Below, in pieces: positions 1-59,062 of a stretch of DNA of 59,062 nucleotides; position 1 is the stretch's first letter, and the number at the start of each line of letters is the position of its first letter. The stretch is taken from assembly GCA_947473045.1 (NCBI GenBank), contig CANJCO010000029.1, positions 1-59,062 on the forward strand. Reading direction: 5' to 3'. Source of the stretch: Myxococcales bacterium. Its GTDB lineage: Bacteria > Myxococcota_A > Polyangia > Polyangiales > Polyangiaceae. The notes below the pieces were generated by a model. That model searched no databases and had not been told where the DNA came from. It saw only the letters and a program-made list of their open reading frames with translations. The translations under genes were made by a program, and so were the position numbers.

Positions 1-146
1 AGCAGGCCGTTGAAGAACGGCCTGCTAGCCTTTCATCTCGGGGAGGTATGCACCTCCCCGCCCCGAAAAACGCGGTTTTTCGGGGTCCCCACCCCACGCA
101 ATTGGCTTCGCCAATTACTATCAGGGTGTTTTTCAACACCCTGCTA
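1..146 (-). repeat. Five-hairpin repeat element, copy A
   Basis: The element is a string of five perfect hairpins with almost no spacer: 1-26 (11-bp stem, GAAG loop), 39-60 (9-bp stem), 61-85 (10-bp stem of CCCCG plus five A), 100-116 (7-bp stem AATTGGC) and 122-143 (9-bp stem CAGGGTGTT). A C-rich linker at 86-99 (G-rich on the other strand) joins hairpins three and four. Position 4 to about 145 is identical to the reverse complement of 58916-59061, and a decayed copy lies at 14744-14880. Strand is set by calling the 58916 copy plus. No ORF is carried. It starts at base 1, so the true edge may lie outside the window. Confidence 0.93.
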
Positions 147-181
147 GCATCGAGTTTCAACCTTCCAATTTCAGAGGCTCC

Positions 182-745
182 ATGTCCGGTCGCAGCGCTT
201 GCCTTGTCACCCTCACCGCCATCAGCGTCGCGCTCGCGTGCGGAGGCGCCGTCGAAGACCCGCTGCTTTCCTCGACCACCGACGCCGCCACGGGCGCTGC
301 CGATGCGACGACTCCGCCCACGCGCGATGCCACCGTTTCTCCGCCTGCGACCGACAGCGCGCCGCCCCCCCCGCCGGTCGCGAGCATCCCTTGCGGAGAC
401 GGCGGAACATGCGACCCGAACGCGCAAGTGTGCTGCGTGACGTTCATGGGTCAGCAAGCGTCTACTTCGTGCGTGGCCAAGGGCACGTGCAAAGGCTCGT
501 CGTTCGGGTGCACGAGCGCGGCCAACTGCGGCGCGGGCGAAGTCTGCTGCGGGTCGCTTCAAGGTGGCCAAAGCGTGACCGCGACTTGCAAACCGCAATG
601 CCAGGGGGGCTTCCAGGAGCCGCAGCTGTGCGCGAACAGCGCCGAGTGCAAGACCCCGGGCGAGACTTGCCAGCCGGCGTTTGGCGGACTGTCCACGTGC
701 CGCGGGGGTGGTGGCCCGACGCCCAAGGACGCCGGCCCGGGCTGA
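182..745 (+). CDS. Cys-rich lipoprotein of unknown function
   Basis: The 187-aa protein has a type II signal peptide ending in a lipobox (VALAC, Cys20). A Thr/Asp/Ala/Pro-rich linker of about 45 residues follows, then a Cys-rich globular part with about fourteen cysteines in CC, CxxxxxC and CGxGEVCC patterns. These suggest two or three small disulfide-bonded modules of a type common in secreted myxobacterial proteins. It probably sits on the outer membrane, facing the periplasm or the outside. It starts 36 bases after hairpin array A and ends 52 bases before malate synthase. No catalytic motif is visible and no function can be assigned. Confidence 0.8.
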
Positions 746-797
746 GACCTCGCGCAGCGCCCTCTGCGGGCTCGGCCGCGCTACAGTGGCTGGAACC

Positions 798-2378
<1,581 letters not shown>

Positions 2379-2397
2379 GCGTGCGGGCGCGCGCGAC

Positions 2398-3702
2398 CTA
2401 GATCAGCCGCCGCGCCTTCACTTCGAGGTAGCGTTTCACGAGACCGGGCGTGATGTCGCGCGGGTTTTCGTCGAGCACGAGCACCCCGCTCTGCTTGAGG
2501 CCGCGCAGAATGCTGTCGCGAAACGCGAGGGCCTCGGCGGCCGCGGCGCGTACATAAAGGTCGACCGCGCGCTCCGCTGGTGCCACGGCGAGCGCCTCCA
2601 CGTCGGTGTCGCGCATGAGCACGCACAGCGGCACGTGACGGGGCATCAGGCTTCGCAGCGCCGCCGCGAGCTCATGGGCAGCGCGAGGCTCGAGCAAATT
2701 CGTAAAGACAATGAACAGCGATCGCACGCGAACCTGCGACGCGAGGAACGTCATCGCCGCGCGGTAGTCGGTGGCGGCCACGCTCGCCTCGAGGTCGAAC
2801 GCGGCGCGCGCGAGGCGCCGGGCGCCCGAGCGTCCCGCTGCGGGGGCGAGGAACTTGCGCGGAGCATCGTCGAAGAGCAGCAGCCCGGCCTTGTCGCCCC
2901 CGCGAACGGCGACGTCGGCGGCGAGCAACGCAGCGTTGAGCGCGTGGTCAACCTGCTCCAGGCCGTGACTGGCGCCCCGCATGCCTCGGCCCACGTCGAT
3001 GGCAAAGACGACGTTCTGGTTGCTCTCCGCCTGAAACTGCCGAACCGTGGGGTCGTCTCGCCGCGCGGACGAGCGCCAGTCGATGTGACGGACTTCATCG
3101 CCCACCTGATAGGGCCGAAGCCGCTCGAACTCGGTGTCGCCGCCCCGCACGCGCAGCGAGCCGAGGCGCGCGTCCTGCCGCCCCTGCCTGCGCAGCAGCT
3201 CGAGCGCGCGCGACGCGTGCACGTCCGGATAGACGTCCGACTGCGCCGGCAGCGCGATCCGCTCCTGCCGCGCCATCAGCCCGAGTGGCGATCCGTAGCG
3301 CACAGCGACCGCGCCGAACGTTCGAGGCCCGCGACGGGTGGGCGTGAGCTCGTAGCGAACCGCGATCGTCGCGCGCGGCAGCAGCACGAACGGCGCCGGG
3401 AGACCCGTCGTCTCGCTGTTCGACACGGGATCGTCGGACACGACTCCGCGCAGAACGCGCCCGCTGTCGTTTCGAAGCGTGATGACGACCGCATTTTTTC
3501 GGCCGACCGACAGAATGCTCGCGACCTCACGCGAGGCTGCGATGCGGCGCCCGCGCAGCAGAAGCGCGTCTGCGACCATCGCCGCGACGAGCAGAGCATC
3601 AACTGCAAAAAGCGGCACGCGCAGCGCCGAGACAGCGCCCGCAGCGGCCGCGAAGAGCGCGATCAGCAGCGCCAGCGCGGCGGTCTTTCGCTGGGGAAAC
3701 AC
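2398..3702 (-). CDS. DUF58 / vWA-like protein of a MoxR cluster
   Basis: The 434-aa protein begins with two hydrophobic helices (about residues 8-48), followed by a beta-rich region. The DUF58 hallmark RPYQVGDEVRHIDWRSSARR lies at 196-215. A vWA-like C-terminal half carries FAIDVGRGM at about 233-241 in place of a classical DxSxS metal site. DUF58 proteins are encoded next to MoxR ATPases and are thought to be their membrane partners in assembling or maintaining envelope complexes. It is the last gene of a minus-strand operon and follows the MoxR gene by 14 bases. Confidence 0.9.
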   Translation of the reverse strand: MFPQRKTAALALLIALFAAAAGAVSALRVPLFAVDALLVAAMVADALLLRGRRIAASREVASILSVGRKNAVVITLRNDSGRVLRGVVSDDPVSNSETTGLPAPFVLLPRATIAVRYELTPTRRGPRTFGAVAVRYGSPLGLMARQERIALPAQSDVYPDVHASRALELLRRQGRQDARLGSLRVRGGDTEFERLRPYQVGDEVRHIDWRSSARRDDPTVRQFQAESNQNVVFAIDVGRGMRGASHGLEQVDHALNAALLAADVAVRGGDKAGLLLFDDAPRKFLAPAAGRSGARRLARAAFDLEASVAATDYRAAMTFLASQVRVRSLFIVFTNLLEPRAAHELAAALRSLMPRHVPLCVLMRDTDVEALAVAPAERAVDLYVRAAAAEALAFRDSILRGLKQSGVLVLDENPRDITPGLVKRYLEVKARRLI

Positions 3703-3716
3703 GGACGCGAAGACCG

Positions 3717-4673
3717 CTATCCCTGCGCGCGCGGCACGGCGACCACGCGAACGATCTCGGCGATGCGATCATCGGCGGAAATGCCCTGAAGCTGCGCGTC
3801 AGGGTGGAGCATGATCCTGTGGCGCAGCACGGCAGCGGCCATCGGCTGCACGTCGTCGGGCGTGACGAAATCGCGTCCGTCGCTCGCAGCGACCACCTGC
3901 GCCGCGCGCATCAGGGCGAGCGAGGCGCGCGGAGAGGCTCCGAGCTCGATGGCGCGATCGTCACGCGTCCTGCGCACCAGCTCGACGAGGTACGCGATGA
4001 TCGCGTCGTCCATGCGCACCGAACGCGCATGCTGCTGCATTTCGAGCAGCTCCGCCGGGGTCGTGACCGCGCTGAGCTCGAGTTTGCCGGGGTCGAAACC
4101 CAGGAGCTGATTTTTCACGATCGCGTGCTCTTGTTCGCGCGGCGGATCGCCCACGGTGAGCTTCAACAGAAAGCGATCGAGCTGCGCCTCGGGGAGCGGG
4201 TAGGTGCCCTGCGACTCCACTGGATTTTGCGTGGCGATGACCACAAACGGCTCGGGGAGCGCGCGGGAGGTCCCGCCCTCGGTAACGGTGCGATCCTGCA
4301 TGGCTTCGAGCAGCGCGCTCTGCGTTTTAGCGGGCGCGCGGTTGATCTCGTCTGCGAGCAGCATTTGCGTAAACACCGGGCCGGCGACGAAGCGAAGCTC
4401 ACTCGTCTGACGATCGAACACGCTCGAGCCCGTGATGTCGCTCGGCATCAAATCGGGTGTAAACTGAATGCGTTTGAACGCGCAGCCGCTGACCGCCGCC
4501 AGCGCGCGGGCGACGAGCGTCTTGCCGAGGCCCGGCGCCCCTTCGACCAGCACGTGTCCGCCGGCGACGAGGGCGACGCACGCCCCGACAAGCAGCTCCT
4601 GCTGCCCGACAACGGCGCGGGCCATTTGCGACTGGAGTGCGGAAAAGCGCTCAGCGAAGCGATCTGCGTTCAA
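3717..4673 (-). CDS. MoxR family AAA+ ATPase
   Basis: MoxR AAA+ ATPases act as chaperone-like machines that mature or activate membrane and periplasmic complexes, usually with a vWA/DUF58 partner. The 318-aa protein has Walker A GAPGLGKT at 45-52, Walker B LLADEINRAP with Asp109-Glu110, and the MoxR segment QNPVESQGTYPLPEAQLDRF with sensor residues downstream. The length is typical. It lies 14 bases upstream of the DUF58 gene and 32 bases downstream of the DUF4129/DUF4350 gene, so co-transcription is likely. Confidence 0.95.
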   Translation of the reverse strand: MNADRFAERFSALQSQMARAVVGQQELLVGACVALVAGGHVLVEGAPGLGKTLVARALAAVSGCAFKRIQFTPDLMPSDITGSSVFDRQTSELRFVAGPVFTQMLLADEINRAPAKTQSALLEAMQDRTVTEGGTSRALPEPFVVIATQNPVESQGTYPLPEAQLDRFLLKLTVGDPPREQEHAIVKNQLLGFDPGKLELSAVTTPAELLEMQQHARSVRMDDAIIAYLVELVRRTRDDRAIELGASPRASLALMRAAQVVAASDGRDFVTPDDVQPMAAAVLRHRIMLHPDAQLQGISADDRIAEIVRVVAVPRAQG

Positions 4674-4705
4674 GGTGCCCGAAGACTATCAGAAGCCGCA
4701 CGGCT

Positions 4706-6637
4706 TCATGGCGCCGCTCGCCGCATGGCGCGCACATAGAGCGCGGTGAGGCGCCGGAGCTCCGCCAGATTTTCGGCAGCCGTCGCCATCGGGTTCGGAG
4801 GGTTTGTCGCCGCCGCGCAGATCCGATCGCATTCTTCGAACGGCGTCCCGGAGCGCTGCGCGAGAAACGCGACCGGCCCGCTTGCCGCACGCGGCATCGC
4901 TGCGCGAAGGCGCTCTACCGCAAAGCGCGCAAAGGCCGTGAGCGCGTGCCCCGAGGCGCCTGCCCTCGCGTACAAAAACCCTGTCGCTTCGACGTGCTCG
5001 ACGAACGCGCGGCGAGGCGTTTGTTGCGCTTCCGCGGCGCGCGAAAGTCGAACGCCGGCGGCCCAAAACAGCAAGAACGACGCCGCGAGCGCGTGCCACA
5101 TTCCCACGCCGAGGCCGGCGCGCGCGAGGCTGGCGACGGGCGACGACGGCGGCGCGATGCCGTCCATGGGCTGCGCGATCCGGACATCGGAGGCGTGGCT
5201 GCGGGCGACAATCGCGAACGCGACTTCTGCGTTTCCCGGGTGCATCAAGCCAATATTGGTAAACAAGTCGTCCGAGGCCACGCCCAACACGGCCCCGGCG
5301 CCGACCGCGCAAAACGACGCGAACGCGACGCCGTCGCCTGTCCACGCCAGCGTGTTTTCATCCGGGGACGACGCCGCAAAAGGGCCGCAGTCCATCGACA
5401 GCGCGGCCGGCGCTGCGAGGCGCCCTGCGTAGCGCACCGAGCTCGCGCGCGGCTCGTCCGCATCGGATGGCTCGTCGTCCCCGTCGCGCGCGACCTCCAT
5501 GCTCGTGTTGACCTCCAAGGACGCCGACGCCGCCGAGGTCGCGCCGAGCGCAGCGGGCCACAGATCCGTCCGCCCAAGCAACACGAGCACGCCGCCTTCG
5601 CGCGCCCACTCCATCAAGTGGAGCGCTGTGGGCCCGTCGATCGGCGTGCGCTCCAGATCGACCAGGACCGCCCTGTCGGCGTCGGCGCCGGGCGAGGGCA
5701 TCGGCAGACGCGCCAGCGAGCCGACGAGCGGCCCCGCGGTCACGCCCTGTCGCGAGAGAAGCTCTTCGAGCACCTCCGTGCCGGCGGGCTCAGACGCAGT
5801 CCGCCTTGGCCTTTCGTGGCTGCCGCAAGCCGCAAGCGCAAGCGTGAGAGCCGCGAGGGTCGCAGCGGCGCGCACGAGCCGACCTGCGCGCTCCGCCGCC
5901 AGTCCCGAAGCGACAGACGTGGCCGCAGCGCCGCCGAATTTGACCCGATCAACCTCGCGCACGAGCTCGCGCAGCGGCTCCCTCGCAGAGGGCTCGCGGC
6001 ACTCGCGAACGTACTCGCCGTACGTTCGGCCGCTCGCGAGGCGGATCGCGCGGCGAGCGTCGAGCGCAGCCAGCGCAGCCTGCAGAAAGATGTACAATGC
6101 ATGTTCGTGGCGCCCCGCCTCGCGAAGGGCCTCTGCGCGCCCGAGCAGGCGAGCCGCGTCGGGCTCGTCCGCGTCTGCCGCCGCGGCAGGCCCCGCCACG
6201 CTCGCTGCCGAAGCCTGGGGGCGCGCATCGGCCAGCGCGCGATCCGTCCGCGCGCGACGAAACGCCGCAATCGCCAGCGCGATCGCAAACGCAGCGAGCC
6301 CGCCAAACATCAGCCACAAAGCCGCGCGCGCAAAGCGACCGAAAATCGCAGCAACCCAGTCGAAATTCCCGCTTTTATTAGAGACCTCGGGCGGCGCAGC
6401 AGCCGCCGCGGCGCACGCGCGAGCGAGCGGCTCGCAGCCCGCGACGTCCGCGAGCGGACACAGGCGCAGCGCGTCCGGACCGAGTCTCGACGGTGGCGCA
6501 GAGCAAAAGCGCGCAGCGCTCCCGGACAGGAACGTTCGGGCATCGGCACCCGCGCGCTCAGGCCCGATCGCAGCGCGCACCTGCGAGGTCGACCCGAGCG
6601 AAGTCGCGAGCAGAACGACCGCGAGGCGACGCTTCAC
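4706..6637 (-). CDS. DUF4129/DUF4350-type membrane protein
   Basis: The 643-aa protein has a signal peptide, a transmembrane helix at about 105-125, then a cytoplasmic DUF4129-like segment (LREAGRHEHALYIFLQAALA through GRTYGEYVRE). A second helix follows, then a DUF4350-like extracytoplasmic domain containing GGVLVLLGR. A third helix (GMWHALAASFLLFWAAG) comes before the C-terminal cytoplasmic tail. These two domains are normally separate neighbouring genes in MoxR clusters, so this looks like a natural fusion. Its start overlaps the stop of the upstream membrane-protein gene by 4 bases. The domain names come from recalled family patterns, not a search. Confidence 0.8.
   Translation of the reverse strand: MKRRLAVVLLATSLGSTSQVRAAIGPERAGADARTFLSGSAARFCSAPPSRLGPDALRLCPLADVAGCEPLARACAAAAAAPPEVSNKSGNFDWVAAIFGRFARAALWLMFGGLAAFAIALAIAAFRRARTDRALADARPQASAASVAGPAAAADADEPDAARLLGRAEALREAGRHEHALYIFLQAALAALDARRAIRLASGRTYGEYVRECREPSAREPLRELVREVDRVKFGGAAATSVASGLAAERAGRLVRAAATLAALTLALAACGSHERPRRTASEPAGTEVLEELLSRQGVTAGPLVGSLARLPMPSPGADADRAVLVDLERTPIDGPTALHLMEWAREGGVLVLLGRTDLWPAALGATSAASASLEVNTSMEVARDGDDEPSDADEPRASSVRYAGRLAAPAALSMDCGPFAASSPDENTLAWTGDGVAFASFCAVGAGAVLGVASDDLFTNIGLMHPGNAEVAFAIVARSHASDVRIAQPMDGIAPPSSPVASLARAGLGVGMWHALAASFLLFWAAGVRLSRAAEAQQTPRRAFVEHVEATGFLYARAGASGHALTAFARFAVERLRAAMPRAASGPVAFLAQRSGTPFEECDRICAAATNPPNPMATAAENLAELRRLTALYVRAMRRAAP
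6006..6028. repeat. Perfect inverted repeat inside the DUF4129/DUF4350 gene
   Basis: CGAACGTAC and its reverse complement GTACGTTCG flank a five-base centre, and a further CTCG/CGAG pair lies outside (6002-6005 and 6037-6040). The sequence is translated as part of the GRTYGEYVRE segment, so it may be a by-product of coding. It is the strongest stem seen inside this gene. Confidence 0.5.
6091..6101 (-). other. TGCA-N3-TACA motif, site 1 (centre TTG)
   Basis: Exact match in the DUF4129/DUF4350 gene, sense orientation, read as GCA TTG TAC. Confidence 0.6.
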
Positions 6638-7503
6638 GATGCCCTCCGCGGCGCGAGGAGCGTCTCAGCATCCTGCGCGCGCGCAGCCAGCGCAAAGAAG
6701 CGCGTTTGCACGTCCCACGCCTCGACCCGCGTGCGCACGTTCAGATACGCGAGCAGGCGCGCCACGGCGACGTACGGAACCGACAGCCAGAAGCCGGCGA
6801 GCGCAAGCGGGCTGCCTCCGACTTCAATGAGCGCAGGCGGCGCGTCGACTTGGAGGAGATCTTCAAGCAGCGAGCGCCCGGCGTACTCCGCCACGAGCAC
6901 CATCGAGGCGACCACGAGAGCGATCGCGACGAGCGTCAGGAGCGCGTCGCTCGGACTGCTGCCCGACAGAGCGCGCGCGCGCCGCAGGGAAGCAGTAGCG
7001 CCGCCTCTTTCGAGCATCGCAGCCTCGGGCGCGAACACAAAGAGCGCGCCCAACCACAGCGAGACGAGCCCGATGAGCACGCAAAACAAAGCCGCCAGCG
7101 CAATGGCTGCCTTGTTTTCGGACCCCACCGCGAGCGCCAGCAGCAGCGCCGCGGACGCTGGCAGGGCCGCCTGCGCCGCGCGAACGACGACAAGCGCGGA
7201 AGCCGCGCGCACCGAGTCACGGAGCGCGCCGGAGAGCGATGCGCGGTCGTCAAAGACGAGGCGCGAGGCAAACAAGGTAAACGGAGCCTGAGCGACCATG
7301 CCGAGCGCGAGCGCTGCGATCCACGCCGCAATCCAGCCGTGCGAAACGCCGACGAGCCAGCACAACGCAAAGCCGGGCGCGAGCAGCGCGAGCATCGGCC
7401 GCCAAAGCCGCGCGGCATGCGCCGCCACGAAGCGGACCGCGAGGTCGAACACGTCGACGAGGGCGCGGTCACGCAGGACAACGTGCGCGGCGGGCGCGGT
7501 CAC
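6634..7503 (-). CDS. Polytopic membrane protein of the MoxR/SpoIIM cluster
   Basis: The 289-aa product is almost entirely hydrophobic, with about six predicted membrane helices and no catalytic motif. The start is a GTG (7503-7501) that overlaps the TGA of the SpoIIM gene in a GTGA arrangement. The open frame continues upstream to 7617, but only by running through the SpoIIM coding end. The downstream start overlaps the stop the same way, so translation is probably coupled along the cluster. It resembles DUF4013-like integral proteins in composition, but no family can be named with confidence. Confidence 0.8.
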   Translation of the reverse strand: MTAPAAHVVLRDRALVDVFDLAVRFVAAHAARLWRPMLALLAPGFALCWLVGVSHGWIAAWIAALALGMVAQAPFTLFASRLVFDDRASLSGALRDSVRAASALVVVRAAQAALPASAALLLALAVGSENKAAIALAALFCVLIGLVSLWLGALFVFAPEAAMLERGGATASLRRARALSGSSPSDALLTLVAIALVVASMVLVAEYAGRSLLEDLLQVDAPPALIEVGGSPLALAGFWLSVPYVAVARLLAYLNVRTRVEAWDVQTRFFALAARAQDAETLLAPRRAS

Positions 7504-8489
7504 GGAGCCCCCTCGGCACGTGCGCGACCCGCGAGCACGAGATAGGCCGAAACCAGTGCGAACATGGCTCCGCCGAACACGAGCTTCACCTCCGCGGGAA
7601 GACTCGATCCCGACCAAAATCCCTCGAGAAGCGCGGCGACGAGCAGCATGGCCGCGGCACCCGCCACGATCACGACGACATCTTTAGATGTATCTTGCAA
7701 AGAATGAAGCCGCGTTTTTTCGCCCGGCGAGACGATGGACCAACCCATCGAGAGCCCGGCGCCGCCGGCGAGGACAATCGCGCCGAGCTCGAACGAGCCG
7801 TGCCCGATGATGAACACGCCGATGTTCGCGCCGGCGCCCTGCGAAATCACGTAGCCGAGGATCGCACCGATCGAGAGCCCGTTTTGAAACAGGTAAAATG
7901 CCGATCCCAGGCCGCCAAATATTCCCGTCGCAAAGCACCGCAGGGCGATGCCGACGTTGTTGTTGACGTAGAAGCCCGCCATCAGCGCCCCCTCGCCTCC
8001 CCGCCGGCCCTCGTCGAAGCCGCGTGCATACGCCTCGGACAGCTGACGAAGCATCGCTTCGGGCGCCACCTTGAACGCGAACGTGGGATCGCTAAGCGAC
8101 GCGAGCAGGCCAAAGGCGAGCGGCGCAAAAAACAGCAGCGCGGCGAGCGCCACAGCTCCCTTGCGACGTCGCACCGCGCGGGGAAATGCAGCAAACGCCT
8201 CGCGCACGCGCGCGGCTTGCCCGCGACGCGCCGCGTAGAGCGTCGAATGCGCCTGCGCCGCGAGCAGCTCGAGCTGCTCCACGAGCGGCGCCGAGTAACG
8301 CGCGGCCCGAGCATGCGCCAGGTCTGCGCAGGCGTCGCGGTAGCCCGGCGACAGGCGAGCGAGATCGGCGGGCGCAAGCCGGCGAAGTCCGACGTCGGCC
8401 GCCCGCTGCGAAAGGTGCGCGAGCTCGCCCCACGCGCCCTGGCGGCTCGAGACGAACGCTCCCTCCGTCAGGCGCGACGTCAGCGCCAT
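7500..8489 (-). CDS. SpoIIM family (stage II sporulation protein M-like) membrane protein
   Basis: The 329-aa protein has a soluble helical N-terminal third followed by at least five membrane helices. The conserved SpoIIM core is visible: NNNVGIALRCFATGIFGG, NGLSIGAILG, and HGSFELGAIVLAGGAGL near the C-terminus. In non-sporulating bacteria these proteins occur with RDD, MoxR and DUF58 genes, as here, and are thought to act in envelope maintenance. It overlaps the RDD gene upstream by 10 bases and the membrane-protein gene downstream by 4. The name does not imply endospore formation. Confidence 0.92.
   Translation of the reverse strand: MALTSRLTEGAFVSSRQGAWGELAHLSQRAADVGLRRLAPADLARLSPGYRDACADLAHARAARYSAPLVEQLELLAAQAHSTLYAARRGQAARVREAFAAFPRAVRRRKGAVALAALLFFAPLAFGLLASLSDPTFAFKVAPEAMLRQLSEAYARGFDEGRRGGEGALMAGFYVNNNVGIALRCFATGIFGGLGSAFYLFQNGLSIGAILGYVISQGAGANIGVFIIGHGSFELGAIVLAGGAGLSMGWSIVSPGEKTRLHSLQDTSKDVVVIVAGAAAMLLVAALLEGFWSGSSLPAEVKLVFGGAMFALVSAYLVLAGRARAEGAP
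7689..7699 (-). other. TGCA-N3-TACA motif, site 2 (centre AGA)
   Basis: Exact match in the SpoIIM gene, sense orientation, read as TTG CAA GAT ACA, within an AT-rich run of rare codons. Confidence 0.6.
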
Positions 8490-9313
8490 CGCGCGCCTCG
8501 CTTTGCAGAGCGCGGAGCCTCGTCGCGACCCGCGTGCTGGGCGCGGTCGTAGAGCAGCGCGAGCGTGCGGACCGGATCGGCAACGGCGAACGCGAAGCGT
8601 CTGGAAATCGGGCCTACCACCAGGCGGGCCAGCTCGTTGGCGCGCGAGGCCGGCAAGGCGGCGCGGCGGCGCAAGAACAACTCGAGGGCGGCGCGCTCCT
8701 CAGGATCGAACAGCACGTCGGCCGGCATCGCGGCGATCTCGTCCGGCTGCGGCGGAGGCCAGATGGGCGCCACGAAGCCGCGGGGAGCACGCGGAACGAT
8801 GATGACCATCGTGGCGGCCGCCCGATCGCCGAGGCGCTGAAATCGGTGCGACAGCAGCATCGACGCGAGCCCTACAACATACCCTACCGGCATCAGGTCC
8901 GCCGCTCGAAGCAAGTTGCGCAGGGCAGCCTGCGGGGGTCCGACGGGCCTGCCATCGGTCGTGACCACACGAATCCCGGCGGCCATTTTTCCAGGCGTCG
9001 CGCCGAGGAGGCCCTCCCACGCAGCAAAATAAATCCACTGCGCGGCAAAGAGCAGCACGAGGAGCAGGCCGATACCCAGCCCCGCGGAGTCGGAGATCGC
9101 GCCGCCAAGCCCCGCGCCTCCGACCACGGCAAGGGCGACGACGAGCGCGACCGCGATGACGACGCCGTAGCAAATCACGAGGTCGAGCGCGTGCGCCAGG
9201 GCGCGGCGCGCGGGCCCCGCCACGCGATGACGAAACACGATGTGCTCGGGCGTCTCGACCGCGACGTCGGTATCGAGCGGCGGAAGCGCGTGCGTCCCCA
9301 TGAATCGAGCCAT
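8480..9313 (-). CDS. RDD family membrane protein
   Basis: The 277-aa protein carries an RDD-type domain. The sequence RRALAHALDLVICYGVV begins the first helix with its Arg-Asp pattern. A second hydrophobic stretch and the motif GATPGKMAAGIRVVTTDGRP follow, then a helix ending in LSHRFQRLGDRAAATMV. RDD proteins are three-helix membrane proteins of poorly defined function, sometimes linked to ion exchange. The C-terminal 90 residues are cytoplasmic and Arg/Ala-rich. An internal Met at residue 5 is an alternative start; neither has a clear Shine-Dalgarno. Confidence 0.88.
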   Translation of the reverse strand: MARFMGTHALPPLDTDVAVETPEHIVFRHRVAGPARRALAHALDLVICYGVVIAVALVVALAVVGGAGLGGAISDSAGLGIGLLLVLLFAAQWIYFAAWEGLLGATPGKMAAGIRVVTTDGRPVGPPQAALRNLLRAADLMPVGYVVGLASMLLSHRFQRLGDRAAATMVIIVPRAPRGFVAPIWPPPQPDEIAAMPADVLFDPEERAALELFLRRRAALPASRANELARLVVGPISRRFAFAVADPVRTLALLYDRAQHAGRDEAPRSAKRGARWR

Positions 9314-9337
9314 TGTACGCCGGCGCCGCGCGTGCGC

Positions 9338-9964
9338 TCAGCGCGGCTGCGCGCGCTCGCGAGGCACCAGACCCACATCGCCGAGCCCGAGCTCGCCAAA
9401 GATGCGCGTGCGCGCGAGCGCGATGCGGGACGACAGCAGGTCTTCCTGTTTTGACGCCACTTCGGTCGTGTAGTGGAAGAAAATGCAGCGGCGAATCCAC
9501 CCCCCGACCGCGATGACGTGCCCGCGAAGTGCGCCGTTTTCACGCGGCTCGACGGCGACGACCAGGCGCGTGTCGAAGCTGCCGGGGCCGGTAATTCGGC
9601 CCTCTTCGAGCGGATCGAGTTGTGCGTCGGGAAACACGCCCGACAGTCGGGCTGTGACCTCGCAGCGCTGCCGGCTCTGCAGCTCCTCGCTGCTCCAGGC
9701 CTGAAGCACAACGCGCTCGCCCGTCGACGGGCGCACGGCCACCAGCGTGGGTCCGGAGTGGTCGTCGACCCTCCACGATTTTCCGTCAGGTAGCGGCAAC
9801 GTCACGCCAAAGCGCGTGGACGTAAACCGCGGCCACTTCGACGGCGCGTCGCGATCCCTGGCTGGCTCCGCCGCTGCCTGCGGCGCGCGCGCAGCCGGCG
9901 CAGGCCCACACGCGACGGTCGCCAACGCGGCCGCCGCGAGCAGCGTCAGACCTTGGCGAGCCAC
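9338..9964 (-). CDS. Lipoprotein of the MoxR/SpoIIM cluster
   Basis: The 208-aa protein has a lipoprotein signal ending LATVAC (Cys19). An Ala/Pro-rich linker is followed by a single small domain starting around FTSTRFGVTLPLPDGKSWRVDD. That pattern resembles periplasmic proteins that present a beta sheet to a partner. It lies between ilvE, whose stop it overlaps by 19 bases, and the RDD gene. It may be the periplasmic part of the RDD-SpoIIM-MoxR assembly; that is inference from position only. Confidence 0.75.
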   Translation of the reverse strand: MARQGLTLLAAAALATVACGPAPAARAPQAAAEPARDRDAPSKWPRFTSTRFGVTLPLPDGKSWRVDDHSGPTLVAVRPSTGERVVLQAWSSEELQSRQRCEVTARLSGVFPDAQLDPLEEGRITGPGSFDTRLVVAVEPRENGALRGHVIAVGGWIRRCIFFHYTTEVASKQEDLLSSRIALARTRIFGELGLGDVGLVPRERAQPR

Positions 9965-10866
9965 TCGGGATGCGACGCGTCGCTGCCGCGAACGATGTCG
10001 AAGTAGCGCGCTTGCAGCCGCTTGGTGATCGGCCCGACGGTGCCGGTGCCGATCGACCGGTTGTCGACCTCGCGAACGGGGGTCACCTCGGCGGCCGTTC
10101 CGGTGAAAAATACTTCGTCGGCGAGCCAGAGCTGGTCACGCGTGACGCGCCCCTCGTGCACCGCGATGCCTTCTTCGCGGGCGAGCGTGATCAGCGTGTC
10201 GCGGGTGATGCCGGCCAGAATCGAGCACGAGAGATCGGGCGTGGTGATCACGCCGTTTTTGACGAGGAAGATGTTCTCGCCGGTGCCCTCGCTGACGTAG
10301 CCGTTGGTGTCGAGCATCACGGCTTCGTCGTAGCCGCCCAGCTTCGCCTCGCGCTTGGCGAGCACGCTGTTGGTGTACTGGCCCATCATCTTCGCCTTCG
10401 CGAGCGAGACGTTGATGTGATGCCGCCCAAACGAGCTGATCTTCGCGCGAATGCCGTTTTTGAGGGCCTCTTCGCCAAGATAAGCGCCCCACTTCCACGC
10501 GATGACCGTCGAGCGGTGCGCGTTGTCGGGAGCGTAAATGCCCATCGCGCCGTCGCCGACGTAAATCATGGGCCGCAGGTAGCCCTGGTCCATCTTGTTG
10601 ATGCGCAGCACATCGCAGCAGGCGGCCATGAGCTGTTCGCGGGTGAACTCGGGCTGCATCAAGATGAGCTTGCAGCTGTCGAACAGGCGGTCGATGTGCT
10701 CCTGAAGCCTGAAGATGCACGTGCTGCCATCGGCGCGCTTGTAGGCGCGGATCCCCTCGAACGCGCCGAGGCCGTAGTGGATGGTGTGGGTCAGGATGTG
10801 AACATTGGCCTGGTCCCAGTCGACCATCTGTCCGTCCATCCAAATTTTCTCAACCTTTTCGACCAT
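9946..10866 (-). CDS. ilvE: Branched-chain amino acid aminotransferase
   Basis: IlvE transfers the amino group between glutamate and the keto acids of leucine, isoleucine and valine, using PLP in the cytoplasm. The 306-aa protein fits the class IV aminotransferase family. It has HYGLGAFEGIRAY near residue 30, the PLP lysine in SLAKAKMMGQYTNS (probably Lys159) and the YVSEGTGENIFLV signature. It overlaps the downstream lipoprotein gene by 19 bases, so it may head the same transcript as the membrane cluster. A stable stem lies just before its start (10877-10903). Confidence 0.96.
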   Translation of the reverse strand: MVEKVEKIWMDGQMVDWDQANVHILTHTIHYGLGAFEGIRAYKRADGSTCIFRLQEHIDRLFDSCKLILMQPEFTREQLMAACCDVLRINKMDQGYLRPMIYVGDGAMGIYAPDNAHRSTVIAWKWGAYLGEEALKNGIRAKISSFGRHHINVSLAKAKMMGQYTNSVLAKREAKLGGYDEAVMLDTNGYVSEGTGENIFLVKNGVITTPDLSCSILAGITRDTLITLAREEGIAVHEGRVTRDQLWLADEVFFTGTAAEVTPVREVDNRSIGTGTVGPITKRLQARYFDIVRGSDASHPEWLAKV

Positions 10867-10876
10867 GGGGGCAACC

Positions 10877-10903
10877 CTAGCCGCCGGTCGCGCGGTCGGC
10901 TAG
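10877..10903 (-). promoter_or_regulatory. Stem-loop in the ilvE leader
   Basis: CTAGCCG and CGGCTAG form a perfect 7-bp outer stem with a GC-rich interior, 11 bases upstream of the ilvE start on the minus strand. It fills most of the 71-base gap to the HDOD gene. There is no U-run behind it, so it is not a clear terminator. It could be an attenuator-like or mRNA-processing structure. Confidence 0.35.
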
Positions 10904-10937
10904 TGCGATCACGTGCCCAATAACGTGGCGCTGTGCG

Positions 10938-12254
10938 TCACACGGTGGCGCGGTCGCGGAGGAACGCCGACCGCGTCGCAAACCGGAAAAACGTGGCCGC
11001 AATCGCGAGAGCGACCAGCACCACGCCAGCGCCGAAGACGAACCAGGCGGCGTCATCGAGGGCGGCAGAAGCCACCGCCGCGACGAACCCGGCGACGCCG
11101 ACCGCGGTGGCGACCCCCGGCGTGGGGATGCGCTTGCTCACAAGCAGTCGCGCGTATTTTTCCTCGCACGTGTCGCACACGCGGTGAAACGTCGGGTGGT
11201 GGTCGCCGCACAGCCGCGCGTCGCATCGCGGGCAGCGGTAGCCGAACGACGCCTGATCGCACAGCGCGCAGACCTCCTGCTCCTTGGCCTTTACCGGCAT
11301 GGGCGTGGCCCCCGGCGGCATCGACCCCGCGACCGTTGCGCGCGGCTCATTGCCCTCTTCGGCCTCCTGCTCCTGCTCGCGACGAATCGCCCGGTGCAGA
11401 AAGGTGTAACGCTCGCGCAGCGACTGAGCGGGCATCTCGAGGTAGGTCAGCGGTTCGGTGGCGGCGAGCGCGTCGAAGTCAAGGTCTTCGTCAGTCGCCA
11501 TCGCGTGCGCGAGCCGATCGGCGAGGCGCAGTACAGCCACGCGGAGCGCGAGCGTGGGTGGCTGAGCGTAGGCGGTTGCAGGGTCGTGGTGCATCCCCAC
11601 AATCCGCGGGATCGGCGCGGGGATCTGCCACGCGGCGAGCATGTGCTGCGTGAGCTCAGCGTGGTCGAAGCCGAACTGCGCGCGCTCGGACTCGAGGGTG
11701 CCTTCGAAGTGCGCGTTGTCGGCGAGCACGGCGGCGTAGGCAGGGTCCTGCTCGAGGAGAATCCACTTGCCGATGTCGTGGAGAAACGCGGCCGTAAACA
11801 TCTCGTCGCCAGGCAGGCGCCACTCGGGCGCGAGACGACGCGCGAGCGCGCCGACCATCGTCGCGTGGTCGTGCAGGCCGTTCCACGCGAGCGTGCCGTC
11901 GCCCGGAAACAGGTTGAGCACCGAGCCGGCGATCGCCGCCTCACGGACGCCCTTCGAGCCGAGCAGCGGCACCGCCTGCTTGATGGAGCGACAGCGGTTG
12001 CGCAGTCCGAAGGCCGGCGAATTGACGACTCGCAGAATGCGCGCAGCCATCGGCGCGTCCGACTCGAGCACCGCGATCACGGCAGCGACGTCGAAATCGA
12101 CGCTCGCGGTGAGCGTGAGGACCTTAGCCGCCGCATACGGAAACGGGCGGGCGCCGTGCGCTCTCGCAGCGCGCGCGGCGGCGCTCTCGGGAACCCGCTT
12201 TTTGCGGTCGTCGGCGTCAGGGTCGCCGAACCAGGCTCTCTCGTCGATGCTCAT
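10938..12254 (-). CDS. HDOD-domain signalling protein with zinc cluster and two C-terminal membrane helices
   Basis: The 438-aa protein starts with an HDOD domain at about residues 35-285 (DAPMAARILRVVNSPAFG, VPLLGSKGVREAAI). Unusually for HDOD proteins it keeps an HD-type motif, FLHDIGK, at 158-163. A charged linker leads to a zinc-binding cluster with Cys329, 332, 341, 344, 349, 360 and 363 plus two histidines, resembling a B-box or double zinc ribbon. Two membrane helices close the protein at about 378-422. The start at 12254 gives MSIDERAW; the frame extends upstream only by overlapping the Smr gene. HDOD proteins act in bacterial signalling; the target here is unknown. Confidence 0.85.
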   Translation of the reverse strand: MSIDERAWFGDPDADDRKKRVPESAAARAARAHGARPFPYAAAKVLTLTASVDFDVAAVIAVLESDAPMAARILRVVNSPAFGLRNRCRSIKQAVPLLGSKGVREAAIAGSVLNLFPGDGTLAWNGLHDHATMVGALARRLAPEWRLPGDEMFTAAFLHDIGKWILLEQDPAYAAVLADNAHFEGTLESERAQFGFDHAELTQHMLAAWQIPAPIPRIVGMHHDPATAYAQPPTLALRVAVLRLADRLAHAMATDEDLDFDALAATEPLTYLEMPAQSLRERYTFLHRAIRREQEQEAEEGNEPRATVAGSMPPGATPMPVKAKEQEVCALCDQASFGYRCPRCDARLCGDHHPTFHRVCDTCEEKYARLLVSKRIPTPGVATAVGVAGFVAAVASAALDDAAWFVFGAGVVLVALAIAATFFRFATRSAFLRDRATV

Positions 12255-12361
12255 CGTGGTTTGGCTTCGACGCTCCCTGGGGCGAATGATAGCGCGCACG
12301 AGTGGAAATTGCGACGCCGTCGTAACCCGCGAAGCGGCTGAGCCAGCGCCGCCGCAGGCCG

Positions 12362-13027
12362 TCAGCGGCGCAGCAACACGAGCATCGCGCCCGACGCGCC
12401 GTCGGCGTCCGCCTGCGACGCGAAGGCCGCAACGCTCGCGGCGGCGGCGCCTTGCGAAAGCCACGCGCTCATCTCGCCGCGCAGCACGCCCGCGCCGCCG
12501 GGCGAATGCAGGCCTTTGCCATGGATGACGAGCACGCAGCGCTCGCCCTGGGCCCGCATTTTGCGCAAGAAAGTCAGCAGCGAATCACGCGCCTCCGCTG
12601 CGCTGAGCCCGTGCAGATCGAGGCGCGCATCGACCGGCAGCTGCGCACGCCTGAGCTTGCGCATCACGTCGGGAGAAATGTCGGAGAGCCTGCCCTCCGC
12701 CATCACTCCGTCGTCGACGACCTCGAAGCGCGACGACGCGAGGCTCGCCAGTCGCATCGACGCGTCGTCATCTTCGGCGCGGGCGCGCTCGGGCGTCGTG
12801 CGCGGCGTTCGCTCGACAGGAGCGACCGTCGGCACGCGCGCCGCCTTCGCATCGAGCGGAGTGACCCCCTGCATGAGGCGGTGAAACGCTATTTCTTCCT
12901 CGGCTGCCGTCACTTTCGGCTGCTTGTTCGGGACGGGACGCGCGGCCGGTTTCGCCTGCGGCTCGGCGAGCTTGACGTTCTTGAGCGCCGCAAACGGACT
13001 GCCCTTGTCGACCTTCGGCCCGCTCAT
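12362..13027 (-). CDS. Smr-domain protein
   Basis: The 221-aa protein has a basic, Pro/Lys-rich N-terminal half of low complexity. A C-terminal Smr (small MutS-related) domain follows, with LDLHGLSAAEARDSLLTFL at about 136-154 and the VIHGKGLHSPGG loop at about 171-182. Smr domains bind and often nick nucleic acid, and stand-alone forms act on RNA or branched DNA. It overlaps the 82-aa gene upstream by an ATGA junction. The HDOD gene begins 107 bases downstream of its stop. Confidence 0.93.
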   Translation of the reverse strand: MSGPKVDKGSPFAALKNVKLAEPQAKPAARPVPNKQPKVTAAEEEIAFHRLMQGVTPLDAKAARVPTVAPVERTPRTTPERARAEDDDASMRLASLASSRFEVVDDGVMAEGRLSDISPDVMRKLRRAQLPVDARLDLHGLSAAEARDSLLTFLRKMRAQGERCVLVIHGKGLHSPGGAGVLRGEMSAWLSQGAAAASVAAFASQADADGASGAMLVLLRR

Positions 13028-13272
13028 GCGTCCCTCTCGCGGTTTCGCAGGGCGAGCAGCCCGGCGCGCACGCCCTGAATGCCGGTGAGAATGCCGTCGG
13101 CGTAGTGCCAGTCGGTGTCGTGAAGCTCGGGGAAGTCGTGGGGATTGCGCATGTCTTCGAGGGTCAGGCCGGGCTTGAGACGACGCGCGAGGTCGAAAAC
13201 CTTCGCCATCTGAAGCTCTTCCATGTCGCCCACGAGCGCCTCGATCTGCTCCCAGTCCGCGTCAGTCTTCAT
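13024..13272 (-). CDS. Small conserved-looking protein of unknown function
   Basis: The 82-aa acidic protein has no signal peptide, membrane segment or recognised motif. It looks helical at the N-terminus (EQIEALVGDMEELQMAKVFDL) and has an aromatic/acidic middle (PHDFPELHDTDWHYADGI). ATGA overlaps link it to both neighbours: its start overlaps the ferredoxin stop (13269-13272), and its stop overlaps the Smr start (13024-13027). This tight coupling supports it as real. No function is suggested beyond a possible role with the ferredoxin or Smr protein. Confidence 0.75.
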   Translation of the reverse strand: MKTDADWEQIEALVGDMEELQMAKVFDLARRLKPGLTLEDMRNPHDFPELHDTDWHYADGILTGIQGVRAGLLALRNRERDA

Positions 13273-13580
13273 GGCTCATGTTTGGCGCGCCCGGCCCCCG
13301 GCGACAAGATGTACGCGACGTCTTCGGGCGTGATCTCCGACAGGAGCCCGCCGTCCGGGTAACGCGCGACCACGCAGCCCACCTGCGGGCATACGCCCAG
13401 ACACCGCGTCGCCGTGATCCACGTCGAGACCACGAGGCCTCGCCGCGAGACCTCGCGCTTGAGTGCATTATACACGCGTTCGCCGGTCTCTCCGCAACCC
13501 GGCCCGAGCCCCGACGAAGCGTCGCGCCGGTTGGTGCACACGAAGATGTGATGCGCCGGCGAAAAGGGAGGCGCAAGCAT
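13269..13580 (-). CDS. Thioredoxin-like [2Fe-2S] ferredoxin
   Basis: The 103-aa protein matches thioredoxin-fold [2Fe-2S] ferredoxins: HIFVCTNRRD, GPGCGETG, ATRCLGVCPQVGC and a VVARYPDGG strand. Likely cluster ligands are Cys15, Cys29, Cys60 and Cys64, with an extra Cys69. Such proteins carry single electrons in the cytoplasm. It lies 7 bases downstream of the NUDIX gene and overlaps the 82-aa gene. No obvious reductase is nearby, so its redox partner cannot be named. Confidence 0.92.
   Translation of the reverse strand: MLAPPFSPAHHIFVCTNRRDASSGLGPGCGETGERVYNALKREVSRRGLVVSTWITATRCLGVCPQVGCVVARYPDGGLLSEITPEDVAYILSPGAGRAKHEP
13464..13474 (+). other. TGCA-N3-TACA motif, site 3 (centre TTA)
   Basis: Exact match inside the ferredoxin gene, on the strand opposite the mRNA. 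It is the only coding site found antisense. Confidence 0.6.
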
Positions 13581-13586
13581 GCCCGG

Positions 13587-14186
13587 CTAAATTCCGAGGC
13601 TCGCGAGCCTGCGCGCGAACGCGCCGAGCCCGGCGTGACAGAGCGCATGCTGAACGTGGCCGCCGTCGAGCAGCGCAGCGGTGTGCTCGACGGGCACCCG
13701 CGCCACCTCGCACTCCTCGGCGAGGTCGAAGCTCGGCTCGCGAACGCGCACCGCGCCGCGCGCCAAAAACGTGTGAAGCCGGTTGCCGTGCATGGGCGGA
13801 TTGGCGAACATCGAGATGAGCGGCTCGAGGGAATCGCAGGCGTAGCCCGTCTCTTCGAGCAGCTCGCGGCGCGCCGCGTCGATGGGCGCCTCGCCCTCGT
13901 CGACGACGCCTCCGGGGATCTCGAGGCTCATCGACTCGGATCCGAAGCGCCACTGCCACACCAGCACGAGCTGCCGGTCCGGCGTCACCGCGACGACGTT
14001 GCACCAGTCGCGACAATCGAGCGTGAAGACGTTTTTTCGAAACGCGCCGCTCGCGTCGAAAAGGGCGTGCTCGAGCACCCCAAACACGTTGTAAAATGCA
14101 ACGAGTTTTCGATTTTGCAGGCGCCAGGGCAGCAGCGTGGGGCCGGGCACGACGAACGGTCGCTCCTCGTGGCTCATGGCGCACAA
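13587..14186 (-). CDS. NUDIX hydrolase
   Basis: The 199-aa protein carries a complete Nudix box at about residues 92-114 (GGVVDEGE, then AARRELLEETGY), which binds the metal needed to cleave nucleoside-diphosphate-X compounds. The core resembles ADP-ribose pyrophosphatases, but substrate cannot be read from the motif. A second Met at residue 4 (14177) is an equally good start. It is the first gene of the minus-strand NUDIX-ferredoxin-Smr group and is divergent from smpB, with 69 bases between the two starts. Confidence 0.93.
   Translation of the reverse strand: MCAMSHEERPFVVPGPTLLPWRLQNRKLVAFYNVFGVLEHALFDASGAFRKNVFTLDCRDWCNVVAVTPDRQLVLVWQWRFGSESMSLEIPGGVVDEGEAPIDAARRELLEETGYACDSLEPLISMFANPPMHGNRLHTFLARGAVRVREPSFDLAEECEVARVPVEHTAALLDGGHVQHALCHAGLGAFARRLASLGI
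14090..14100 (-). other. TGCA-N3-TACA motif, site 4 (centre TTT)
   Basis: Exact match in the NUDIX gene, in sense orientation, read as GCA TTT TAC. Confidence 0.6.
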
Positions 14187-14255
14187 CTACCACGACTGCG
14201 CTATACGCAAACGTCCACGACGGAGAAGAGGCGCGTCTGGCGCCGCGGTGCGATC

Positions 14256-14735
14256 ATGAGCGAGAAAAAAGCCGAGGGCGAAAAGCTCATCGTCAAAAAC
14301 CGCAGGGCGACCTTCGACTACGCCATCGACGACACCTACGAGGCCGGCATCGTGCTGCTCGGCAGCGAGGTCAAGTCGATGCGGGCCGGCCGGGTCGACA
14401 TCGTCGACGCGTACGCCGCCGAAGAGAACGGCGAGGTCTGGCTAAAGCAGCTGTATGTGGCGCCGTTCGAGCAGGCGACGGCGTTTCCGCACGAGCCGCG
14501 GCGGCCTCGCAAACTGCTCATGCACAAGCGCGAGATCGCTCAAATCAAGAAGGCCATCCAGCGTGGCGGGTTCACGCTCATCCCGCTGCGACTGTATTTC
14601 AAGGGCGGCCGCGCGAAGGTCGAGCTGGGCGTCGCCAAGGGCAAGTCCAAAGGCGACAAGCGGCACGACATCGCCAAGAAGACCGCCGACCGCGAGGCGC
14701 GCGACGCCATCGGACGCGGCCGCAAGGGCGCGTAG
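14256..14735 (+). CDS. smpB: SsrA-binding protein SmpB
   Basis: SmpB binds tmRNA and brings it to stalled ribosomes for trans-translation. The 159-aa protein has the whole family pattern: LIVKNRRATFDYAIDDTYEAGIVLLGSEVKSMR at the start, then LLMHKREIAQI and LIPLRLYFKGGRAKVELGVAKGKSKGDKR, and a basic C-terminal tail. The start at 14256 is preferred over the longer open frame because it gives the exact family N-terminus. No tmRNA gene is visible beside it. A decayed hairpin array begins 8 bases after the stop codon. Confidence 0.97.
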   Translation: MSEKKAEGEKLIVKNRRATFDYAIDDTYEAGIVLLGSEVKSMRAGRVDIVDAYAAEENGEVWLKQLYVAPFEQATAFPHEPRRPRKLLMHKREIAQIKKAIQRGGFTLIPLRLYFKGGRAKVELGVAKGKSKGDKRHDIAKKTADREARDAIGRGRKGA

Positions 14736-14743
14736 CACGCGCT

Positions 14744-14880
14744 CGAAAACACCCTGCCAGGAATTGGCGAAGCCAATTGCGTGGGGTGGGGACCGGCGAA
14801 AAACCGCCTTCTTCGGGGCGGGAAGGTGCTTACATCCCCGGGATGAAAGGCTGGCAGGCCGCTGCTTCAACGGCCTGCTG
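14744..14880 (+). repeat. Five-hairpin repeat element, decayed copy B
   Basis: This copy has the same order and orientation as the copy at 58916 but is eroded. The left half of the CAGGGTGTT hairpin is missing, and the A-rich and GGGGAGGT hairpins carry mismatches that break several pairs. The AATTGGC hairpin and the G-rich linker GTGGGGTGGGGA are unchanged, as is GATGAAAGGCT before the last hairpin. It fills most of the 198-base gap after smpB. A further 7-bp hairpin (CTGCGCG/CGCGCAG) follows at 14889-14907. It may also terminate smpB transcription. Confidence 0.88.
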
Positions 14881-14933
14881 GAGCCCGGCTGCGCGTTGAC
14901 CGCGCAGCGGCATAGCGCGTAGAGCATTCGCCC

Positions 14934-15236
14934 ATGGCTCATGTGCGTTGGGAGAAGGGCGGCGAGGCCGATCTCATCAAGCTCGAAGGCGAGGCGATCG
15001 TGCTCCGCTCTTCGATTCCGTCGCCTCCTGGCTCAAGGCTCGTGGGCGCGCTCACTTCGGCGAGCGGCGAGCTGCGCGTGAAGGTGCACACTTCGAAGCG
15101 GCAACCCGACGGCGCGTTCGTGCTCGAAGGCCGGCTGATCGACACCACCCGCGAGCTCCGACTGCGCCTCATCGGCTGCGTCGTCCCACAGCACGCCGGG
15201 GACGCATCCTTGGACACACCTCAAGCAGGTCGATAG
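14934..15236 (+). CDS. Small beta-rich protein, possibly PilZ-like
   Basis: The 100-aa soluble protein has alternating hydrophobic strands (EAIVLRSSIPSPPGSRL, GELRVKVHTSKRQPDGAFVLEGRL). The pattern recalls small PilZ-type barrels, which bind cyclic di-GMP, but the RxxxR and DxSxxG ligand motifs are not evident. It may therefore be only a structural relative. It sits between the decayed hairpin array and a binding-protein gene that starts 10 bases after its stop, so the two may be co-transcribed. Its function is unknown. Confidence 0.65.
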   Translation: MAHVRWEKGGEADLIKLEGEAIVLRSSIPSPPGSRLVGALTSASGELRVKVHTSKRQPDGAFVLEGRLIDTTRELRLRLIGCVVPQHAGDASLDTPQAGR

Positions 15237-15246
15237 AGTCGACTCC

Positions 15247-16761
15247 ATGACTGGTCTCGCAAGGCTCGTAGCCGCGGGTTGCTTCGGCGCTTCGGTGCTG
15301 GCGTGCAACACGGTGCTGTCGCTCGGCGATTACCACGAGCTCAAGGTCTGCGCGCGCAACAGCGAGTGCATCGCTGCGAACGCTGGAAAGCCCGCGATTT
15401 GCCGCAAAAATGACCATATCTGCGTCAGTCTCATCAACGATGACTGCCCGAACGTCAGCGGTCCGGTCGACGACGACAACGCCATCGTGATCGGCACCCT
15501 GTTCACGCTCAAGGGCACCAACAAGAGCTCGGGCGTGGCGCGAACGCAGAGCGTGGAGCTCGCCCTCGGTGAGATCACCCAGACCATCGTTGGCCTCCCC
15601 GGCGGAGTCGCGGGCGCGCCGCGGCCGCTCGTTGCGCTCGAGTGCGACGACTCGTCAGACGTAACGGTCGCGACGCGCGCCGCCAAGCACCTCCGCGACG
15701 TGGGAGTGCCGGCGATTATCGGGCCGGGCGGCAGCGGAATCGTCGCCGCGGTCGCGCAGAGCGTGACCATCCCGTCGGGCATCTTCCTCATTTCGCCCTC
15801 GGCCACGAGCGCCACCCTGTCAGGCCTCGATCCGCTCGTGTGGCGCACCGCCCCGTCCGATGTCGTTCAGGCGGTCGAGCTGCAGCATCAGGTCGGGGAG
15901 CTCGCCAAGATCGTCACCGGTCCCAAGGTGAAGCTCGCTGTGGTTTACCAGGACAACCCCTACGGAAACGGCCTGCTGACCGCGCTGTCCGCGGGGCTCA
16001 CGCTCAACGGCGCTCCGGTCGGCGACCCGTCGAACGGCGGCCTGTACGCGCCCAAAGCGTACGACGCCACGAAGCTCGACCCGAGCGCGGCCGTCGCTCA
16101 GATTCTCGCCGAGCCGCGGCCGCAAATCATTGCCCTGTTTGGCACGGCGGAGATCATCACCAAGTTCATCGCGCCACTCGAGGCCGGGTGGCTCGCCGGT
16201 GACGGCGGCGCAGGCGCGCCAAGGCCACAATACCTGCTCGCCGACGCGGGCAAGCGGCAGGAGCTGCTCGATCTGCTCAAGGGCAACGAGGACCTTCGCA
16301 AGCGCGTGAGAGGCACGGTTCCGGGCACGGCAGGCGCGAACTATCAGGCGTTCAGCCTCGGCTATCAGGGAAAATTCAGCCAGACGCCCGGCGTGTTCGG
16401 CATGGCCGGCGCCTACGACTCGACCTACATGATGGCCTACGCGATCGGCGCGATCGGCGCGCAGGCGATTACAGGGGGTGCCATCGCCGCGCAGATGCCG
16501 AAGCTCGTGAAAGGCACCAAAACCGCCGTGGGGCCCGGCGCGCTGTCGCCCACGATGAAGACGATGACGTCGACGGGAACCATCGATATCGACGGCGCCT
16601 CGGGACCGCTCGACTTTGATCTGAACCAGCACGAAGCTCCCAGCGATATCGACGTCTGGTGCGTCACCCTGCAGACCGGCGTCGAAGCGTTCACTTCGTC
16701 GGGGAGCTACTACGATTCAGCAACGAAGACGCCCGTCGACGCATTCACGAAGTGCCAGTAG
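15247..16761 (+). CDS. Lipoprotein related to branched-chain amino acid ABC binding proteins
   Basis: The 504-aa protein has a lipobox (SVLAC, Cys20) and a short Cys-containing insert (CARNSECIAAN through CRKNDHICVSL). A Leu/Ile/Val-type periplasmic binding fold follows, with IVIGTLFTLKG, VPAIIGPGGSGIVAAVAQ, IPSGIFLISPSATSATL and LAVVYQDNPYGNGLL. Such proteins bind small ligands between two lobes. No matching permease or ATPase is adjacent; the convergent ABC-type genes next door are of another kind. It may act as a sensor or stand-alone binding protein, a common situation in myxobacteria. Confidence 0.85.
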   Translation: MTGLARLVAAGCFGASVLACNTVLSLGDYHELKVCARNSECIAANAGKPAICRKNDHICVSLINDDCPNVSGPVDDDNAIVIGTLFTLKGTNKSSGVARTQSVELALGEITQTIVGLPGGVAGAPRPLVALECDDSSDVTVATRAAKHLRDVGVPAIIGPGGSGIVAAVAQSVTIPSGIFLISPSATSATLSGLDPLVWRTAPSDVVQAVELQHQVGELAKIVTGPKVKLAVVYQDNPYGNGLLTALSAGLTLNGAPVGDPSNGGLYAPKAYDATKLDPSAAVAQILAEPRPQIIALFGTAEIITKFIAPLEAGWLAGDGGAGAPRPQYLLADAGKRQELLDLLKGNEDLRKRVRGTVPGTAGANYQAFSLGYQGKFSQTPGVFGMAGAYDSTYMMAYAIGAIGAQAITGGAIAAQMPKLVKGTKTAVGPGALSPTMKTMTSTGTIDIDGASGPLDFDLNQHEAPSDIDVWCVTLQTGVEAFTSSGSYYDSATKTPVDAFTKCQ

Positions 16762-16765
16762 CGGC

Positions 16766-17449
16766 CTAATTGCGGTCGCGCGCGCGATAAGCCACGACCA
16801 GCGCCGAAACGCAGCCGATGAGCGCCAGCGCCAGCGCGCTTGCCCGCTGCCCCAGATCGCCCACCGCGCCGCCGCCGAGCAGACTCCGAAGGTGCGCCGC
16901 GGGCAGCAGCGAGCCAAGCGCGCCCGCCCCGCCGATCCAGCTCGCGACGAGCAGGAAATTTCGCCCGCCTCCGCGCTTTCCGAAGCACGATCCTGCGCAG
17001 AAAAGGCTGCAAAAAGCGCCTCCGGCGAGGGCTCCGACCCACGCGCTGGTGAACAGATCGCGCCAAACCGGCGGGTCTCCGGGGCCATGCGCGACCGCCA
17101 CGACAACACACGCGAGCAGGGCGCACAGGCCAGCAGCGCCCCCGGCCGCGACGCCAAGGTGAACGAGGGCGACCTGCCTCGAGCGGGCGCCGAAGCCCGA
17201 CAGTACGTTCGCTGCGGAAAGAAGGGATCCGCCCCGCGCGACTGCGGCGGCCAGCGCTGAGCACAACAAAGGAACCGAGAGCGTGGCGTACGCCGACAGC
17301 AGGGCGCGGCCGGCGGGTGCGGACGTCCCCGACCGGTGCCACCACCACGCCGAGGCCACGGCCACGCACGACCACGAGGCTACGCTCAGCCACGCCATGC
17401 GGCTGCGCGCGAAGCGACGAAGCGGCAGTCGGGCGAGCTGCCGAATCAT
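16766..17449 (-). CDS. ABC-2-like membrane protein (third gene of the degenerate export set)
   Basis: The 227-aa protein has about six membrane helices and an Arg-rich N-terminus, resembling ABC-2 type export permeases in layout. It overlaps the end of the degenerate ATPase gene by an ATGA junction (17446-17449). The stop lies 4 bases from the convergent binding-protein gene. It contains several cysteines near the membrane (FCSLFCAGSCFGKRGGG at about residue 145). No substrate can be inferred. Confidence 0.75.
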   Translation of the reverse strand: MIRQLARLPLRRFARSRMAWLSVASWSCVAVASAWWWHRSGTSAPAGRALLSAYATLSVPLLCSALAAAVARGGSLLSAANVLSGFGARSRQVALVHLGVAAGGAAGLCALLACVVVAVAHGPGDPPVWRDLFTSAWVGALAGGAFCSLFCAGSCFGKRGGGRNFLLVASWIGGAGALGSLLPAAHLRSLLGGGAVGDLGQRASALALALIGCVSALVVAYRARDRN

Positions 17450-18360
17450 CGCGAGCGGGCCTGGCTTGAGGGGGGAGCGGCGGCTTCGGGCGACGGCGGC
17501 GACGGCACGCGCGCCCCCTCGCAGAGCTCGAAAATCGCTACGCCTGAACGGACGACCGCGCGACCCACGGCCCCCGCGGCCGTCGCCGCATCGCGCGCAC
17601 GGACAACCACCGCCGCGCCCTGAAGCTCAAGGCTGACGAGGTCGGTCTCGGTCGCGAGCGCCGCAGCGAGCGCGCGCGGATCATCGGCAAACGCTGCGAT
17701 CTGTGCCGACTCGCCGGACCCCGGCGCGGCCAGCGCGTGGATCGGTCCGGCGGCGACGACGCGCCCCGCCGCGATCGAGACGAACGACGACGCCAGCTCG
17801 CGCGCCTCGCGCACCGAAGCCGTCGACACGACGACAACGCGGTCCTTCGCGGCCGCACGAATCAGCGCGGGCAACGCGGCCTGCGCGAACGCCTCCATTT
17901 CGCAGAAGGGCTCCTCGATCACCACGACGCGCACTGCGGGCGACAGCAGCGCTTCGGCGAGCGCCACGGCGCGCAGTTGCGCGCGGGAGAGCGATGAAAC
18001 CAACGCGGCCGCGAGCCCTTCGGCACCGAGTGCGCGCAGCGCGGCGCGAGGGTCGCACGGGGCTCCCCGAAGCTCGGAAGCCATCGCGATGGCGGCGTCG
18101 ACCCGGAGCGCTTCCGGCCAGTCCGGTGACAGCGGCACGAATCCGCACGCGCGCCGCGCGCCGGGGGCCGTGACATTCAAGTCGCCCGAGGTCACCACGC
18201 CGCGCGAGGGGCGCGCGCTTCCCGAAACCAACGACAGGAGCAGGCCCGTCCCATCGTCCCGACCGCCAACCACGGCGGTAATTCCGATATCGAACGCAGC
18301 GGTGACATCGAAAAGCGCAAGCTTTCCGGCGCGGACGCTCGCGGCGCGCACGACAATCAA
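17446..18360 (-). CDS. ABC ATPase-like protein with all catalytic motifs degenerate
   Basis: The 304-aa protein aligns in order with ABC ATPases but has lost the working residues. The Walker A position reads GGRDDGTG (32-39), with no Lys and no Ser/Thr. The signature is LSRAQ instead of LSGGQ, and Walker B is VVVIEEP instead of an Asp-Glu pair. The switch region is VSTASVREA with no His. The surrounding framework is intact (VVTSGDLNV, GFVPLSPDWPEALRV), so it is not a decayed pseudogene. It is probably a non-hydrolysing regulatory or structural subunit. It overlaps both membrane-protein genes by 4 bases. The C-terminal 60 residues are Ala/Pro-rich. Confidence 0.8.
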   Translation of the reverse strand: MIVVRAASVRAGKLALFDVTAAFDIGITAVVGGRDDGTGLLLSLVSGSARPSRGVVTSGDLNVTAPGARRACGFVPLSPDWPEALRVDAAIAMASELRGAPCDPRAALRALGAEGLAAALVSSLSRAQLRAVALAEALLSPAVRVVVIEEPFCEMEAFAQAALPALIRAAAKDRVVVVSTASVREARELASSFVSIAAGRVVAAGPIHALAAPGSGESAQIAAFADDPRALAAALATETDLVSLELQGAAVVVRARDAATAAGAVGRAVVRSGVAIFELCEGARVPSPPSPEAAAPPSSQARSR

Positions 18361-19139
18361 GCGGCGAGCTCCCTCGCACGCGCGAGCTGCCGGCGAACTG
18401 CCGCCATCGACGCCGCGGCGATCAGGGCGAGAACGAAGGCGGCACGAAGCCCGCGCATGGGGTCGAACGTCCCCGGCGCGATCGCATCGGCCACGGCCGA
18501 CACCGCCGCGGGCACAGGCAACAGCTCACCCCATTCATCCGGCAAAGCGCGGGCAAAGAGTCTCGCGACCAGCTCCGGCCCCGCGACAACGCCCACGAGC
18601 ACGAGGTAGCCGCCGGCCCGCGAGCGCGCGCCGAGGGCCGCGAGTGACAGGGGAGCCATCGTGACCGAAAAGGCTACGGCGCCGACGGCCGCCGCGAGCG
18701 TTCCCCGCGCGATCACGGCGACGTCCGAGCGCACCGTCGCCGCGAGCACGCCGCCCGACAGCAGCACCCCGCCGCAGGTGAGCGCGGCGAGCACAGCCGC
18801 GAGACCGGTGGCTCGGCCAAACGCGTACGCCACTCCCGTCGCTCCACGCGACGCGACGAGCGCACGAATCCCTTCGCGCTCGTCGCGCACCAGCGCCTGC
18901 GACGACGCGGTAAACGCAACCAGCACGCCGCCGCCCCAGGCAAGAATCGACGCTGCGGCCAGCGGCAACCTCGCCACGTCGCCGCCCGAGTGCGCCGCGC
19001 GCGCCGCGATCGCCATCGCAACCGCGACCCCAAGCGCGACCAGAACCGCGACGCCAAGCCCGGCCTTCGCCATCGCGCCCTGCGTAGCGAGCCTTGCGCC
19101 GAGCTGCGCGAGGGCGATGAAGCGCGGAGCTCGAACCAT
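18357..19139 (-). CDS. ABC-2-like membrane protein (first gene of the degenerate export set)
   Basis: From the Met codon at 19139 the protein is 260 aa, with about six membrane helices and a short cytoplasmic N-terminus (MVRAPRFIALAQLGARLATQG). The frame is open to 19238, but a start there would overlap the divergent gene's start, so 19139 is preferred; no strong Shine-Dalgarno decides it. The stop overlaps the ATPase-like gene. The layout suggests an export permease paired with the 16766-17449 protein. Confidence 0.75.
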   Translation of the reverse strand: MVRAPRFIALAQLGARLATQGAMAKAGLGVAVLVALGVAVAMAIAARAAHSGGDVARLPLAAASILAWGGGVLVAFTASSQALVRDEREGIRALVASRGATGVAYAFGRATGLAAVLAALTCGGVLLSGGVLAATVRSDVAVIARGTLAAAVGAVAFSVTMAPLSLAALGARSRAGGYLVLVGVVAGPELVARLFARALPDEWGELLPVPAAVSAVADAIAPGTFDPMRGLRAAFVLALIAAASMAAVRRQLARARELAA

Positions 19140-19219
19140 GGATCGCAAAAGACCACAGCTACGCGGCATCGTCGAGGTAGCCCGAAGCGCACGCGTTTCT
19201 TGCGGGTCTGCCATATGAG

Positions 19220-19230
19220 TGCATAGTGCA
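19220..19230. promoter_or_regulatory. Palindrome TGCA-TAG-TGCA at a divergent gene junction
   Basis: A perfect dyad of two TGCA half-sites spaced by three bases overlaps the GTG start proposed for the 19226 gene and lies 81 bases upstream of the preferred start of the opposite gene. It has the same geometry as the TGCA-N3-TACA motif seen ten times in the window. It is a candidate operator, but one such palindrome is expected by chance in a sequence of this size. Confidence 0.3.
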
Positions 19231-21580
19231 TCATTCATCGCCCAACCTTGACGCGCGACCGCGTCCGACGCCTGCTGAGCCTGCCGTGCGCCTTTTCCAG
19301 TTGCTCAAGCCCCAGCGGGCGTTGGTGGTGCGCCTCGCGCTGGTCGGTTACGTCGCGGCCGCGGCCCTTCGCGCGAGTCCGGAGCGCGGCCCCTCGGCCT
19401 GGGTGGTCGCGTTCGCGGGGTGCTGCGTCGCGGCGGCATCGTCACGACGCCGCGGGCCGGTCGGATGGGCGCTGTTCGGACTCGCAGTGGCCATCGCCTC
19501 GGCGGTCTCCGGTGGCACGGCGACCGCGGAGTTCGCGTGGATCGACGCCGCGGGCTTCGTCGGGGCGGCAATCGGAACCTTCGCCGCGGTCACCGCGATC
19601 GCCACGACGCCGGCGTCGCCAGGACTTCTCCCCGGGCGCGTCTCGTCCGCGCGCGCAGTCGCAATCGCCGCGTGCGCTCCGTGGATCGCAGCCACGTTCG
19701 GGGAGCTGCACGGCGGCGCAGCCCGTGACCTGACAGCTCGGCTCGCAGCCCCTTTGGCGATCGGCGTCGTGCTCGGTCACACCCTCGTCGCGCGGGCCGC
19801 GCGCGAGCTCGAGCTCGATGCCCAGGCGCGCCTGACCGGAGCTGCCGGCGCCGCTGTCACCACCGCGACCGCGCTCATCATCGCGCTCGTCGCGTCCGGC
19901 GCCGACGCCGCTGCTATCGGTCGCATCGTCGGGCCGGTCGGTTTCGCGGCGGTCGCGAGCATCGCGCTGGAGAGCAACCCGCGCACCGTCGCGCGGCTCT
20001 CGAGGCGCCTCGCTGTGCTCGCCGCAGCCGGCGGCGGAGCGACGATCGCGCTCACTGCGCTCGCCTTGATTTCACCTGACCGGGGCGCGGCGATCGTGAC
20101 CGCCACCGCCGCCGTGTTGCTCCTCATCGGAGCCCTTGGCGAGCGCCTCGAAGCGATGGCGCTTGGCGAGTCGGCGGCCCTCACCCGGCAGATCGAAAAG
20201 GCTACGCGAGATGTCCTCGCCGACGAGCCCGAAGAAGCGCTGCGCGCCGCGCTCGCGGCACTGCGGCCGGCCGACACCGAGGCCGCAACCCCCGAATTGT
20301 ACACCCTTGTTCCGCCGCGCTGCACGTGGGTCGACGCCGCCGGATATGCGCACGAGCGACACGGGGAGCTGCCTGCCGATCTCACGCGCCACGCCGCTGG
20401 TGAGCCTCAAGGCGTGCTTCGCATCGAGGTGCTCGAGGCGCTCGAGGTCAAGCGTCCCGACTTGCGCGGTCTGCTGCAGTGGATGCGCGACTGCGGCGCC
20501 CTGGCCGCGACGTTGATTGTCCGCGGAGGCGAAGTCGAGGGCGCGCTGCTGCTGCCCCGCGCGTCGCGCACGCGTCCCCTCACGCTCGAAGAGGCGTGCG
20601 GACTGCGAAGCCTCGCGCAGGGTCTCGCGATGGCCGCCTCCGCGAGAGCCGCGTTGGAGCGGAGCCTGACGCGCGAGCGCGCCGCGGCGGCGAGCGAAGC
20701 GGCCGAGAGCGATCGCGCCGCGAAGCTGGGGCACGCCCTCGCGCTGCAGGAAGAGCAAAACCTTCGCGCCACCGATCGGCTCGCACGGCCCGCTGCGATC
20801 GGTATTTATTCAGCGGCGTCGCGGCTCGCGTACGAGGCGATCGTTCGGCGGGCGAAGACCCTCGCGCCAATGTTTTTGCACGCCCCCAGCGGAGTCGATC
20901 CGGTGCCGTACGTGGCCAGAGCCCACCTCGCGGGTCCGCGCGCGTCGTCGCCGCTCGTCGTGGTCGACGGCACAAGCAGTCGCGATCACGACCTTGGCCG
21001 GTGGACCGACCCGCGCACCTCGCCGCTCGCGCTGGCCGACGGCGGCGCGCTGCTGCTCGTCGACGGCGCGGCGCTGCCTCTCGAGATTCAGCGACTCGTC
21101 GCGCAGACGCTGGCCGAGCGACGGACGCCCTGGCCGCGCGCAGACGCGATCGATTTCGTGCTCGCGTTCACTTCTTCGTCGACGCCTGCGTCGCTGATCG
21201 CAGACGGAAGGCTCGATCCGGGGCTCGCGGTGCGCCTGGGAGCAGCCCTCGAGTCACCCATCGCGCTGCCGCGCCTGCGCCAGCGGCCCGACGACCTCCA
21301 CGCGCTGCTCAGCGATGGTCTCGCCCGGGAGGGCCTTCGCGTGCGCGGCTCGCCGCTGGGCCTCGACGCAGCAGCGACCGCCCTGCTCGTCGAGCACGCG
21401 TTTGCCGGCGAGGACGCCGAGTTGCATGCGATCGTCCAGCGTCTCGCGGCGACTTGCACGGGCGACGTGATACGCGCCGCCGACGTCGCGCAGCTAGGCA
21501 TCTTCGCGCCTTCCGCGCAAGCCGCGCCGCCCCGTCACGGAGCCGAACCGCGCCTGCGACGTGTGCGCAAAAAGACCTGA
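19226..21580 (+). CDS. Membrane protein with GAF-like and degenerate sigma-54-activator AAA+ domains
   Basis: The 784-aa product (GTG start; 19286 is an alternative) has about eight to ten membrane helices up to residue 310. A cytoplasmic GAF-like region follows, then a C-terminal part colinear with bacterial enhancer-binding protein AAA+ domains. ADGGALLLVDGAALPLEIQRL stands where activators have [16 protein letters not shown], and LPRLRQRPDDLHALL stands for LPPLRERxEDI. Walker A is replaced by APSGVDPV, the Walker B Asp-Glu is lost, GAFTGA is absent and there is no DNA-binding helix-turn-helix. It probably cannot hydrolyse ATP or remodel sigma-54. Its role is unknown. Confidence 0.75.
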   Translation: MHHSSPNLDARPRPTPAEPAVRLFQLLKPQRALVVRLALVGYVAAAALRASPERGPSAWVVAFAGCCVAAASSRRRGPVGWALFGLAVAIASAVSGGTATAEFAWIDAAGFVGAAIGTFAAVTAIATTPASPGLLPGRVSSARAVAIAACAPWIAATFGELHGGAARDLTARLAAPLAIGVVLGHTLVARAARELELDAQARLTGAAGAAVTTATALIIALVASGADAAAIGRIVGPVGFAAVASIALESNPRTVARLSRRLAVLAAAGGGATIALTALALISPDRGAAIVTATAAVLLLIGALGERLEAMALGESAALTRQIEKATRDVLADEPEEALRAALAALRPADTEAATPELYTLVPPRCTWVDAAGYAHERHGELPADLTRHAAGEPQGVLRIEVLEALEVKRPDLRGLLQWMRDCGALAATLIVRGGEVEGALLLPRASRTRPLTLEEACGLRSLAQGLAMAASARAALERSLTRERAAAASEAAESDRAAKLGHALALQEEQNLRATDRLARPAAIGIYSAASRLAYEAIVRRAKTLAPMFLHAPSGVDPVPYVARAHLAGPRASSPLVVVDGTSSRDHDLGRWTDPRTSPLALADGGALLLVDGAALPLEIQRLVAQTLAERRTPWPRADAIDFVLAFTSSSTPASLIADGRLDPGLAVRLGAALESPIALPRLRQRPDDLHALLSDGLAREGLRVRGSPLGLDAAATALLVEHAFAGEDAELHAIVQRLAATCTGDVIRAADVAQLGIFAPSAQAAPPRHGAEPRLRRVRKKT

Positions 21581-21663
21581 AGCGCGAACCGCTTGTGACA
21601 TGCGATTGCGGCGTGTTACTGCGTTCGTCGCTTGTATTTGACGAAGGAATGGGAGATCGCCAG

Positions 21664-22368
21664 ATGAAGAAGAAGGCCGTCGCTGCGCTGCTGCTCGTTG
21701 CCTCCGTGGGCAGCTTGAGCCTCTTGTCCGCGTGCAACAGCACCGAGGACACGTACAAACCCACGCCCGCGTATTCGGGCGCAAAGGCGACGCTCCCGGC
21801 CGTCCCCACGCTGCCCTCTTTGCCGATCAAGATCGGTGAGTCGTTCACCGTTTACGGCGCCATTCACCACCTCAACTCGAGCGTGCACGGTCCCGACGTG
21901 AACGACAAGGACATCAGCCTCGTGGGCTACATCGTCCAGTCGAACATGGACACCGTCGACAAGTGCGCCGTGCACAAGGCCGGCAAAGCCGACCCCGAGG
22001 GTTGCAAGACCGACATCCCGACGTTCTGGCTGAGCGACGTCAAGGGCGAGAAGAAGCAGACCATCCGCGTGATGGGCTGGGCCTCGAACTTCGCCAATGT
22101 GTTCGACGCGCTCGAGCAGTACAAAAACCTCAAAGAGCCGCCGAAGGAGCCCTACAAGGACGGCCTTTGGGCAGTCGATGTGCCGTTCCCGCTCCCCGCT
22201 ACGGGCGCCAAGGTGAAGGTCTCCGGCAAGTACGGCGTGAACTTCGGACGATCGTCCACCGGCGTCGCCTCCGATCCCGCCAACGGCATCATGAACGTCA
22301 CCAAGATCGAATACCTCGAGCCTTCGCCCGAGCCCGCGAGCTTCCCGCAGCTCAAAGACAAAAAGTAG
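21664..22368 (+). CDS. Lipoprotein of unknown function
   Basis: The 234-aa protein starts MKKK and has a lipobox LSAC (Cys24). The Met at 21664 is preferred over the ATG at 21649 because GGGAG lies about 8 bases upstream of it. The mature part is rich in Lys/Asp and beta strands (KIGESFTVYGAIHHLNS, KQTIRVMGWASNFANVFDAL) and looks like a single globular periplasmic or surface domain. Codon use is clean. A strong terminator follows within the convergent gene. No family is recognised. Confidence 0.85.
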   Translation: MKKKAVAALLLVASVGSLSLLSACNSTEDTYKPTPAYSGAKATLPAVPTLPSLPIKIGESFTVYGAIHHLNSSVHGPDVNDKDISLVGYIVQSNMDTVDKCAVHKAGKADPEGCKTDIPTFWLSDVKGEKKQTIRVMGWASNFANVFDALEQYKNLKEPPKEPYKDGLWAVDVPFPLPATGAKVKVSGKYGVNFGRSSTGVASDPANGIMNVTKIEYLEPSPEPASFPQLKDKK

Positions 22369-22377
22369 GCGCGCCCT

Positions 22378-23484
22378 TCACGAGGAGCCCACCAGCGCCA
22401 TCGCCGGCGCCAAGGTGGGCTCTTTTGCGTTTGTGAGGTACGGAGCGAGCGCGTCCAATGGGGCCGTCGGCGCTCCGTCCGCGTCTGCAGCCAGCTCGCG
22501 CGACGCTGCCCACGCACCCATCGCCCTGCCATACGTCGCGTCAGCACCGCCCCCCGCCTCCTGCTGGGAAGGGGCGGCCCCGCGGCGCAGCTGCAAAGCG
22601 CATGAAGCGAGCGCGCGGCCCGCCATGAACGCCATCGCGACAAGCAACTGCGGCCGGGAGGCGGAGGCGACGAGCACCTTCGCGGCCCGCCCGAGCGCCG
22701 CGTCGACGTCGGCATCGCGAGCGTCAGCGAGCGCGCGCAGAGACAGCGTGCGGCCAGCGCGCGTGGCGACCAGCCCCAGCGTATCGGGCGACCAGGCGAA
22801 CGCTGGCGAGGCACGCCCGCAGGTCGCGATATCGGTCAGCGGCGTGCGGCGAAGGAAGGCAGCAAGCGCGCGCTCAAATGCGGCGAGGTCGACGCGCCCG
22901 CCGGACTCCGGGAGCTCGGACAGGGCGCGCACGGTCGTCTCGACGTGCACCCGGCGCAGCTCCGGCCAGGCCCGCAGCCGACTCGGCGCGTCCGCGCCGC
23001 GGAAGGCTTGGGATCCGACCCACCAGGAGACTGTCGTGTCGGTCCTGCCAATCTCAAACACGCGCGAAAACCACGCATGCCGGCTGAGCGCTTCGGCGGC
23101 GGTGCGCGCCACCGAAATGCGCGAGAGCGTCTGCTCTGCGACGCGAAGCAGCTGCGCGGATGCCCCCCCGCGCAGCAACCCGCTCCATTCAGGATGCGAC
23201 GACTGCACGATGTCGTGGAGCACGGCGCCCAGCGCCCACTCCGCGCTCCCCGGCGGCTCGAGGAAGTCGACGGGGACGAGGCGGCGCGCGACGCGAACGC
23301 GCGCAAGCGTGACCTCCGACAGGCACGCGATGTCCGAAATCGTCGTGCGTCCTTCGCCGAGCGCGAGCGCGACACGCCCACCGACAGGCCGGCCCGGTCG
23401 AAGCGGGCCACCGAGTACGAGCGGCGCCATAAAGCGCACGAGCAGCCGCTCGGCAACCGCGCCCATATCGACCCGCGCCATCAC
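22378..23484 (-). CDS. Hypothetical protein, Ala/Arg-rich
   Basis: The 368-aa protein has no signal peptide, membrane segment or recognised motif. The N-terminal part contains a short beta pattern (GGRVALALGEGRTTISDIACLSEVTLARVRV) and the rest is helical. It ends 9 bases from the convergent lipoprotein gene, and its last 15 codons double as that gene's terminator stem. The opposite strand is also open for long stretches, as usual at this GC content. The minus-strand reading is chosen from protein-like composition and fit to the flanking genes. Confidence 0.65.
   Translation of the reverse strand: MMARVDMGAVAERLLVRFMAPLVLGGPLRPGRPVGGRVALALGEGRTTISDIACLSEVTLARVRVARRLVPVDFLEPPGSAEWALGAVLHDIVQSSHPEWSGLLRGGASAQLLRVAEQTLSRISVARTAAEALSRHAWFSRVFEIGRTDTTVSWWVGSQAFRGADAPSRLRAWPELRRVHVETTVRALSELPESGGRVDLAAFERALAAFLRRTPLTDIATCGRASPAFAWSPDTLGLVATRAGRTLSLRALADARDADVDAALGRAAKVLVASASRPQLLVAMAFMAGRALASCALQLRRGAAPSQQEAGGGADATYGRAMGAWAASRELAADADGAPTAPLDALAPYLTNAKEPTLAPAMALVGSS
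22385..22426 (+). terminator. Intrinsic terminator inside the convergent gene
   Basis: GAGCCCACC (22385-22393) pairs perfectly with GGTGGGCTC (22414-22422). An inner GCGCC/GGCGC stem extends it, and TTTT follows directly. It lies 17 bases after the lipoprotein stop, entirely within the 3' coding end of the opposite gene. Confidence 0.85.
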
Positions 23485-23514
23485 CCACCATCCTAGCGCA
23501 CAACGGCGGGTGCC

Positions 23515-23543
23515 TTGCGTGCGCGCGTGTTCACGCGTACAAA
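23515..23543 (+). promoter_or_regulatory. Candidate infC promoter with internal dyad
   Basis: TTGCGT and TACAAA are spaced by exactly 17 bases, about 95 bases upstream of the infC start. A 14-bp dyad, CGCGTG-TT-CACGCG (23524-23537), fills the spacer next to the -10. The box matches are moderate (about 3/6 and 4/6), so this is a suggestion. The dyad could be an operator. Confidence 0.35.
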
Positions 23544-23639
23544 AGGCAACGGTCAGGGGCCATTTTCCCTTGCGCTCGCAGGTGACACGCGGTCTCCTGC
23601 CCGCCGTTACGCCTCAAAATCTCGGAGTCAAATCACCTA

Positions 23640-24350
23640 ATGTCGATGGGCCGTCCGCCGTTCGATCCGCGCCAACCGCGCCAGTTTCAAATTCGCGTCA
23701 ACCACCGCATTCGCGTGCCAGAGGTGCGCGTCATTGGCGCCGATGGCTCGATGCTGGGGGTGATGGCTACGCACGAAGCGCTGCGGTCAGCACACGAGCA
23801 GGCCCTCGATCTCGTCGAGGTGAACCCCAAAGCCGATCCGCCGGTCTGCAAAATTCTCGACTTCGGTAAGTACAAGTACGAAGAGAAGAAGAAGGCCGGA
23901 GAAGCGAAGCGCAAGCAGACGGTCGTCGATATCAAGGAGATCAAGCTCCGCCCGAAGACCGACGACCACGATATCGCGTTCAAAATCAAGGCTGCGCGTC
24001 GGTTCATCGAAGCCGGTCACAAGGTCAAATTCACCGTTCGCTTCCGCGGACGCGAAATCACGCATCCCGAGAAGGCGCAGGAGCAGCTCGTTCTGGTCAT
24101 CCAGGGCACCGAGGAGCTCGCCAACGTCGAGGGCCGTCCGCTCATGGAAGGTCGCACGATGACCGTCCTCATCGCGCCGAAGCCGGCCATCATGCAGCGC
24201 GTTGCCGCGGCGAAAATCGCCGCCGAAAAGGCGCGTCAGCAGGCTGAGCGCGAAGGTCGCCCCGCCCCGCCGCCGGAGGAGTCGCTCCCGAATCTTCCCG
24301 ACGATGACGACGATGACGACGACGACGACGACGACAGCGACGACACGTGA
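23640..24350 (+). CDS. infC: Translation initiation factor IF-3
   Basis: IF-3 binds the 30S subunit and checks start codon and initiator tRNA. The 236-aa protein has the family core, including RVPEVRVIGADGSMLGVM, LDLVEVNPKADPPVCKILDFGKYKYE, VVDIKEIKLRPKTDDHDI and KFTVRFRGREITHPEKAQE. It carries a C-terminal extension of about 55 residues beyond the usual end, Ala/Glu-rich and finishing in twelve consecutive Asp (24300-24335) then SDDT. The start is ATG; a second ATG lies two codons later. The usual neighbours thrS, rpmI and rplT are absent, and a terminator follows at once. Confidence 0.97.
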   Translation: MSMGRPPFDPRQPRQFQIRVNHRIRVPEVRVIGADGSMLGVMATHEALRSAHEQALDLVEVNPKADPPVCKILDFGKYKYEEKKKAGEAKRKQTVVDIKEIKLRPKTDDHDIAFKIKAARRFIEAGHKVKFTVRFRGREITHPEKAQEQLVLVIQGTEELANVEGRPLMEGRTMTVLIAPKPAIMQRVAAAKIAAEKARQQAEREGRPAPPPEESLPNLPDDDDDDDDDDDDSDDT

Positions 24351-24383
24351 GCCTGCGCGGGTGACCGTGCGTAGGCTTGTTTT
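24350..24383 (+). terminator. infC terminator
   Basis: AGCCTGCGC and GCGTAGGCT form a 9-bp stem (one G-U pair) beginning on the last base of the infC stop codon. TGTTTTC follows. The position shows that infC is transcribed as a single-gene unit. Confidence 0.75.
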
Positions 24384-24458
24384 CAGTCCTCCGACACTGC
24401 ACCTACATACGCACACATAAACTTGGCCCGAGGGGGGGCTCCGCGCGACGATCCGCGT

Positions 24459-25670
24459 GTGAAGGCCCCTCCGATCGCTGCGTGCTTCTTCGCGATGCTG
24501 GCTGCCTGCTCGAGCGCGCCGCGCGAGCATCCAATGGTGGCGCTCGCCCTTCCCGTCATCGCGAGGCCGGCGGCGGATCCGGAGCCCGCAGCGGTGCACT
24601 TGCGCGTGCTCATCGGGGGCGACCTCCTGCCCCATCGCCCGCAGTTGGTCGACCCCGAACGCATCGGGAGCGCGCTCTCCCCGCTCACGCCGCTGCTGCG
24701 TGAGGCCGACGCATCCATGGCGAACTACGAGACCGCGACGGGGGATCCCGACATGTTCAAGGCGCACGCCCGCGCCCTCGCAGCGCCTCCGGCGTGGGCC
24801 GCGGCCCTACGGACCGCAGGGCTCAGCGCGGTGAGCGTCGCCAACAACCACGCCTGCGACCGCGGCAAGCGAGGCCTCGCCGCGACACTCGACGCCACGC
24901 GGGCTGCAGGCCTCACGGCCGTCGGCGCGGGAGACGCTCCGTGGGCCCCGAACGTCATCGCCGAGAGGTCCGGAAAGCGCGTCTGCGTCGTCGCCTGGAC
25001 CACCTTGTCGAACGAGCGCGCAAGCGGGTGCGCGAGCTCCGGAAGGCTCGCGTTCGCGAAGGCGGACGCGCGCGGGATCGCCACCGCCGAGTCCGCGATC
25101 GCCGCTGCGCGCGAAGTTTGCGACGCCACGATCGCCGTATTTCACGGGGGCGACGAGTACGAAATGCAGTCGGCGCGCGTGATGACGATGGCGACCGCCG
25201 TCGCAGAAGCCGGAGCGGCAGCAGTCGTGATTCATCATCCGCATGTCGTCTCCCCGATGGTCGTGGCAACCACCCGCGACGGCCGCCACGTGCCGATCTT
25301 CGCCTCGGTCGGAAACCTGGCCTCGAATCAGGGCGAGACGTGGGATCCGAGTCTGCCCGCGCGCCAGGGCGACCGCCACGTCGTCTACCTGAACGGCTGG
25401 ACGCGCCTCGGCATGCTCGCCGACCTCGACTTCGAGATGGCGCCCGGCGGGACTGTCAGAACACGCTTCGGCTACCGGCTCGTCTGGAACGACAACGATC
25501 ACGCCTCCGACAAACGAAACCCGCATCCGCGCATCGAGTCGCGGTTGCTCGAGGACGAAGGCGACGCCGCCGTCGTGCGCAAGCTGTCGCGCGACAAGTC
25601 CGGCCCCACGGCAGTGTTCGAAGACAAGTGCAAAATACAATCTTCCGTCGATCGTCCGACGTGTGAGTAG
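24459..25670 (+). CDS. CapA-family metallophosphoesterase-like lipoprotein
   Basis: The 403-aa product from GTG at 24459 has a lipoprotein signal (FFAMLAAC, Cys17). A CapA/PgsA-type fold follows: [54 protein letters not shown] and [11 protein letters not shown]. CapA proteins take part in poly-gamma-glutamate or other surface polymer production, and the fold is that of calcineurin-like phosphoesterases. No capB/capC genes are nearby, so a different surface role is possible. The upstream TTG at 24423 is a poorer start because it would push the signal peptide inward. Confidence 0.87.
25629..25639 (+). other. TGCA-N3-TACA motif, site 5 (centre AAA)
   Basis: Exact match near the 3' end of the CapA-like gene, in sense orientation, read as TGC AAA ATA CAA. 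Confidence 0.6.
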
Positions 25671-25720
25671 ACGAGGGCGCGGGCTTTACCTCGCGAACCG
25701 GAAGGGATTATCGTCACGCC

Positions 25721-26134
25721 ATGGCCGAAGCGTCTGCTCGTAAAGTTCGAATCCTCGTCGCGAAGCCCGGTCTCGACGGCCACGATCGCGGCGCAAAGGT
25801 GGTCGCCCGCGCCCTGCGCGACGCGGGGTTCGAGGTCGTCTACACCGGCCTGCACCAGACCCCCGAAATGATCGCGAACGCCGCAGTCCAGGAAGACGTC
25901 GACGGCGTCGGCCTGTCGATCATGAGCGGGGCGCACAACACGCTGTTTCCGGCTGTGATGACTGCGCTGAGCGCGAAAGGCGCGAACGACGTGGTCGTGT
26001 TCGGCGGCGGAATTATTCCCGAGGGCGACATGCAGCGCCTCCGCGACTGCGGCGTAAAAGGCGTGTTTACGCCGGGCACGACGCTCGAGACGATCATCAC
26101 TTGGGTGAAGGAAAACATCCAGCCGAGAGGCTGA
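25721..26134 (+). CDS. Stand-alone B12-binding subunit (methylmalonyl-CoA mutase C-terminal type)
   Basis: The 137-aa protein is a complete cobalamin-binding domain of the mutase family. DGHDRG at 19-24 supplies His21 as the lower axial ligand; SIMSGAH and [11 protein letters not shown] complete the fold, ending in [13 protein letters not shown]. In small-subunit mutases such a protein pairs with a separate large catalytic subunit. No mutase large subunit is in this window. The downstream membrane-protein gene begins on the very next base after its stop. Partner substrates could be methylmalonyl-, isobutyryl- or ethylmalonyl-CoA. Confidence 0.94.
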
Positions 26135-26773
26135 GTGGTCTACCGCCTCGACGCCGACGCCGCAGGCGCGCGAGCGCGATGGAGCGCGCTGGCTGCAACC
26201 TTCGGCGCGATGGCTCCCGCGCTCTTCACGGCGGTCACCTTCGGCAAGCTCGGTCTGGTTCCGCGCGTCTACCTCGGCATCGTGCTCGGGCTGCTTCTGC
26301 TGCTGGCGTCGGTGCGTATCGTCGCCGGCTACCGCCGCCTGCGCCGGCACCTCGAAGCGTTTTGCGTGAGCGAGCGCGAGGGCGGCGGGCTGTCGGTCAC
26401 AACGCGCCTTGGCCAATACGAGATCGCCGGCGAGAGCATCACCCGCGTTCGGGAACTCGGCGGCGTGCTCGGCGGACTTCGTGTCGAGCTGGCTCCGGGC
26501 TGGGACGGCAGTCGCGACAGTCCGGAGACGATCGACATTCCGCGCGGCGGCGACGCCTACGCGCAGCTGCGCACGAGCCTCGCGCGCGCGCACCCTGTTG
26601 AGCCGCCCCGCAAGCGCTCGCGGGCCGCACGCGTCGCGCTGAGCGTCGCGGTGATCGCGGGAATCTTCTTCCTTCCGTTCTTTCTCGACGCCATCTTCGG
26701 AAAGTCGAAGGTCGTCGCGGTCGCCCTCGTGCTCGTCGTTTGGGCTGGGCTGCGGCTAATGCTCCGCCGCTGA
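26135..26773 (+). CDS. Membrane protein of unknown function
   Basis: The 212-aa protein starts with GTG directly after the TGA of the B12-binding gene. It has two N-terminal membrane helices (about 25-65), a cytoplasmic beta-rich segment of about 90 residues (LSVTTRLGQYEIAGESITRVREL, resembling PH-like bacterial domains), and two further helices at the C-terminus. The zero-base junction implies translational coupling. A functional link to B12 is not evident. Confidence 0.7.
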   Translation: MVYRLDADAAGARARWSALAATFGAMAPALFTAVTFGKLGLVPRVYLGIVLGLLLLLASVRIVAGYRRLRRHLEAFCVSEREGGGLSVTTRLGQYEIAGESITRVRELGGVLGGLRVELAPGWDGSRDSPETIDIPRGGDAYAQLRTSLARAHPVEPPRKRSRAARVALSVAVIAGIFFLPFFLDAIFGKSKVVAVALVLVVWAGLRLMLRR

Positions 26774-26870
26774 GCGAGCCGCCCGGACGCCCCCTGGCCC
26801 GGGGCCGGCCCCGCTCTGGCCCGGCCAGGGCGAACGTGTCGATATCCAGCAAAAACACGCGGTTTATGAC

Positions 26871-26886
26871 TGGCACGCGCCTCGCT
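26871..26886 (+). promoter_or_regulatory. Candidate sigma-54 promoter
   Basis: TGGCACG-CGCC-TCGCT matches the -24/-12 pattern with GG and GC spaced by exactly ten bases. The only departure from the core is TCGC for TTGC. It lies 48 bases upstream of the serine protease start. Two intact sigma-54 activators are encoded in the window. Confidence 0.4.
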
Positions 26887-26933
26887 CAGGGGCCCCGCGA
26901 GCCGGCCCTTTGCCGACTCACCTGGAGGATCCC

Positions 26934-28025
26934 ATGATTGCCATTCGTTCCCGCATACGCCCCGCGTCCACAGTCGCCACGCTCGCCGCGCTCGCCACAT
27001 CCGCGCTCGCGGCCTGCTCCGGCGCCGTCGCTCCCGCAACCGCCGGCAGCGGAGCCGACACCGCCGTCAGCGGCGGCGACACCGTCGAAGTCGACACCGT
27101 CGAGATCGTCTCCGGCGTTCCCGACAAAGGCCGGGATCCCGCTGTCGTCGCGATCGACGTCGCCGGAGTGGGTCTGTGCACAGGCACGCTGATCGCGACC
27201 AACGTCGTGCTGACCGCGCGCCACTGCGTCTCCGAGACTGTCGAATCGGTGAGCTGCCCGTCGAGCGGCGCGCAGATCACCCGCGACCGCGCCCCCTCCT
27301 CGCTCGCGCTCTTTGCCGGCGACGATATCCGTACCGCCCGGCACATCGCGCAGGGCCACGCGCTCGTTTTGCCGCGCTCCGAGCAGCTCTGCGAGGCCGA
27401 CATCGCGGCGATCATCCTCGACCGCGACGTCGAGGGCATCGATCCCCTCGCCGTCGGCAAAATCGCGCCGAAAGTCGGCGATCGCATTCGTGCAGTCGGC
27501 TTCGGCAAGTCCCGCGACTACGGCCCTGCAGGCACCAAACTGCTGCGCGATTTCGTGAGAATTCAGAGCGTGTCGCCGAGCGAATTCCTCGTCGGCGAAG
27601 CGACTTGCCAGGGCGACTCCGGCGGGCCTGCCATCGACGCTCGCGGAGCGCTCATCGGCGTCGTTTCACGCGGCGGTCCGGCGTGCGAGGGCGGCGACGT
27701 CCACAACGTCTATACGCGCGCAGGCGTCTTCGACAACCTCATCGCCGACGCACTCGCACGGGCCGCGGCGAGCGCCGAATCCGACGCGGGCGTCATCGAC
27801 GTAAGCAAGGGCAACGCGAGCGACGCCGGCAAAAAAAAGGGCGGCAAGCCTCCAACCGATATGGGCGAGTCCTGCCGGAGCGGCAGCGATTGTTCGACCG
27901 GCATGTGCGTCAAAAACGGCAGCGAGACGTACTGTTCGCGCACGTGCGGAGCCAGCGAGCACTGCCCCACGAACTACAAATGCACCCACACGAAGTCGGG
28001 CAAGGCGGTCTGCGTGGCCAAATAG
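26934..28025 (+). CDS. Trypsin-like serine protease lipoprotein with Cys-rich C-terminus
   Basis: The 363-aa protein has a lipobox (ALAAC, Cys28) and an S1-family protease domain with the full triad: His97 in TARHC, Asp156 in ADIAAII and Ser228 in GDSGGP. A Lys/Gly linker leads to a Cys-rich tail (CRSGSDCSTGMCVKNG, CSRTCGASEHC) of a type found on many secreted myxobacterial proteins. It is probably a surface-anchored endopeptidase. The start at 26934 has a GGAGG about 6 bases upstream; the frame is open from 26910. A sigma-54-like promoter precedes it. Confidence 0.93.
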   Translation: MIAIRSRIRPASTVATLAALATSALAACSGAVAPATAGSGADTAVSGGDTVEVDTVEIVSGVPDKGRDPAVVAIDVAGVGLCTGTLIATNVVLTARHCVSETVESVSCPSSGAQITRDRAPSSLALFAGDDIRTARHIAQGHALVLPRSEQLCEADIAAIILDRDVEGIDPLAVGKIAPKVGDRIRAVGFGKSRDYGPAGTKLLRDFVRIQSVSPSEFLVGEATCQGDSGGPAIDARGALIGVVSRGGPACEGGDVHNVYTRAGVFDNLIADALARAAASAESDAGVIDVSKGNASDAGKKKGGKPPTDMGESCRSGSDCSTGMCVKNGSETYCSRTCGASEHCPTNYKCTHTKSGKAVCVAK

Positions 28026-28104
28026 CCGCCGGCGCGCGCTGAGGCAGCCGGCCGTGCGCCAGCGGCGGTTGACGCGCGGCCCGCTCTGCCCATAAGGAAG
28101 CAGG

Positions 28105-29250
28105 ATGGACTTCGACTTCTCCGAGCACCACAACCTCCTGCGCCAGAGCGTGCGCGATTTCGCCCGCGCGGAGGTCGCTCCGCATGCCAAAAAGTGGGAC
28201 GAAGAAGAGCGGTTCCCCTCAGAAATCGTGCCCAAATTGGCCGATATGGGGCTGCTGGGCATTCGCATTCCCGAAGAGTTCGGCGGCTCGGCGATGGACA
28301 CGACCAGCTACGCGATTTGCGTCGAGGAAATCGCGAAGATCGACGGGTCGCTGGCGCTGACGGTCGCGTCCCACAACGGCCTCGGCACGGGCCACATTCT
28401 CGCCTTCGGCTCCGACGCTCAGAAGCAGCGGTACCTGCCGAGGGCGGCGCGCGGCGAGTGGCTCGCGGCGTGGGCGCTCACTGAGCCCGGGAGCGGCAGC
28501 GATTCGGCCGGGCTCACCACAACGGCGCGCCGCGAGGGCGACGAGTGGATCATCAACGGCACCAAGATGTTCATCACCCAGGGGAGGGTCGGCGGCTTCT
28601 GCGTCGTGCTCGCACGCACCAATCCCGCCGCATCGAAGCAGCGCGGAATCACGGCGTTCGTCGTCGAGCACGGCACGGCCGGGTTCTCGGCTTCGAAGCA
28701 CCTCGAAAAGCTCGGCTGCCGCTCCAGCGACACGGCCGAGCTGACTTTCGACAACGTGCGCGTCCACGACTCACAGCGGGTCGGCGAGATCGACCACGGC
28801 TTCACCGACACCATGAAGATCCTCGATCGCGGCCGCATCTCGATCGCGGCGATGGCGCTCGGTCTCGGCTACGGCGCGCTCGACATGGCCACCAAATACG
28901 CAAAGGACCGCAGGCAGTTCGGCAAGGCGATCGCCGAGTTTCAGGCCGTGCAGTGGATGCTCGCCGACTGCAAGACGGAGCTCGACGCAGCCTCGCTGCT
29001 GACCTACCGCGCGGCCTGGCTCTGCGATCAGGGGCGCCCCTATTCGCGCGAGGCATCGATGGCCAAGCTCTTCGCGAGCGAGGCGAGCACCCGCGCATGC
29101 AACAAGTCGCTGCAAATCCACGGGGGCTACGGCTACACGCGCGAGTTCAGCGTCGAGCGGCACCTGCGCGACACCAAGCTGTGCGAAATCGGCGAGGGCA
29201 CGAGCGAGGTGCAGCGCCTCGTCATCGCGAAACACCTGCTCGCGGGCTGA
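28105..29250 (+). CDS. Acyl-CoA dehydrogenase
   Basis: The 381-aa flavoprotein catalyses alpha,beta-desaturation of an acyl-CoA, passing electrons to ETF. Signature 1 (AWALTEPGSGSDSAG) lies near residue 125, and signature 2 (IHGGYGYTREFSVERHLRD) and the catalytic Glu in GEGTSEVQR (about 363) are present. The length and MDFDFSEHHNLLRQSVRDF start match the short/medium-chain and branched-chain group, so butyryl-, isovaleryl- or 2-methylacyl-CoA are all possible substrates. AAGGAAG precedes the ATG. It stands alone, ending in a bidirectional terminator. Confidence 0.95.
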   Translation: MDFDFSEHHNLLRQSVRDFARAEVAPHAKKWDEEERFPSEIVPKLADMGLLGIRIPEEFGGSAMDTTSYAICVEEIAKIDGSLALTVASHNGLGTGHILAFGSDAQKQRYLPRAARGEWLAAWALTEPGSGSDSAGLTTTARREGDEWIINGTKMFITQGRVGGFCVVLARTNPAASKQRGITAFVVEHGTAGFSASKHLEKLGCRSSDTAELTFDNVRVHDSQRVGEIDHGFTDTMKILDRGRISIAAMALGLGYGALDMATKYAKDRRQFGKAIAEFQAVQWMLADCKTELDAASLLTYRAAWLCDQGRPYSREASMAKLFASEASTRACNKSLQIHGGYGYTREFSVERHLRDTKLCEIGEGTSEVQRLVIAKHLLAG

Positions 29251-29273
29251 TTCCGGCAGCACAAAAGGCGAGA

Positions 29274-29299
29274 GCCCCGCTCCGTCACTGGAGCAGGGC
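29274..29299. terminator. Bidirectional terminator between convergent genes
   Basis: GCCC-C-GCTCC and GGAGC-A-GGGC form an interrupted 9-bp stem with a six-base loop. It lies between the acyl-CoA dehydrogenase stop and the S1-protein stop. On the minus strand it is followed by GCCTTTTGTGC. Confidence 0.65.
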
Positions 29300-29322
29300 C
29301 CGCCGTCAACCAGTCGCGCCGA

Positions 29323-31356
29323 CTACTTCTCCGACTTCTTCAGGAGATCGCCCAGGGTGCCAAATTTGGCCTCCCGAGTGACTTGCGCGCGATACGACTT
29401 GTAGGCGTCGCGCTCGTTTTGCTCGGTCATGGCACGAATGCTGAGCTTCACTTCGCCGCGACGGGGGTCGATCTCGACGATTTTCGCGTCGAGCTCTTTG
29501 CCCACCGGAAACAGCTTGCGAAGGTCGGAGCCGCGCTCGGTGCCGGTGGCCGCGCCGGTGATGAAACCGCGCGCCTGACGGCCCGTGGCGCCGAGAATGC
29601 GAACCTGCAAGCCGCCTGGATCGACGAGGGTCACGACAACCTTCACGATTTTGTGCGGGGCAACGCGCTGCGGGGTCTCGCCTTCGGCGGCGCCCTCGGG
29701 CACGGGGTGCAGAGCAATTTTGTGGGCGAACGCGTCGACGTGCGACACGACGACGTCGATCTCGTCGCCGACCTTGACGACCTCGCTCGGGTGATCGATG
29801 CGCTTCATCGACAGGTCGGACGTGTGAATCAGACCGTCGATGCCAGGCTCGAGCTCGATGAAAGCACCGAAGGGCTGCAGACGCGCGACGCGGCCCTTGT
29901 GGCGCGTGTCGGGTGCGTACTTCTTGACGACCTCGGCCCACGGATCGGGCAGCGTCGCTTTGTGCGACAGCCAAATCTTGCCCTTGACGTCGATTCGCTG
30001 AATTTCGACGCCGATGGTCTCGCCGACGGTGAAGACGTCGCTCGGAGTGTCGCCCCGGTTGTGGCTCATCTCGGCGAGCGGCACGAGCCCCTCAACCCCG
30101 CCAATGTCGATGAACGCGCCAAACTGGACGACGCTGACGACGACGCCGTCGACGATGCTCCCGACGACGACGCGCTTGAGGGCGTCATCGCGGGTCGTCT
30201 TCGCCTCAACCTCGAGCATCGACCTGCGGGACAGAACGATATCGCGGCCGCGCTTGGCGTACTGGGTCACATGAAACGGCAGGCGCTTGCCGACCAGGTG
30301 CTGCAGACCGTGGCCGTGGCGCAGCTCGACGTGAGAAGCCGGCGCGAACGCCCGCAACCCTTCGATGTCCACCTCGACGCCGCCCTTGATGGCGCCCGTA
30401 ATGAGCCCCATGACGGTGGTCTTTTCGCGAAGCGCCGCAGCCACAGCGGGCTTGTGCCCGCGGCCACGTCGCGGATGGCGGGTGAGCACGACAAGTCCGC
30501 CGCGTCCGCCGTCGTTGTGAACGACGCCAACGAAATTGGCGCCAAGCTCGAGCACGACCGGCGGCAACGTCACGATCCCGACAGCAGGCTCGTGCGTACG
30601 CGAGGGCGAAACGGCAGGCTCTCGCTCGGTGGCCTCGACCTCGGGGCTCCCCGCTTCCGCGGACTCCGCGGTTTCGGTCGCTTCAGACTCAGCTGTAACG
30701 CCGGCGGCGGAAGCTTCTTCGGACGCTGCGTCGCCGGGCTTCGGCTTCGGCGGCGGCAGGTCGTCATCGTCATCGACCTCGCTGCCCGGGCCCTGCGCGG
30801 GCTCGTCGGGGAGCGTCATCTCGAGGCGGTCGAAGATCGCGCGCCCTTTGCCCGACAAGTCGACCATGAAGTAGTCGTCGGTAATCTCAATGAGCTTGCC
30901 AAACACGACGTCGCCAACGCTGAACGCGGGGCGCTCCCGCGGCTCGGGAGGTCGCGGACGCCTCGCGCGCTGCTGGTTGTCGCGGCGCATCGGCCCCTGC
31001 CCCGCGGGCGCGTCGTTGCCGTGGGCTTCGACGCCCTCGGCCTGATCACCGTCGGCGTCGCCCTCGGAGTCGCCCTCGGCGCCTTCACCGTCGGCGGAAG
31101 CCACGGCGCCTTCGCCCGGCGCGCCCGGCTTCTTCTTGCGACGACGACGACGCTTACGACGCGGGGCACCGTCAGCGCCCTCGGTGGACGCGGCGGCGGC
31201 AGAGTCTCCGCTGCCCTCGGCGGCACCGTTGGAGACTTCAGAGGTCATAGCCGAGGCCGGGGCTTCACCGCTCGCGGCGGGAGCTTCAGCGGGGGAGCTC
31301 GCTTCCGGCGCGTTCTGCGCGGCTTCGAGCGTGGGCGAGTTTTCGTTGGACGTCAT
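29323..31356 (-). CDS. S1-domain RNA-binding protein (ribosomal protein S1-like)
   Basis: The 677-aa protein has a low-complexity Ala/Glu/Ser N-terminus, a very basic patch (RRKRRRRRKKK, about residues 66-76) and acidic linkers. About six S1-type segments follow, of which four are well formed, for example VGSIVDGVVVSVVQFGAFIDIG and HKGRVARLQPFGAFIELEPG. The number of repeats parallels ribosomal protein S1, but the first two are degenerate and separated by long acidic linkers, so it may be a second S1-like RNA-binding protein rather than RpsA itself. The reverse strand is also fully open over its length; homology decides for the minus strand. Confidence 0.88.
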   Translation of the reverse strand: MTSNENSPTLEAAQNAPEASSPAEAPAASGEAPASAMTSEVSNGAAEGSGDSAAAASTEGADGAPRRKRRRRRKKKPGAPGEGAVASADGEGAEGDSEGDADGDQAEGVEAHGNDAPAGQGPMRRDNQQRARRPRPPEPRERPAFSVGDVVFGKLIEITDDYFMVDLSGKGRAIFDRLEMTLPDEPAQGPGSEVDDDDDLPPPKPKPGDAASEEASAAGVTAESEATETAESAEAGSPEVEATEREPAVSPSRTHEPAVGIVTLPPVVLELGANFVGVVHNDGGRGGLVVLTRHPRRGRGHKPAVAAALREKTTVMGLITGAIKGGVEVDIEGLRAFAPASHVELRHGHGLQHLVGKRLPFHVTQYAKRGRDIVLSRRSMLEVEAKTTRDDALKRVVVGSIVDGVVVSVVQFGAFIDIGGVEGLVPLAEMSHNRGDTPSDVFTVGETIGVEIQRIDVKGKIWLSHKATLPDPWAEVVKKYAPDTRHKGRVARLQPFGAFIELEPGIDGLIHTSDLSMKRIDHPSEVVKVGDEIDVVVSHVDAFAHKIALHPVPEGAAEGETPQRVAPHKIVKVVVTLVDPGGLQVRILGATGRQARGFITGAATGTERGSDLRKLFPVGKELDAKIVEIDPRRGEVKLSIRAMTEQNERDAYKSYRAQVTREAKFGTLGDLLKKSEK

Positions 31357-31434
31357 GAGGTGCCTGAGCGTTCGTCCCCTGAAGTGGGAAAGCTTGAACG
31401 GGGCCGCGAATACTAGCGCTTGACGACGATGGAG

Positions 31435-33036
31435 TCACGCGGCCTTCGCAGGCGGGGCCACCGCGTCGAACGCGAGCCCATGCGCCGCGAGTCGGTTCTG
31501 ATAATAAAACAGCAGCCGCGTGCTTTCGAGCACCACGTCGGTCGCGCCGAGCGAGAGCACGGGGCTCGCGTGGTAGCCGGCAAACGCCCGGAGCGCCGAC
31601 GCCAGCACAGCGTCCGCCCGCGCGCCGCGCAGCCCCGGCGCGAGCACGAGCTCCCCGGCGTCCTCGGCGCGTTCGAGGCGCCCCAGCAGCTCTTCGAGGC
31701 TTCGCTGCATGCGCTGCCGCGTCACCCGAACTCCGTCGCGCTCGCCGAGGAGCGCGAAGAGATCCGAGTGCCCGAGCACTTTGCGCAGCTCGGAGAACGC
31801 CGCCGTCGCCACGACGTGCGTCGGCATGACGACCGTATCGCGCTTGAAAGCAGCACAAATCGCGAGGCCAAGCTCCCTCGTGTACTGCGCGTCGCGCCGC
31901 GGATCGCGCTGCGGCTCTCCGCGCGCTCCGACGAGATAGCTCTCGGGAAGCACGTGCCGATCGCGCGCGTCACGCGAGGTGCCGTCGTCCGCGACGCGAT
32001 TACCGAAGCAGTCGAGCGGCGCAGAGAAACGAATCACGCACGCTGCGTCGAGCCCGAGCAGCTTCTGCGAAAACGCGGCGACGCGGCCGATGCGGGTCGA
32101 TTCGTCGTCTTCGATGATGTACCGGGCCTTGCCTTCTTCCTGCAAAAAGTCGTCGATCAACGTCTCGGCTTCGAGCGTGAGCAGGTAGTTGATGGTCGCG
32201 GGCACAAAGAAGACGCGCTGGGGTTTGCCCTGCTCGGCGGTGCGCCCGAAGGCTTCGATGCCGGTGCCGGCGAGCCCGAGCTTGAGGCGGCGCTCGACGG
32301 CGCCCGAGCGCGATCGCGTGCCCCCGGGAAAGAAGAGCGAGTGGTAGCCGCGCTCGAGGAGCACCGTCGAATAGGCCTTCAGAACATCCTTGTATAATGC
32401 ATGTTTTAGACGACGATCGACGCGGTAGGCGCCGAGGTTGTGCATGAAGAACGACAGCACCGGATTGGTGAAGAGGTTCTTGCCCGCGCCGTAGGTGGCC
32501 GGCGGAAGTCCGGCGCGTTCGAGGGCGAAGCCGAACACAACGGAGTCGAGATTCGACAAATGGGTCGGCGTAAAAACGAGCGTGCCCTTCCGCGCGAGTC
32601 CCCGAAGCTGGTCGACCGGCCCCTGTACGATGATGCGGTCGTCGAGCGCGTCGAGACCGGTCATGCGGTGCAGATTGCGGAGCGCGCTTCGCGGAGACAG
32701 CAGGGTGCCCAGCACCGGCGCCATCGCCCTCGACGCGAGCTTGTAGACGCGCGGGTCGAAATTGCCGGCGACGTCCCACGCGTGGCGCTCGGCCAGCCGC
32801 TCGACGTTGGCGCGCAGCTCCCCGTCGGTCATGCGTCCGAGGCTCGCGGCGAGGGCCCGCCACTCGGAATACGCCGCGCCTCCGTTCGCGCCGACGCGCC
32901 TGGCCTCGAGATAGGCCGCATCATTGAGCACGAGGCGCGCGTCCTTCACAGAGTCGACGACGCGCTTCACAACCTCGCGGACGATCGCAGGCTTGGCCTC
33001 GTTGAATCCGAAGATGGGCGCGGAGTCGTACGTCAT
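31435..33036 (-). CDS. Glycerol-3-phosphate acyltransferase-like (PlsB/PlsC superfamily)
   Basis: The 533-aa protein has the acyltransferase blocks: THLSNLD (HX4D motif), a YGAGKNLFTNP region and FFPGGTRSRSG in the substrate-binding position, followed by KLGLAGTGIEAF. Such enzymes move an acyl chain from acyl-CoA or acyl-ACP to a glycerol backbone in membrane lipid synthesis. The size suggests a PlsB-like form. The start at 33036 gives MTYDSAPIFGF; the frame continues upstream only through the small lipoprotein gene and the regulator region. It contains a rare TTA codon inside a TGCA-N3-TACA site. Confidence 0.88.
   Translation of the reverse strand: MTYDSAPIFGFNEAKPAIVREVVKRVVDSVKDARLVLNDAAYLEARRVGANGGAAYSEWRALAASLGRMTDGELRANVERLAERHAWDVAGNFDPRVYKLASRAMAPVLGTLLSPRSALRNLHRMTGLDALDDRIIVQGPVDQLRGLARKGTLVFTPTHLSNLDSVVFGFALERAGLPPATYGAGKNLFTNPVLSFFMHNLGAYRVDRRLKHALYKDVLKAYSTVLLERGYHSLFFPGGTRSRSGAVERRLKLGLAGTGIEAFGRTAEQGKPQRVFFVPATINYLLTLEAETLIDDFLQEEGKARYIIEDDESTRIGRVAAFSQKLLGLDAACVIRFSAPLDCFGNRVADDGTSRDARDRHVLPESYLVGARGEPQRDPRRDAQYTRELGLAICAAFKRDTVVMPTHVVATAAFSELRKVLGHSDLFALLGERDGVRVTRQRMQRSLEELLGRLERAEDAGELVLAPGLRGARADAVLASALRAFAGYHASPVLSLGATDVVLESTRLLFYYQNRLAAHGLAFDAVAPPAKAA
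32391..32401 (-). other. TGCA-N3-TACA motif, site 6 (centre TTA)
   Basis: Exact match in the acyltransferase gene, sense orientation, read as GCA TTA TAC; TTA is a very rare codon in this sequence. Confidence 0.6.
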
Positions 33037-33083
33037 GTGCGCAGCATCGCCGCAACCCGCCAGACGACGCAACCTGCGAGCGC

Positions 33084-33248
33084 TCAGCCGGCGGGAAGCG
33101 GAGGCGCAGGCGGCGCGGCCGCGTCCGTCTCCGGAGCAGGCGCGGACAGATCCGGGCTGTCGGGAACCATCGGCGGCTTCTTGTCGCCGCAGGCCGCGAG
33201 CCCCGAGATCAGAACCAGTCCGAGCGCGACAATCTGAACTTTCCGCAT
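33084..33248 (-). CDS. Small lipoprotein (54 aa)
   Basis: The 54-aa peptide has a textbook lipoprotein signal, MRKVQIVALGLVLISGLAAC (Cys20). A short Asp/Pro/Ala-rich mature part of 34 residues follows (GDKKPPMVPDSPDLSAPAPE and on). GGAGG lies about 7 bases before the ATG. It lies between the acyltransferase and the divergent FHA regulator. Small lipoproteins of this kind can be structural, but no role is evident. Confidence 0.75.
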   Translation of the reverse strand: MRKVQIVALGLVLISGLAACGDKKPPMVPDSPDLSAPAPETDAAAPPAPPLPAG

Positions 33249-33454
33249 GGGCGGCCCTCCGTAGGCGCCAGTGTCGCATGACCGATGCTTTGTGGAGTGC
33301 ACAAAAAGACGGAACAGAGCTCCGAGGCCGAGATGCCCGTCGGAAGTGTGAACCTCGCGATTTTTTCCAGCCGCGTGCGGGCAGCGGCAACGACCGCCGC
33401 GAGGCAGCGGATGGGGACGCGCGTCGCAAGTTGCGATACAGATCTCCCTCACCG

Positions 33455-35338
33455 ATGCCGACACTCAAGTGGTTTCCTTCTGCCGGGCCGCCGAAGACGT
33501 TCGCGCTGTACAAGCCGGTGTCGACCCTTGGGCGCGCGCTCGGCAACGACGTCGCCGTGCCCGCCGCGAAGATGGCCGAAACCCACGCGCAAGTGCTCTT
33601 CGACGGTCGCGACTTCAACCTCGAAGAGGTCGACAAGCACGGCGAGATTCTCATCAACGGCAAGAAGAAACGCCGCGCGAGGCTGGTGCACGGCGACCGC
33701 ATCACCCTCGGCGACACCGAGCTGACGTTCAGCATGTTCGACGAACCCTCGCGCAGCGCGCCGCGCAGCGAGACGTCGCCCGCTCAGCCGCCCGCAGCGC
33801 TTTCGAGCACGCAGATTCTCAGCGCCGCGAGCTCGTTGACGGGGCTCCGAAAGTTGTTCGAGTTCAGCGAAAAGCTGATGACGGTCAAGAGCGAAAGCGA
33901 GCTCCTGCTGGCGATGCTCGACGCGGTCATCGAGGTGACCGGCGCCGAGAAGGGCCTCATTTTGCTGTGCGAAGACGCCGAGCCCGGCGCGACCACGCGC
34001 AAGGCCACTGTCCGCGCCGCGCGCAACGTCAAGCGCGAGGCGATCACCGATGGGTCCGGCGCGATCTCCGACAGCATCGTCCGGCGCGTGCTCGACTCGG
34101 GGCGCCCGGTGATCGTCAGCGACGCGTTGACCGACCACGAGTTCAGCTCGAGCGAGAGCGTGCTCGCGCTCCAGCTGTCGAGCGTGATGTGCGCGCCGCT
34201 GGTCGCGCAGGGGCTCATCACCGGAGTGCTCTACGTAGGCAACGATCGCGTCAAGGGCCTCTTCGAGCGCGCGCAGCTCGACGTGCTCACGATCTTCGCG
34301 GGACAAGCGAGCCTCATCCTGCAAAACGCCATGCTGCTCAGCACGCTGCGCGCCGACAAAGAGAAGCTCACGCACGAGCTCAAGGACAAGCGCTTCGGCG
34401 AGATCATCGGCGTCTGCCCTTCGATGCAGGACGTGTTTCGCAAGCTGCAAAAGGTCGCGACGACCGACATCAGCGTGCTGATCACAGGCGAAACGGGCAC
34501 CGGCAAGGAGCTGATCGCCCGGGAGGTGCACCGACGAAGCAACCGCGCGAACGGGCCGTTCGTCGTCGTCAACTGCGGCGCGATTCCCGAGAACCTCATC
34601 GAGAGCGAGCTGTTCGGTCACGTCCGCGGCGCCTTCACCGGAGCCGTGGCGTCGCGCCCTGGCAAGTTTCAAGTCGCCGACAAGGGCACGCTGTTTCTCG
34701 ATGAGATCGGCGAGCTTCCGCTCAACCTGCAGGTGAAGCTGCTGCGCGCGCTGCAGGAGCGCGTCGTCTACCGCGTCGGCGACAGCAAGCCCGAGAAGGT
34801 CGACATTCGCATCGTCGCCGCGACCAACCGCGTGCTCGAAGACGAGATCCGCGGCGGCCGGTTCCGTGAGGATTTGTATTATCGGCTCAACGTGGTCAAC
34901 CTCTGGCTGCCTCCGCTTCGCGACCGCGGCGACGATGTGCTCATCATCGCCAAGGCGCTGCTCAGCAAGTACGCCGACGAGCTGCGCTCCGACGTGATGG
35001 GGTTCACCCCGCAAGCGCTCGCGGCGGTGAAGAAGCACGCGTGGCCGGGCAACATCCGGCAGCTCGAAAATCGCCTGAAAAAGGCGCTCGTGATGTGTGA
35101 CCAGTCGCTGCTCTCGCCGGAAGATCTCGACCTCGGCAAGGCACCCGAGAGCACCATCTTGCCGCTCGAAAAAGCGAAGGAGGAATTTCAGCGCGCCTAT
35201 GTGCTCGAAGTTCTCGACCGCAACAACGGAAACCGCACGCAGACAGCCCGCGATCTGGGCGTCGATCCGCGCACGATCTTCCGCTACCTCGAGCGCGAGG
35301 CCAACCCGCTGCCTCCCGGCGGCGCGGGCACGGAGTAG
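33455..35338 (+). CDS. FHA-GAF-AAA+ sigma-54 transcription activator
   Basis: The 627-aa regulator has an FHA domain (about 20-95; phosphothreonine binding), a GAF domain (about 133-293), and an intact sigma-54 activator AAA+ domain with Walker A GETGTGKE at 345-352, GAFTGA at 392-397 and Walker B LFLDEIGE at 413-420. A Fis-type helix-turn-helix (NRTQTARDLGVDPRTIFRYL) is near the end. FHA activators are typical of myxobacteria and are controlled by Ser/Thr kinases. A Hanks-type kinase lies 2 kb downstream. The start at 33455 fits the FHA fold; a longer frame runs upstream without a protein-like pattern. Confidence 0.95.
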   Translation: MPTLKWFPSAGPPKTFALYKPVSTLGRALGNDVAVPAAKMAETHAQVLFDGRDFNLEEVDKHGEILINGKKKRRARLVHGDRITLGDTELTFSMFDEPSRSAPRSETSPAQPPAALSSTQILSAASSLTGLRKLFEFSEKLMTVKSESELLLAMLDAVIEVTGAEKGLILLCEDAEPGATTRKATVRAARNVKREAITDGSGAISDSIVRRVLDSGRPVIVSDALTDHEFSSSESVLALQLSSVMCAPLVAQGLITGVLYVGNDRVKGLFERAQLDVLTIFAGQASLILQNAMLLSTLRADKEKLTHELKDKRFGEIIGVCPSMQDVFRKLQKVATTDISVLITGETGTGKELIAREVHRRSNRANGPFVVVNCGAIPENLIESELFGHVRGAFTGAVASRPGKFQVADKGTLFLDEIGELPLNLQVKLLRALQERVVYRVGDSKPEKVDIRIVAATNRVLEDEIRGGRFREDLYYRLNVVNLWLPPLRDRGDDVLIIAKALLSKYADELRSDVMGFTPQALAAVKKHAWPGNIRQLENRLKKALVMCDQSLLSPEDLDLGKAPESTILPLEKAKEEFQRAYVLEVLDRNNGNRTQTARDLGVDPRTIFRYLEREANPLPPGGAGTE

Positions 35339-35345
35339 CGCGACC

Positions 35346-35744
35346 TCAGTCGCGTGCGAGCGGCGCTGCGGCGTCGAACGCGTAGCTGTCGGAGACCGCC
35401 GAGGTCGCGTCCGCGAGGGCCGATGCCGGAGCCTCGAATGTCCGCTCGCCCTCGCCCGCGTGGCTTCGTGGCGCGAGGAGCAACATGGCCGAAGCCGCCA
35501 CGGCGACGCCTGCGCACAACGCCGCCGAGGCGCGGGCGGAGCGGCCGCGACGCCCCCGTCTGCCCGCCTCGCTCGCGTTTGCGATCGCTTCGAAGGCAAC
35601 CTCAAGCCGCGCCGCAGCGGCAAGCCTCGACGCGCAGAGCGCGCACTCGCCGGCGTGGGCCTCTACGAGCGCCGCGTCGCTTTCGGTGAGCTCGAACGCT
35701 ACGTAAGCCTCGAGCGACGCGCGGAGCAGGTGCGCGGCGCTCAC
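35346..35744 (-). CDS. Anti-sigma factor with zinc-binding HxxxCxxC motif
   Basis: The 132-aa protein starts at a GTG that overlaps the sigma-factor TGA (35741-35744). It carries the ZAS motif HAGECALCASRL at about residues 30-41, one membrane helix (ALCAGVAVAASAMLLLAP) and an extracytoplasmic tail of about 50 residues. It probably holds the neighbouring sigma factor inactive at the membrane until a signal arrives. The frame extends upstream only through the sigma gene. The stop is 8 bases from the convergent FHA regulator gene. Confidence 0.88.
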   Translation of the reverse strand: MSAAHLLRASLEAYVAFELTESDAALVEAHAGECALCASRLAAAARLEVAFEAIANASEAGRRGRRGRSARASAALCAGVAVAASAMLLLAPRSHAGEGERTFEAPASALADATSAVSDSYAFDAAAPLARD

Positions 35745-36340
35745 GCGAACGCTCCGGCGAGGGCGTCGCGCAGGAGCTTGCGCACTTCGCACACAATCTG
35801 GCGCACCCGCTGGGTCGAAAGCCCGACCCGGGCGGCGATCTCGGCGTGCGAGAGTCCGTCGCCCGCGTAGGCAAGCTCGAAGACCCTCCGCGCGTTGGGC
35901 GTGCAGCGGGAAAGCACGCGCTCGGCCACCCGAAGCCTCTCGTCACTGAGCATGCGCTCGTCGGCCAGGTCGCGCGGATCGGCTGCGTCTGCGGGCGAAG
36001 ACGACATCACGGCACGCTCGCGCAGGTCACGACGAGCCGCGTCGATCGACAGAAATATCGCCTGCGTGATCGCCAACGACGGCAGTCTGAGCTCGGCGAG
36101 CTTGCCTGCGCGCTGCTGCTCAATGAGCTTCAGCCACGCATCTTGCGCAACGTCGCGCGCACGGCTCACCGGCACCCCACGCGCGAGCAGGGCGACGACA
36201 ACGCGATGATTGTGCCGGGAAATGAGCGCGTTCCATGCGGCGACGTCGCCCCGCAGCGCGCGGGCCGGGAGATCGCACTCAGGCGCCGTGGCCGCGGGAG
36301 CCTCGGGCGCCCCGAGGCGGGCAAGAGCAAAGGTCGTCAT
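35741..36340 (-). CDS. ECF-type RNA polymerase sigma factor
   Basis: The 199-aa protein has sigma region 2 (AWNALISRHNHRVVVALLARGV, then ARDVAQDAWLKLIE) and region 4 (LSHAEIAARVGLSTQRVRQIVCEVRKLL), and no region 3. It directs RNA polymerase to a small regulon and is coupled by a GTGA overlap to the anti-sigma gene. The 112 bases to the divergent DNRLRE lipoprotein gene hold an 8-bp inverted repeat that may mark a shared control region. Confidence 0.92.
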   Translation of the reverse strand: MTTFALARLGAPEAPAATAPECDLPARALRGDVAAWNALISRHNHRVVVALLARGVPVSRARDVAQDAWLKLIEQQRAGKLAELRLPSLAITQAIFLSIDAARRDLRERAVMSSSPADAADPRDLADERMLSDERLRVAERVLSRCTPNARRVFELAYAGDGLSHAEIAARVGLSTQRVRQIVCEVRKLLRDALAGAFA

Positions 36341-36364
36341 GTCTTGCGGCTACAACGCTCGGGA

Positions 36365-36402
36365 CGCCGAAACGATATCGCCACGCCTGCGCGATTTCGG
36401 CG
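36365..36402. promoter_or_regulatory. Inverted repeat in the sigma/DNRLRE divergent region
   Basis: CGCCGAAA (36365-36372) and TTTCGGCG (36395-36402) are perfect complements spaced by 22 bases, with CGATATCG at 36373-36380 between them. It sits midway between two divergent starts and may be an operator or a pair of promoter elements. Confidence 0.35.
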
Positions 36403-36452
36403 CTCAAACGCCGCGGCTTGCGCGCGGTGGCCAGCAGTGCCATTTCTGGCGG

Positions 36453-37304
36453 ATGGTCGGTACTTGTGTTCGCTACGCGGTCGGCTGCGCCGCGTCGGCC
36501 CTCGCGCTCGGGTGCGGCGCAGACGTCTTCTCCACCGGCACAGACGACGGCGGCGCCCAGCCGGGCACCGATGCCAGCGTGGTCGCGGTCGACGCATCTG
36601 TCACCGACGCGCCCGTCGCCGACGCGCGCCCCCTCGACGGCGCCCCCGATGCGCAGGTCGGGCCTTGCCCTGGTAAAACGACCATCCAGCTGCCCGCGGA
36701 GGCCGACGCTTTCTTGCTCGAAACTTACCCCACGTACGCGGTCGGAAAGGTCAGCATGCTGCACGCCGCCGACTACGGACAAGCCCTCGCGCGCGTCGCG
36801 ATCATGCGATTCAACCTCTCAACGTTGCCCGGTGGCGCGAAGATTCGGGACCTCACGTTGGGCCTCTCTTACGCGCCCGTCTCCAGCAATTGCGGCGGAC
36901 CATGCGCATCCTGCGCGGGGGTCGAAGTTTCAGGCCCAATCGATGCGTTCTTTCTGCGAAGCGATTGGGACGAATCAACTGTGACGTGGCAGTCACGCGG
37001 CCCGAACAAACTCTGGGACAAACCCGGCGCCGTGGGCCAGAACGACCGGTCTTCGCCGCCGTTCGCGAGCTTCGCGCACGTCGCCAAACAGAATGAGACC
37101 ATCGCCCTCAGTCAGCAGGCTGTGAACGACATCAACAATTGGGTGTCGCAGAGCAGCGCCGGGCCCACCGTGAGCGTTCTGCTGGGAGCCCAGCCGAACA
37201 GCGCCGCGAAGTTCGTGATCGCCTCGCGCGAGTGGCAGGCTGACTGCGGCGGAGATGCCGGCCTGTCTTCAGCGCCCACGCTCACCGTGACTTACTGCCA
37301 GTAA
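36453..37304 (+). CDS. DNRLRE-domain lipoprotein
   Basis: The 283-aa protein has a lipobox (ALGC, Cys21), a long Asp/Ala/Val linker (DASVVAVDASVTDAPVADAR) and one DNRLRE-type beta domain. This runs from TTIQLPAEADAFLLETYP through RVAIMRFNLSTL to DWDESTVTWQSRG. The domain is common in secreted and surface proteins of myxobacteria and archaea and is thought to bind polysaccharide or serve as scaffold. The start at 36453 is chosen for the signal peptide. It is divergent from the ECF sigma gene and may belong to its regulon. Confidence 0.85.
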   Translation: MVGTCVRYAVGCAASALALGCGADVFSTGTDDGGAQPGTDASVVAVDASVTDAPVADARPLDGAPDAQVGPCPGKTTIQLPAEADAFLLETYPTYAVGKVSMLHAADYGQALARVAIMRFNLSTLPGGAKIRDLTLGLSYAPVSSNCGGPCASCAGVEVSGPIDAFFLRSDWDESTVTWQSRGPNKLWDKPGAVGQNDRSSPPFASFAHVAKQNETIALSQQAVNDINNWVSQSSAGPTVSVLLGAQPNSAAKFVIASREWQADCGGDAGLSSAPTLTVTYCQ

Positions 37305-37316
37305 CGCCCGCGCCGG

Positions 37317-38420
37317 CTACTTGCCGAAGAGCTTGACCGCGATGAGGGCGGCAGCCGCGCCGACCACCAAAAACGCCACCGCTACTGCGATGAGGGCCCG
37401 GGTGTTTGACGGCCGCGCCACCAGCGTATCGGACACTTCGCGCGACGACGACGCGGCCTCGGGAAGCTGCGGCAGCGAGACCTCGGAGGCGAGGGTCGGC
37501 AGCGGCGCGCGCACGCCAGCGACGGCAGCCGGCAGGGCGGTCTCGCCCGCGAGCACGGCGGATAGCGCCGCGCCGAATTCGGCCATCGACCCAAAGCGGG
37601 CGGCTTCATCCTTGGCGAGCGCTTGGTCGATAATTTTGTCGAGAAGCGGCGGAAATACGCGTCCGGGTACGCGCGCCGAGAGCGGGATCGGCTTCGACAT
37701 CACGTGCAGCGACAGGTATTCCATCGCGCTCTTGGCCTCGAACGGCAGCTTGCCCGTAAGCACTTCGTAGAGAATCACCGCGAGCGAGTACTGATCCGTC
37801 GCGGGCGTCAGCGTCTTGCCCTGCGCCTGTTCGGGACTCATAAACTCCGGCGTTCCGAACACCATGCCCTCCTGCGTCAGCATGACGGAACCGGGTCGCA
37901 TCTCCCGCTCGGTGACCTTCGCGAGGCCGAAATCGAGCACCTTCGGGTAGTCCTTCATGCCCGCGGACTGGCACATGAAAATGTTTTCAGGCTTGAGGTC
38001 GCGATGAATGATGCCCTGCTGGTGCGCCTCTTCGAGCGCTCCGCAGACGAGCACCATCGGCGGCAGCGCGCGCTCGATCGAAAACGGGCCTTCGGAGCGC
38101 GCAGTCTGGTTGAGGTTCTTGCCCTCGAGCAGCTCCATCACGATATAGAGCGAGCCGTCTTCGAGCTCGCCGTAGAGAAACACTTTCACGGTGTTGGGGT
38201 GCGCGAGGTGGCTCATCGCCCGCGCCTCGCGCCGGAACCGCGACGCGAGATCTTTGCGCGCCGTGAGCTTGGGGTGAAGTATTTTCACGCCCACCATGCG
38301 GTTCATCTCAGGCTGAAGCGCCTTGTACACGGCGCCCATGCCGCCCGAGCCGATCTTCTGCAGGATCTTGAACTGGCCGTTCAGAATATCGCGGCCGATG
38401 AAGGGATCCGGCGGGGGCAT
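37317..38420 (-). CDS. Ser/Thr protein kinase, Hanks type, membrane-anchored
   Basis: The 367-aa protein has all kinase landmarks: IGSGGMGAVY (23-32), catalytic Lys46, HRDLKPEN (139-146), DFG (163-165), and TPEFMSPEQ in the activation segment. A Pro/Ala/Ser linker leads to one C-terminal membrane helix (about 342-362), with only three or four residues outside. It thus signals from the inner face of the membrane. It is convergent with the DNRLRE gene and divergent from the YfiH gene. It may phosphorylate partners of the FHA regulator encoded 2 kb away. Confidence 0.96.
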   Translation of the reverse strand: MPPPDPFIGRDILNGQFKILQKIGSGGMGAVYKALQPEMNRMVGVKILHPKLTARKDLASRFRREARAMSHLAHPNTVKVFLYGELEDGSLYIVMELLEGKNLNQTARSEGPFSIERALPPMVLVCGALEEAHQQGIIHRDLKPENIFMCQSAGMKDYPKVLDFGLAKVTEREMRPGSVMLTQEGMVFGTPEFMSPEQAQGKTLTPATDQYSLAVILYEVLTGKLPFEAKSAMEYLSLHVMSKPIPLSARVPGRVFPPLLDKIIDQALAKDEAARFGSMAEFGAALSAVLAGETALPAAVAGVRAPLPTLASEVSLPQLPEAASSSREVSDTLVARPSNTRALIAVAVAFLVVGAAAALIAVKLFGK

Positions 38421-38461
38421 GAGGGGCTAACACTACCACGGAAGCGTGTAGGATCAGACCT

Positions 38462-39175
38462 ATGAGCGACCTTGCGATCGCGCTTGAGAGCGCCGAGCTG
38501 CGCGCCGCCGGCTTTCGCCACGGCTTTTCGACGCGAAGACTGAGCTTCAAACCGCTGACGCCCGAGGCCCTGGAGTCGATCGCGATCGCGCTTCGGCTCG
38601 ATCCCGCGCGCATCTTCATCGCCAGTCAGGTACACGGCGCGCGCGCCATTTTCGCCGACGGTTCGCCCGAGGCGATGCAGAGCGTCGAGGCCGACGCCAT
38701 CGTGGCGTGCGGCGCCGGTGACGCCGTGGCGGTGCGGATCGCCGACTGCGTGCCGGTGCTGCTCGCGGACTCGGAGACGGGCGCGGTCGCCGCGGTTCAC
38801 GCGGGCTGGAAAGGTTTCGTCGCCGGCGTCGTCGAGCGCGCCATCGCGTTGGGCGCCGAGCGAGGGGCGCGGTTCGATATCGCGGCCATCGGCCCGTGCA
38901 TTGAAGCGTGCTGCTTCGAGGTCGGCACCGAGGTCGCCGCGCAGCTCGCGCAGGCCGCGGGTGACGACGGCATCGTAACGCGCGCGCACAGCGAGAAAGC
39001 GTTCGTCGATCTGCGTCGCGGGGTGCGCCTGAAGCTCGCGCGGGCCGGCATTCGCCGTATCGACGACGTTGCAGGTTGCACGCGCTGCGACCACGAGCGC
39101 TTCTTTTCGTACAGGCGCGACCGCGAGGCGTCGGGGAGACACCTCGCCGTCATCGCATCACGCACGCTTCCCTGA
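38462..39175 (+). CDS. YfiH/laccase-domain purine nucleoside phosphorylase family protein
   Basis: The 237-aa protein has the family's zinc ligands in SQVHGARAIF, RIADCVPVLLAD and AAVHAGWKG. Later motifs include AIGPCIEACCFEVG and FSYRRDREASGRHLAVI. Members cleave purine nucleosides and some edit peptidoglycan precursors (PgeF). The length is typical. It is monocistronic: divergent from the kinase gene and convergent with the Cys-repeat lipoprotein gene 12 bases on. Confidence 0.94.
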   Translation: MSDLAIALESAELRAAGFRHGFSTRRLSFKPLTPEALESIAIALRLDPARIFIASQVHGARAIFADGSPEAMQSVEADAIVACGAGDAVAVRIADCVPVLLADSETGAVAAVHAGWKGFVAGVVERAIALGAERGARFDIAAIGPCIEACCFEVGTEVAAQLAQAAGDDGIVTRAHSEKAFVDLRRGVRLKLARAGIRRIDDVAGCTRCDHERFFSYRRDREASGRHLAVIASRTLP

Positions 39176-39187
39176 GTCGCGCGGCGC

Positions 39188-41197
39188 TCAGTGCGGCGCT
39201 GAGTTACCGCAGACGCCGCCGTTGCCGCCGCCTCCGCAGGTGTCGGGAGCATTGCACGTGCCACACTGAATCAGGCCGCCGCAACCATCACCCGCCGGAC
39301 CGCAGTCGAAGCCAAGCTGAGCGCACGTCTTCGGCGCACACGGCCCGCCGTCGGGAGCGCCACACTGACCGGACTTGCCGCCGCCGCCGCACGTCTGCGG
39401 CGACACGCAGTTGCCGCACTGGAGAAGGCCACCGCAGCCATCGCCCGCAGGTCCGCAGCTGATGTTCTGCTGCGCGCAAGTGAGCGGCGTGCAGAGCGGC
39501 TTGGGGGGCGGCGGAACGCAGGAGGCCAGGTCCCAGATCATGAATTCGAGGGCCTTCTCCTGCGCCGTCATCGGGCTCGCCGTGCATTCCGCCGGGAACG
39601 TCTGACCGCCCGAATTCGTGCCCGCGACGTGGAAGTCGCTGTAGACCACGCGGCCGCACTGGTTCTGCTTTCCCCAGGGCGTGTCGAACGAATAGTTGAG
39701 CGGGAAGTTCGGGTTCTGCCCCACCGTGTACATCGTGCGTACGGCCGGCGAGACCACAGCGTCGAAGTCGTGGCGCGGATCGCTGATGTTCATGCGCGCG
39801 GGGTTCTGCTGCGTAAGCGCGCCGACGATTCCGAGCCACTTGGCGAACGTCTGCCCTTTGTTGAACGACGTGTCGATCTCGGCCGACGTGCTCACGAGCG
39901 ATCCCGCGTTCGCGTTCCAGGTCGCCGTCTGTGAAAACGGCGCGATATTATACAGCCACGTGTAGCTGAAGTGGGTCGCGAACACGCGTCCCCCGTTGTC
40001 GGTGTAGTCGACCACGTTTTGCTGCGTCGCAGCCGGCTTGGCGATCTGTCCACCCCAGCACGGAAAGAACACCTGATCGTAGCTCTCGAGGGTCGCGAGC
40101 TTGGCCGTCAGCGTCGACTCGGCAGGGGTCTGGTTGGAGATGCGCGCGCCGTTGCCGAGGTAGGTCTCGATGCGGCCGCCGCCCGCAGGGTTGGTGAATT
40201 CGGCTTGATCGACGCCCATTTTTAGCAGCACGCACTCGAAACCATCGACGCTTCCGGTCGAGATCGCGGTGAGCGGAATGTCGCCCTCGCTCTTGTTGCG
40301 GGGCATGTGAATGTCACCGATCGCGGTGGTCACGCACCCGGGAACGTTGAACGTCACCTGCCGGCGCCACCTGCCGAGCTGAATGACGACGGGAATGTTG
40401 TTGCCGACGGGCACGTTGGTCAGCGTGAAGGTGCCGTCAACATCGGTGGTCGCCTGAACGAGCGGGCTGCCCGAAACGTCGGCGCCGCACTGGCTGCATT
40501 GCACGCCCTTGCTGAACGCGAGCACCGGCGCGTTGGGGACGTACACGAGAACGTTCGGGACCGGATCGGGCACAGCATTGTTCGGCAGGTATTTCGGCAA
40601 CGTGCCCGCCACGACCTTGCCCTTGAGCGTCGTGGTGCCTCCGCCGTCGCACGTCACCTGCTGCTTGCACAGGCCGTTGCAGGGCACCGAGTTTCCGCAA
40701 ATGCTCGGCTTGCCGCCGCCGCCGCAGATGTCGGGCAGCACGCACGTTCCGCACTGAAGCACGCCGCCGCAGCCGTCGCCCGCCGGCCCGCAGTTGATCG
40801 CGAGCTGGGCGCAGGTCGTCGGAACGCACGCGACGGCGCCGTCGGGAGCGAACCCGTTGTTGCCGCACTTGCTGAAGCCGCCGCCGCCGCAAACGTCGGG
40901 CGCGTTGCAGACGCCGCACTGAAGCACGCCGCCGCAGCCATCAGCGTTGTCGCCGCAATCGAAGCCAAGCTGCTGGCACGTCTTCGGAGAGCATGCGGAC
41001 GAGCCGCCGTCGGGAGTGGTGATCACCGAACCATCGGTGTCGATCACGTTGCCCTGCTCGTCGCGACCGCCGGAGCCGCCGTCGAGGGGGAACCCGCCCG
41101 TCGTGCCGTCGTCTCCGCCGCACGAGGCCACCGCGCCCGCGACGCCCGCCAATACCGCGATCGCCGACGCAGTCCACGCCAATGCTTTGATGCCCAT
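39188..41197 (-). CDS. Lipoprotein with four Cys-rich DGCGG repeats around a central domain
   Basis: The 669-aa protein has a lipobox (AVASC, Cys26) and two tandem repeats of about 45 residues near the N-terminus. Each follows the pattern TCxQLxxxCGxxxDGCGGxLQCGxC, then CGGGG. A carboxypeptidase-regulatory-like beta domain and a central domain of unknown fold follow (VFATHFSYTWLYN, QCGRVVYSDFHV, EKALEFMIWDLASC). Two more copies of the repeat close the protein. The repeats are typical of Polyangiales surface proteins and probably form disulfide-bonded knots. Its role is unknown, perhaps adhesion or scaffold. Confidence 0.85.
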   Translation of the reverse strand: MGIKALAWTASAIAVLAGVAGAVASCGGDDGTTGGFPLDGGSGGRDEQGNVIDTDGSVITTPDGGSSACSPKTCQQLGFDCGDNADGCGGVLQCGVCNAPDVCGGGGFSKCGNNGFAPDGAVACVPTTCAQLAINCGPAGDGCGGVLQCGTCVLPDICGGGGKPSICGNSVPCNGLCKQQVTCDGGGTTTLKGKVVAGTLPKYLPNNAVPDPVPNVLVYVPNAPVLAFSKGVQCSQCGADVSGSPLVQATTDVDGTFTLTNVPVGNNIPVVIQLGRWRRQVTFNVPGCVTTAIGDIHMPRNKSEGDIPLTAISTGSVDGFECVLLKMGVDQAEFTNPAGGGRIETYLGNGARISNQTPAESTLTAKLATLESYDQVFFPCWGGQIAKPAATQQNVVDYTDNGGRVFATHFSYTWLYNIAPFSQTATWNANAGSLVSTSAEIDTSFNKGQTFAKWLGIVGALTQQNPARMNISDPRHDFDAVVSPAVRTMYTVGQNPNFPLNYSFDTPWGKQNQCGRVVYSDFHVAGTNSGGQTFPAECTASPMTAQEKALEFMIWDLASCVPPPPKPLCTPLTCAQQNISCGPAGDGCGGLLQCGNCVSPQTCGGGGKSGQCGAPDGGPCAPKTCAQLGFDCGPAGDGCGGLIQCGTCNAPDTCGGGGNGGVCGNSAPH

Positions 41198-41319
41198 ACA
41201 AGCCTCCAGCTGCTCAGCCTAACCGCAAGCGCGCGAGCGCGCTCAAGCAACTATTGCGACCTGCAGAGAGCGCACACGGCGCACAACCCGCGCCGGCGTC
41301 TTATTACGACAGGCGCCCT

Positions 41320-42927
41320 TTACGGCTTCACGAGGCGCTGAAGCACCGCCGAGAACCCGCCCATGTCGACGTCATAGGCGCGATCGATCACGAGCCCTGC
41401 CCGTGCCGCCGCGCGATTGGTGTCGCGAGGTTGAGGCGTGATCCAGACCATGCGCCCGCCCGGCGCGAGCGCCTGCGCTGCGTGGGCGACGAACGGCACG
41501 AGCAAGTCGGTGAGCGCAGCAGCGCTGGTCACCCTGCGGCCCATCGGCGGATTGGTCACGATCAGCGTAACGCCCGCCGCCTCCGACTTTCGGGCGTCGA
41601 GCTGCTCGAGCGCGGCGACGACGCCTGCTTGCTGCAAGTTGTCGCGCGCGGCCGAGAGCGCGACGGCGCTGATATCAGTACCCGACAGCGACGCGCAGGG
41701 GCCGAGACGCGCGCGCTCGATGAGCTCGAGTCCCGAGCCCACGAACGGATCCCACACCACGTCGTCGCTGCGTACGCCGCCCAGGAACGCGATGGCCGCG
41801 GCGAGCGTCGGATGGCTCGCTGCCGGAACATCGGTTACGCGGTACGCGAAGCGCGCGTCGAGCAGCGCGCGGGGATGGAGGTCAATGGCGACGCGCCCTC
41901 TGGCGTCGTCCACGCATACTTCCCACGTCGACGATCGCGGATCGTTTACATACGAAGGTTCGATCGCTGCCACGCGCGCGGCCACATCGAACACTGCGGC
42001 TCGGCGATGGCCGCCTGATTTCCACGAGATGCGGTAGCGAACCTGGCCTCGCGTGAAAGTTGAAAAAACATGGCGCGCACGCGGGGAGGTCACCGCGTCG
42101 GCGATGGCCTCGACGAGCGACTCGCCGGGCGCGAGCGCGCGATCGACCGCGGGAAACGTGAGGTGGGTGAAGGTTCGCGCGGCGAGCAGCGGAGCGATGG
42201 GCGATTCGAGCATGGCGTCGACGGCGCCGTGAGACACGCGCTTGGCGCGTAGCAGCGCCCCGAGCTCTTCGAGCAGCACGGGCTCGAGGCCCCCTCTGCA
42301 ATGCAGGCGCACGTCGACCGCGCCTGACGCGCGAACGTCAGCGTCGATCGCAGACTCGGCGTCTCGCGACAGGTCGCGCGTGAGCATCGTGCGCGCGCGG
42401 GCCGTGGCCCGGAGAGCCGCGGGCTCAGACGCGTCACCGGCCCCGATCGACTGCAGCGCGTCGCGTCCGCCGACCTTGCCGAGCGCTTCGATCAGCGTGG
42501 CGCGAAGGTCGTCCCGCGTCGCGCGCGCGGCCGCTTCGATGAGCGCGCGTTCGATTTCGCTGCGCGCCGCTTCGGGTGCCTCGCCCACAGCGCCGAGTCG
42601 GCCCAGCGCGCGCGCGACTACTTTCACCACGCGGTCGCGGTCGTCTCCAAGGGCCGCCACGAGCGCGGTGACAGCCTGCGCATCTTCGCGCGTGGCGAGC
42701 TTGCCGACGACTTCGAGGAGCCGCGAGCACGCCGGCTCGGGTGCGCGTTCTGCCGCCGCGAGCGCGATGGCGAGCGCAGGGCGGCCCGTGCGAATGAGGG
42801 CGCGGATGACGTCCTGCGCAGCTTCGCGATCGATTTCACCGATGAAGCCCGCGAGCGCCTGAGCATCGCGCGCCCCGGGCGTGAACGCCTTGGACCGGAC
42901 TTTGTCGAGAAGTTCTTGGCGAATCAT
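41320..42927 (-). CDS. HEAT-repeat / RNA methylase fusion
   Basis: The first 180 residues of this 535-aa protein are helical repeats that look like HEAT modules (DRDRVVKVVARALGRLGAV, DDLRATLIEALGKVGG). The rest resembles UPF0020/THUMP-type RNA methylases: GGLEPVLLEELGALLRAK, then a Rossmann SAM site VWDPFVGSGLELIERAR and catalytic TNPPMGRR. The NPP(M) motif points to N-methylation of a base, as in rRNA or tRNA guanine N2-methylases. HEAT repeats on such an enzyme are unusual and may give substrate specificity. It is divergent from the MoCo oxidoreductase gene. Confidence 0.83.
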   Translation of the reverse strand: MIRQELLDKVRSKAFTPGARDAQALAGFIGEIDREAAQDVIRALIRTGRPALAIALAAAERAPEPACSRLLEVVGKLATREDAQAVTALVAALGDDRDRVVKVVARALGRLGAVGEAPEAARSEIERALIEAAARATRDDLRATLIEALGKVGGRDALQSIGAGDASEPAALRATARARTMLTRDLSRDAESAIDADVRASGAVDVRLHCRGGLEPVLLEELGALLRAKRVSHGAVDAMLESPIAPLLAARTFTHLTFPAVDRALAPGESLVEAIADAVTSPRARHVFSTFTRGQVRYRISWKSGGHRRAAVFDVAARVAAIEPSYVNDPRSSTWEVCVDDARGRVAIDLHPRALLDARFAYRVTDVPAASHPTLAAAIAFLGGVRSDDVVWDPFVGSGLELIERARLGPCASLSGTDISAVALSAARDNLQQAGVVAALEQLDARKSEAAGVTLIVTNPPMGRRVTSAAALTDLLVPFVAHAAQALAPGGRMVWITPQPRDTNRAAARAGLVIDRAYDVDMGGFSAVLQRLVKP

Positions 42928-42998
42928 CGAATGATGCAGATGCGCGTTGGCTGCGATACCGAACGCGACAACAGTGCGTAGCTTATGGAGAGGCCCAC

Positions 42999-43754
42999 GT
43001 GAAGCGTTCTGTCCTGCCTGAGCCCACGGTCCGAGACATTCCTGAAGCGAGCGGCGACGTTCTGCGTCCCACCATGACCGATCGTCGAACCTTCCTGCGA
43101 GCGGCGCTCGGCGGCACGGTGATCGCGGCGCTGGGCGGCGCCTATTACCTCGTCGACGACGACGCCACCCGTCGTGCGCGCGGCGCCACGCTCGCCGACG
43201 GTCGTCCGCGGCTGCCCCCGAATCAGCACGTCATCTCGCGCATCAAGCCGATGGGCGGCCAGGAGGGCGACCCGAATCCGAACGCGTTTCGCCTCAACGT
43301 GTACGGCGAGGTCGAGGCACCGTTTGTGCTCGATTTCGCCGCGCTCCTCGCGATGCCCCAGGTCACGCAGACCTGCGACGTGCACTGCGTCACCAAGTGG
43401 TCGCTGCTCGACAGCCACTGGACGGGCGTAAAAATCGCCGACCTCGCGGCGCGCGCAAAGCTCAAGTCCGCTGCCCGCTACGTCATTTTCGAGTCCGCTC
43501 ACGGCTACTCGGCCAACGTTCCGATCCATGAAGCGCTCAAGCCGAACGCCCTGCTGGCCCATCGCTACGAAGGTCAGGCGCTGCCGCTTACGCATGGCGC
43601 GCCGGTTCGTGCGGTGGTGCCCGACTTGTACTTCTGGAAGAGCGCGAAGTGGCTGACGGCCATCCACTTCGTCGGCTCCGACCAGCCCGGGTACTGGGAG
43701 ACGCGCGGCTACAGCAACCACGCGGACCCGTGGAAAGAAGAGCGCTACTCGTGA
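42999..43754 (+). CDS. Tat-exported molybdopterin oxidoreductase (SUOX/MsrP-like)
   Basis: The 251-aa protein has a Tat signal (DRRTFLRAALGGTVIAALGG, about 28-47) and an oxidoreductase molybdopterin domain. NAFRLNVYGEVEAPFVLDF leads into DVHCVTKWSLLDSHWTG, whose Cys is the likely molybdenum ligand; later come LLAHRYEGQALPLTHGAPVR and a KSAKWLTAIHFV end. Related MsrP enzymes reduce oxidised methionines in the periplasm, and SUOX relatives oxidise sulfite. GGAG precedes the GTG start; an internal Met (43074) also fits. The downstream PepSY gene overlaps its stop by 4 bases and probably encodes its membrane redox or anchor partner. Confidence 0.88.
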   Translation: MKRSVLPEPTVRDIPEASGDVLRPTMTDRRTFLRAALGGTVIAALGGAYYLVDDDATRRARGATLADGRPRLPPNQHVISRIKPMGGQEGDPNPNAFRLNVYGEVEAPFVLDFAALLAMPQVTQTCDVHCVTKWSLLDSHWTGVKIADLAARAKLKSAARYVIFESAHGYSANVPIHEALKPNALLAHRYEGQALPLTHGAPVRAVVPDLYFWKSAKWLTAIHFVGSDQPGYWETRGYSNHADPWKEERYS

Positions 43755-44326
43755 GCGAAGGAGTCAAGACGCGCAAGCTGCACCTGCGCCCATGGGTGCG
43801 CGCCGTGCATCGCGACGTCGGCTACGTGGCCGTCGGGCTGACGATTGTCTACGCGCTCAGCGGCCTCGCCGTAAACCACATCGCCGACTGGAACCCGAAT
43901 TTCCACGACACGATCCGCGAGCTTGAAATCGGCGCCATTCAAGGCGAGACCGACGCGGTCGCGGCCAGCGCGGTGCTGCAACGCATGGGCATCGCCGAGC
44001 GCCCCTCCGACACCTACCGGGCTGGCGACGAGCTCACCATCTTGCTGGATCACCGCACGCTCCACGTCACGAGCGCAGGTCACGTGCTCGACGAAGCCCA
44101 GAGACCTCGGTTCATCCTGCGCGCCGTCAACTGGCTGCACCTTAACCGCGGCAAAAAGGCGTGGACCTACTTCGCGGACGCCTACGCGGCAGGCCTGCTG
44201 CTGCTCGCGCTGAGCGGCATGTTCATGATCCCCGGCCGAAAGGGCCTCGCGGGCCGGGGCGCCGCACTCGTCGCGATCGGCGTCGCGATTCCTGTGGCCT
44301 ACGTGGTGCTGTCGAACGGCCCCTGA
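43751..44326 (+). CDS. PepSY-type membrane protein, partner of the MoCo oxidoreductase
   Basis: The 191-aa protein starts at a GTG overlapping the oxidoreductase stop (GTGA). It has an N-terminal helix preceded by a conserved VRAVHRDVGY segment, an extracytoplasmic loop of about 85 residues, and two C-terminal helices (AYAAGLLLLALSGMFMIPG and LVAIGVAIPVAYVVLS). HR, VNH and WLH histidines near the membrane surfaces could bind heme b. This matches PepSY-associated membrane proteins. It replaces the MsrQ-type partner usual for MsrP, so it may feed electrons to or from the oxidoreductase. Confidence 0.8.
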   Translation: MSEGVKTRKLHLRPWVRAVHRDVGYVAVGLTIVYALSGLAVNHIADWNPNFHDTIRELEIGAIQGETDAVAASAVLQRMGIAERPSDTYRAGDELTILLDHRTLHVTSAGHVLDEAQRPRFILRAVNWLHLNRGKKAWTYFADAYAAGLLLLALSGMFMIPGRKGLAGRGAALVAIGVAIPVAYVVLSNGP

Positions 44327-44370
44327 CCGTCCGCTGGCGCGCTTGCGCGCGTTTGGCTACAGGAAGACAC

Positions 44371-45840
44371 GTGAGCGCTCCGCCGCAACATCCCGCCCTC
44401 GGCAAGACGTCCCGCGCCATCGGCGTGATGCTCGCGCTGCTTTCAGTGCCCTATGCGCACGCCTCGATGCGGCCGCTGCGCATCCTGCGGGCGCCGTGGG
44501 ATGCGGCTGATCCCGACCCGGTGGCAGCCGCGCCCGTGGTGCCCGCGCCCGTCGCGACGATCGGCGAATCGGAGCTGCGCGCGAGCGACAACCACGGGAC
44601 GCTCACCAACGCGCTGCCGCAGAGCGAGGAGCCTGCGCTCGATCCGCAGGTGCTCGCGAAGACGGCTGGCTCCATCGCTGTCGAGGATGCGTCCGGGCAT
44701 GCACTCGATGCATTTTACACGCAACTTGGGCGCACCCTCAGCAAAGAGCCAGGCGCGATCACCCGCGTGCTGCACTACGGCGACTCGATGATCGCGAGCG
44801 ACTACGTGTCGGGCACGATGCGCCGCCGCATGCAGGCTCGCTACGGCGACGCGGGGCACGGGTTCATTCTCACCGCGAATGGTTGGGACTGGTACTTCCA
44901 CAACGACGTCGTGCACCGCGCCAGCGACGGGTGGTCGCTCAGTCGCATTACGGGGCCGCTCGCGAGCGACGGGCTCTTCGGGCTCGGCGGCGTTTCGTTT
45001 CATACCTCGCAACGGGCCAACGCAACCTTCGCCACGCTCGCGCGCGGCGAGTTCGGAAAGGCCGTCTCGCGGTTCGACGTCTATTACCTCGAGCAGCCGG
45101 GCGGCGGCGATTTCGAGCTCTCCGTAAAGGGCTCGGCCCCCGAGCGCGTGTCGACCGCCGGCCCCGCGAAGGTGTCACGCAAGCGCAGCGTTACAGTGCC
45201 CGACGGCGCGGGGGAGCTCACGTTGCGCGCCATCGGCGGCGGCGATGTGCGCACGTTCGGCGTGGTCATGGAACGCGAAGCGCCGGGCGTCACCTACGAC
45301 GCGCTCGGGGCTCTCGGAGGCCGCGCGAGCCTGTGGAAGACGATGAACGCCGAACACTGGCGCGAGCAGCTCACGCTCCGCCAGCCCGCGCTCATCGTGC
45401 TGCAGTACGGCACCAACGAGAGCGAAGACGGAGGCGTCAACGAGCCCGAGTACGAAAAGACCCTCGGCACCCTCATCGACACCCTGCGCGCCTCGGCTCC
45501 GTTCGCGTCGGTGCTCGTCGCCGCGCCGCTCGATCGCGCCGAGAAGGCCGAAGACGGCTCGATGCGCTCGCCTCGCGTCATCGTGCGCATCGTCGAGTTG
45601 CAAAAGAAAATCGCCGCCCAGCACGGCGTCGCGTTTTGGAACACCTTCGAAGCGATGGGCGGAAAGGGCTCGATGGCGAAGTGGGTCGCGAAAGGGCTTG
45701 GCGGCGCCGATCTCACGCACCCAACGCCTCAGGGAGCGCAGCTGGTCGGTGACCTCTTCTTCAAGGCCCTAAGCACAGGCCACGACGCTTTCGCGAGCGC
45801 GCATCGAGGTTCGCCCGCGACCGACTCCGGACGCGACTGA
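44371..45840 (+). CDS. SGNH/GDSL-type hydrolase, paralogue 1
   Basis: The 489-aa protein starts at a GTG with AGGAAG about 5 bases upstream, has an export signal, and shows SGNH blocks: block I HYGDSMIASD (Ser139), block III QYGTNES and block V LTHP. Such esterases often remove or add acetyl groups on cell-wall or exopolysaccharide sugars. It is clearly related to the product of 50739-52175, sharing YLEQPGGG followed by FEL, and YGTNES. It starts 44 bases after the PepSY gene, so all three genes may form one unit. It ends at a terminator. Confidence 0.87.
   Translation: MSAPPQHPALGKTSRAIGVMLALLSVPYAHASMRPLRILRAPWDAADPDPVAAAPVVPAPVATIGESELRASDNHGTLTNALPQSEEPALDPQVLAKTAGSIAVEDASGHALDAFYTQLGRTLSKEPGAITRVLHYGDSMIASDYVSGTMRRRMQARYGDAGHGFILTANGWDWYFHNDVVHRASDGWSLSRITGPLASDGLFGLGGVSFHTSQRANATFATLARGEFGKAVSRFDVYYLEQPGGGDFELSVKGSAPERVSTAGPAKVSRKRSVTVPDGAGELTLRAIGGGDVRTFGVVMEREAPGVTYDALGALGGRASLWKTMNAEHWREQLTLRQPALIVLQYGTNESEDGGVNEPEYEKTLGTLIDTLRASAPFASVLVAAPLDRAEKAEDGSMRSPRVIVRIVELQKKIAAQHGVAFWNTFEAMGGKGSMAKWVAKGLGGADLTHPTPQGAQLVGDLFFKALSTGHDAFASAHRGSPATDSGRD
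44709..44719 (+). other. TGCA-N3-TACA motif, site 7 (centre TTT)
   Basis: Exact match in the first SGNH gene, sense orientation, read as GCA TTT TAC. Confidence 0.6.
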
Positions 45841-45865
45841 CGGCCAACGGTCACCACAAAACACA

Positions 45866-45893
45866 ACGGGGCCGCGGTCTCCCGCAGCCCCGT
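45866..45893. terminator. Bidirectional terminator between convergent genes
   Basis: ACGGGGC and GCCCCGT form a 7-bp stem with an inner GCGG/CCGC stem. On the minus strand it is followed by TTGTGTTTTGTGG, so it suits the OmpA-type gene best. It lies between the two stop codons. Confidence 0.6.
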
Positions 45894-45919
45894 GCATGTT
45901 TCACGCTCGTCGCGCCCCG

Positions 45920-48277
45920 TCAGAACGGCGGCGGAGCGGCTTTCTTCGGCGCCGTCGCGTCAACGCCAGCGGCGGCAGCATCCTGCTCGAGGATGATGAA
46001 CTGGACGCGGCGGTTCTTGGCCTTCATGGCCGGAGTGACGTTCGGCACGAGCGGCTTGCTCTGGCCGAAGCCTTTGGCCACGAGACGGTCGGGCGTAACG
46101 CCGTGGCTGGTCAGCCAGGCGCGAACGGCGTCTGCGCGCTGGTCGCTCAGCGTCTGATTGTGATCGGCGCTGCCGCTGTTGTCGGTGTGCCCCTGAATTT
46201 CGATCCGCTTGATGCGCACGTTGTGAATGAGCACGTCGGCGATTTCGCTAAGCAGCGCGGTTGACTCGGGCAGGATTACGGCCTGATCGAGGGCGAACTG
46301 GACCTGCTGCTTGATCGTGATCTCCTTGGCGCCGATCTGCACGAGGCCCTGCTTCGGGCGGTGGCGGATGACGGGGTCGACCGTGACCTCCTGGCGAACC
46401 TTGACGTCAGCGGGAGCAACGAACGTGAGGAAGTCGTCCGCGTCGACCTGCATCTGGGCGGTGCCTGGAGCAACACCCTCGAATCGGAAACCGCCGCTCG
46501 AATCGGCGGTGATTTGAAGCGGCTTTCCGGCGCTGTCGGTCACAACGACCGTCGCGCTGGGCACCGCGGCCATGGTCTCTGCGTCGCGAACGTGACCCAT
46601 GAGCGTGCCGACGCGCGGGAGCGCCTCGAGCGCGCAGTCGACCTGTGCGTCCTGGCCGCCCTTGGGCAACGCGGCCTCACACACGCCGTCCTTGTAGCCG
46701 TCGGCTTTGATCGCGAACGTGTACTTGCCCTCGGCAAGTTCCTGCGTGACGAAGCGGCCATCGTTGCCGGTGTGCAGGGACTCGATTTCCGGGTGATTTT
46801 CCCATGCGACAATCGCGTTGGGGATTTCGTCGGTCTTGTCCTTTTCGTGGATATTGCCCTTGATGTGCCCGCGCGCTGCGACCTTACCCTCGACCTTGAC
46901 TTCGCGCGTGACGAGCTTCTCGACTGGCGGGCGATCCTGCGTGTCGACGTTCCAGCCGGCGCCAAGGAAGAGCGTCCACGGAGCCATCGGGCTCATCTCC
47001 TCGATGAAGTCGCTCGTGCCCGTCACTCCGATGCTTAGCGCTGCGGTCAGCCCGAAGCCGCGCTTCCACGGAAAGAAGCGACCGCCGATGGTGAGGTTGC
47101 TGGGCGCCACGGCGTCGTTGGCGAGGCAGTGATCCTTGCTCGGGTTGTCGGGCTTGCAAAGGTAGCCCTGACGGTTGACCGGCGCGAGCATGCGGTACTC
47201 GATGAAGGGGCGCACTTTGTCGTCGGCGAAGAAGGTCTCGGCGCCGAGCGTCCAGTCGAAGTGATCGACGCGATTGACCTGCAGGCCAAAGCGCTCGATG
47301 CGCGTCACCGGCTGCGGGCGGCCAGCGGTGCCCCGCGCGCTCTCGGTGTCTTCGACCACGGCGCCGCTGTTGTCGACGCTGTAGGCCAGGTTGAGGCTGA
47401 GGCGCAGGGGAATGTTGGAGCCAGGTCGCAGTTCGCGCAGATCCTCGGTCGCGATCGCGCCGAAGCGCGCGCCCGTAGCGGGGCCCGCCAGACCGACCGC
47501 GCCGGTACCGTTGACCAGCAACAGCTCAGCGAAACCGCCGGCGTGGAACGTATTGGCGACTTTACCGTAGCCCTTGAAACCGAACGCGGTGTCTCCGAGA
47601 ACCTGCAGCAGCGAGGGGCGGTTGACGTCGTCGCTGTTCGCGTAGGCACCGGTGCTCGCGTAACCTTCGAGCCAGCTGGTGATGCCGACGCCGAGGTTGA
47701 TGGTGCCTCCGATGTGGTGCATCGAATCGCTCGTCACCGGTGCGCTGCCGGGAGACTTGTTTTTGCAGGGGAACTCGGCCGTGCAAAGAAACCCGCTGCT
47801 GAAAAATTCGGTCGTGAAGCCGAGGCGAAACTGACCCGCGGCGTTACCCTGAGCGTGCTGCGTGTACATGAGACCGGAGCCCCCAACGAGGGTGCTCGAC
47901 TCGTTCAGCTGCGCGTCGCGGCCCGTCCACTCGTCTTCCGCGGCGGCAGCCTCCGGGGCCTTCGGACCCTCGGGCGCGGCCGAAGCCGGCTTCGTCGCGG
48001 GCGCCGCCGGCTCACCCCCGCGGCCAAGTCGATAGTTCCCGCCCGCGCTGCGCGCGGCAGGAGCCGCCGCGGGAGCCACTGCTGCCGGGGGCGTCGCTGC
48101 GGGAGCCACTGCTGCCGGAGGGGTCGCTGCGGGAGCGGCCCCCGTCGGCGCTGCGGCGGGAGGGGGAGTCCCCGCGCCGCCGAACGTAATCGTCTGTGCG
48201 TAGGCGTCCCGGGAGGTGAGTCCGAGGGCGCAAAGCATGGGCAGGGCGCCAACGATGGCTGAAGCGCGGAGTTTCAT
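45920..48277 (-). CDS. OmpA-family outer-membrane protein with regulatory-like inserts
   Basis: The 785-aa protein has a signal peptide and an Ala/Pro/Thr-rich linker of about 110 residues with repeated PPAAVAPAAT units. A beta-barrel-like region, two carboxypeptidase-regulatory-like beta domains (GRFVTQELAEGKYTFAIKADGY, LPRVGTLMGHVRDAETMA) and a C-terminal OmpA peptidoglycan-binding domain follow, the last with IEIQGHTDNSGSADHNQTLS and VAKGFGQSKPL. It probably ties the outer membrane to the cell wall. The start at 48277 gives the proper signal; an upstream TTG does not. It is divergent from the NtrC-type regulator. Confidence 0.88.
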   Translation of the reverse strand: MKLRASAIVGALPMLCALGLTSRDAYAQTITFGGAGTPPPAAAPTGAAPAATPPAAVAPAATPPAAVAPAAAPAARSAGGNYRLGRGGEPAAPATKPASAAPEGPKAPEAAAAEDEWTGRDAQLNESSTLVGGSGLMYTQHAQGNAAGQFRLGFTTEFFSSGFLCTAEFPCKNKSPGSAPVTSDSMHHIGGTINLGVGITSWLEGYASTGAYANSDDVNRPSLLQVLGDTAFGFKGYGKVANTFHAGGFAELLLVNGTGAVGLAGPATGARFGAIATEDLRELRPGSNIPLRLSLNLAYSVDNSGAVVEDTESARGTAGRPQPVTRIERFGLQVNRVDHFDWTLGAETFFADDKVRPFIEYRMLAPVNRQGYLCKPDNPSKDHCLANDAVAPSNLTIGGRFFPWKRGFGLTAALSIGVTGTSDFIEEMSPMAPWTLFLGAGWNVDTQDRPPVEKLVTREVKVEGKVAARGHIKGNIHEKDKTDEIPNAIVAWENHPEIESLHTGNDGRFVTQELAEGKYTFAIKADGYKDGVCEAALPKGGQDAQVDCALEALPRVGTLMGHVRDAETMAAVPSATVVVTDSAGKPLQITADSSGGFRFEGVAPGTAQMQVDADDFLTFVAPADVKVRQEVTVDPVIRHRPKQGLVQIGAKEITIKQQVQFALDQAVILPESTALLSEIADVLIHNVRIKRIEIQGHTDNSGSADHNQTLSDQRADAVRAWLTSHGVTPDRLVAKGFGQSKPLVPNVTPAMKAKNRRVQFIILEQDAAAAGVDATAPKKAAPPPF

Positions 48278-48411
48278 GGGTGCGAGTTTGTACCATCGCT
48301 CCGCCGCCAAGGGGAAAGAAGAAAAGAGATGCCCCGCGCGCGGCCCGCGTCGTTTTGCACGCGCGCCGACGGGCTCGGGTTTGCGGCGCGCATGGGATAT
48401 GTTCCCGGCCG

Positions 48412-49812
48412 ATGGCAGCCCGCGGCCGAATTCTGATCGTCGACGATGAGGCCAACGCGCGGTCGGCGCTGAGCGAGCTGCTGCACGACGAGGGCTATCT
48501 GACGGAGACTGCCGCCGATGGTTTCAAGGCCCTCGGTAAGCTCGAAGACTTCTGCCCCGACGTGATTCTTACCGACGTCAAAATGCCGGGCATGAGCGGC
48601 CTCGAGTTCATGGAGAAGGCGAAAGCCGCGGCCCCTGGAGCGGCCTTCGTGGTCATGACGGCTTTTGGGACGATCGCGAGCGCGGTGCATGCCGTGAAGA
48701 GCGGCGCCGAGAACTACCTCACCAAGCCGCTCGATTTCGACGCGCTCAGCGCCGTCGTAGGCCGCGCGATGGACAAAGCCCGACTGACGCAGGAGGCGCA
48801 GCGCCTGAGGGAAAAGCTTCGTGAACGAAACGCGTTCGGTCACATCATCACAGCCGACGCGGCGATGCACGAGGTGCTGTCGCTGGTCGCGCAAATCGGC
48901 CCGAGCCGCGCGAGCGTGCTGATCACCGGCGAGAGCGGCACAGGCAAGGAGCTCATCGCGGAGGCAATTCACGCCGCCGGCACGCGAGCGAGCAACCCGC
49001 TCGTCCGCGTCAACTGCGCCGCCCTCGTCGAGACGCTGCTCGAGAGCGAGCTGTTCGGTCATGAGCGCGGCGCGTTCACGGGCGCCGTAGCGCGGCGCGA
49101 AGGGCGCTTCAGGCAGGCGGAGGGCGGCACGCTCTTCCTCGACGAAATCGGAGACATCCCGCAGGGAGTCCAGGTGAAGCTGCTGCGCGTGTTGCAGGAG
49201 CGAGCGTTTGAGCGCGTGGGCGGCAACGAGACCCTGAAGGCGGACGTGCGCATCGTCGCCGCGACCAACCGCGATTTGAAGGCCGAGATCGAGGCGGGCC
49301 GCTTTCGCGAAGACTTGTTCTACCGCCTGAACGTGGTGTCGCTCGAGCTTCCGCCGCTGCGAAAGCGAAAGCGGGACATCCCTGCGCTGGCGACCTTTTT
49401 CCTCAAGCGCTACGCCAGTGAAAATGGAAAAGGCAACCTCTCGATGGGGGCAGAGGCCCTCGAGCAGCTCGCGGCGCACGCGTGGCCCGGCAACGTGCGC
49501 GAGCTCGAAAACGCGATCGAGCGGGCGGTCGTGCTGTGCGACGGAGCGCTCATTCAACCGCGCCACCTGCCCTCGTCGATCGTACCGGCGCAGCTGCCGG
49601 CGGGTCCGCCGCCCGTGCCCGGATCGTCGATCGCGGACCTCGAGCGTCACGCCATTTTGACCACGCTTGAGGCCTGCGCGGGCTCGACGTCGCGCGCGGC
49701 GCTGATCCTTGGTATTTCGACCCGAAAGATTCAGTACAAACTGCACGAGTACGGGGCACCATCCCCGGCGGCGATGCCCGCAACGCCCGACGACAAAGGA
49801 GAACTGCCGTGA
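48412..49812 (+). CDS. NtrC-family response regulator
   Basis: The 466-aa protein has a receiver domain with Asp55 in TDVKMPG as phosphate acceptor. An intact sigma-54 AAA+ domain follows, with Walker A GESGTGKE at 173-180 and GAFTGA at 220-225, and a Fis-type helix-turn-helix at the end ([20 protein letters not shown]). It activates sigma-54 promoters on phosphorylation. No histidine kinase lies nearby. The stop overlaps the start of the ABC ATPase gene (GTGA). An imperfect palindrome (GGGA, TATGT, TCCC) lies 5 bases before the start. Confidence 0.96.
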
Positions 49813-50729
49813 CCGCTGCGCTCGCCGCTGAGCACCTGAAAAAAAGCTTTCGCAAACCTTTTACCGGCGCGCGCGTCGAGGCGGTGCGCGACGTAAGCTT
49901 CAGCGTGGAGGCGGGCGAAGTCTTTGGATTTGTCGGTCCCAATGGCGCCGGCAAGACGACCACGATCAAAATGATCGTAGGCCTGATCTTTCCGACGTCG
50001 GGCACCGCTCGGGTGTTCGACGTGGCGGCTCCGTCGCGCGAGGCCATGAAGCGCGTCGGCTTCCTTCCGGAGAGCCCGTACATCTACCCGTATCTCACGC
50101 CGCGCGAGTTCGTAACCATGTGCGCGAGGCTTTCGGGTCTGGGCGGGGCCGAGCTGCAGCGCCGCGTCATCGCGATCATCGAGCGCGTGGGCATGAGCGA
50201 CGCGGTCGACAGGCCCGTGCGCGCGCTGTCGAAGGGCATGACCCAGCGCGTGGGGCTCGCGGCCGCGCTCGTTCACGATCCCGACCTGCTCATTCTTGAC
50301 GAGCCGATGAGCGGCCTCGATCCGGTGGGACGCAAAGACGTCCGCGATCTCATTTTGGAGGAGCGGGCGCGCGGCAAGACCGTGTTTTTTTCGACCCACA
50401 TTCTATCCGACGTCGAGACCCTGTGCGACCGCGTCTGCATCTTGCGCAAAGGCGAAGTCGCGCTCGCGGGCCGCATCGGAGAGCTGCTCGACGGCTCATC
50501 GACCCTCTCCGAAGTCGCGCTGCAGGACGTCACCGAAGCGCTCAAAGCCGCGCTCGCGCGCGAGGACCTCGCCGCACGACCGATGGGGCCGCGATGGGTC
50601 ATCGACGCCGAAGGCGACGCAGCCGTCCGCGACGTCGTCGAGCTGGCCTACGCCCACGGCGCGAAGGTCGTCGGCATCGCGCCGAAGCGCGAGACGCTCG
50701 AACAGCTGTTCGTCAAGCGCGCGCTCTGA
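49809..50729 (+). CDS. ABC transporter ATP-binding protein (ABC-2 exporter type)
   Basis: The 306-aa protein has intact ABC motifs: Walker A GPNGAGKT (about 43-50), signature LSKGM in place of LSGGQ, Walker B LLILDEP, and switch His in FFSTHIL. A C-terminal accessory region of about 85 residues follows. This is the CcmA/DrrA/NatA type, which drives ABC-2 membrane exporters. The expected permease gene is not next to it. The GTGA overlap with the NtrC-type regulator implies coupled expression. Confidence 0.94.
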   Translation: MTAALAAEHLKKSFRKPFTGARVEAVRDVSFSVEAGEVFGFVGPNGAGKTTTIKMIVGLIFPTSGTARVFDVAAPSREAMKRVGFLPESPYIYPYLTPREFVTMCARLSGLGGAELQRRVIAIIERVGMSDAVDRPVRALSKGMTQRVGLAAALVHDPDLLILDEPMSGLDPVGRKDVRDLILEERARGKTVFFSTHILSDVETLCDRVCILRKGEVALAGRIGELLDGSSTLSEVALQDVTEALKAALAREDLAARPMGPRWVIDAEGDAAVRDVVELAYAHGAKVVGIAPKRETLEQLFVKRAL

Positions 50730-50738
50730 AACCGGCGC

Positions 50739-52175
50739 TCACATCGGAATCGCGACGAACGGGCTGACTACCGGCGGTTTTTCGAAGTGGTCTTCGGGCG
50801 CCGTGTTGGCCGGTGGCACCTGCTGTCGCTCGGGCGGCGTCACCCCCGGTTGCAGCCCGCGCGACGAACGCCACTCGCCGTAGGCGCGCACGAGATCGTC
50901 GGCGAACAGCTGCCCCACGAACGCGTACCCATCGCGTGTAAGATGCACGCGATCTTTCTGCGCGCGGGGCACGGCCTCGCTCGCCCAGGCCGCGATGGTA
51001 CCCGGCCCCCCCATCGCCGCGAGCTGATCGTAATACCCGCACCCTGCTGCGTGAGCGACGGCGCGCTCCATTTCGACGACCTGCTGGAGCGAGGGTGCGG
51101 TCGACCAGTCGCCGCCTGCCAACGTCGCGCGATCGGGAGGGCCGAGCACGAGGCACGAGGCCGCAGGCAGGGCGCGCGCGATGCGGCCGAGGAGGTCGAC
51201 GAGATGACGCTCGTGCGAGGGAAGCGCCGCGTCATCGACCGACTCGTTGGTGCCGTAGGCCACCACCACGAGCCCCGGCGCGCGATGGCGCAGCTGCTCA
51301 GACATATGCGCCTCGCTCCATTGGAGAGCGGTCGAGGCCCGCGCTCCATTGATGCCGACGGCGTCCCAAACCACGCCAAGGCGGCTGCGATCGAGCGACG
51401 CTCCGAAGACGCGAACCTCCCCATCGCCCGCAGCCTGCACCTCGACGCGGTGGGGCCCCTCGGGCACGAGCACGGACTTGAACGCCGAAGCGACCGCCGC
51501 GCCTTTGGTGGACACGGTCGCAGTGACGGCGCCATCGACCAGCAGCTCGAACGTTCCGCCCCCGGGCTGTTCGAGGTAGGCGACCTCGACCCCTGACGAC
51601 GCGGCGGCGACCTCGGTCCACGCGCGCGCGCCCTTCTTGCTGGCCACGACGCACACGCCGCCGAGGCCGTAGCAACCGTCGCCGACGAACTTGCCGTGAT
51701 CGAGCTTGCCCCGCTCGGCGGAGAACTCGCGCGACATTCCCGGGGCTCGCAAGCCGTCCTGCAGGTAGCCCTTCCACGGCTTGCCAATCGCGACGAATCC
51801 GCGACCACCGTCTCCGAAGCGCGCCTGCAAGGCCTTGCGAACCACCGCCGACTCGAGGTCTGCGGCAGTATGCGAGTCGCCGAACTGCACGACGCGCACG
51901 TCGTCGAGCGCTCCGCCGTCATCGAGCGTCGACAGCGCGACGAACGCGTTGGAGAGGGCGCCGACGTTCTCGAGCGCGCCAATAACGCCGGCCGGCCGGC
52001 GGGGCGGGCTCGCGTCAACCGGGTCGCTGGGTCGTTGGAGCGTAGGAACGCTGACGGCCTCGACCTCACGCAGTGGCTTGGCGCCGAACGGCCCCGACTG
52101 GCCGCAGCCGGACAGCGCGACGACGCTGACTGCGAGGAGGCCTGGACGCTTCACAACCCTTGAATCGAAGCACAT
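50739..52175 (-). CDS. SGNH/GDSL-type hydrolase lipoprotein, paralogue 2
   Basis: The 478-aa protein has a lipobox (VALSGC) and SGNH blocks (VVQFGDSHTAADL, YGTNES and a C-terminal HLTRDG). It shares long matches with the 44371-45840 product. The signal starts at MCFDSRVVKRP (52175) or at a GTG seven codons later with AAGG just upstream. It probably acts on acetylated envelope polysaccharide. Its stop lies 9 bases from the convergent ABC ATPase stop. Confidence 0.85.
   Translation of the reverse strand: MCFDSRVVKRPGLLAVSVVALSGCGQSGPFGAKPLREVEAVSVPTLQRPSDPVDASPPRRPAGVIGALENVGALSNAFVALSTLDDGGALDDVRVVQFGDSHTAADLESAVVRKALQARFGDGGRGFVAIGKPWKGYLQDGLRAPGMSREFSAERGKLDHGKFVGDGCYGLGGVCVVASKKGARAWTEVAAASSGVEVAYLEQPGGGTFELLVDGAVTATVSTKGAAVASAFKSVLVPEGPHRVEVQAAGDGEVRVFGASLDRSRLGVVWDAVGINGARASTALQWSEAHMSEQLRHRAPGLVVVAYGTNESVDDAALPSHERHLVDLLGRIARALPAASCLVLGPPDRATLAGGDWSTAPSLQQVVEMERAVAHAAGCGYYDQLAAMGGPGTIAAWASEAVPRAQKDRVHLTRDGYAFVGQLFADDLVRAYGEWRSSRGLQPGVTPPERQQVPPANTAPEDHFEKPPVVSPFVAIPM
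50937..50947 (-). other. TGCA-N3-TACA motif, site 10 (centre TCT)
   Basis: Exact match in the second SGNH gene, sense orientation, read as GTG CAT CTT ACA. It is flanked by CGCG on both sides, which lengthens the dyad. Confidence 0.6.
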
Positions 52176-52232
52176 TTCAGCTGCCTTGGCGAGTTTGTCC
52201 GGAGCGCCCGAGCCGCGTAGTGTGGCGGCCCA

Positions 52233-52715
52233 ATGTTCGATCTCAGCCTGCGCTGCCGCCTGGCGCTCGCAGTCACCTGGGCCGGCGCACAGCTCGCGCT
52301 GATCGCCACCGGAGGCCTTCGCGACGATGGCGCGTTTGCGTTTCGAATGTTTCCGGAGTCGTCGACGATCGCCATCTCGCTGTCGCGCGAGATCGCCACC
52401 CGTGACGCCGCCGGCGCGCGCCTCGTCGTACCGATCGAAGACGGCCGGTGGGTCGCCCGGGATGCCGGCGGCGTGCCGCGGGAGCACGCGTGGACCGACC
52501 GCGTGCGCGACCCGATCCTCTCGCGGCTCGACGTCACGGTAAACGCTGCCTACGGCCATCGCGCTCAGCTCGCACGCCTCGCCGCGGCGCTCGACGACGT
52601 CGCCGCCCACGTCACATCCGATGCCGAGACCACGCGCCTGCTCGCGGACGTCGTCGTCACGCACAACGGCCGCGTCCCAGCTCGCGTACGCCTCGCGAGC
52701 CGCCCGCGATGGTGA
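52233..52715 (+). CDS. Hypothetical protein with one membrane helix
   Basis: The 160-aa protein has a single hydrophobic N-terminal segment (LALAVTWAGAQLALIATGG) and a soluble remainder rich in Asp/Arg/Ala, without a recognised fold. Its stop overlaps the start of the HTTM gene by 7 bases (52709-52715), so the two are translationally coupled. It may be a partner of the HTTM protein. No function is suggested by sequence. Confidence 0.7.
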   Translation: MFDLSLRCRLALAVTWAGAQLALIATGGLRDDGAFAFRMFPESSTIAISLSREIATRDAAGARLVVPIEDGRWVARDAGGVPREHAWTDRVRDPILSRLDVTVNAAYGHRAQLARLAAALDDVAAHVTSDAETTRLLADVVVTHNGRVPARVRLASRPRW

Positions 52716-53815
52716 GCGCGGCGCTCAGCCGCTGGCGCATCGAAGGCGGCGACAGTCGCGTGCTCGGCGTCGTACGCGCAGCCGTCGGCGTGCTGCTGCT
52801 CTTGCAGGCCTTCGGAGCCGCGCGATCGCTGCAGGCCGACGGCTACTTCGGCGACCACTTCCACCTGCCCCTCATTGCACCCTCCCTCGTTCCCCCGCGC
52901 AGCGTTTACGCGGCGATGCTCGCCCTGCAGCTGCTGCTTGCCGCCGCGGTCATCGTGGGGCGCGGCGCAAGGCCGGCGCTGCTGGTTTGCGCATCGATCG
53001 GCATCTACCTGCTGCTGTGCGATCGGCTGCAATTCCACCACAACCGCTACGCGCTGTTCTGTTACGCGTGGCTGCTGTCGTTTTCTCCGTGCGACCAAAA
53101 TCTGGTAGCTGGCCGCCCCTCCCGCGCTTCGCCCGCGCACGGGCCGCTCTGGGCCGCGCGACTGATGCAGCTGCAGTGCATCTTGATCTACCTCGGCTCA
53201 GGCGGTTCGAAGCTGCTCGACCCGGACTGGCGCGGCGGCCTGGTGCTGTTCGACCGGTTCGCACGCTACGGAGAGCAGGCGCTGAGTCGCGGCGTGCCGC
53301 CGAGCCTCGTCGAGGCCCTCAGCCGCGCCGAGACCACGTCTCTGCTGGCAAAAATTGCCATCGCGACCGAGCTCGGGCTGGCGGTCGGGCTGATGTTTCG
53401 CCGCACGCGCGTGGTCGCGCTCTGGTGGGGGGTGTGGTTTCATCTGACGATCGAAGTGACAAGCAAAGTCGAAGGCTTCACCTGGCTCACGCTCGCGGCG
53501 TACGCACTGTTCGCTACGCACGACGGGCGCGCGCGCAAGCTGCGATGGAACCCCGCCTCGCTGCGGGGGCGCGCCTGCGGAAGGCTGATCATGGCGATCG
53601 ACTGGCTGTCGCGCTTCGACGCCAGGGCCTGGACGCCCGACAGCGTGGCGAGCCATCACGCTGTGGTCATCGTCGATCGGGACGGCGCACGCCACACCGG
53701 CTTGCATGCCCTGACAGCGGTGGCCCGCACGTGCCCGCTGCTCTTTCCCATGTGGGGTCCCCTCGCCCTTGTCTCCGTCCTAACGCGGCGCGCGGCCACG
53801 CGGTCCTGGTCGTGA
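52709..53815 (+). CDS. HTTM / vitamin K-dependent gamma-carboxylase-like membrane protein
   Basis: The 368-aa protein has a horizontally transferred transmembrane (HTTM) domain, distantly related to gamma-glutamyl carboxylase. RVLGVVRAAVGVLLLLQAF leads the first helix; CDRLQFHHNRYALFCYAWLL and LQCILIYLGSGGSKLLDPDW follow, then several helices including VVALWWGVWFHLTIEV. The start at 52709 gives MVSAALSRWRIEGGD. Carboxylase relatives modify glutamate, but HTTM proteins in bacteria have unknown chemistry. The stop overlaps the start of the Omp85-like gene (GTGA), making a three-gene unit. Confidence 0.85.
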   Translation: MVSAALSRWRIEGGDSRVLGVVRAAVGVLLLLQAFGAARSLQADGYFGDHFHLPLIAPSLVPPRSVYAAMLALQLLLAAAVIVGRGARPALLVCASIGIYLLLCDRLQFHHNRYALFCYAWLLSFSPCDQNLVAGRPSRASPAHGPLWAARLMQLQCILIYLGSGGSKLLDPDWRGGLVLFDRFARYGEQALSRGVPPSLVEALSRAETTSLLAKIAIATELGLAVGLMFRRTRVVALWWGVWFHLTIEVTSKVEGFTWLTLAAYALFATHDGRARKLRWNPASLRGRACGRLIMAIDWLSRFDARAWTPDSVASHHAVVIVDRDGARHTGLHALTAVARTCPLLFPMWGPLALVSVLTRRAATRSWS

Positions 53816-55635
53816 GGCTCGCCGCCGCGATCCTGCTGCTGCCGTTGCTCACTGCGACGGCCGACGCGCGCGCTCAGGGCGCCCCGAGGGCGCAACCGGC
53901 AAGCCGCTCCTTCGGATACTCCGCCTACGAAGCCGAGACGATCGCCCTCGTGACCGCCAAGCTGGGAGGCGCGGTCGACACCGCGCCCGAAGGCAAGACG
54001 ATCGAGGCCATTGGGACCGAGCGCATCGAAGTGTTCGAGTCCCGCGATTTTCTGCCAGATTTTGCCCTGTTTGTGAACGCGCTGCATGCCACGACGCGCG
54101 GATACGTCATCGAGCGCGAGCTGCTGTTCAAGCAGGGAGACGCGTATCAAAAGCGCGTGATCGACGAGAGCGCGAGGAATCTCCGCGGGCTGACGCAGCT
54201 GTCGCTCGTGCTCGCGGTGCCGCTCGTCGGAAGCGCGCCCGACAGGGTTCGCGTTCTCATCATCACCAAAGACGTCTGGAGCCTCAGGCTTCAGTGGGAC
54301 CTGGCGCTCGCGAACGCGGGAGTCGAGCGCTTCGTCATGCAGCCCGCAGAAATCAACATTGGCGGGGCACACCAAACCGCGGGGGCGACGCTCTTCTACC
54401 AACCGCTTTCTACGGCGCTCGGCGCTAAATACGGGTGGCCACGCGTGGCGGGATCGCGCGTGGCGCTCAGCGCCTCCGCGAACATCATCGTGAGCAACCG
54501 AACGGGCAGCCCCGAAGGATCGTTCGGTGCCTTCGGCGCGAGCAAGCCGCTGTATTCGATCGACTCCGAGTGGGCAGCCTCGGCGGGCGCGCAGTGGCGC
54601 GACGAGATATCCCGACGCTATTCGCAGGCGCTACTCGCCGGCTTCGGCCGACGTGACACGGCGCCGGGGGATCGCATTCCGGAAGCCTACCGAAGCGACC
54701 AAAAGCAGGCGCAGATCAGCGTTGTTCGGTCGTTCGGGCGCACCTACAAAGCCGACGTCGCCCTGTCGATGGAGGCGACGCACGCCAGGTTCGATCCGGG
54801 CGATCTGTCGGCTTACGATCCCGCGCTCGTGGCGAAATACATCGCCGCGCGACTGCCGGTCAGCGACGACCGCTTCTACCCGGCCCTGGAGCTGCGTAGT
54901 TACACCTCGAACTTCACCAGCGTCATCAACATGGAGTCGCTGTCGCTGCAGGAAGACTACCGCGTCGGTCACTTTGCCGACGTGAAAGTCTACCCCGTTT
55001 CGCAGAACCTCGGCTCGACGCGCACCTTCCTCGGCGTCTTCGCCGAGCTTGGCTACACCTTGCCGCTGCGCGACGGGCTCCTCCGCGTCGACGTGCAAAA
55101 TACAGCCGAAGCCAGCGCGAGCGAGCTGCTCCAAGGGGTCGTCGCGTTCAACGCCTACCTCGCGACTCCGCGCACGCCGTTCGGCCGCCTCGTCTACAGC
55201 GCCCAGATCGTAGGCCGCTACGCCAACTATCTCAACGCGCGGAGCGTCATCGGCGGCAACAACCGGCTGCGCGGCTATCCGACGAGCGAGTTCGTGGGCC
55301 AAAACGTCGTCGCGTCGAATCTCGAGTTGCGGTCACGTCCGGTCGACGTATTCAAAGTGCAGCTCGGGGCGGTGGCTTTCTACGACGTGGCCGACGCGTT
55401 CGACGGATGGAGCGATCTCCACCCTCAGCACGCAGTCGGCGTTGGCCTGCGCGCGCTCTTTCCGCAGTTCGATCGCATCGTATTTCGCGCCGACGTGGGC
55501 GTGCCGATCTCCCGCTCGAGCCTGCCCGAAGGCGCCGGCCCAGTGGCTGTGTACGTGTCGTTTGCGCAGGCGCTTTCGCCCGTCGGTTTCGGCCCGCCGG
55601 CGCAAAGCGTCGGCGCAGTGCCCAGCGCGCGCTAA
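53812..55635 (+). CDS. Outer-membrane beta-barrel protein, Omp85/BamA-like
   Basis: The 607-aa protein has a signal peptide (LAAAILLLPLLTATADARAQ) and a POTRA-like segment (TRGYVIERELLFKQGDAYQ, DRVRVLIITKDVW). A barrel of alternating strands ends in GNNRLRGYPTSEFVGQNV and FRADVGVPISRSS. The RLRGY motif is typical of Omp85/surface-antigen barrels. It is smaller than BamA and probably has a single POTRA module. It is coupled to the HTTM gene by a GTGA overlap. A role in moving a modified protein or lipid outward is conceivable. Confidence 0.85.
   Translation: MRLAAAILLLPLLTATADARAQGAPRAQPASRSFGYSAYEAETIALVTAKLGGAVDTAPEGKTIEAIGTERIEVFESRDFLPDFALFVNALHATTRGYVIERELLFKQGDAYQKRVIDESARNLRGLTQLSLVLAVPLVGSAPDRVRVLIITKDVWSLRLQWDLALANAGVERFVMQPAEINIGGAHQTAGATLFYQPLSTALGAKYGWPRVAGSRVALSASANIIVSNRTGSPEGSFGAFGASKPLYSIDSEWAASAGAQWRDEISRRYSQALLAGFGRRDTAPGDRIPEAYRSDQKQAQISVVRSFGRTYKADVALSMEATHARFDPGDLSAYDPALVAKYIAARLPVSDDRFYPALELRSYTSNFTSVINMESLSLQEDYRVGHFADVKVYPVSQNLGSTRTFLGVFAELGYTLPLRDGLLRVDVQNTAEASASELLQGVVAFNAYLATPRTPFGRLVYSAQIVGRYANYLNARSVIGGNNRLRGYPTSEFVGQNVVASNLELRSRPVDVFKVQLGAVAFYDVADAFDGWSDLHPQHAVGVGLRALFPQFDRIVFRADVGVPISRSSLPEGAGPVAVYVSFAQALSPVGFGPPAQSVGAVPSAR
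55094..55104 (+). other. TGCA-N3-TACA motif, site 8 (centre AAA)
   Basis: Exact match in the Omp85-like gene, sense orientation, read as GTG CAA AAT ACA, a run of rare codons. Confidence 0.6.
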
Positions 55636-55639
55636 CGAC

Positions 55640-57541
55640 TCACCACTCGCTGCGCTGCACAACGGGCAATTGCAACGCCCGCTCCCGATCAAGATCGAGA
55701 TTACCGACGTGAAGGGTAATGGGAGTCTGCACCCATTTGTAAATCGAGGAGGTAAACAGCCTGCCGAATTTCGAGGCCCACGCGTCGGTGTTGTCAGGTC
55801 CGTACTCCGCGAACATGGCCCGGAGCACCAACTTCACCTCCGGGAGGCTCATCTTCTCGCCGGCGTAGAGCGCGAAGCAGGCGTCGAGCACGGGAAATGG
55901 CATCAGATCTTTTTCGTCTTCCATGCCCTCGGCGAGCTCGGCCGAAGCCGGCATCTCGAGCGTCATCGCGATCGCGGCAGACCGGGTAGTCTCAAGCAGG
56001 TAGTCGAGCAGGTAGTTCACGACCGTCTTGGGGAGGTTTGCGATGACGCTGAGAGCTCCCTCCATGTCTCCGCCGATGGTCGTATATCCCACCGACTTTT
56101 CGCTCATGTTGCTCGTCTGCAAAAACAGTCCGCGCGCGCTGTTGGCCCACGTCCACATGCGGGCTGCCCGCAGCCGCGCCTGGATGTTCTGCCTAGCGAG
56201 CGCGGTCAGCGCCTCGCCGGGTTGCAGCATCTTGGAAGACTCCGCCACCTCGCGGTCGAACGCGTCGTCGATGGGCACAATTTCGAGCGGCGCGCCCAGC
56301 TCGGCCGCCGCCGCGATCGCAGCCGCGCGGGTTTTTGCAGACGAAAAGCGCGAAGGCATGAAGAAGGCGCGCAGCGTCTTGCGGGCCTGCGCGTCCCTCT
56401 CCTCGGGCGTGCGCTCGGCCAGCCGCTGGTCGAGATAGCGGCGCGCGATCCACAGGCACAGCAAGCTGTCGCGGCCGCCCGAGAGCGCGACGCCAATCGT
56501 CTCGAACGCGCCCGTCTTTTCGTAATAGTCGCCGATGCCGAGCGCGAGCGCGCTCAGAATATCTTCGCAGAATCGCGCGCGCGGCGACGGCGTCGCAACT
56601 TCGCGCGGAAGAAAGAAGCTCTTGTTGGGCGGAACCGGATAGGTGAGCGCGGCCGAACCGGGGGATGGCGAAGTCAGCTTCACGACCTCGGCGCAGGGCG
56701 ACGTGGCGACGAACGTGTCGCGATCGGTCCGCCAAGTGGTGTTTTCGGTGCGAAGCCGGCGCGTGCGGTCGAGATCGATCGTCGCGGCCCACACGCCCTC
56801 GCGAAAGCGCGGGGCGTCGAGCATGACTCTGCCATTTTGCGCGACGAGCCCGCCCCCGTCAAAGATGAGACCGTCGTTGGCTCCGACGAGGTTCGCGTAG
56901 ACGACGGTGCACTGATTGTCGGACGCGCGCGTCGCGAGCATCTCGCGGCGGGTGTCGGTGATGCCAACGCGAAACGGAGATGCCGAGAGGTTGATGACCA
57001 GCTCCGCGCCCGCGTAGCAGCGGCGGCGCATCGGTCCGTCCGGCGACCAGACGTCTTCGCAAACCTCGAGCGCCAAAATCCCGAAATCGGTCTCGAACAC
57101 GAGGTCGCCCATCGGCACGCCGCGCACCGTCTCGCGCATTTTCGGCGTTCCGCAAGCGAACGTGCGCGCCTCGTAAAACACACTGTAGGTCGGCAGCTTC
57201 TCCTTCGGCACGAGGCCGACGATCTGCCCGCGGTGGAGCAGCGCAGCGCAGTTGTAGAGCCGCGCGTCGATCGCCACGGTCACGCCCACCGCCACGAGCA
57301 CGCCGCACGCCTCGGTCGCCGCAGCCAGTCGGAGCAACCCTCCCCACTGCGCCTCCACGAAGGCCCGCCACTGCACGAGATCTTCCGGCGCGTATCCGCC
57401 GATGGCCTGCTCGGGCAGCGCGACGAGGGTCGCCCCGTCGCGAGCTGCGGCTTCGCATGCGGCGATCGCGCGATCGACATTGGAGCGAACGGCGCCGACG
57501 GTGGCGTTGATGCTGGCGGTTGCGATCCGAATAAGTCTCAT
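55640..57541 (-). CDS. nadE: Glutamine-dependent NAD+ synthetase
   Basis: This enzyme makes NAD+ from nicotinic acid adenine dinucleotide, ATP and glutamine-derived ammonia. The 633-aa protein has an N-terminal nitrilase-type glutaminase (Glu44 in LPEQAIGGY, nucleophile Cys in LEVCEDVWSP). The C-terminal ATP-pyrophosphatase domain has VALSGGRDS as P-loop, plus SVGYTTIGGDMEG. The length fits the two-domain form. It stops 5 bases from the convergent Omp85-like gene. A TGCA-N3-TACA site lies 15 bases upstream of its start. Confidence 0.96.
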   Translation of the reverse strand: MRLIRIATASINATVGAVRSNVDRAIAACEAAARDGATLVALPEQAIGGYAPEDLVQWRAFVEAQWGGLLRLAAATEACGVLVAVGVTVAIDARLYNCAALLHRGQIVGLVPKEKLPTYSVFYEARTFACGTPKMRETVRGVPMGDLVFETDFGILALEVCEDVWSPDGPMRRRCYAGAELVINLSASPFRVGITDTRREMLATRASDNQCTVVYANLVGANDGLIFDGGGLVAQNGRVMLDAPRFREGVWAATIDLDRTRRLRTENTTWRTDRDTFVATSPCAEVVKLTSPSPGSAALTYPVPPNKSFFLPREVATPSPRARFCEDILSALALGIGDYYEKTGAFETIGVALSGGRDSLLCLWIARRYLDQRLAERTPEERDAQARKTLRAFFMPSRFSSAKTRAAAIAAAAELGAPLEIVPIDDAFDREVAESSKMLQPGEALTALARQNIQARLRAARMWTWANSARGLFLQTSNMSEKSVGYTTIGGDMEGALSVIANLPKTVVNYLLDYLLETTRSAAIAMTLEMPASAELAEGMEDEKDLMPFPVLDACFALYAGEKMSLPEVKLVLRAMFAEYGPDNTDAWASKFGRLFTSSIYKWVQTPITLHVGNLDLDRERALQLPVVQRSEW

Positions 57542-57555
57542 TGACCTTTTCTACA

Positions 57556-57566
57556 TGCAATATACA
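57556..57566 (+). other. TGCA-N3-TACA motif, site 9 (centre ATA)
   Basis: Exact match just upstream of nadE; the only one of the ten sites in intergenic DNA, and antisense with respect to nadE. Confidence 0.6.
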
Positions 57567-57677
57567 TCGAACACTCGCACAAGAGCCGCGAACCCTCGCT
57601 CGCGGGTGAGGTCGATCGCGGCGGGTTGCAGGTCGTAGCCCCGGCTGCGCGCGGCGACGAGGCCGCCCGCCGCGCCC

Positions 57678-58322
57678 TCACGGCAGGGCGAGGCTGGCGG
57701 CTGCCACATCCGGAATCGAGCGGTAGCGGCGGTAGTAGCCCGTTACCTTCACCACATAATCGCGCGTTTGCTGGTACGGCGGGATGCCCCCGTGGCGCAT
57801 CACCGCATCCGGCCCCGCGTTGTAGGCGGCGACGGTGAGCTCGAGGTCCCCGTTAAACGTATTGGCAAGGATGCGCAGCAGCTTGACGCCGCCGAAGATA
57901 TTTTCACGTGGATCGTCGATGTCGCGCACCTGCAGGCTCGACGCTGTGTCGGGCATCAGCTGCATCAGACCTCGCGCCCCCGAGACGCTGACCGACCGCG
58001 GATCGTAGTCGCTCTCGACCTTCATCACGGCGCGCACGAGCGCCTCGGGAATTTGGTAGAGCGTGGCAGACTGGCGGATCCAGTCGTCGTAGCGGTTGAA
58101 GCGAGCGACGTCGCGGTCCTGCGGCATGAAGGGGATGACTCCCGGGCGCACCGCCCCCGCGTTGCCGCTGCCCTTGAAGAGCAGCTTCGCGCCCGCCACC
58201 GCCGGAGGCGCGCTGGTGAAGTGCAAAACGCCCTCTTTGTCGGTGTATTGATAGATGTCCGCAAGGGCCGCCGCTGGCGCGAGCACGGCCAGGAGGCCAA
58301 TCATGAGCGCGCGGCTTCGCAT
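57678..58322 (-). CDS. Lytic transglycosylase (SLT domain) with DUF4124
   Basis: The 214-aa protein has a signal peptide and a DUF4124-type N-terminal segment (ADIYQYTDKEGVLHFTSAP). An SLT domain follows with catalytic Glu103 in VMKVESDYDP, then GARGLMQLMPDTA and AYNAGPDAV. It cleaves peptidoglycan strands to 1,6-anhydro ends in the periplasm. The start at 58322 is chosen for the signal peptide; the frame is open to 58379. It is divergent from the small membrane-protein gene at 58424. Confidence 0.94.
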   Translation of the reverse strand: MRSRALMIGLLAVLAPAAALADIYQYTDKEGVLHFTSAPPAVAGAKLLFKGSGNAGAVRPGVIPFMPQDRDVARFNRYDDWIRQSATLYQIPEALVRAVMKVESDYDPRSVSVSGARGLMQLMPDTASSLQVRDIDDPRENIFGGVKLLRILANTFNGDLELTVAAYNAGPDAVMRHGGIPPYQQTRDYVVKVTGYYRRYRSIPDVAAASLALP

Positions 58323-58423
58323 CAGAGGTTGATCGTGCCGGAACCGCGACGCGGGAGCAAGTCTTCGGCGCGTGCGCAAGGAAGGGGCGGCGCGCAGCGT
58401 TTTCCTGATACAGGTCTGCCGCC

Positions 58424-58918
58424 ATGGATCTCAGCTGGCAGAACGTCAGCCTCGTAGGCGCAGCGCTCGCCTTCGGCGCCTTCATGCTCTACCGCGTCCG
58501 CCCGGTCATCGACGGCAAGCGGCAGTCGCTTCGCGTCGTGCTCAAGGGCACCCGCGAGCGCATCGAAGCGGCTCCCGACGACGCCTCCCGCGCAATGGCG
58601 CTGTGCGATGCAGGCGACGCGTGCGCAGCCGCGGTCGGCCGAGCGGGGGCCTCGATGCAGTTCTACTCGCGCGCGATTCGCCTCGTGCCCGCGTCGGTCG
58701 CGATCACGCAGCGAGCGATCGCAGGCCTGTCGACGCGGCCTCGAACGCTCGAAAAGGTGCTTTGGCGCAGGCTCGCGCGCACTCCGTGGACCGGGGACGC
58801 GACCGAGGCGAGCCGCCTCGCGCTCGAGACGCTCGCGCGCCTCTACCATGGCCCGCTGCGCGATAAGGTCCGCGCAAAGGCCCTCGAACACGCCGCAAAA
58901 TCGCTGTTCGCGAATTAG
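58424..58918 (+). CDS. Membrane-anchored helical protein of unknown function
   Basis: The 164-aa protein has one N-terminal membrane helix (VSLVGAALAFGAFMLYRV) and a helical soluble part with TPR-like spacing (ASMQFYSRAIRLVPASVAITQRAI). No motif names a function. Its stop codon TAG is the first part of hairpin array C, so the repeat lies directly at its 3' end. Confidence 0.7.
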   Translation: MDLSWQNVSLVGAALAFGAFMLYRVRPVIDGKRQSLRVVLKGTRERIEAAPDDASRAMALCDAGDACAAAVGRAGASMQFYSRAIRLVPASVAITQRAIAGLSTRPRTLEKVLWRRLARTPWTGDATEASRLALETLARLYHGPLRDKVRAKALEHAAKSLFAN

Positions 58919-59061
58919 CAGGGTGTTGAAAAACACCCTGATAGTAATTGGCGAAGCCAATTGCGTGGGGTGGGGACCCCGAAAAACCGCGTTTTTCGGG
59001 GCGGGGAGGTGCATACCTCCCCGAGATGAAAGGCTAGCAGGCCGTTCTTCAACGGCCTGTT
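58916..59061 (+). repeat. Five-hairpin repeat element, copy C
   Basis: Same element as at 1-146, in opposite orientation, with five perfect hairpins in the order CAGGGTGTT, GCGTT-free AATTGGC, CCCCGAAAAA, CGGGGAGGT and AGGCCGTT stems. It is identical to the reverse complement of copy A over about 142 bases; only the outermost two or three bases differ (CTGTTA here, CTGCT there). It overlaps the stop codon of the preceding gene and runs to the window end. It may serve as that gene's terminator. Confidence 0.93.
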
Positions 59062-59062
59062 A

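Follow-up and report, generated by a model that had tools for sequence, protein, structure and literature searches.

The five-hairpin element found at both ends and in the interior of this stretch of DNA belongs to a MITE family that is new, has no name yet and departs from the ordinary in several variant features, as judged from a search that left ISfinder and most subscription papers outside its reach. The window analysed, 59,062 nucleotides long, is the whole of one contig (C29) of a 5.15 Mb Myxococcales genome, a short-read bin in 138 contigs that is 99.98% complete and is labelled G000 here. Very probably, this MITE was mobilised by an IS5-family DDE transposase, inserted at YTAR sites, survived in copies that restore a stop codon, and spread in several waves. 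The transposase would recognise the terminal repeats (CAGGSYGTTGAAR..., extending into self-complementary hairpins) and mobilise the MITE, and insertion at YTAR would duplicate the target bases. Since TAA and TAG both fit within YTAR, a stop codon hit by an insertion would be restored and the reading frame left intact; such copies would survive and most intragenic insertions would be lost. Several waves would account for the copies seen today: old ones in decay, a middle subfamily, and near-identical ones from a recent burst.

A sequence-only reading of the window had described a repeat unit at three sites, two near-identical and one decayed, and all three were located (Table 1). The element proper is 141 bp long (CAGG…CCTG) and consists of hairpins and linkers throughout, with neither a gene nor a transposase gene, in agreement with the earlier description of the unit as non-coding. 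Copies A and B are identical over 144 aligned bases, their one difference being a base of the target duplication, and copy A is 100% identical to ~20 other full-length sites in the genome. Copy C is 89.5% identical over its best 133 bases, and the AATTGGC hairpin and GTGGGGTGGGGA, reported as unchanged in this eroded copy, are both intact there. With a folding energy of -74.9 kcal/mol (z = -8.5), the five hairpins outdid every one of 200 shuffles; in the older subfamily, hairpins 3 and 5 are imperfect. Terminal inverted repeats were found at both ends (CAGGCCGTTGAAGAAC / CAGGGTGTTGAAAAAC), and each of them (hairpins 1 and 5) extends into its own palindrome and thereby forms a hairpin. Some relatives, and some of the old copies, have a different complementary stem in place of that of hairpin 4. 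Two of the copies adjoin genes: the TAG at 58916-58918, within the TTAG duplication of copy B, closes ORF 58424-58918 as its in-frame stop codon, and the ORF before copy C (13278-14735) matches SmpB in its C-terminal part.

Table 1. Positions of the MITE copies and their parts in the window.
Feature	Position	Strand	Remarks
Copy A, fresh-subfamily MITE, 141 bp	3..143	+	CAGG...CCTG
Hairpin 1, palindromic left terminal inverted repeat CAGGCCGTTGAAGAACGGCCTG	3..24	+	resembles IS5-family ends
Hairpin 2, conserved core	39..60	+	CGGGGAGG-TATGCA-CCTCCCCG
Hairpin 3, conserved core	61..85	+	CCCCGAAAAA-CGCGG-TTTTTCGGGG
Conserved C-rich linker TCCCCACCCCACGC (opposite strand: GCGTGGGGTGGGGA)	86..99	+	
Hairpin 4, AATTGGC-TTC-GCCAATT	100..116	+	
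Hairpin 5, right terminal inverted repeat CAGGGTGTTTTTCAACACCCTG	122..143	+	
Right target-site duplication of copy A, CTAG	144..147	+	left one lost at contig end, AG at 1-2
Copy C, eroded, older subfamily	~14736-14877	-	directly after TAG stop 14733-14735 of ORF 13278-14735
Target duplication of copy B, TTAG	58915..58918	.	second duplicate TTA(G) 59060-59062, cut by contig end
Copy B, fresh-subfamily MITE, 141 bp	58919..59059	-	

The three copies proved to be a large undercount of the family. The hairpin-4 pattern matched the genome 148 times and the hairpin-2 pattern 155 times, compared with 0 matches for a reversed control, and the search of this genome and of other Polyangiales that had been proposed returned ~150 copies in the former and the core in other Polyangiaceae. 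Sorted by age, the retrieved copies and partial copies comprise 87 fresh ones, which share at least 99% identity with the copy in the window, 14 of a middle group and 31 old ones. The older copies share distinct bases, with imperfect hairpins 3 and 5 and a longer hairpin-1 loop, and therefore point to successive waves; furthermore, fresh copies are nested beside or inside older copies or hairpins on contigs C7, C18, C53, C62 and C82. Very roughly 1/3 of the 276 contig ends fall in the repeat by a hand count, and the repeat thus accounts for much of the fragmentation of the assembly. The window itself begins and ends in repeat copies because the assembly broke in the repeat, and the presence of copies at both of its ends is an assembly effect and not a feature of the locus. 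A repeat family of this kind deserves a name and masking.

The flanks of the fresh copies carry the signature of a target duplication, with only one flank readable for the many copies that lie at contig ends. The left flank is TAG or TAA in 71/72 readable cases, and the right flank is mostly CTAG, CTAA or TTAG, with ATAR now and then. The search for target-site duplications that the sequence-only reading had proposed thus found one: in the YTAR duplication, R is identical on both sides in 42/43 fresh copies, where 26 would be expected (p ~1e-8). The complete 4-mer duplications are identical in 12/17 fresh pairs and differ at the first base in the other five. For IS5, YTAR has been published as the motif that is duplicated (PMC10359306). 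At several fresh loci (L014, L098, L127 and others) the left flank is CTAR and the right ATAR, and the altered base agrees with the inner arm of hairpin 5. The idea that the inner foot acts like a guide in targeting found no support in this genome, as the inner foot of fresh copies is fixed (CTAG or CTAT) and the targets vary.

The claim that copies sit at the 3' ends of genes reflects a real association. With stop-codon classes set, here and in the relatives, by GC content per codon position and not by curated gene models, 41/151 flanks end exactly at the in-frame stop of a coding-like frame, compared with 3/58 general YTAR sites of the window (p = 0.0003). It is the left end of the copy that lies at the stop codon in 28 of these and the right end in 13. 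The association arises at least partly because YTAR contains the stop codons TAA and TAG. Relatives with AAGAGCTGTCGA ends (those of genome G022 and three G068 copies) show a similar relation to another stop codon, as in 29/33 the start coincides exactly with an in-frame TGA, always in the same orientation, compared with 23/124 for CTGAG sites not judged intragenic. The copies of this type appear to insert at CTCAG, and in G022 it is the right end that sits at the stop codon; in G085/G090 the left end lies at an in-frame stop in 4/7 of the copies read. We infer that purifying selection lies behind the bias. Loss of harmful insertions surely contributes to it; for G022, such removal may be insufficient to explain it. 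The family lends itself to asking how a genome densely packed with genes can accommodate ~150 copies of a repeat and suffer little from them.

A candidate mover resides in the same genome. Contig C83 carries an element of ~1.34 kb that is bounded by CTAA on both sides (CTAA, then CAGGACGTTGAGA...TTTCAACACCCTG, then CTAA), has the ends CAGGACGTTGAGAAAC and CAGGGTGTTGAAATTC, and encodes an open 366-aa IS5-family transposase, P0001 (NF033581 at 273 bits, with a cut-off of 140; PF01609 and PF05598). Homologous IS elements in genomes G019, G101 and G102 bear CAGGCTGTTGAARA at their ends, and those of G101 and G102 are flanked by CTAG at either side. CTAG also flanks both sides of a decayed IS5-type remnant (~0.5 kb) in G011, whose ends are palindromic hairpins like those of the MITE. 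The ends of the MITE and those of all these elements are similar over ~13 bases and not identical. The resident IS occurs once, with two ends that are less alike than those of the MITE and that do not take the hairpin form. P0001 may be what moves the MITE in trans, as the resemblance of the ends suggests; alternatively, the mover may be a multicopy relative that dropped out of the short-read bin. Of the origins that the sequence-only reading had offered for the unit, a non-autonomous MITE is supported by the terminal inverted repeats, target duplications, nesting, ~150 copies and an IS5 element with similar ends and target. In G022, no transposase matching its terminal repeats was found.

Several other sources for the element were considered and rejected. 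The five-hairpin core had no match inside the IS elements examined, which share the ends alone, and the MITE was therefore not taken as an internal deletion of the resident IS. The idea that the inverted copies on C7 frame a composite transposon was discarded, the intervening 2.5 kb holding no transposase ORF when read by eye, and a phage or plasmid origin was set aside as the core pattern was unmatched in viral contigs and the unit unmatched in phages and plasmids. An open IS701-family transposase gene adjoins one MITE copy (locus L145, 238-1476, on C54); it belongs to another family and was taken as an unrelated neighbour.

The compensatory base changes that had been proposed as a check on the stems are present in the core. 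Both-sided changes occur in 16/18 stem pairs of hairpins 2-3, with 91 cells against 17.5 when shuffled, in a model-guided alignment that leans to its fitted structure and for which slid controls fall far below; in a MAFFT alignment of 11 sequences they occur in 6/18 of these pairs, with 1.4 in shuffles. RNA selection tolerates G-U pairs, and in the core stems these occupy only ~10/713 cells, being rarer than mismatches. In the old copies of G000, stems and loops change at similar rates (0.083 vs 0.097), 15 compensated pairs stand against 211 wobble or broken ones, and a test for strand-specific selection counted 75 G-T vs 51 A-C mispairs among copies that share ancestry. In G085/G088/G090, the outer four bases are complementary to the inner foot of hairpin 1 in 9/10 copies (p = 0.0003). 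The few G-U pairs, the similar rates of old stems and loops and the covariation of the foot, taken together, speak for palindromes that are constrained, or kept up by mutation, at the level of DNA rather than for a function as RNA. Among the loci concerned (L255-L261, L271-L281), the outer/inner foot pairs read CTGA/TCAG, CTAA/TTAG, CTAG/CTAG and CCAA/TTGG.

As an addition to transposition by an IS5-family enzyme, we consider it possible, if doubtful, that DNA polymerase switches template inside a hairpin and uses one arm as the pattern for the other, so that mutation and not selection keeps the palindromes perfect. The near absence of G-U intermediates is compatible with such a process, as are the inner feet that complement the outer bases in 9/10 G085/G088/G090 copies though the bases themselves vary, and the fresh G000 right ends that read ATAR instead of CTAR in agreement with the inner arm of hairpin 5. 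The 15 compensated against 211 wobble or broken pairs of the old G000 copies speak against it, and any correction between arms would accordingly be slow compared with decay.

It is unlikely that the repeat is instead a mobile structured RNA (a 3' UTR motif, a terminator or a small RNA) whose hairpins are kept by selection at the RNA level, as the sequence-only reading had allowed. The both-sided changes in 16/18 core pairs, the strong folding and the many copies immediately downstream of stop codons would all suit an RNA. Against it are the near absence of G-U pairs (~10/713 cells), the near-equal rates of change in the stems and loops of old G000 copies, and the end that meets the stop codon, which varies by lineage (both ends in G000, the right in G022, the left in 4/7 G085/G090 copies). 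No Rfam model was found at the gathering threshold in the window and none above the gathering score in seven loci, and a 1-kb scan around copy B returned 0 intrinsic terminators (a G+C hairpin followed by a T-run), leaving the idea of a mobile terminator unsupported at the copy scanned. Within the IS5-mobilised reading, the core would sooner serve mobility, whether by binding a protein or by extruding as a hairpin of DNA, than act as a host RNA; this is the weakest point of that reading, and the high probability given to the reading does not extend to it.

The core (hairpins 2-4 and CCCCACCCCACGC) recurs in other Polyangiaceae, among them Minicystis rosea, a bin labelled Labilithrix luteola and several MAGs, and a weak match with a similar layout was found in two more distant Myxococcota; under strict filters, 12/379 sampled genomes of the phylum match at E <= 1e-4. 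The terminal repeats differ by lineage, being CAGGCCGTTGAA in the genome of the window, CAGGCTGCTGAA in G005, CAGGCYGATGAA in G001, AAGAGCTGTCGA in G022, ATGACCGAGC in G085/G088/G090, AACGCCGATCGG in G023 and CTCAATCACCGAGC in Minicystis. Left ends, where preserved, are full hairpins; they are missing from some of the copies in G001, G005 and G035. MITEs are usually defined by transposase-matching ends around a free interior. Here, conservation between genera is stronger in the core than in the terminal repeats, the reverse of the usual situation, and a conserved core with swapped ends is not what a plain MITE would predict. It could be hypothesised that the core is an independent functional module, passed through several Myxococcota transposase systems by swapping ends and steering or licensing insertion at stop codons, possibly via pairing between inner foot and target; we regard this as distinctly unlikely. 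If true, it would make the element a transposon satellite defined by its interior and not by its ends. These lineages could serve as a natural series in which to ask whether hairpins in DNA play a part in transposition and how palindromes stay perfect.

Some further variants were seen among the relatives. In a distant one, G364 (L228, L236, L245), a similar hairpin pair occurs, once in tandem, and hairpin 3 keeps its GCGTGG loop with the stems replaced. The G022 copies (L183-L218) vary at the hairpin-1 loop, where one position is split four ways, a possible hot spot at the hairpin tip; most variation outside this loop merely divides two subfamilies. G007 holds solitary terminal hairpins of 22-27 bp without the core, apparently intergenic (L044, L052).

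That the repeat is a REP or REPIN, moved on single-stranded hairpins by a RAYT or another Y1 (IS200/IS605-like) transposase, is very improbable, for although hairpins at both ends, the solitary hairpins of G007 and insertion beside older hairpins would agree with it, no Y1_Tnp (PF01797) match was found in the genome itself (0, with control genomes positive), a target duplication is present, a product not known from Y1 transposition, and the ends resemble an IS5-family element. The REP-like label given by the sequence-only reading is further weakened by the foot of the hairpins, which lacks a GTAG-type tag and is CTAG, CTAA or TTAG, i.e. the duplicated target. Y1_Tnp was also absent from 9/12 genomes examined, most of them carriers of the core.

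Among described systems, no match to a named family was found, as the sequence-only reading had also reported, within a search that had ISfinder and most subscription papers outside it; a literature text search for CAGGCTGTTGAAAA returned no paper. REP/REPIN sequences with RAYT are likewise high-copy extragenic palindromes (PMC3733652), and differ in that here no Y1 transposase was found, the GTAG/CGTC tag is missing and a target duplication is present. The BOX, RUP and SPRITE elements of Streptococcus pneumoniae are also short intergenic repeats that cluster and insert into each other, SPRITE having terminator-like hairpins (PMC10969869), and are set apart by their published descriptions, being confined to other bacteria with different ends and targets. 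The IS5 family (the NF033581 group) shares the YTAR target, and its resident and related members have the ends CAGG[ACG]YGTTGARA; unlike the MITE, it carries a transposase gene, and the elements seen here lack the five-hairpin core. The closest described element that we found is MITEPsy1 of Pseudomonas syringae pv. phaseolicola, which, according to the accessible text of its description, is 100 bp long, without genes and with ends like those of the IS5-family ISPsy2, inserts at CTAG or YTAA with a 4-bp duplication, and was caught in an entrapment plasmid (PMC3189936); the present family operates in a similar way. The same text describes no core conserved across genera, and MITEPsy1 further differs from the present family in its low copy number (6 in the genome described), its 18-bp non-palindromic terminal repeats and its unrelated sequence (PMC3189936).
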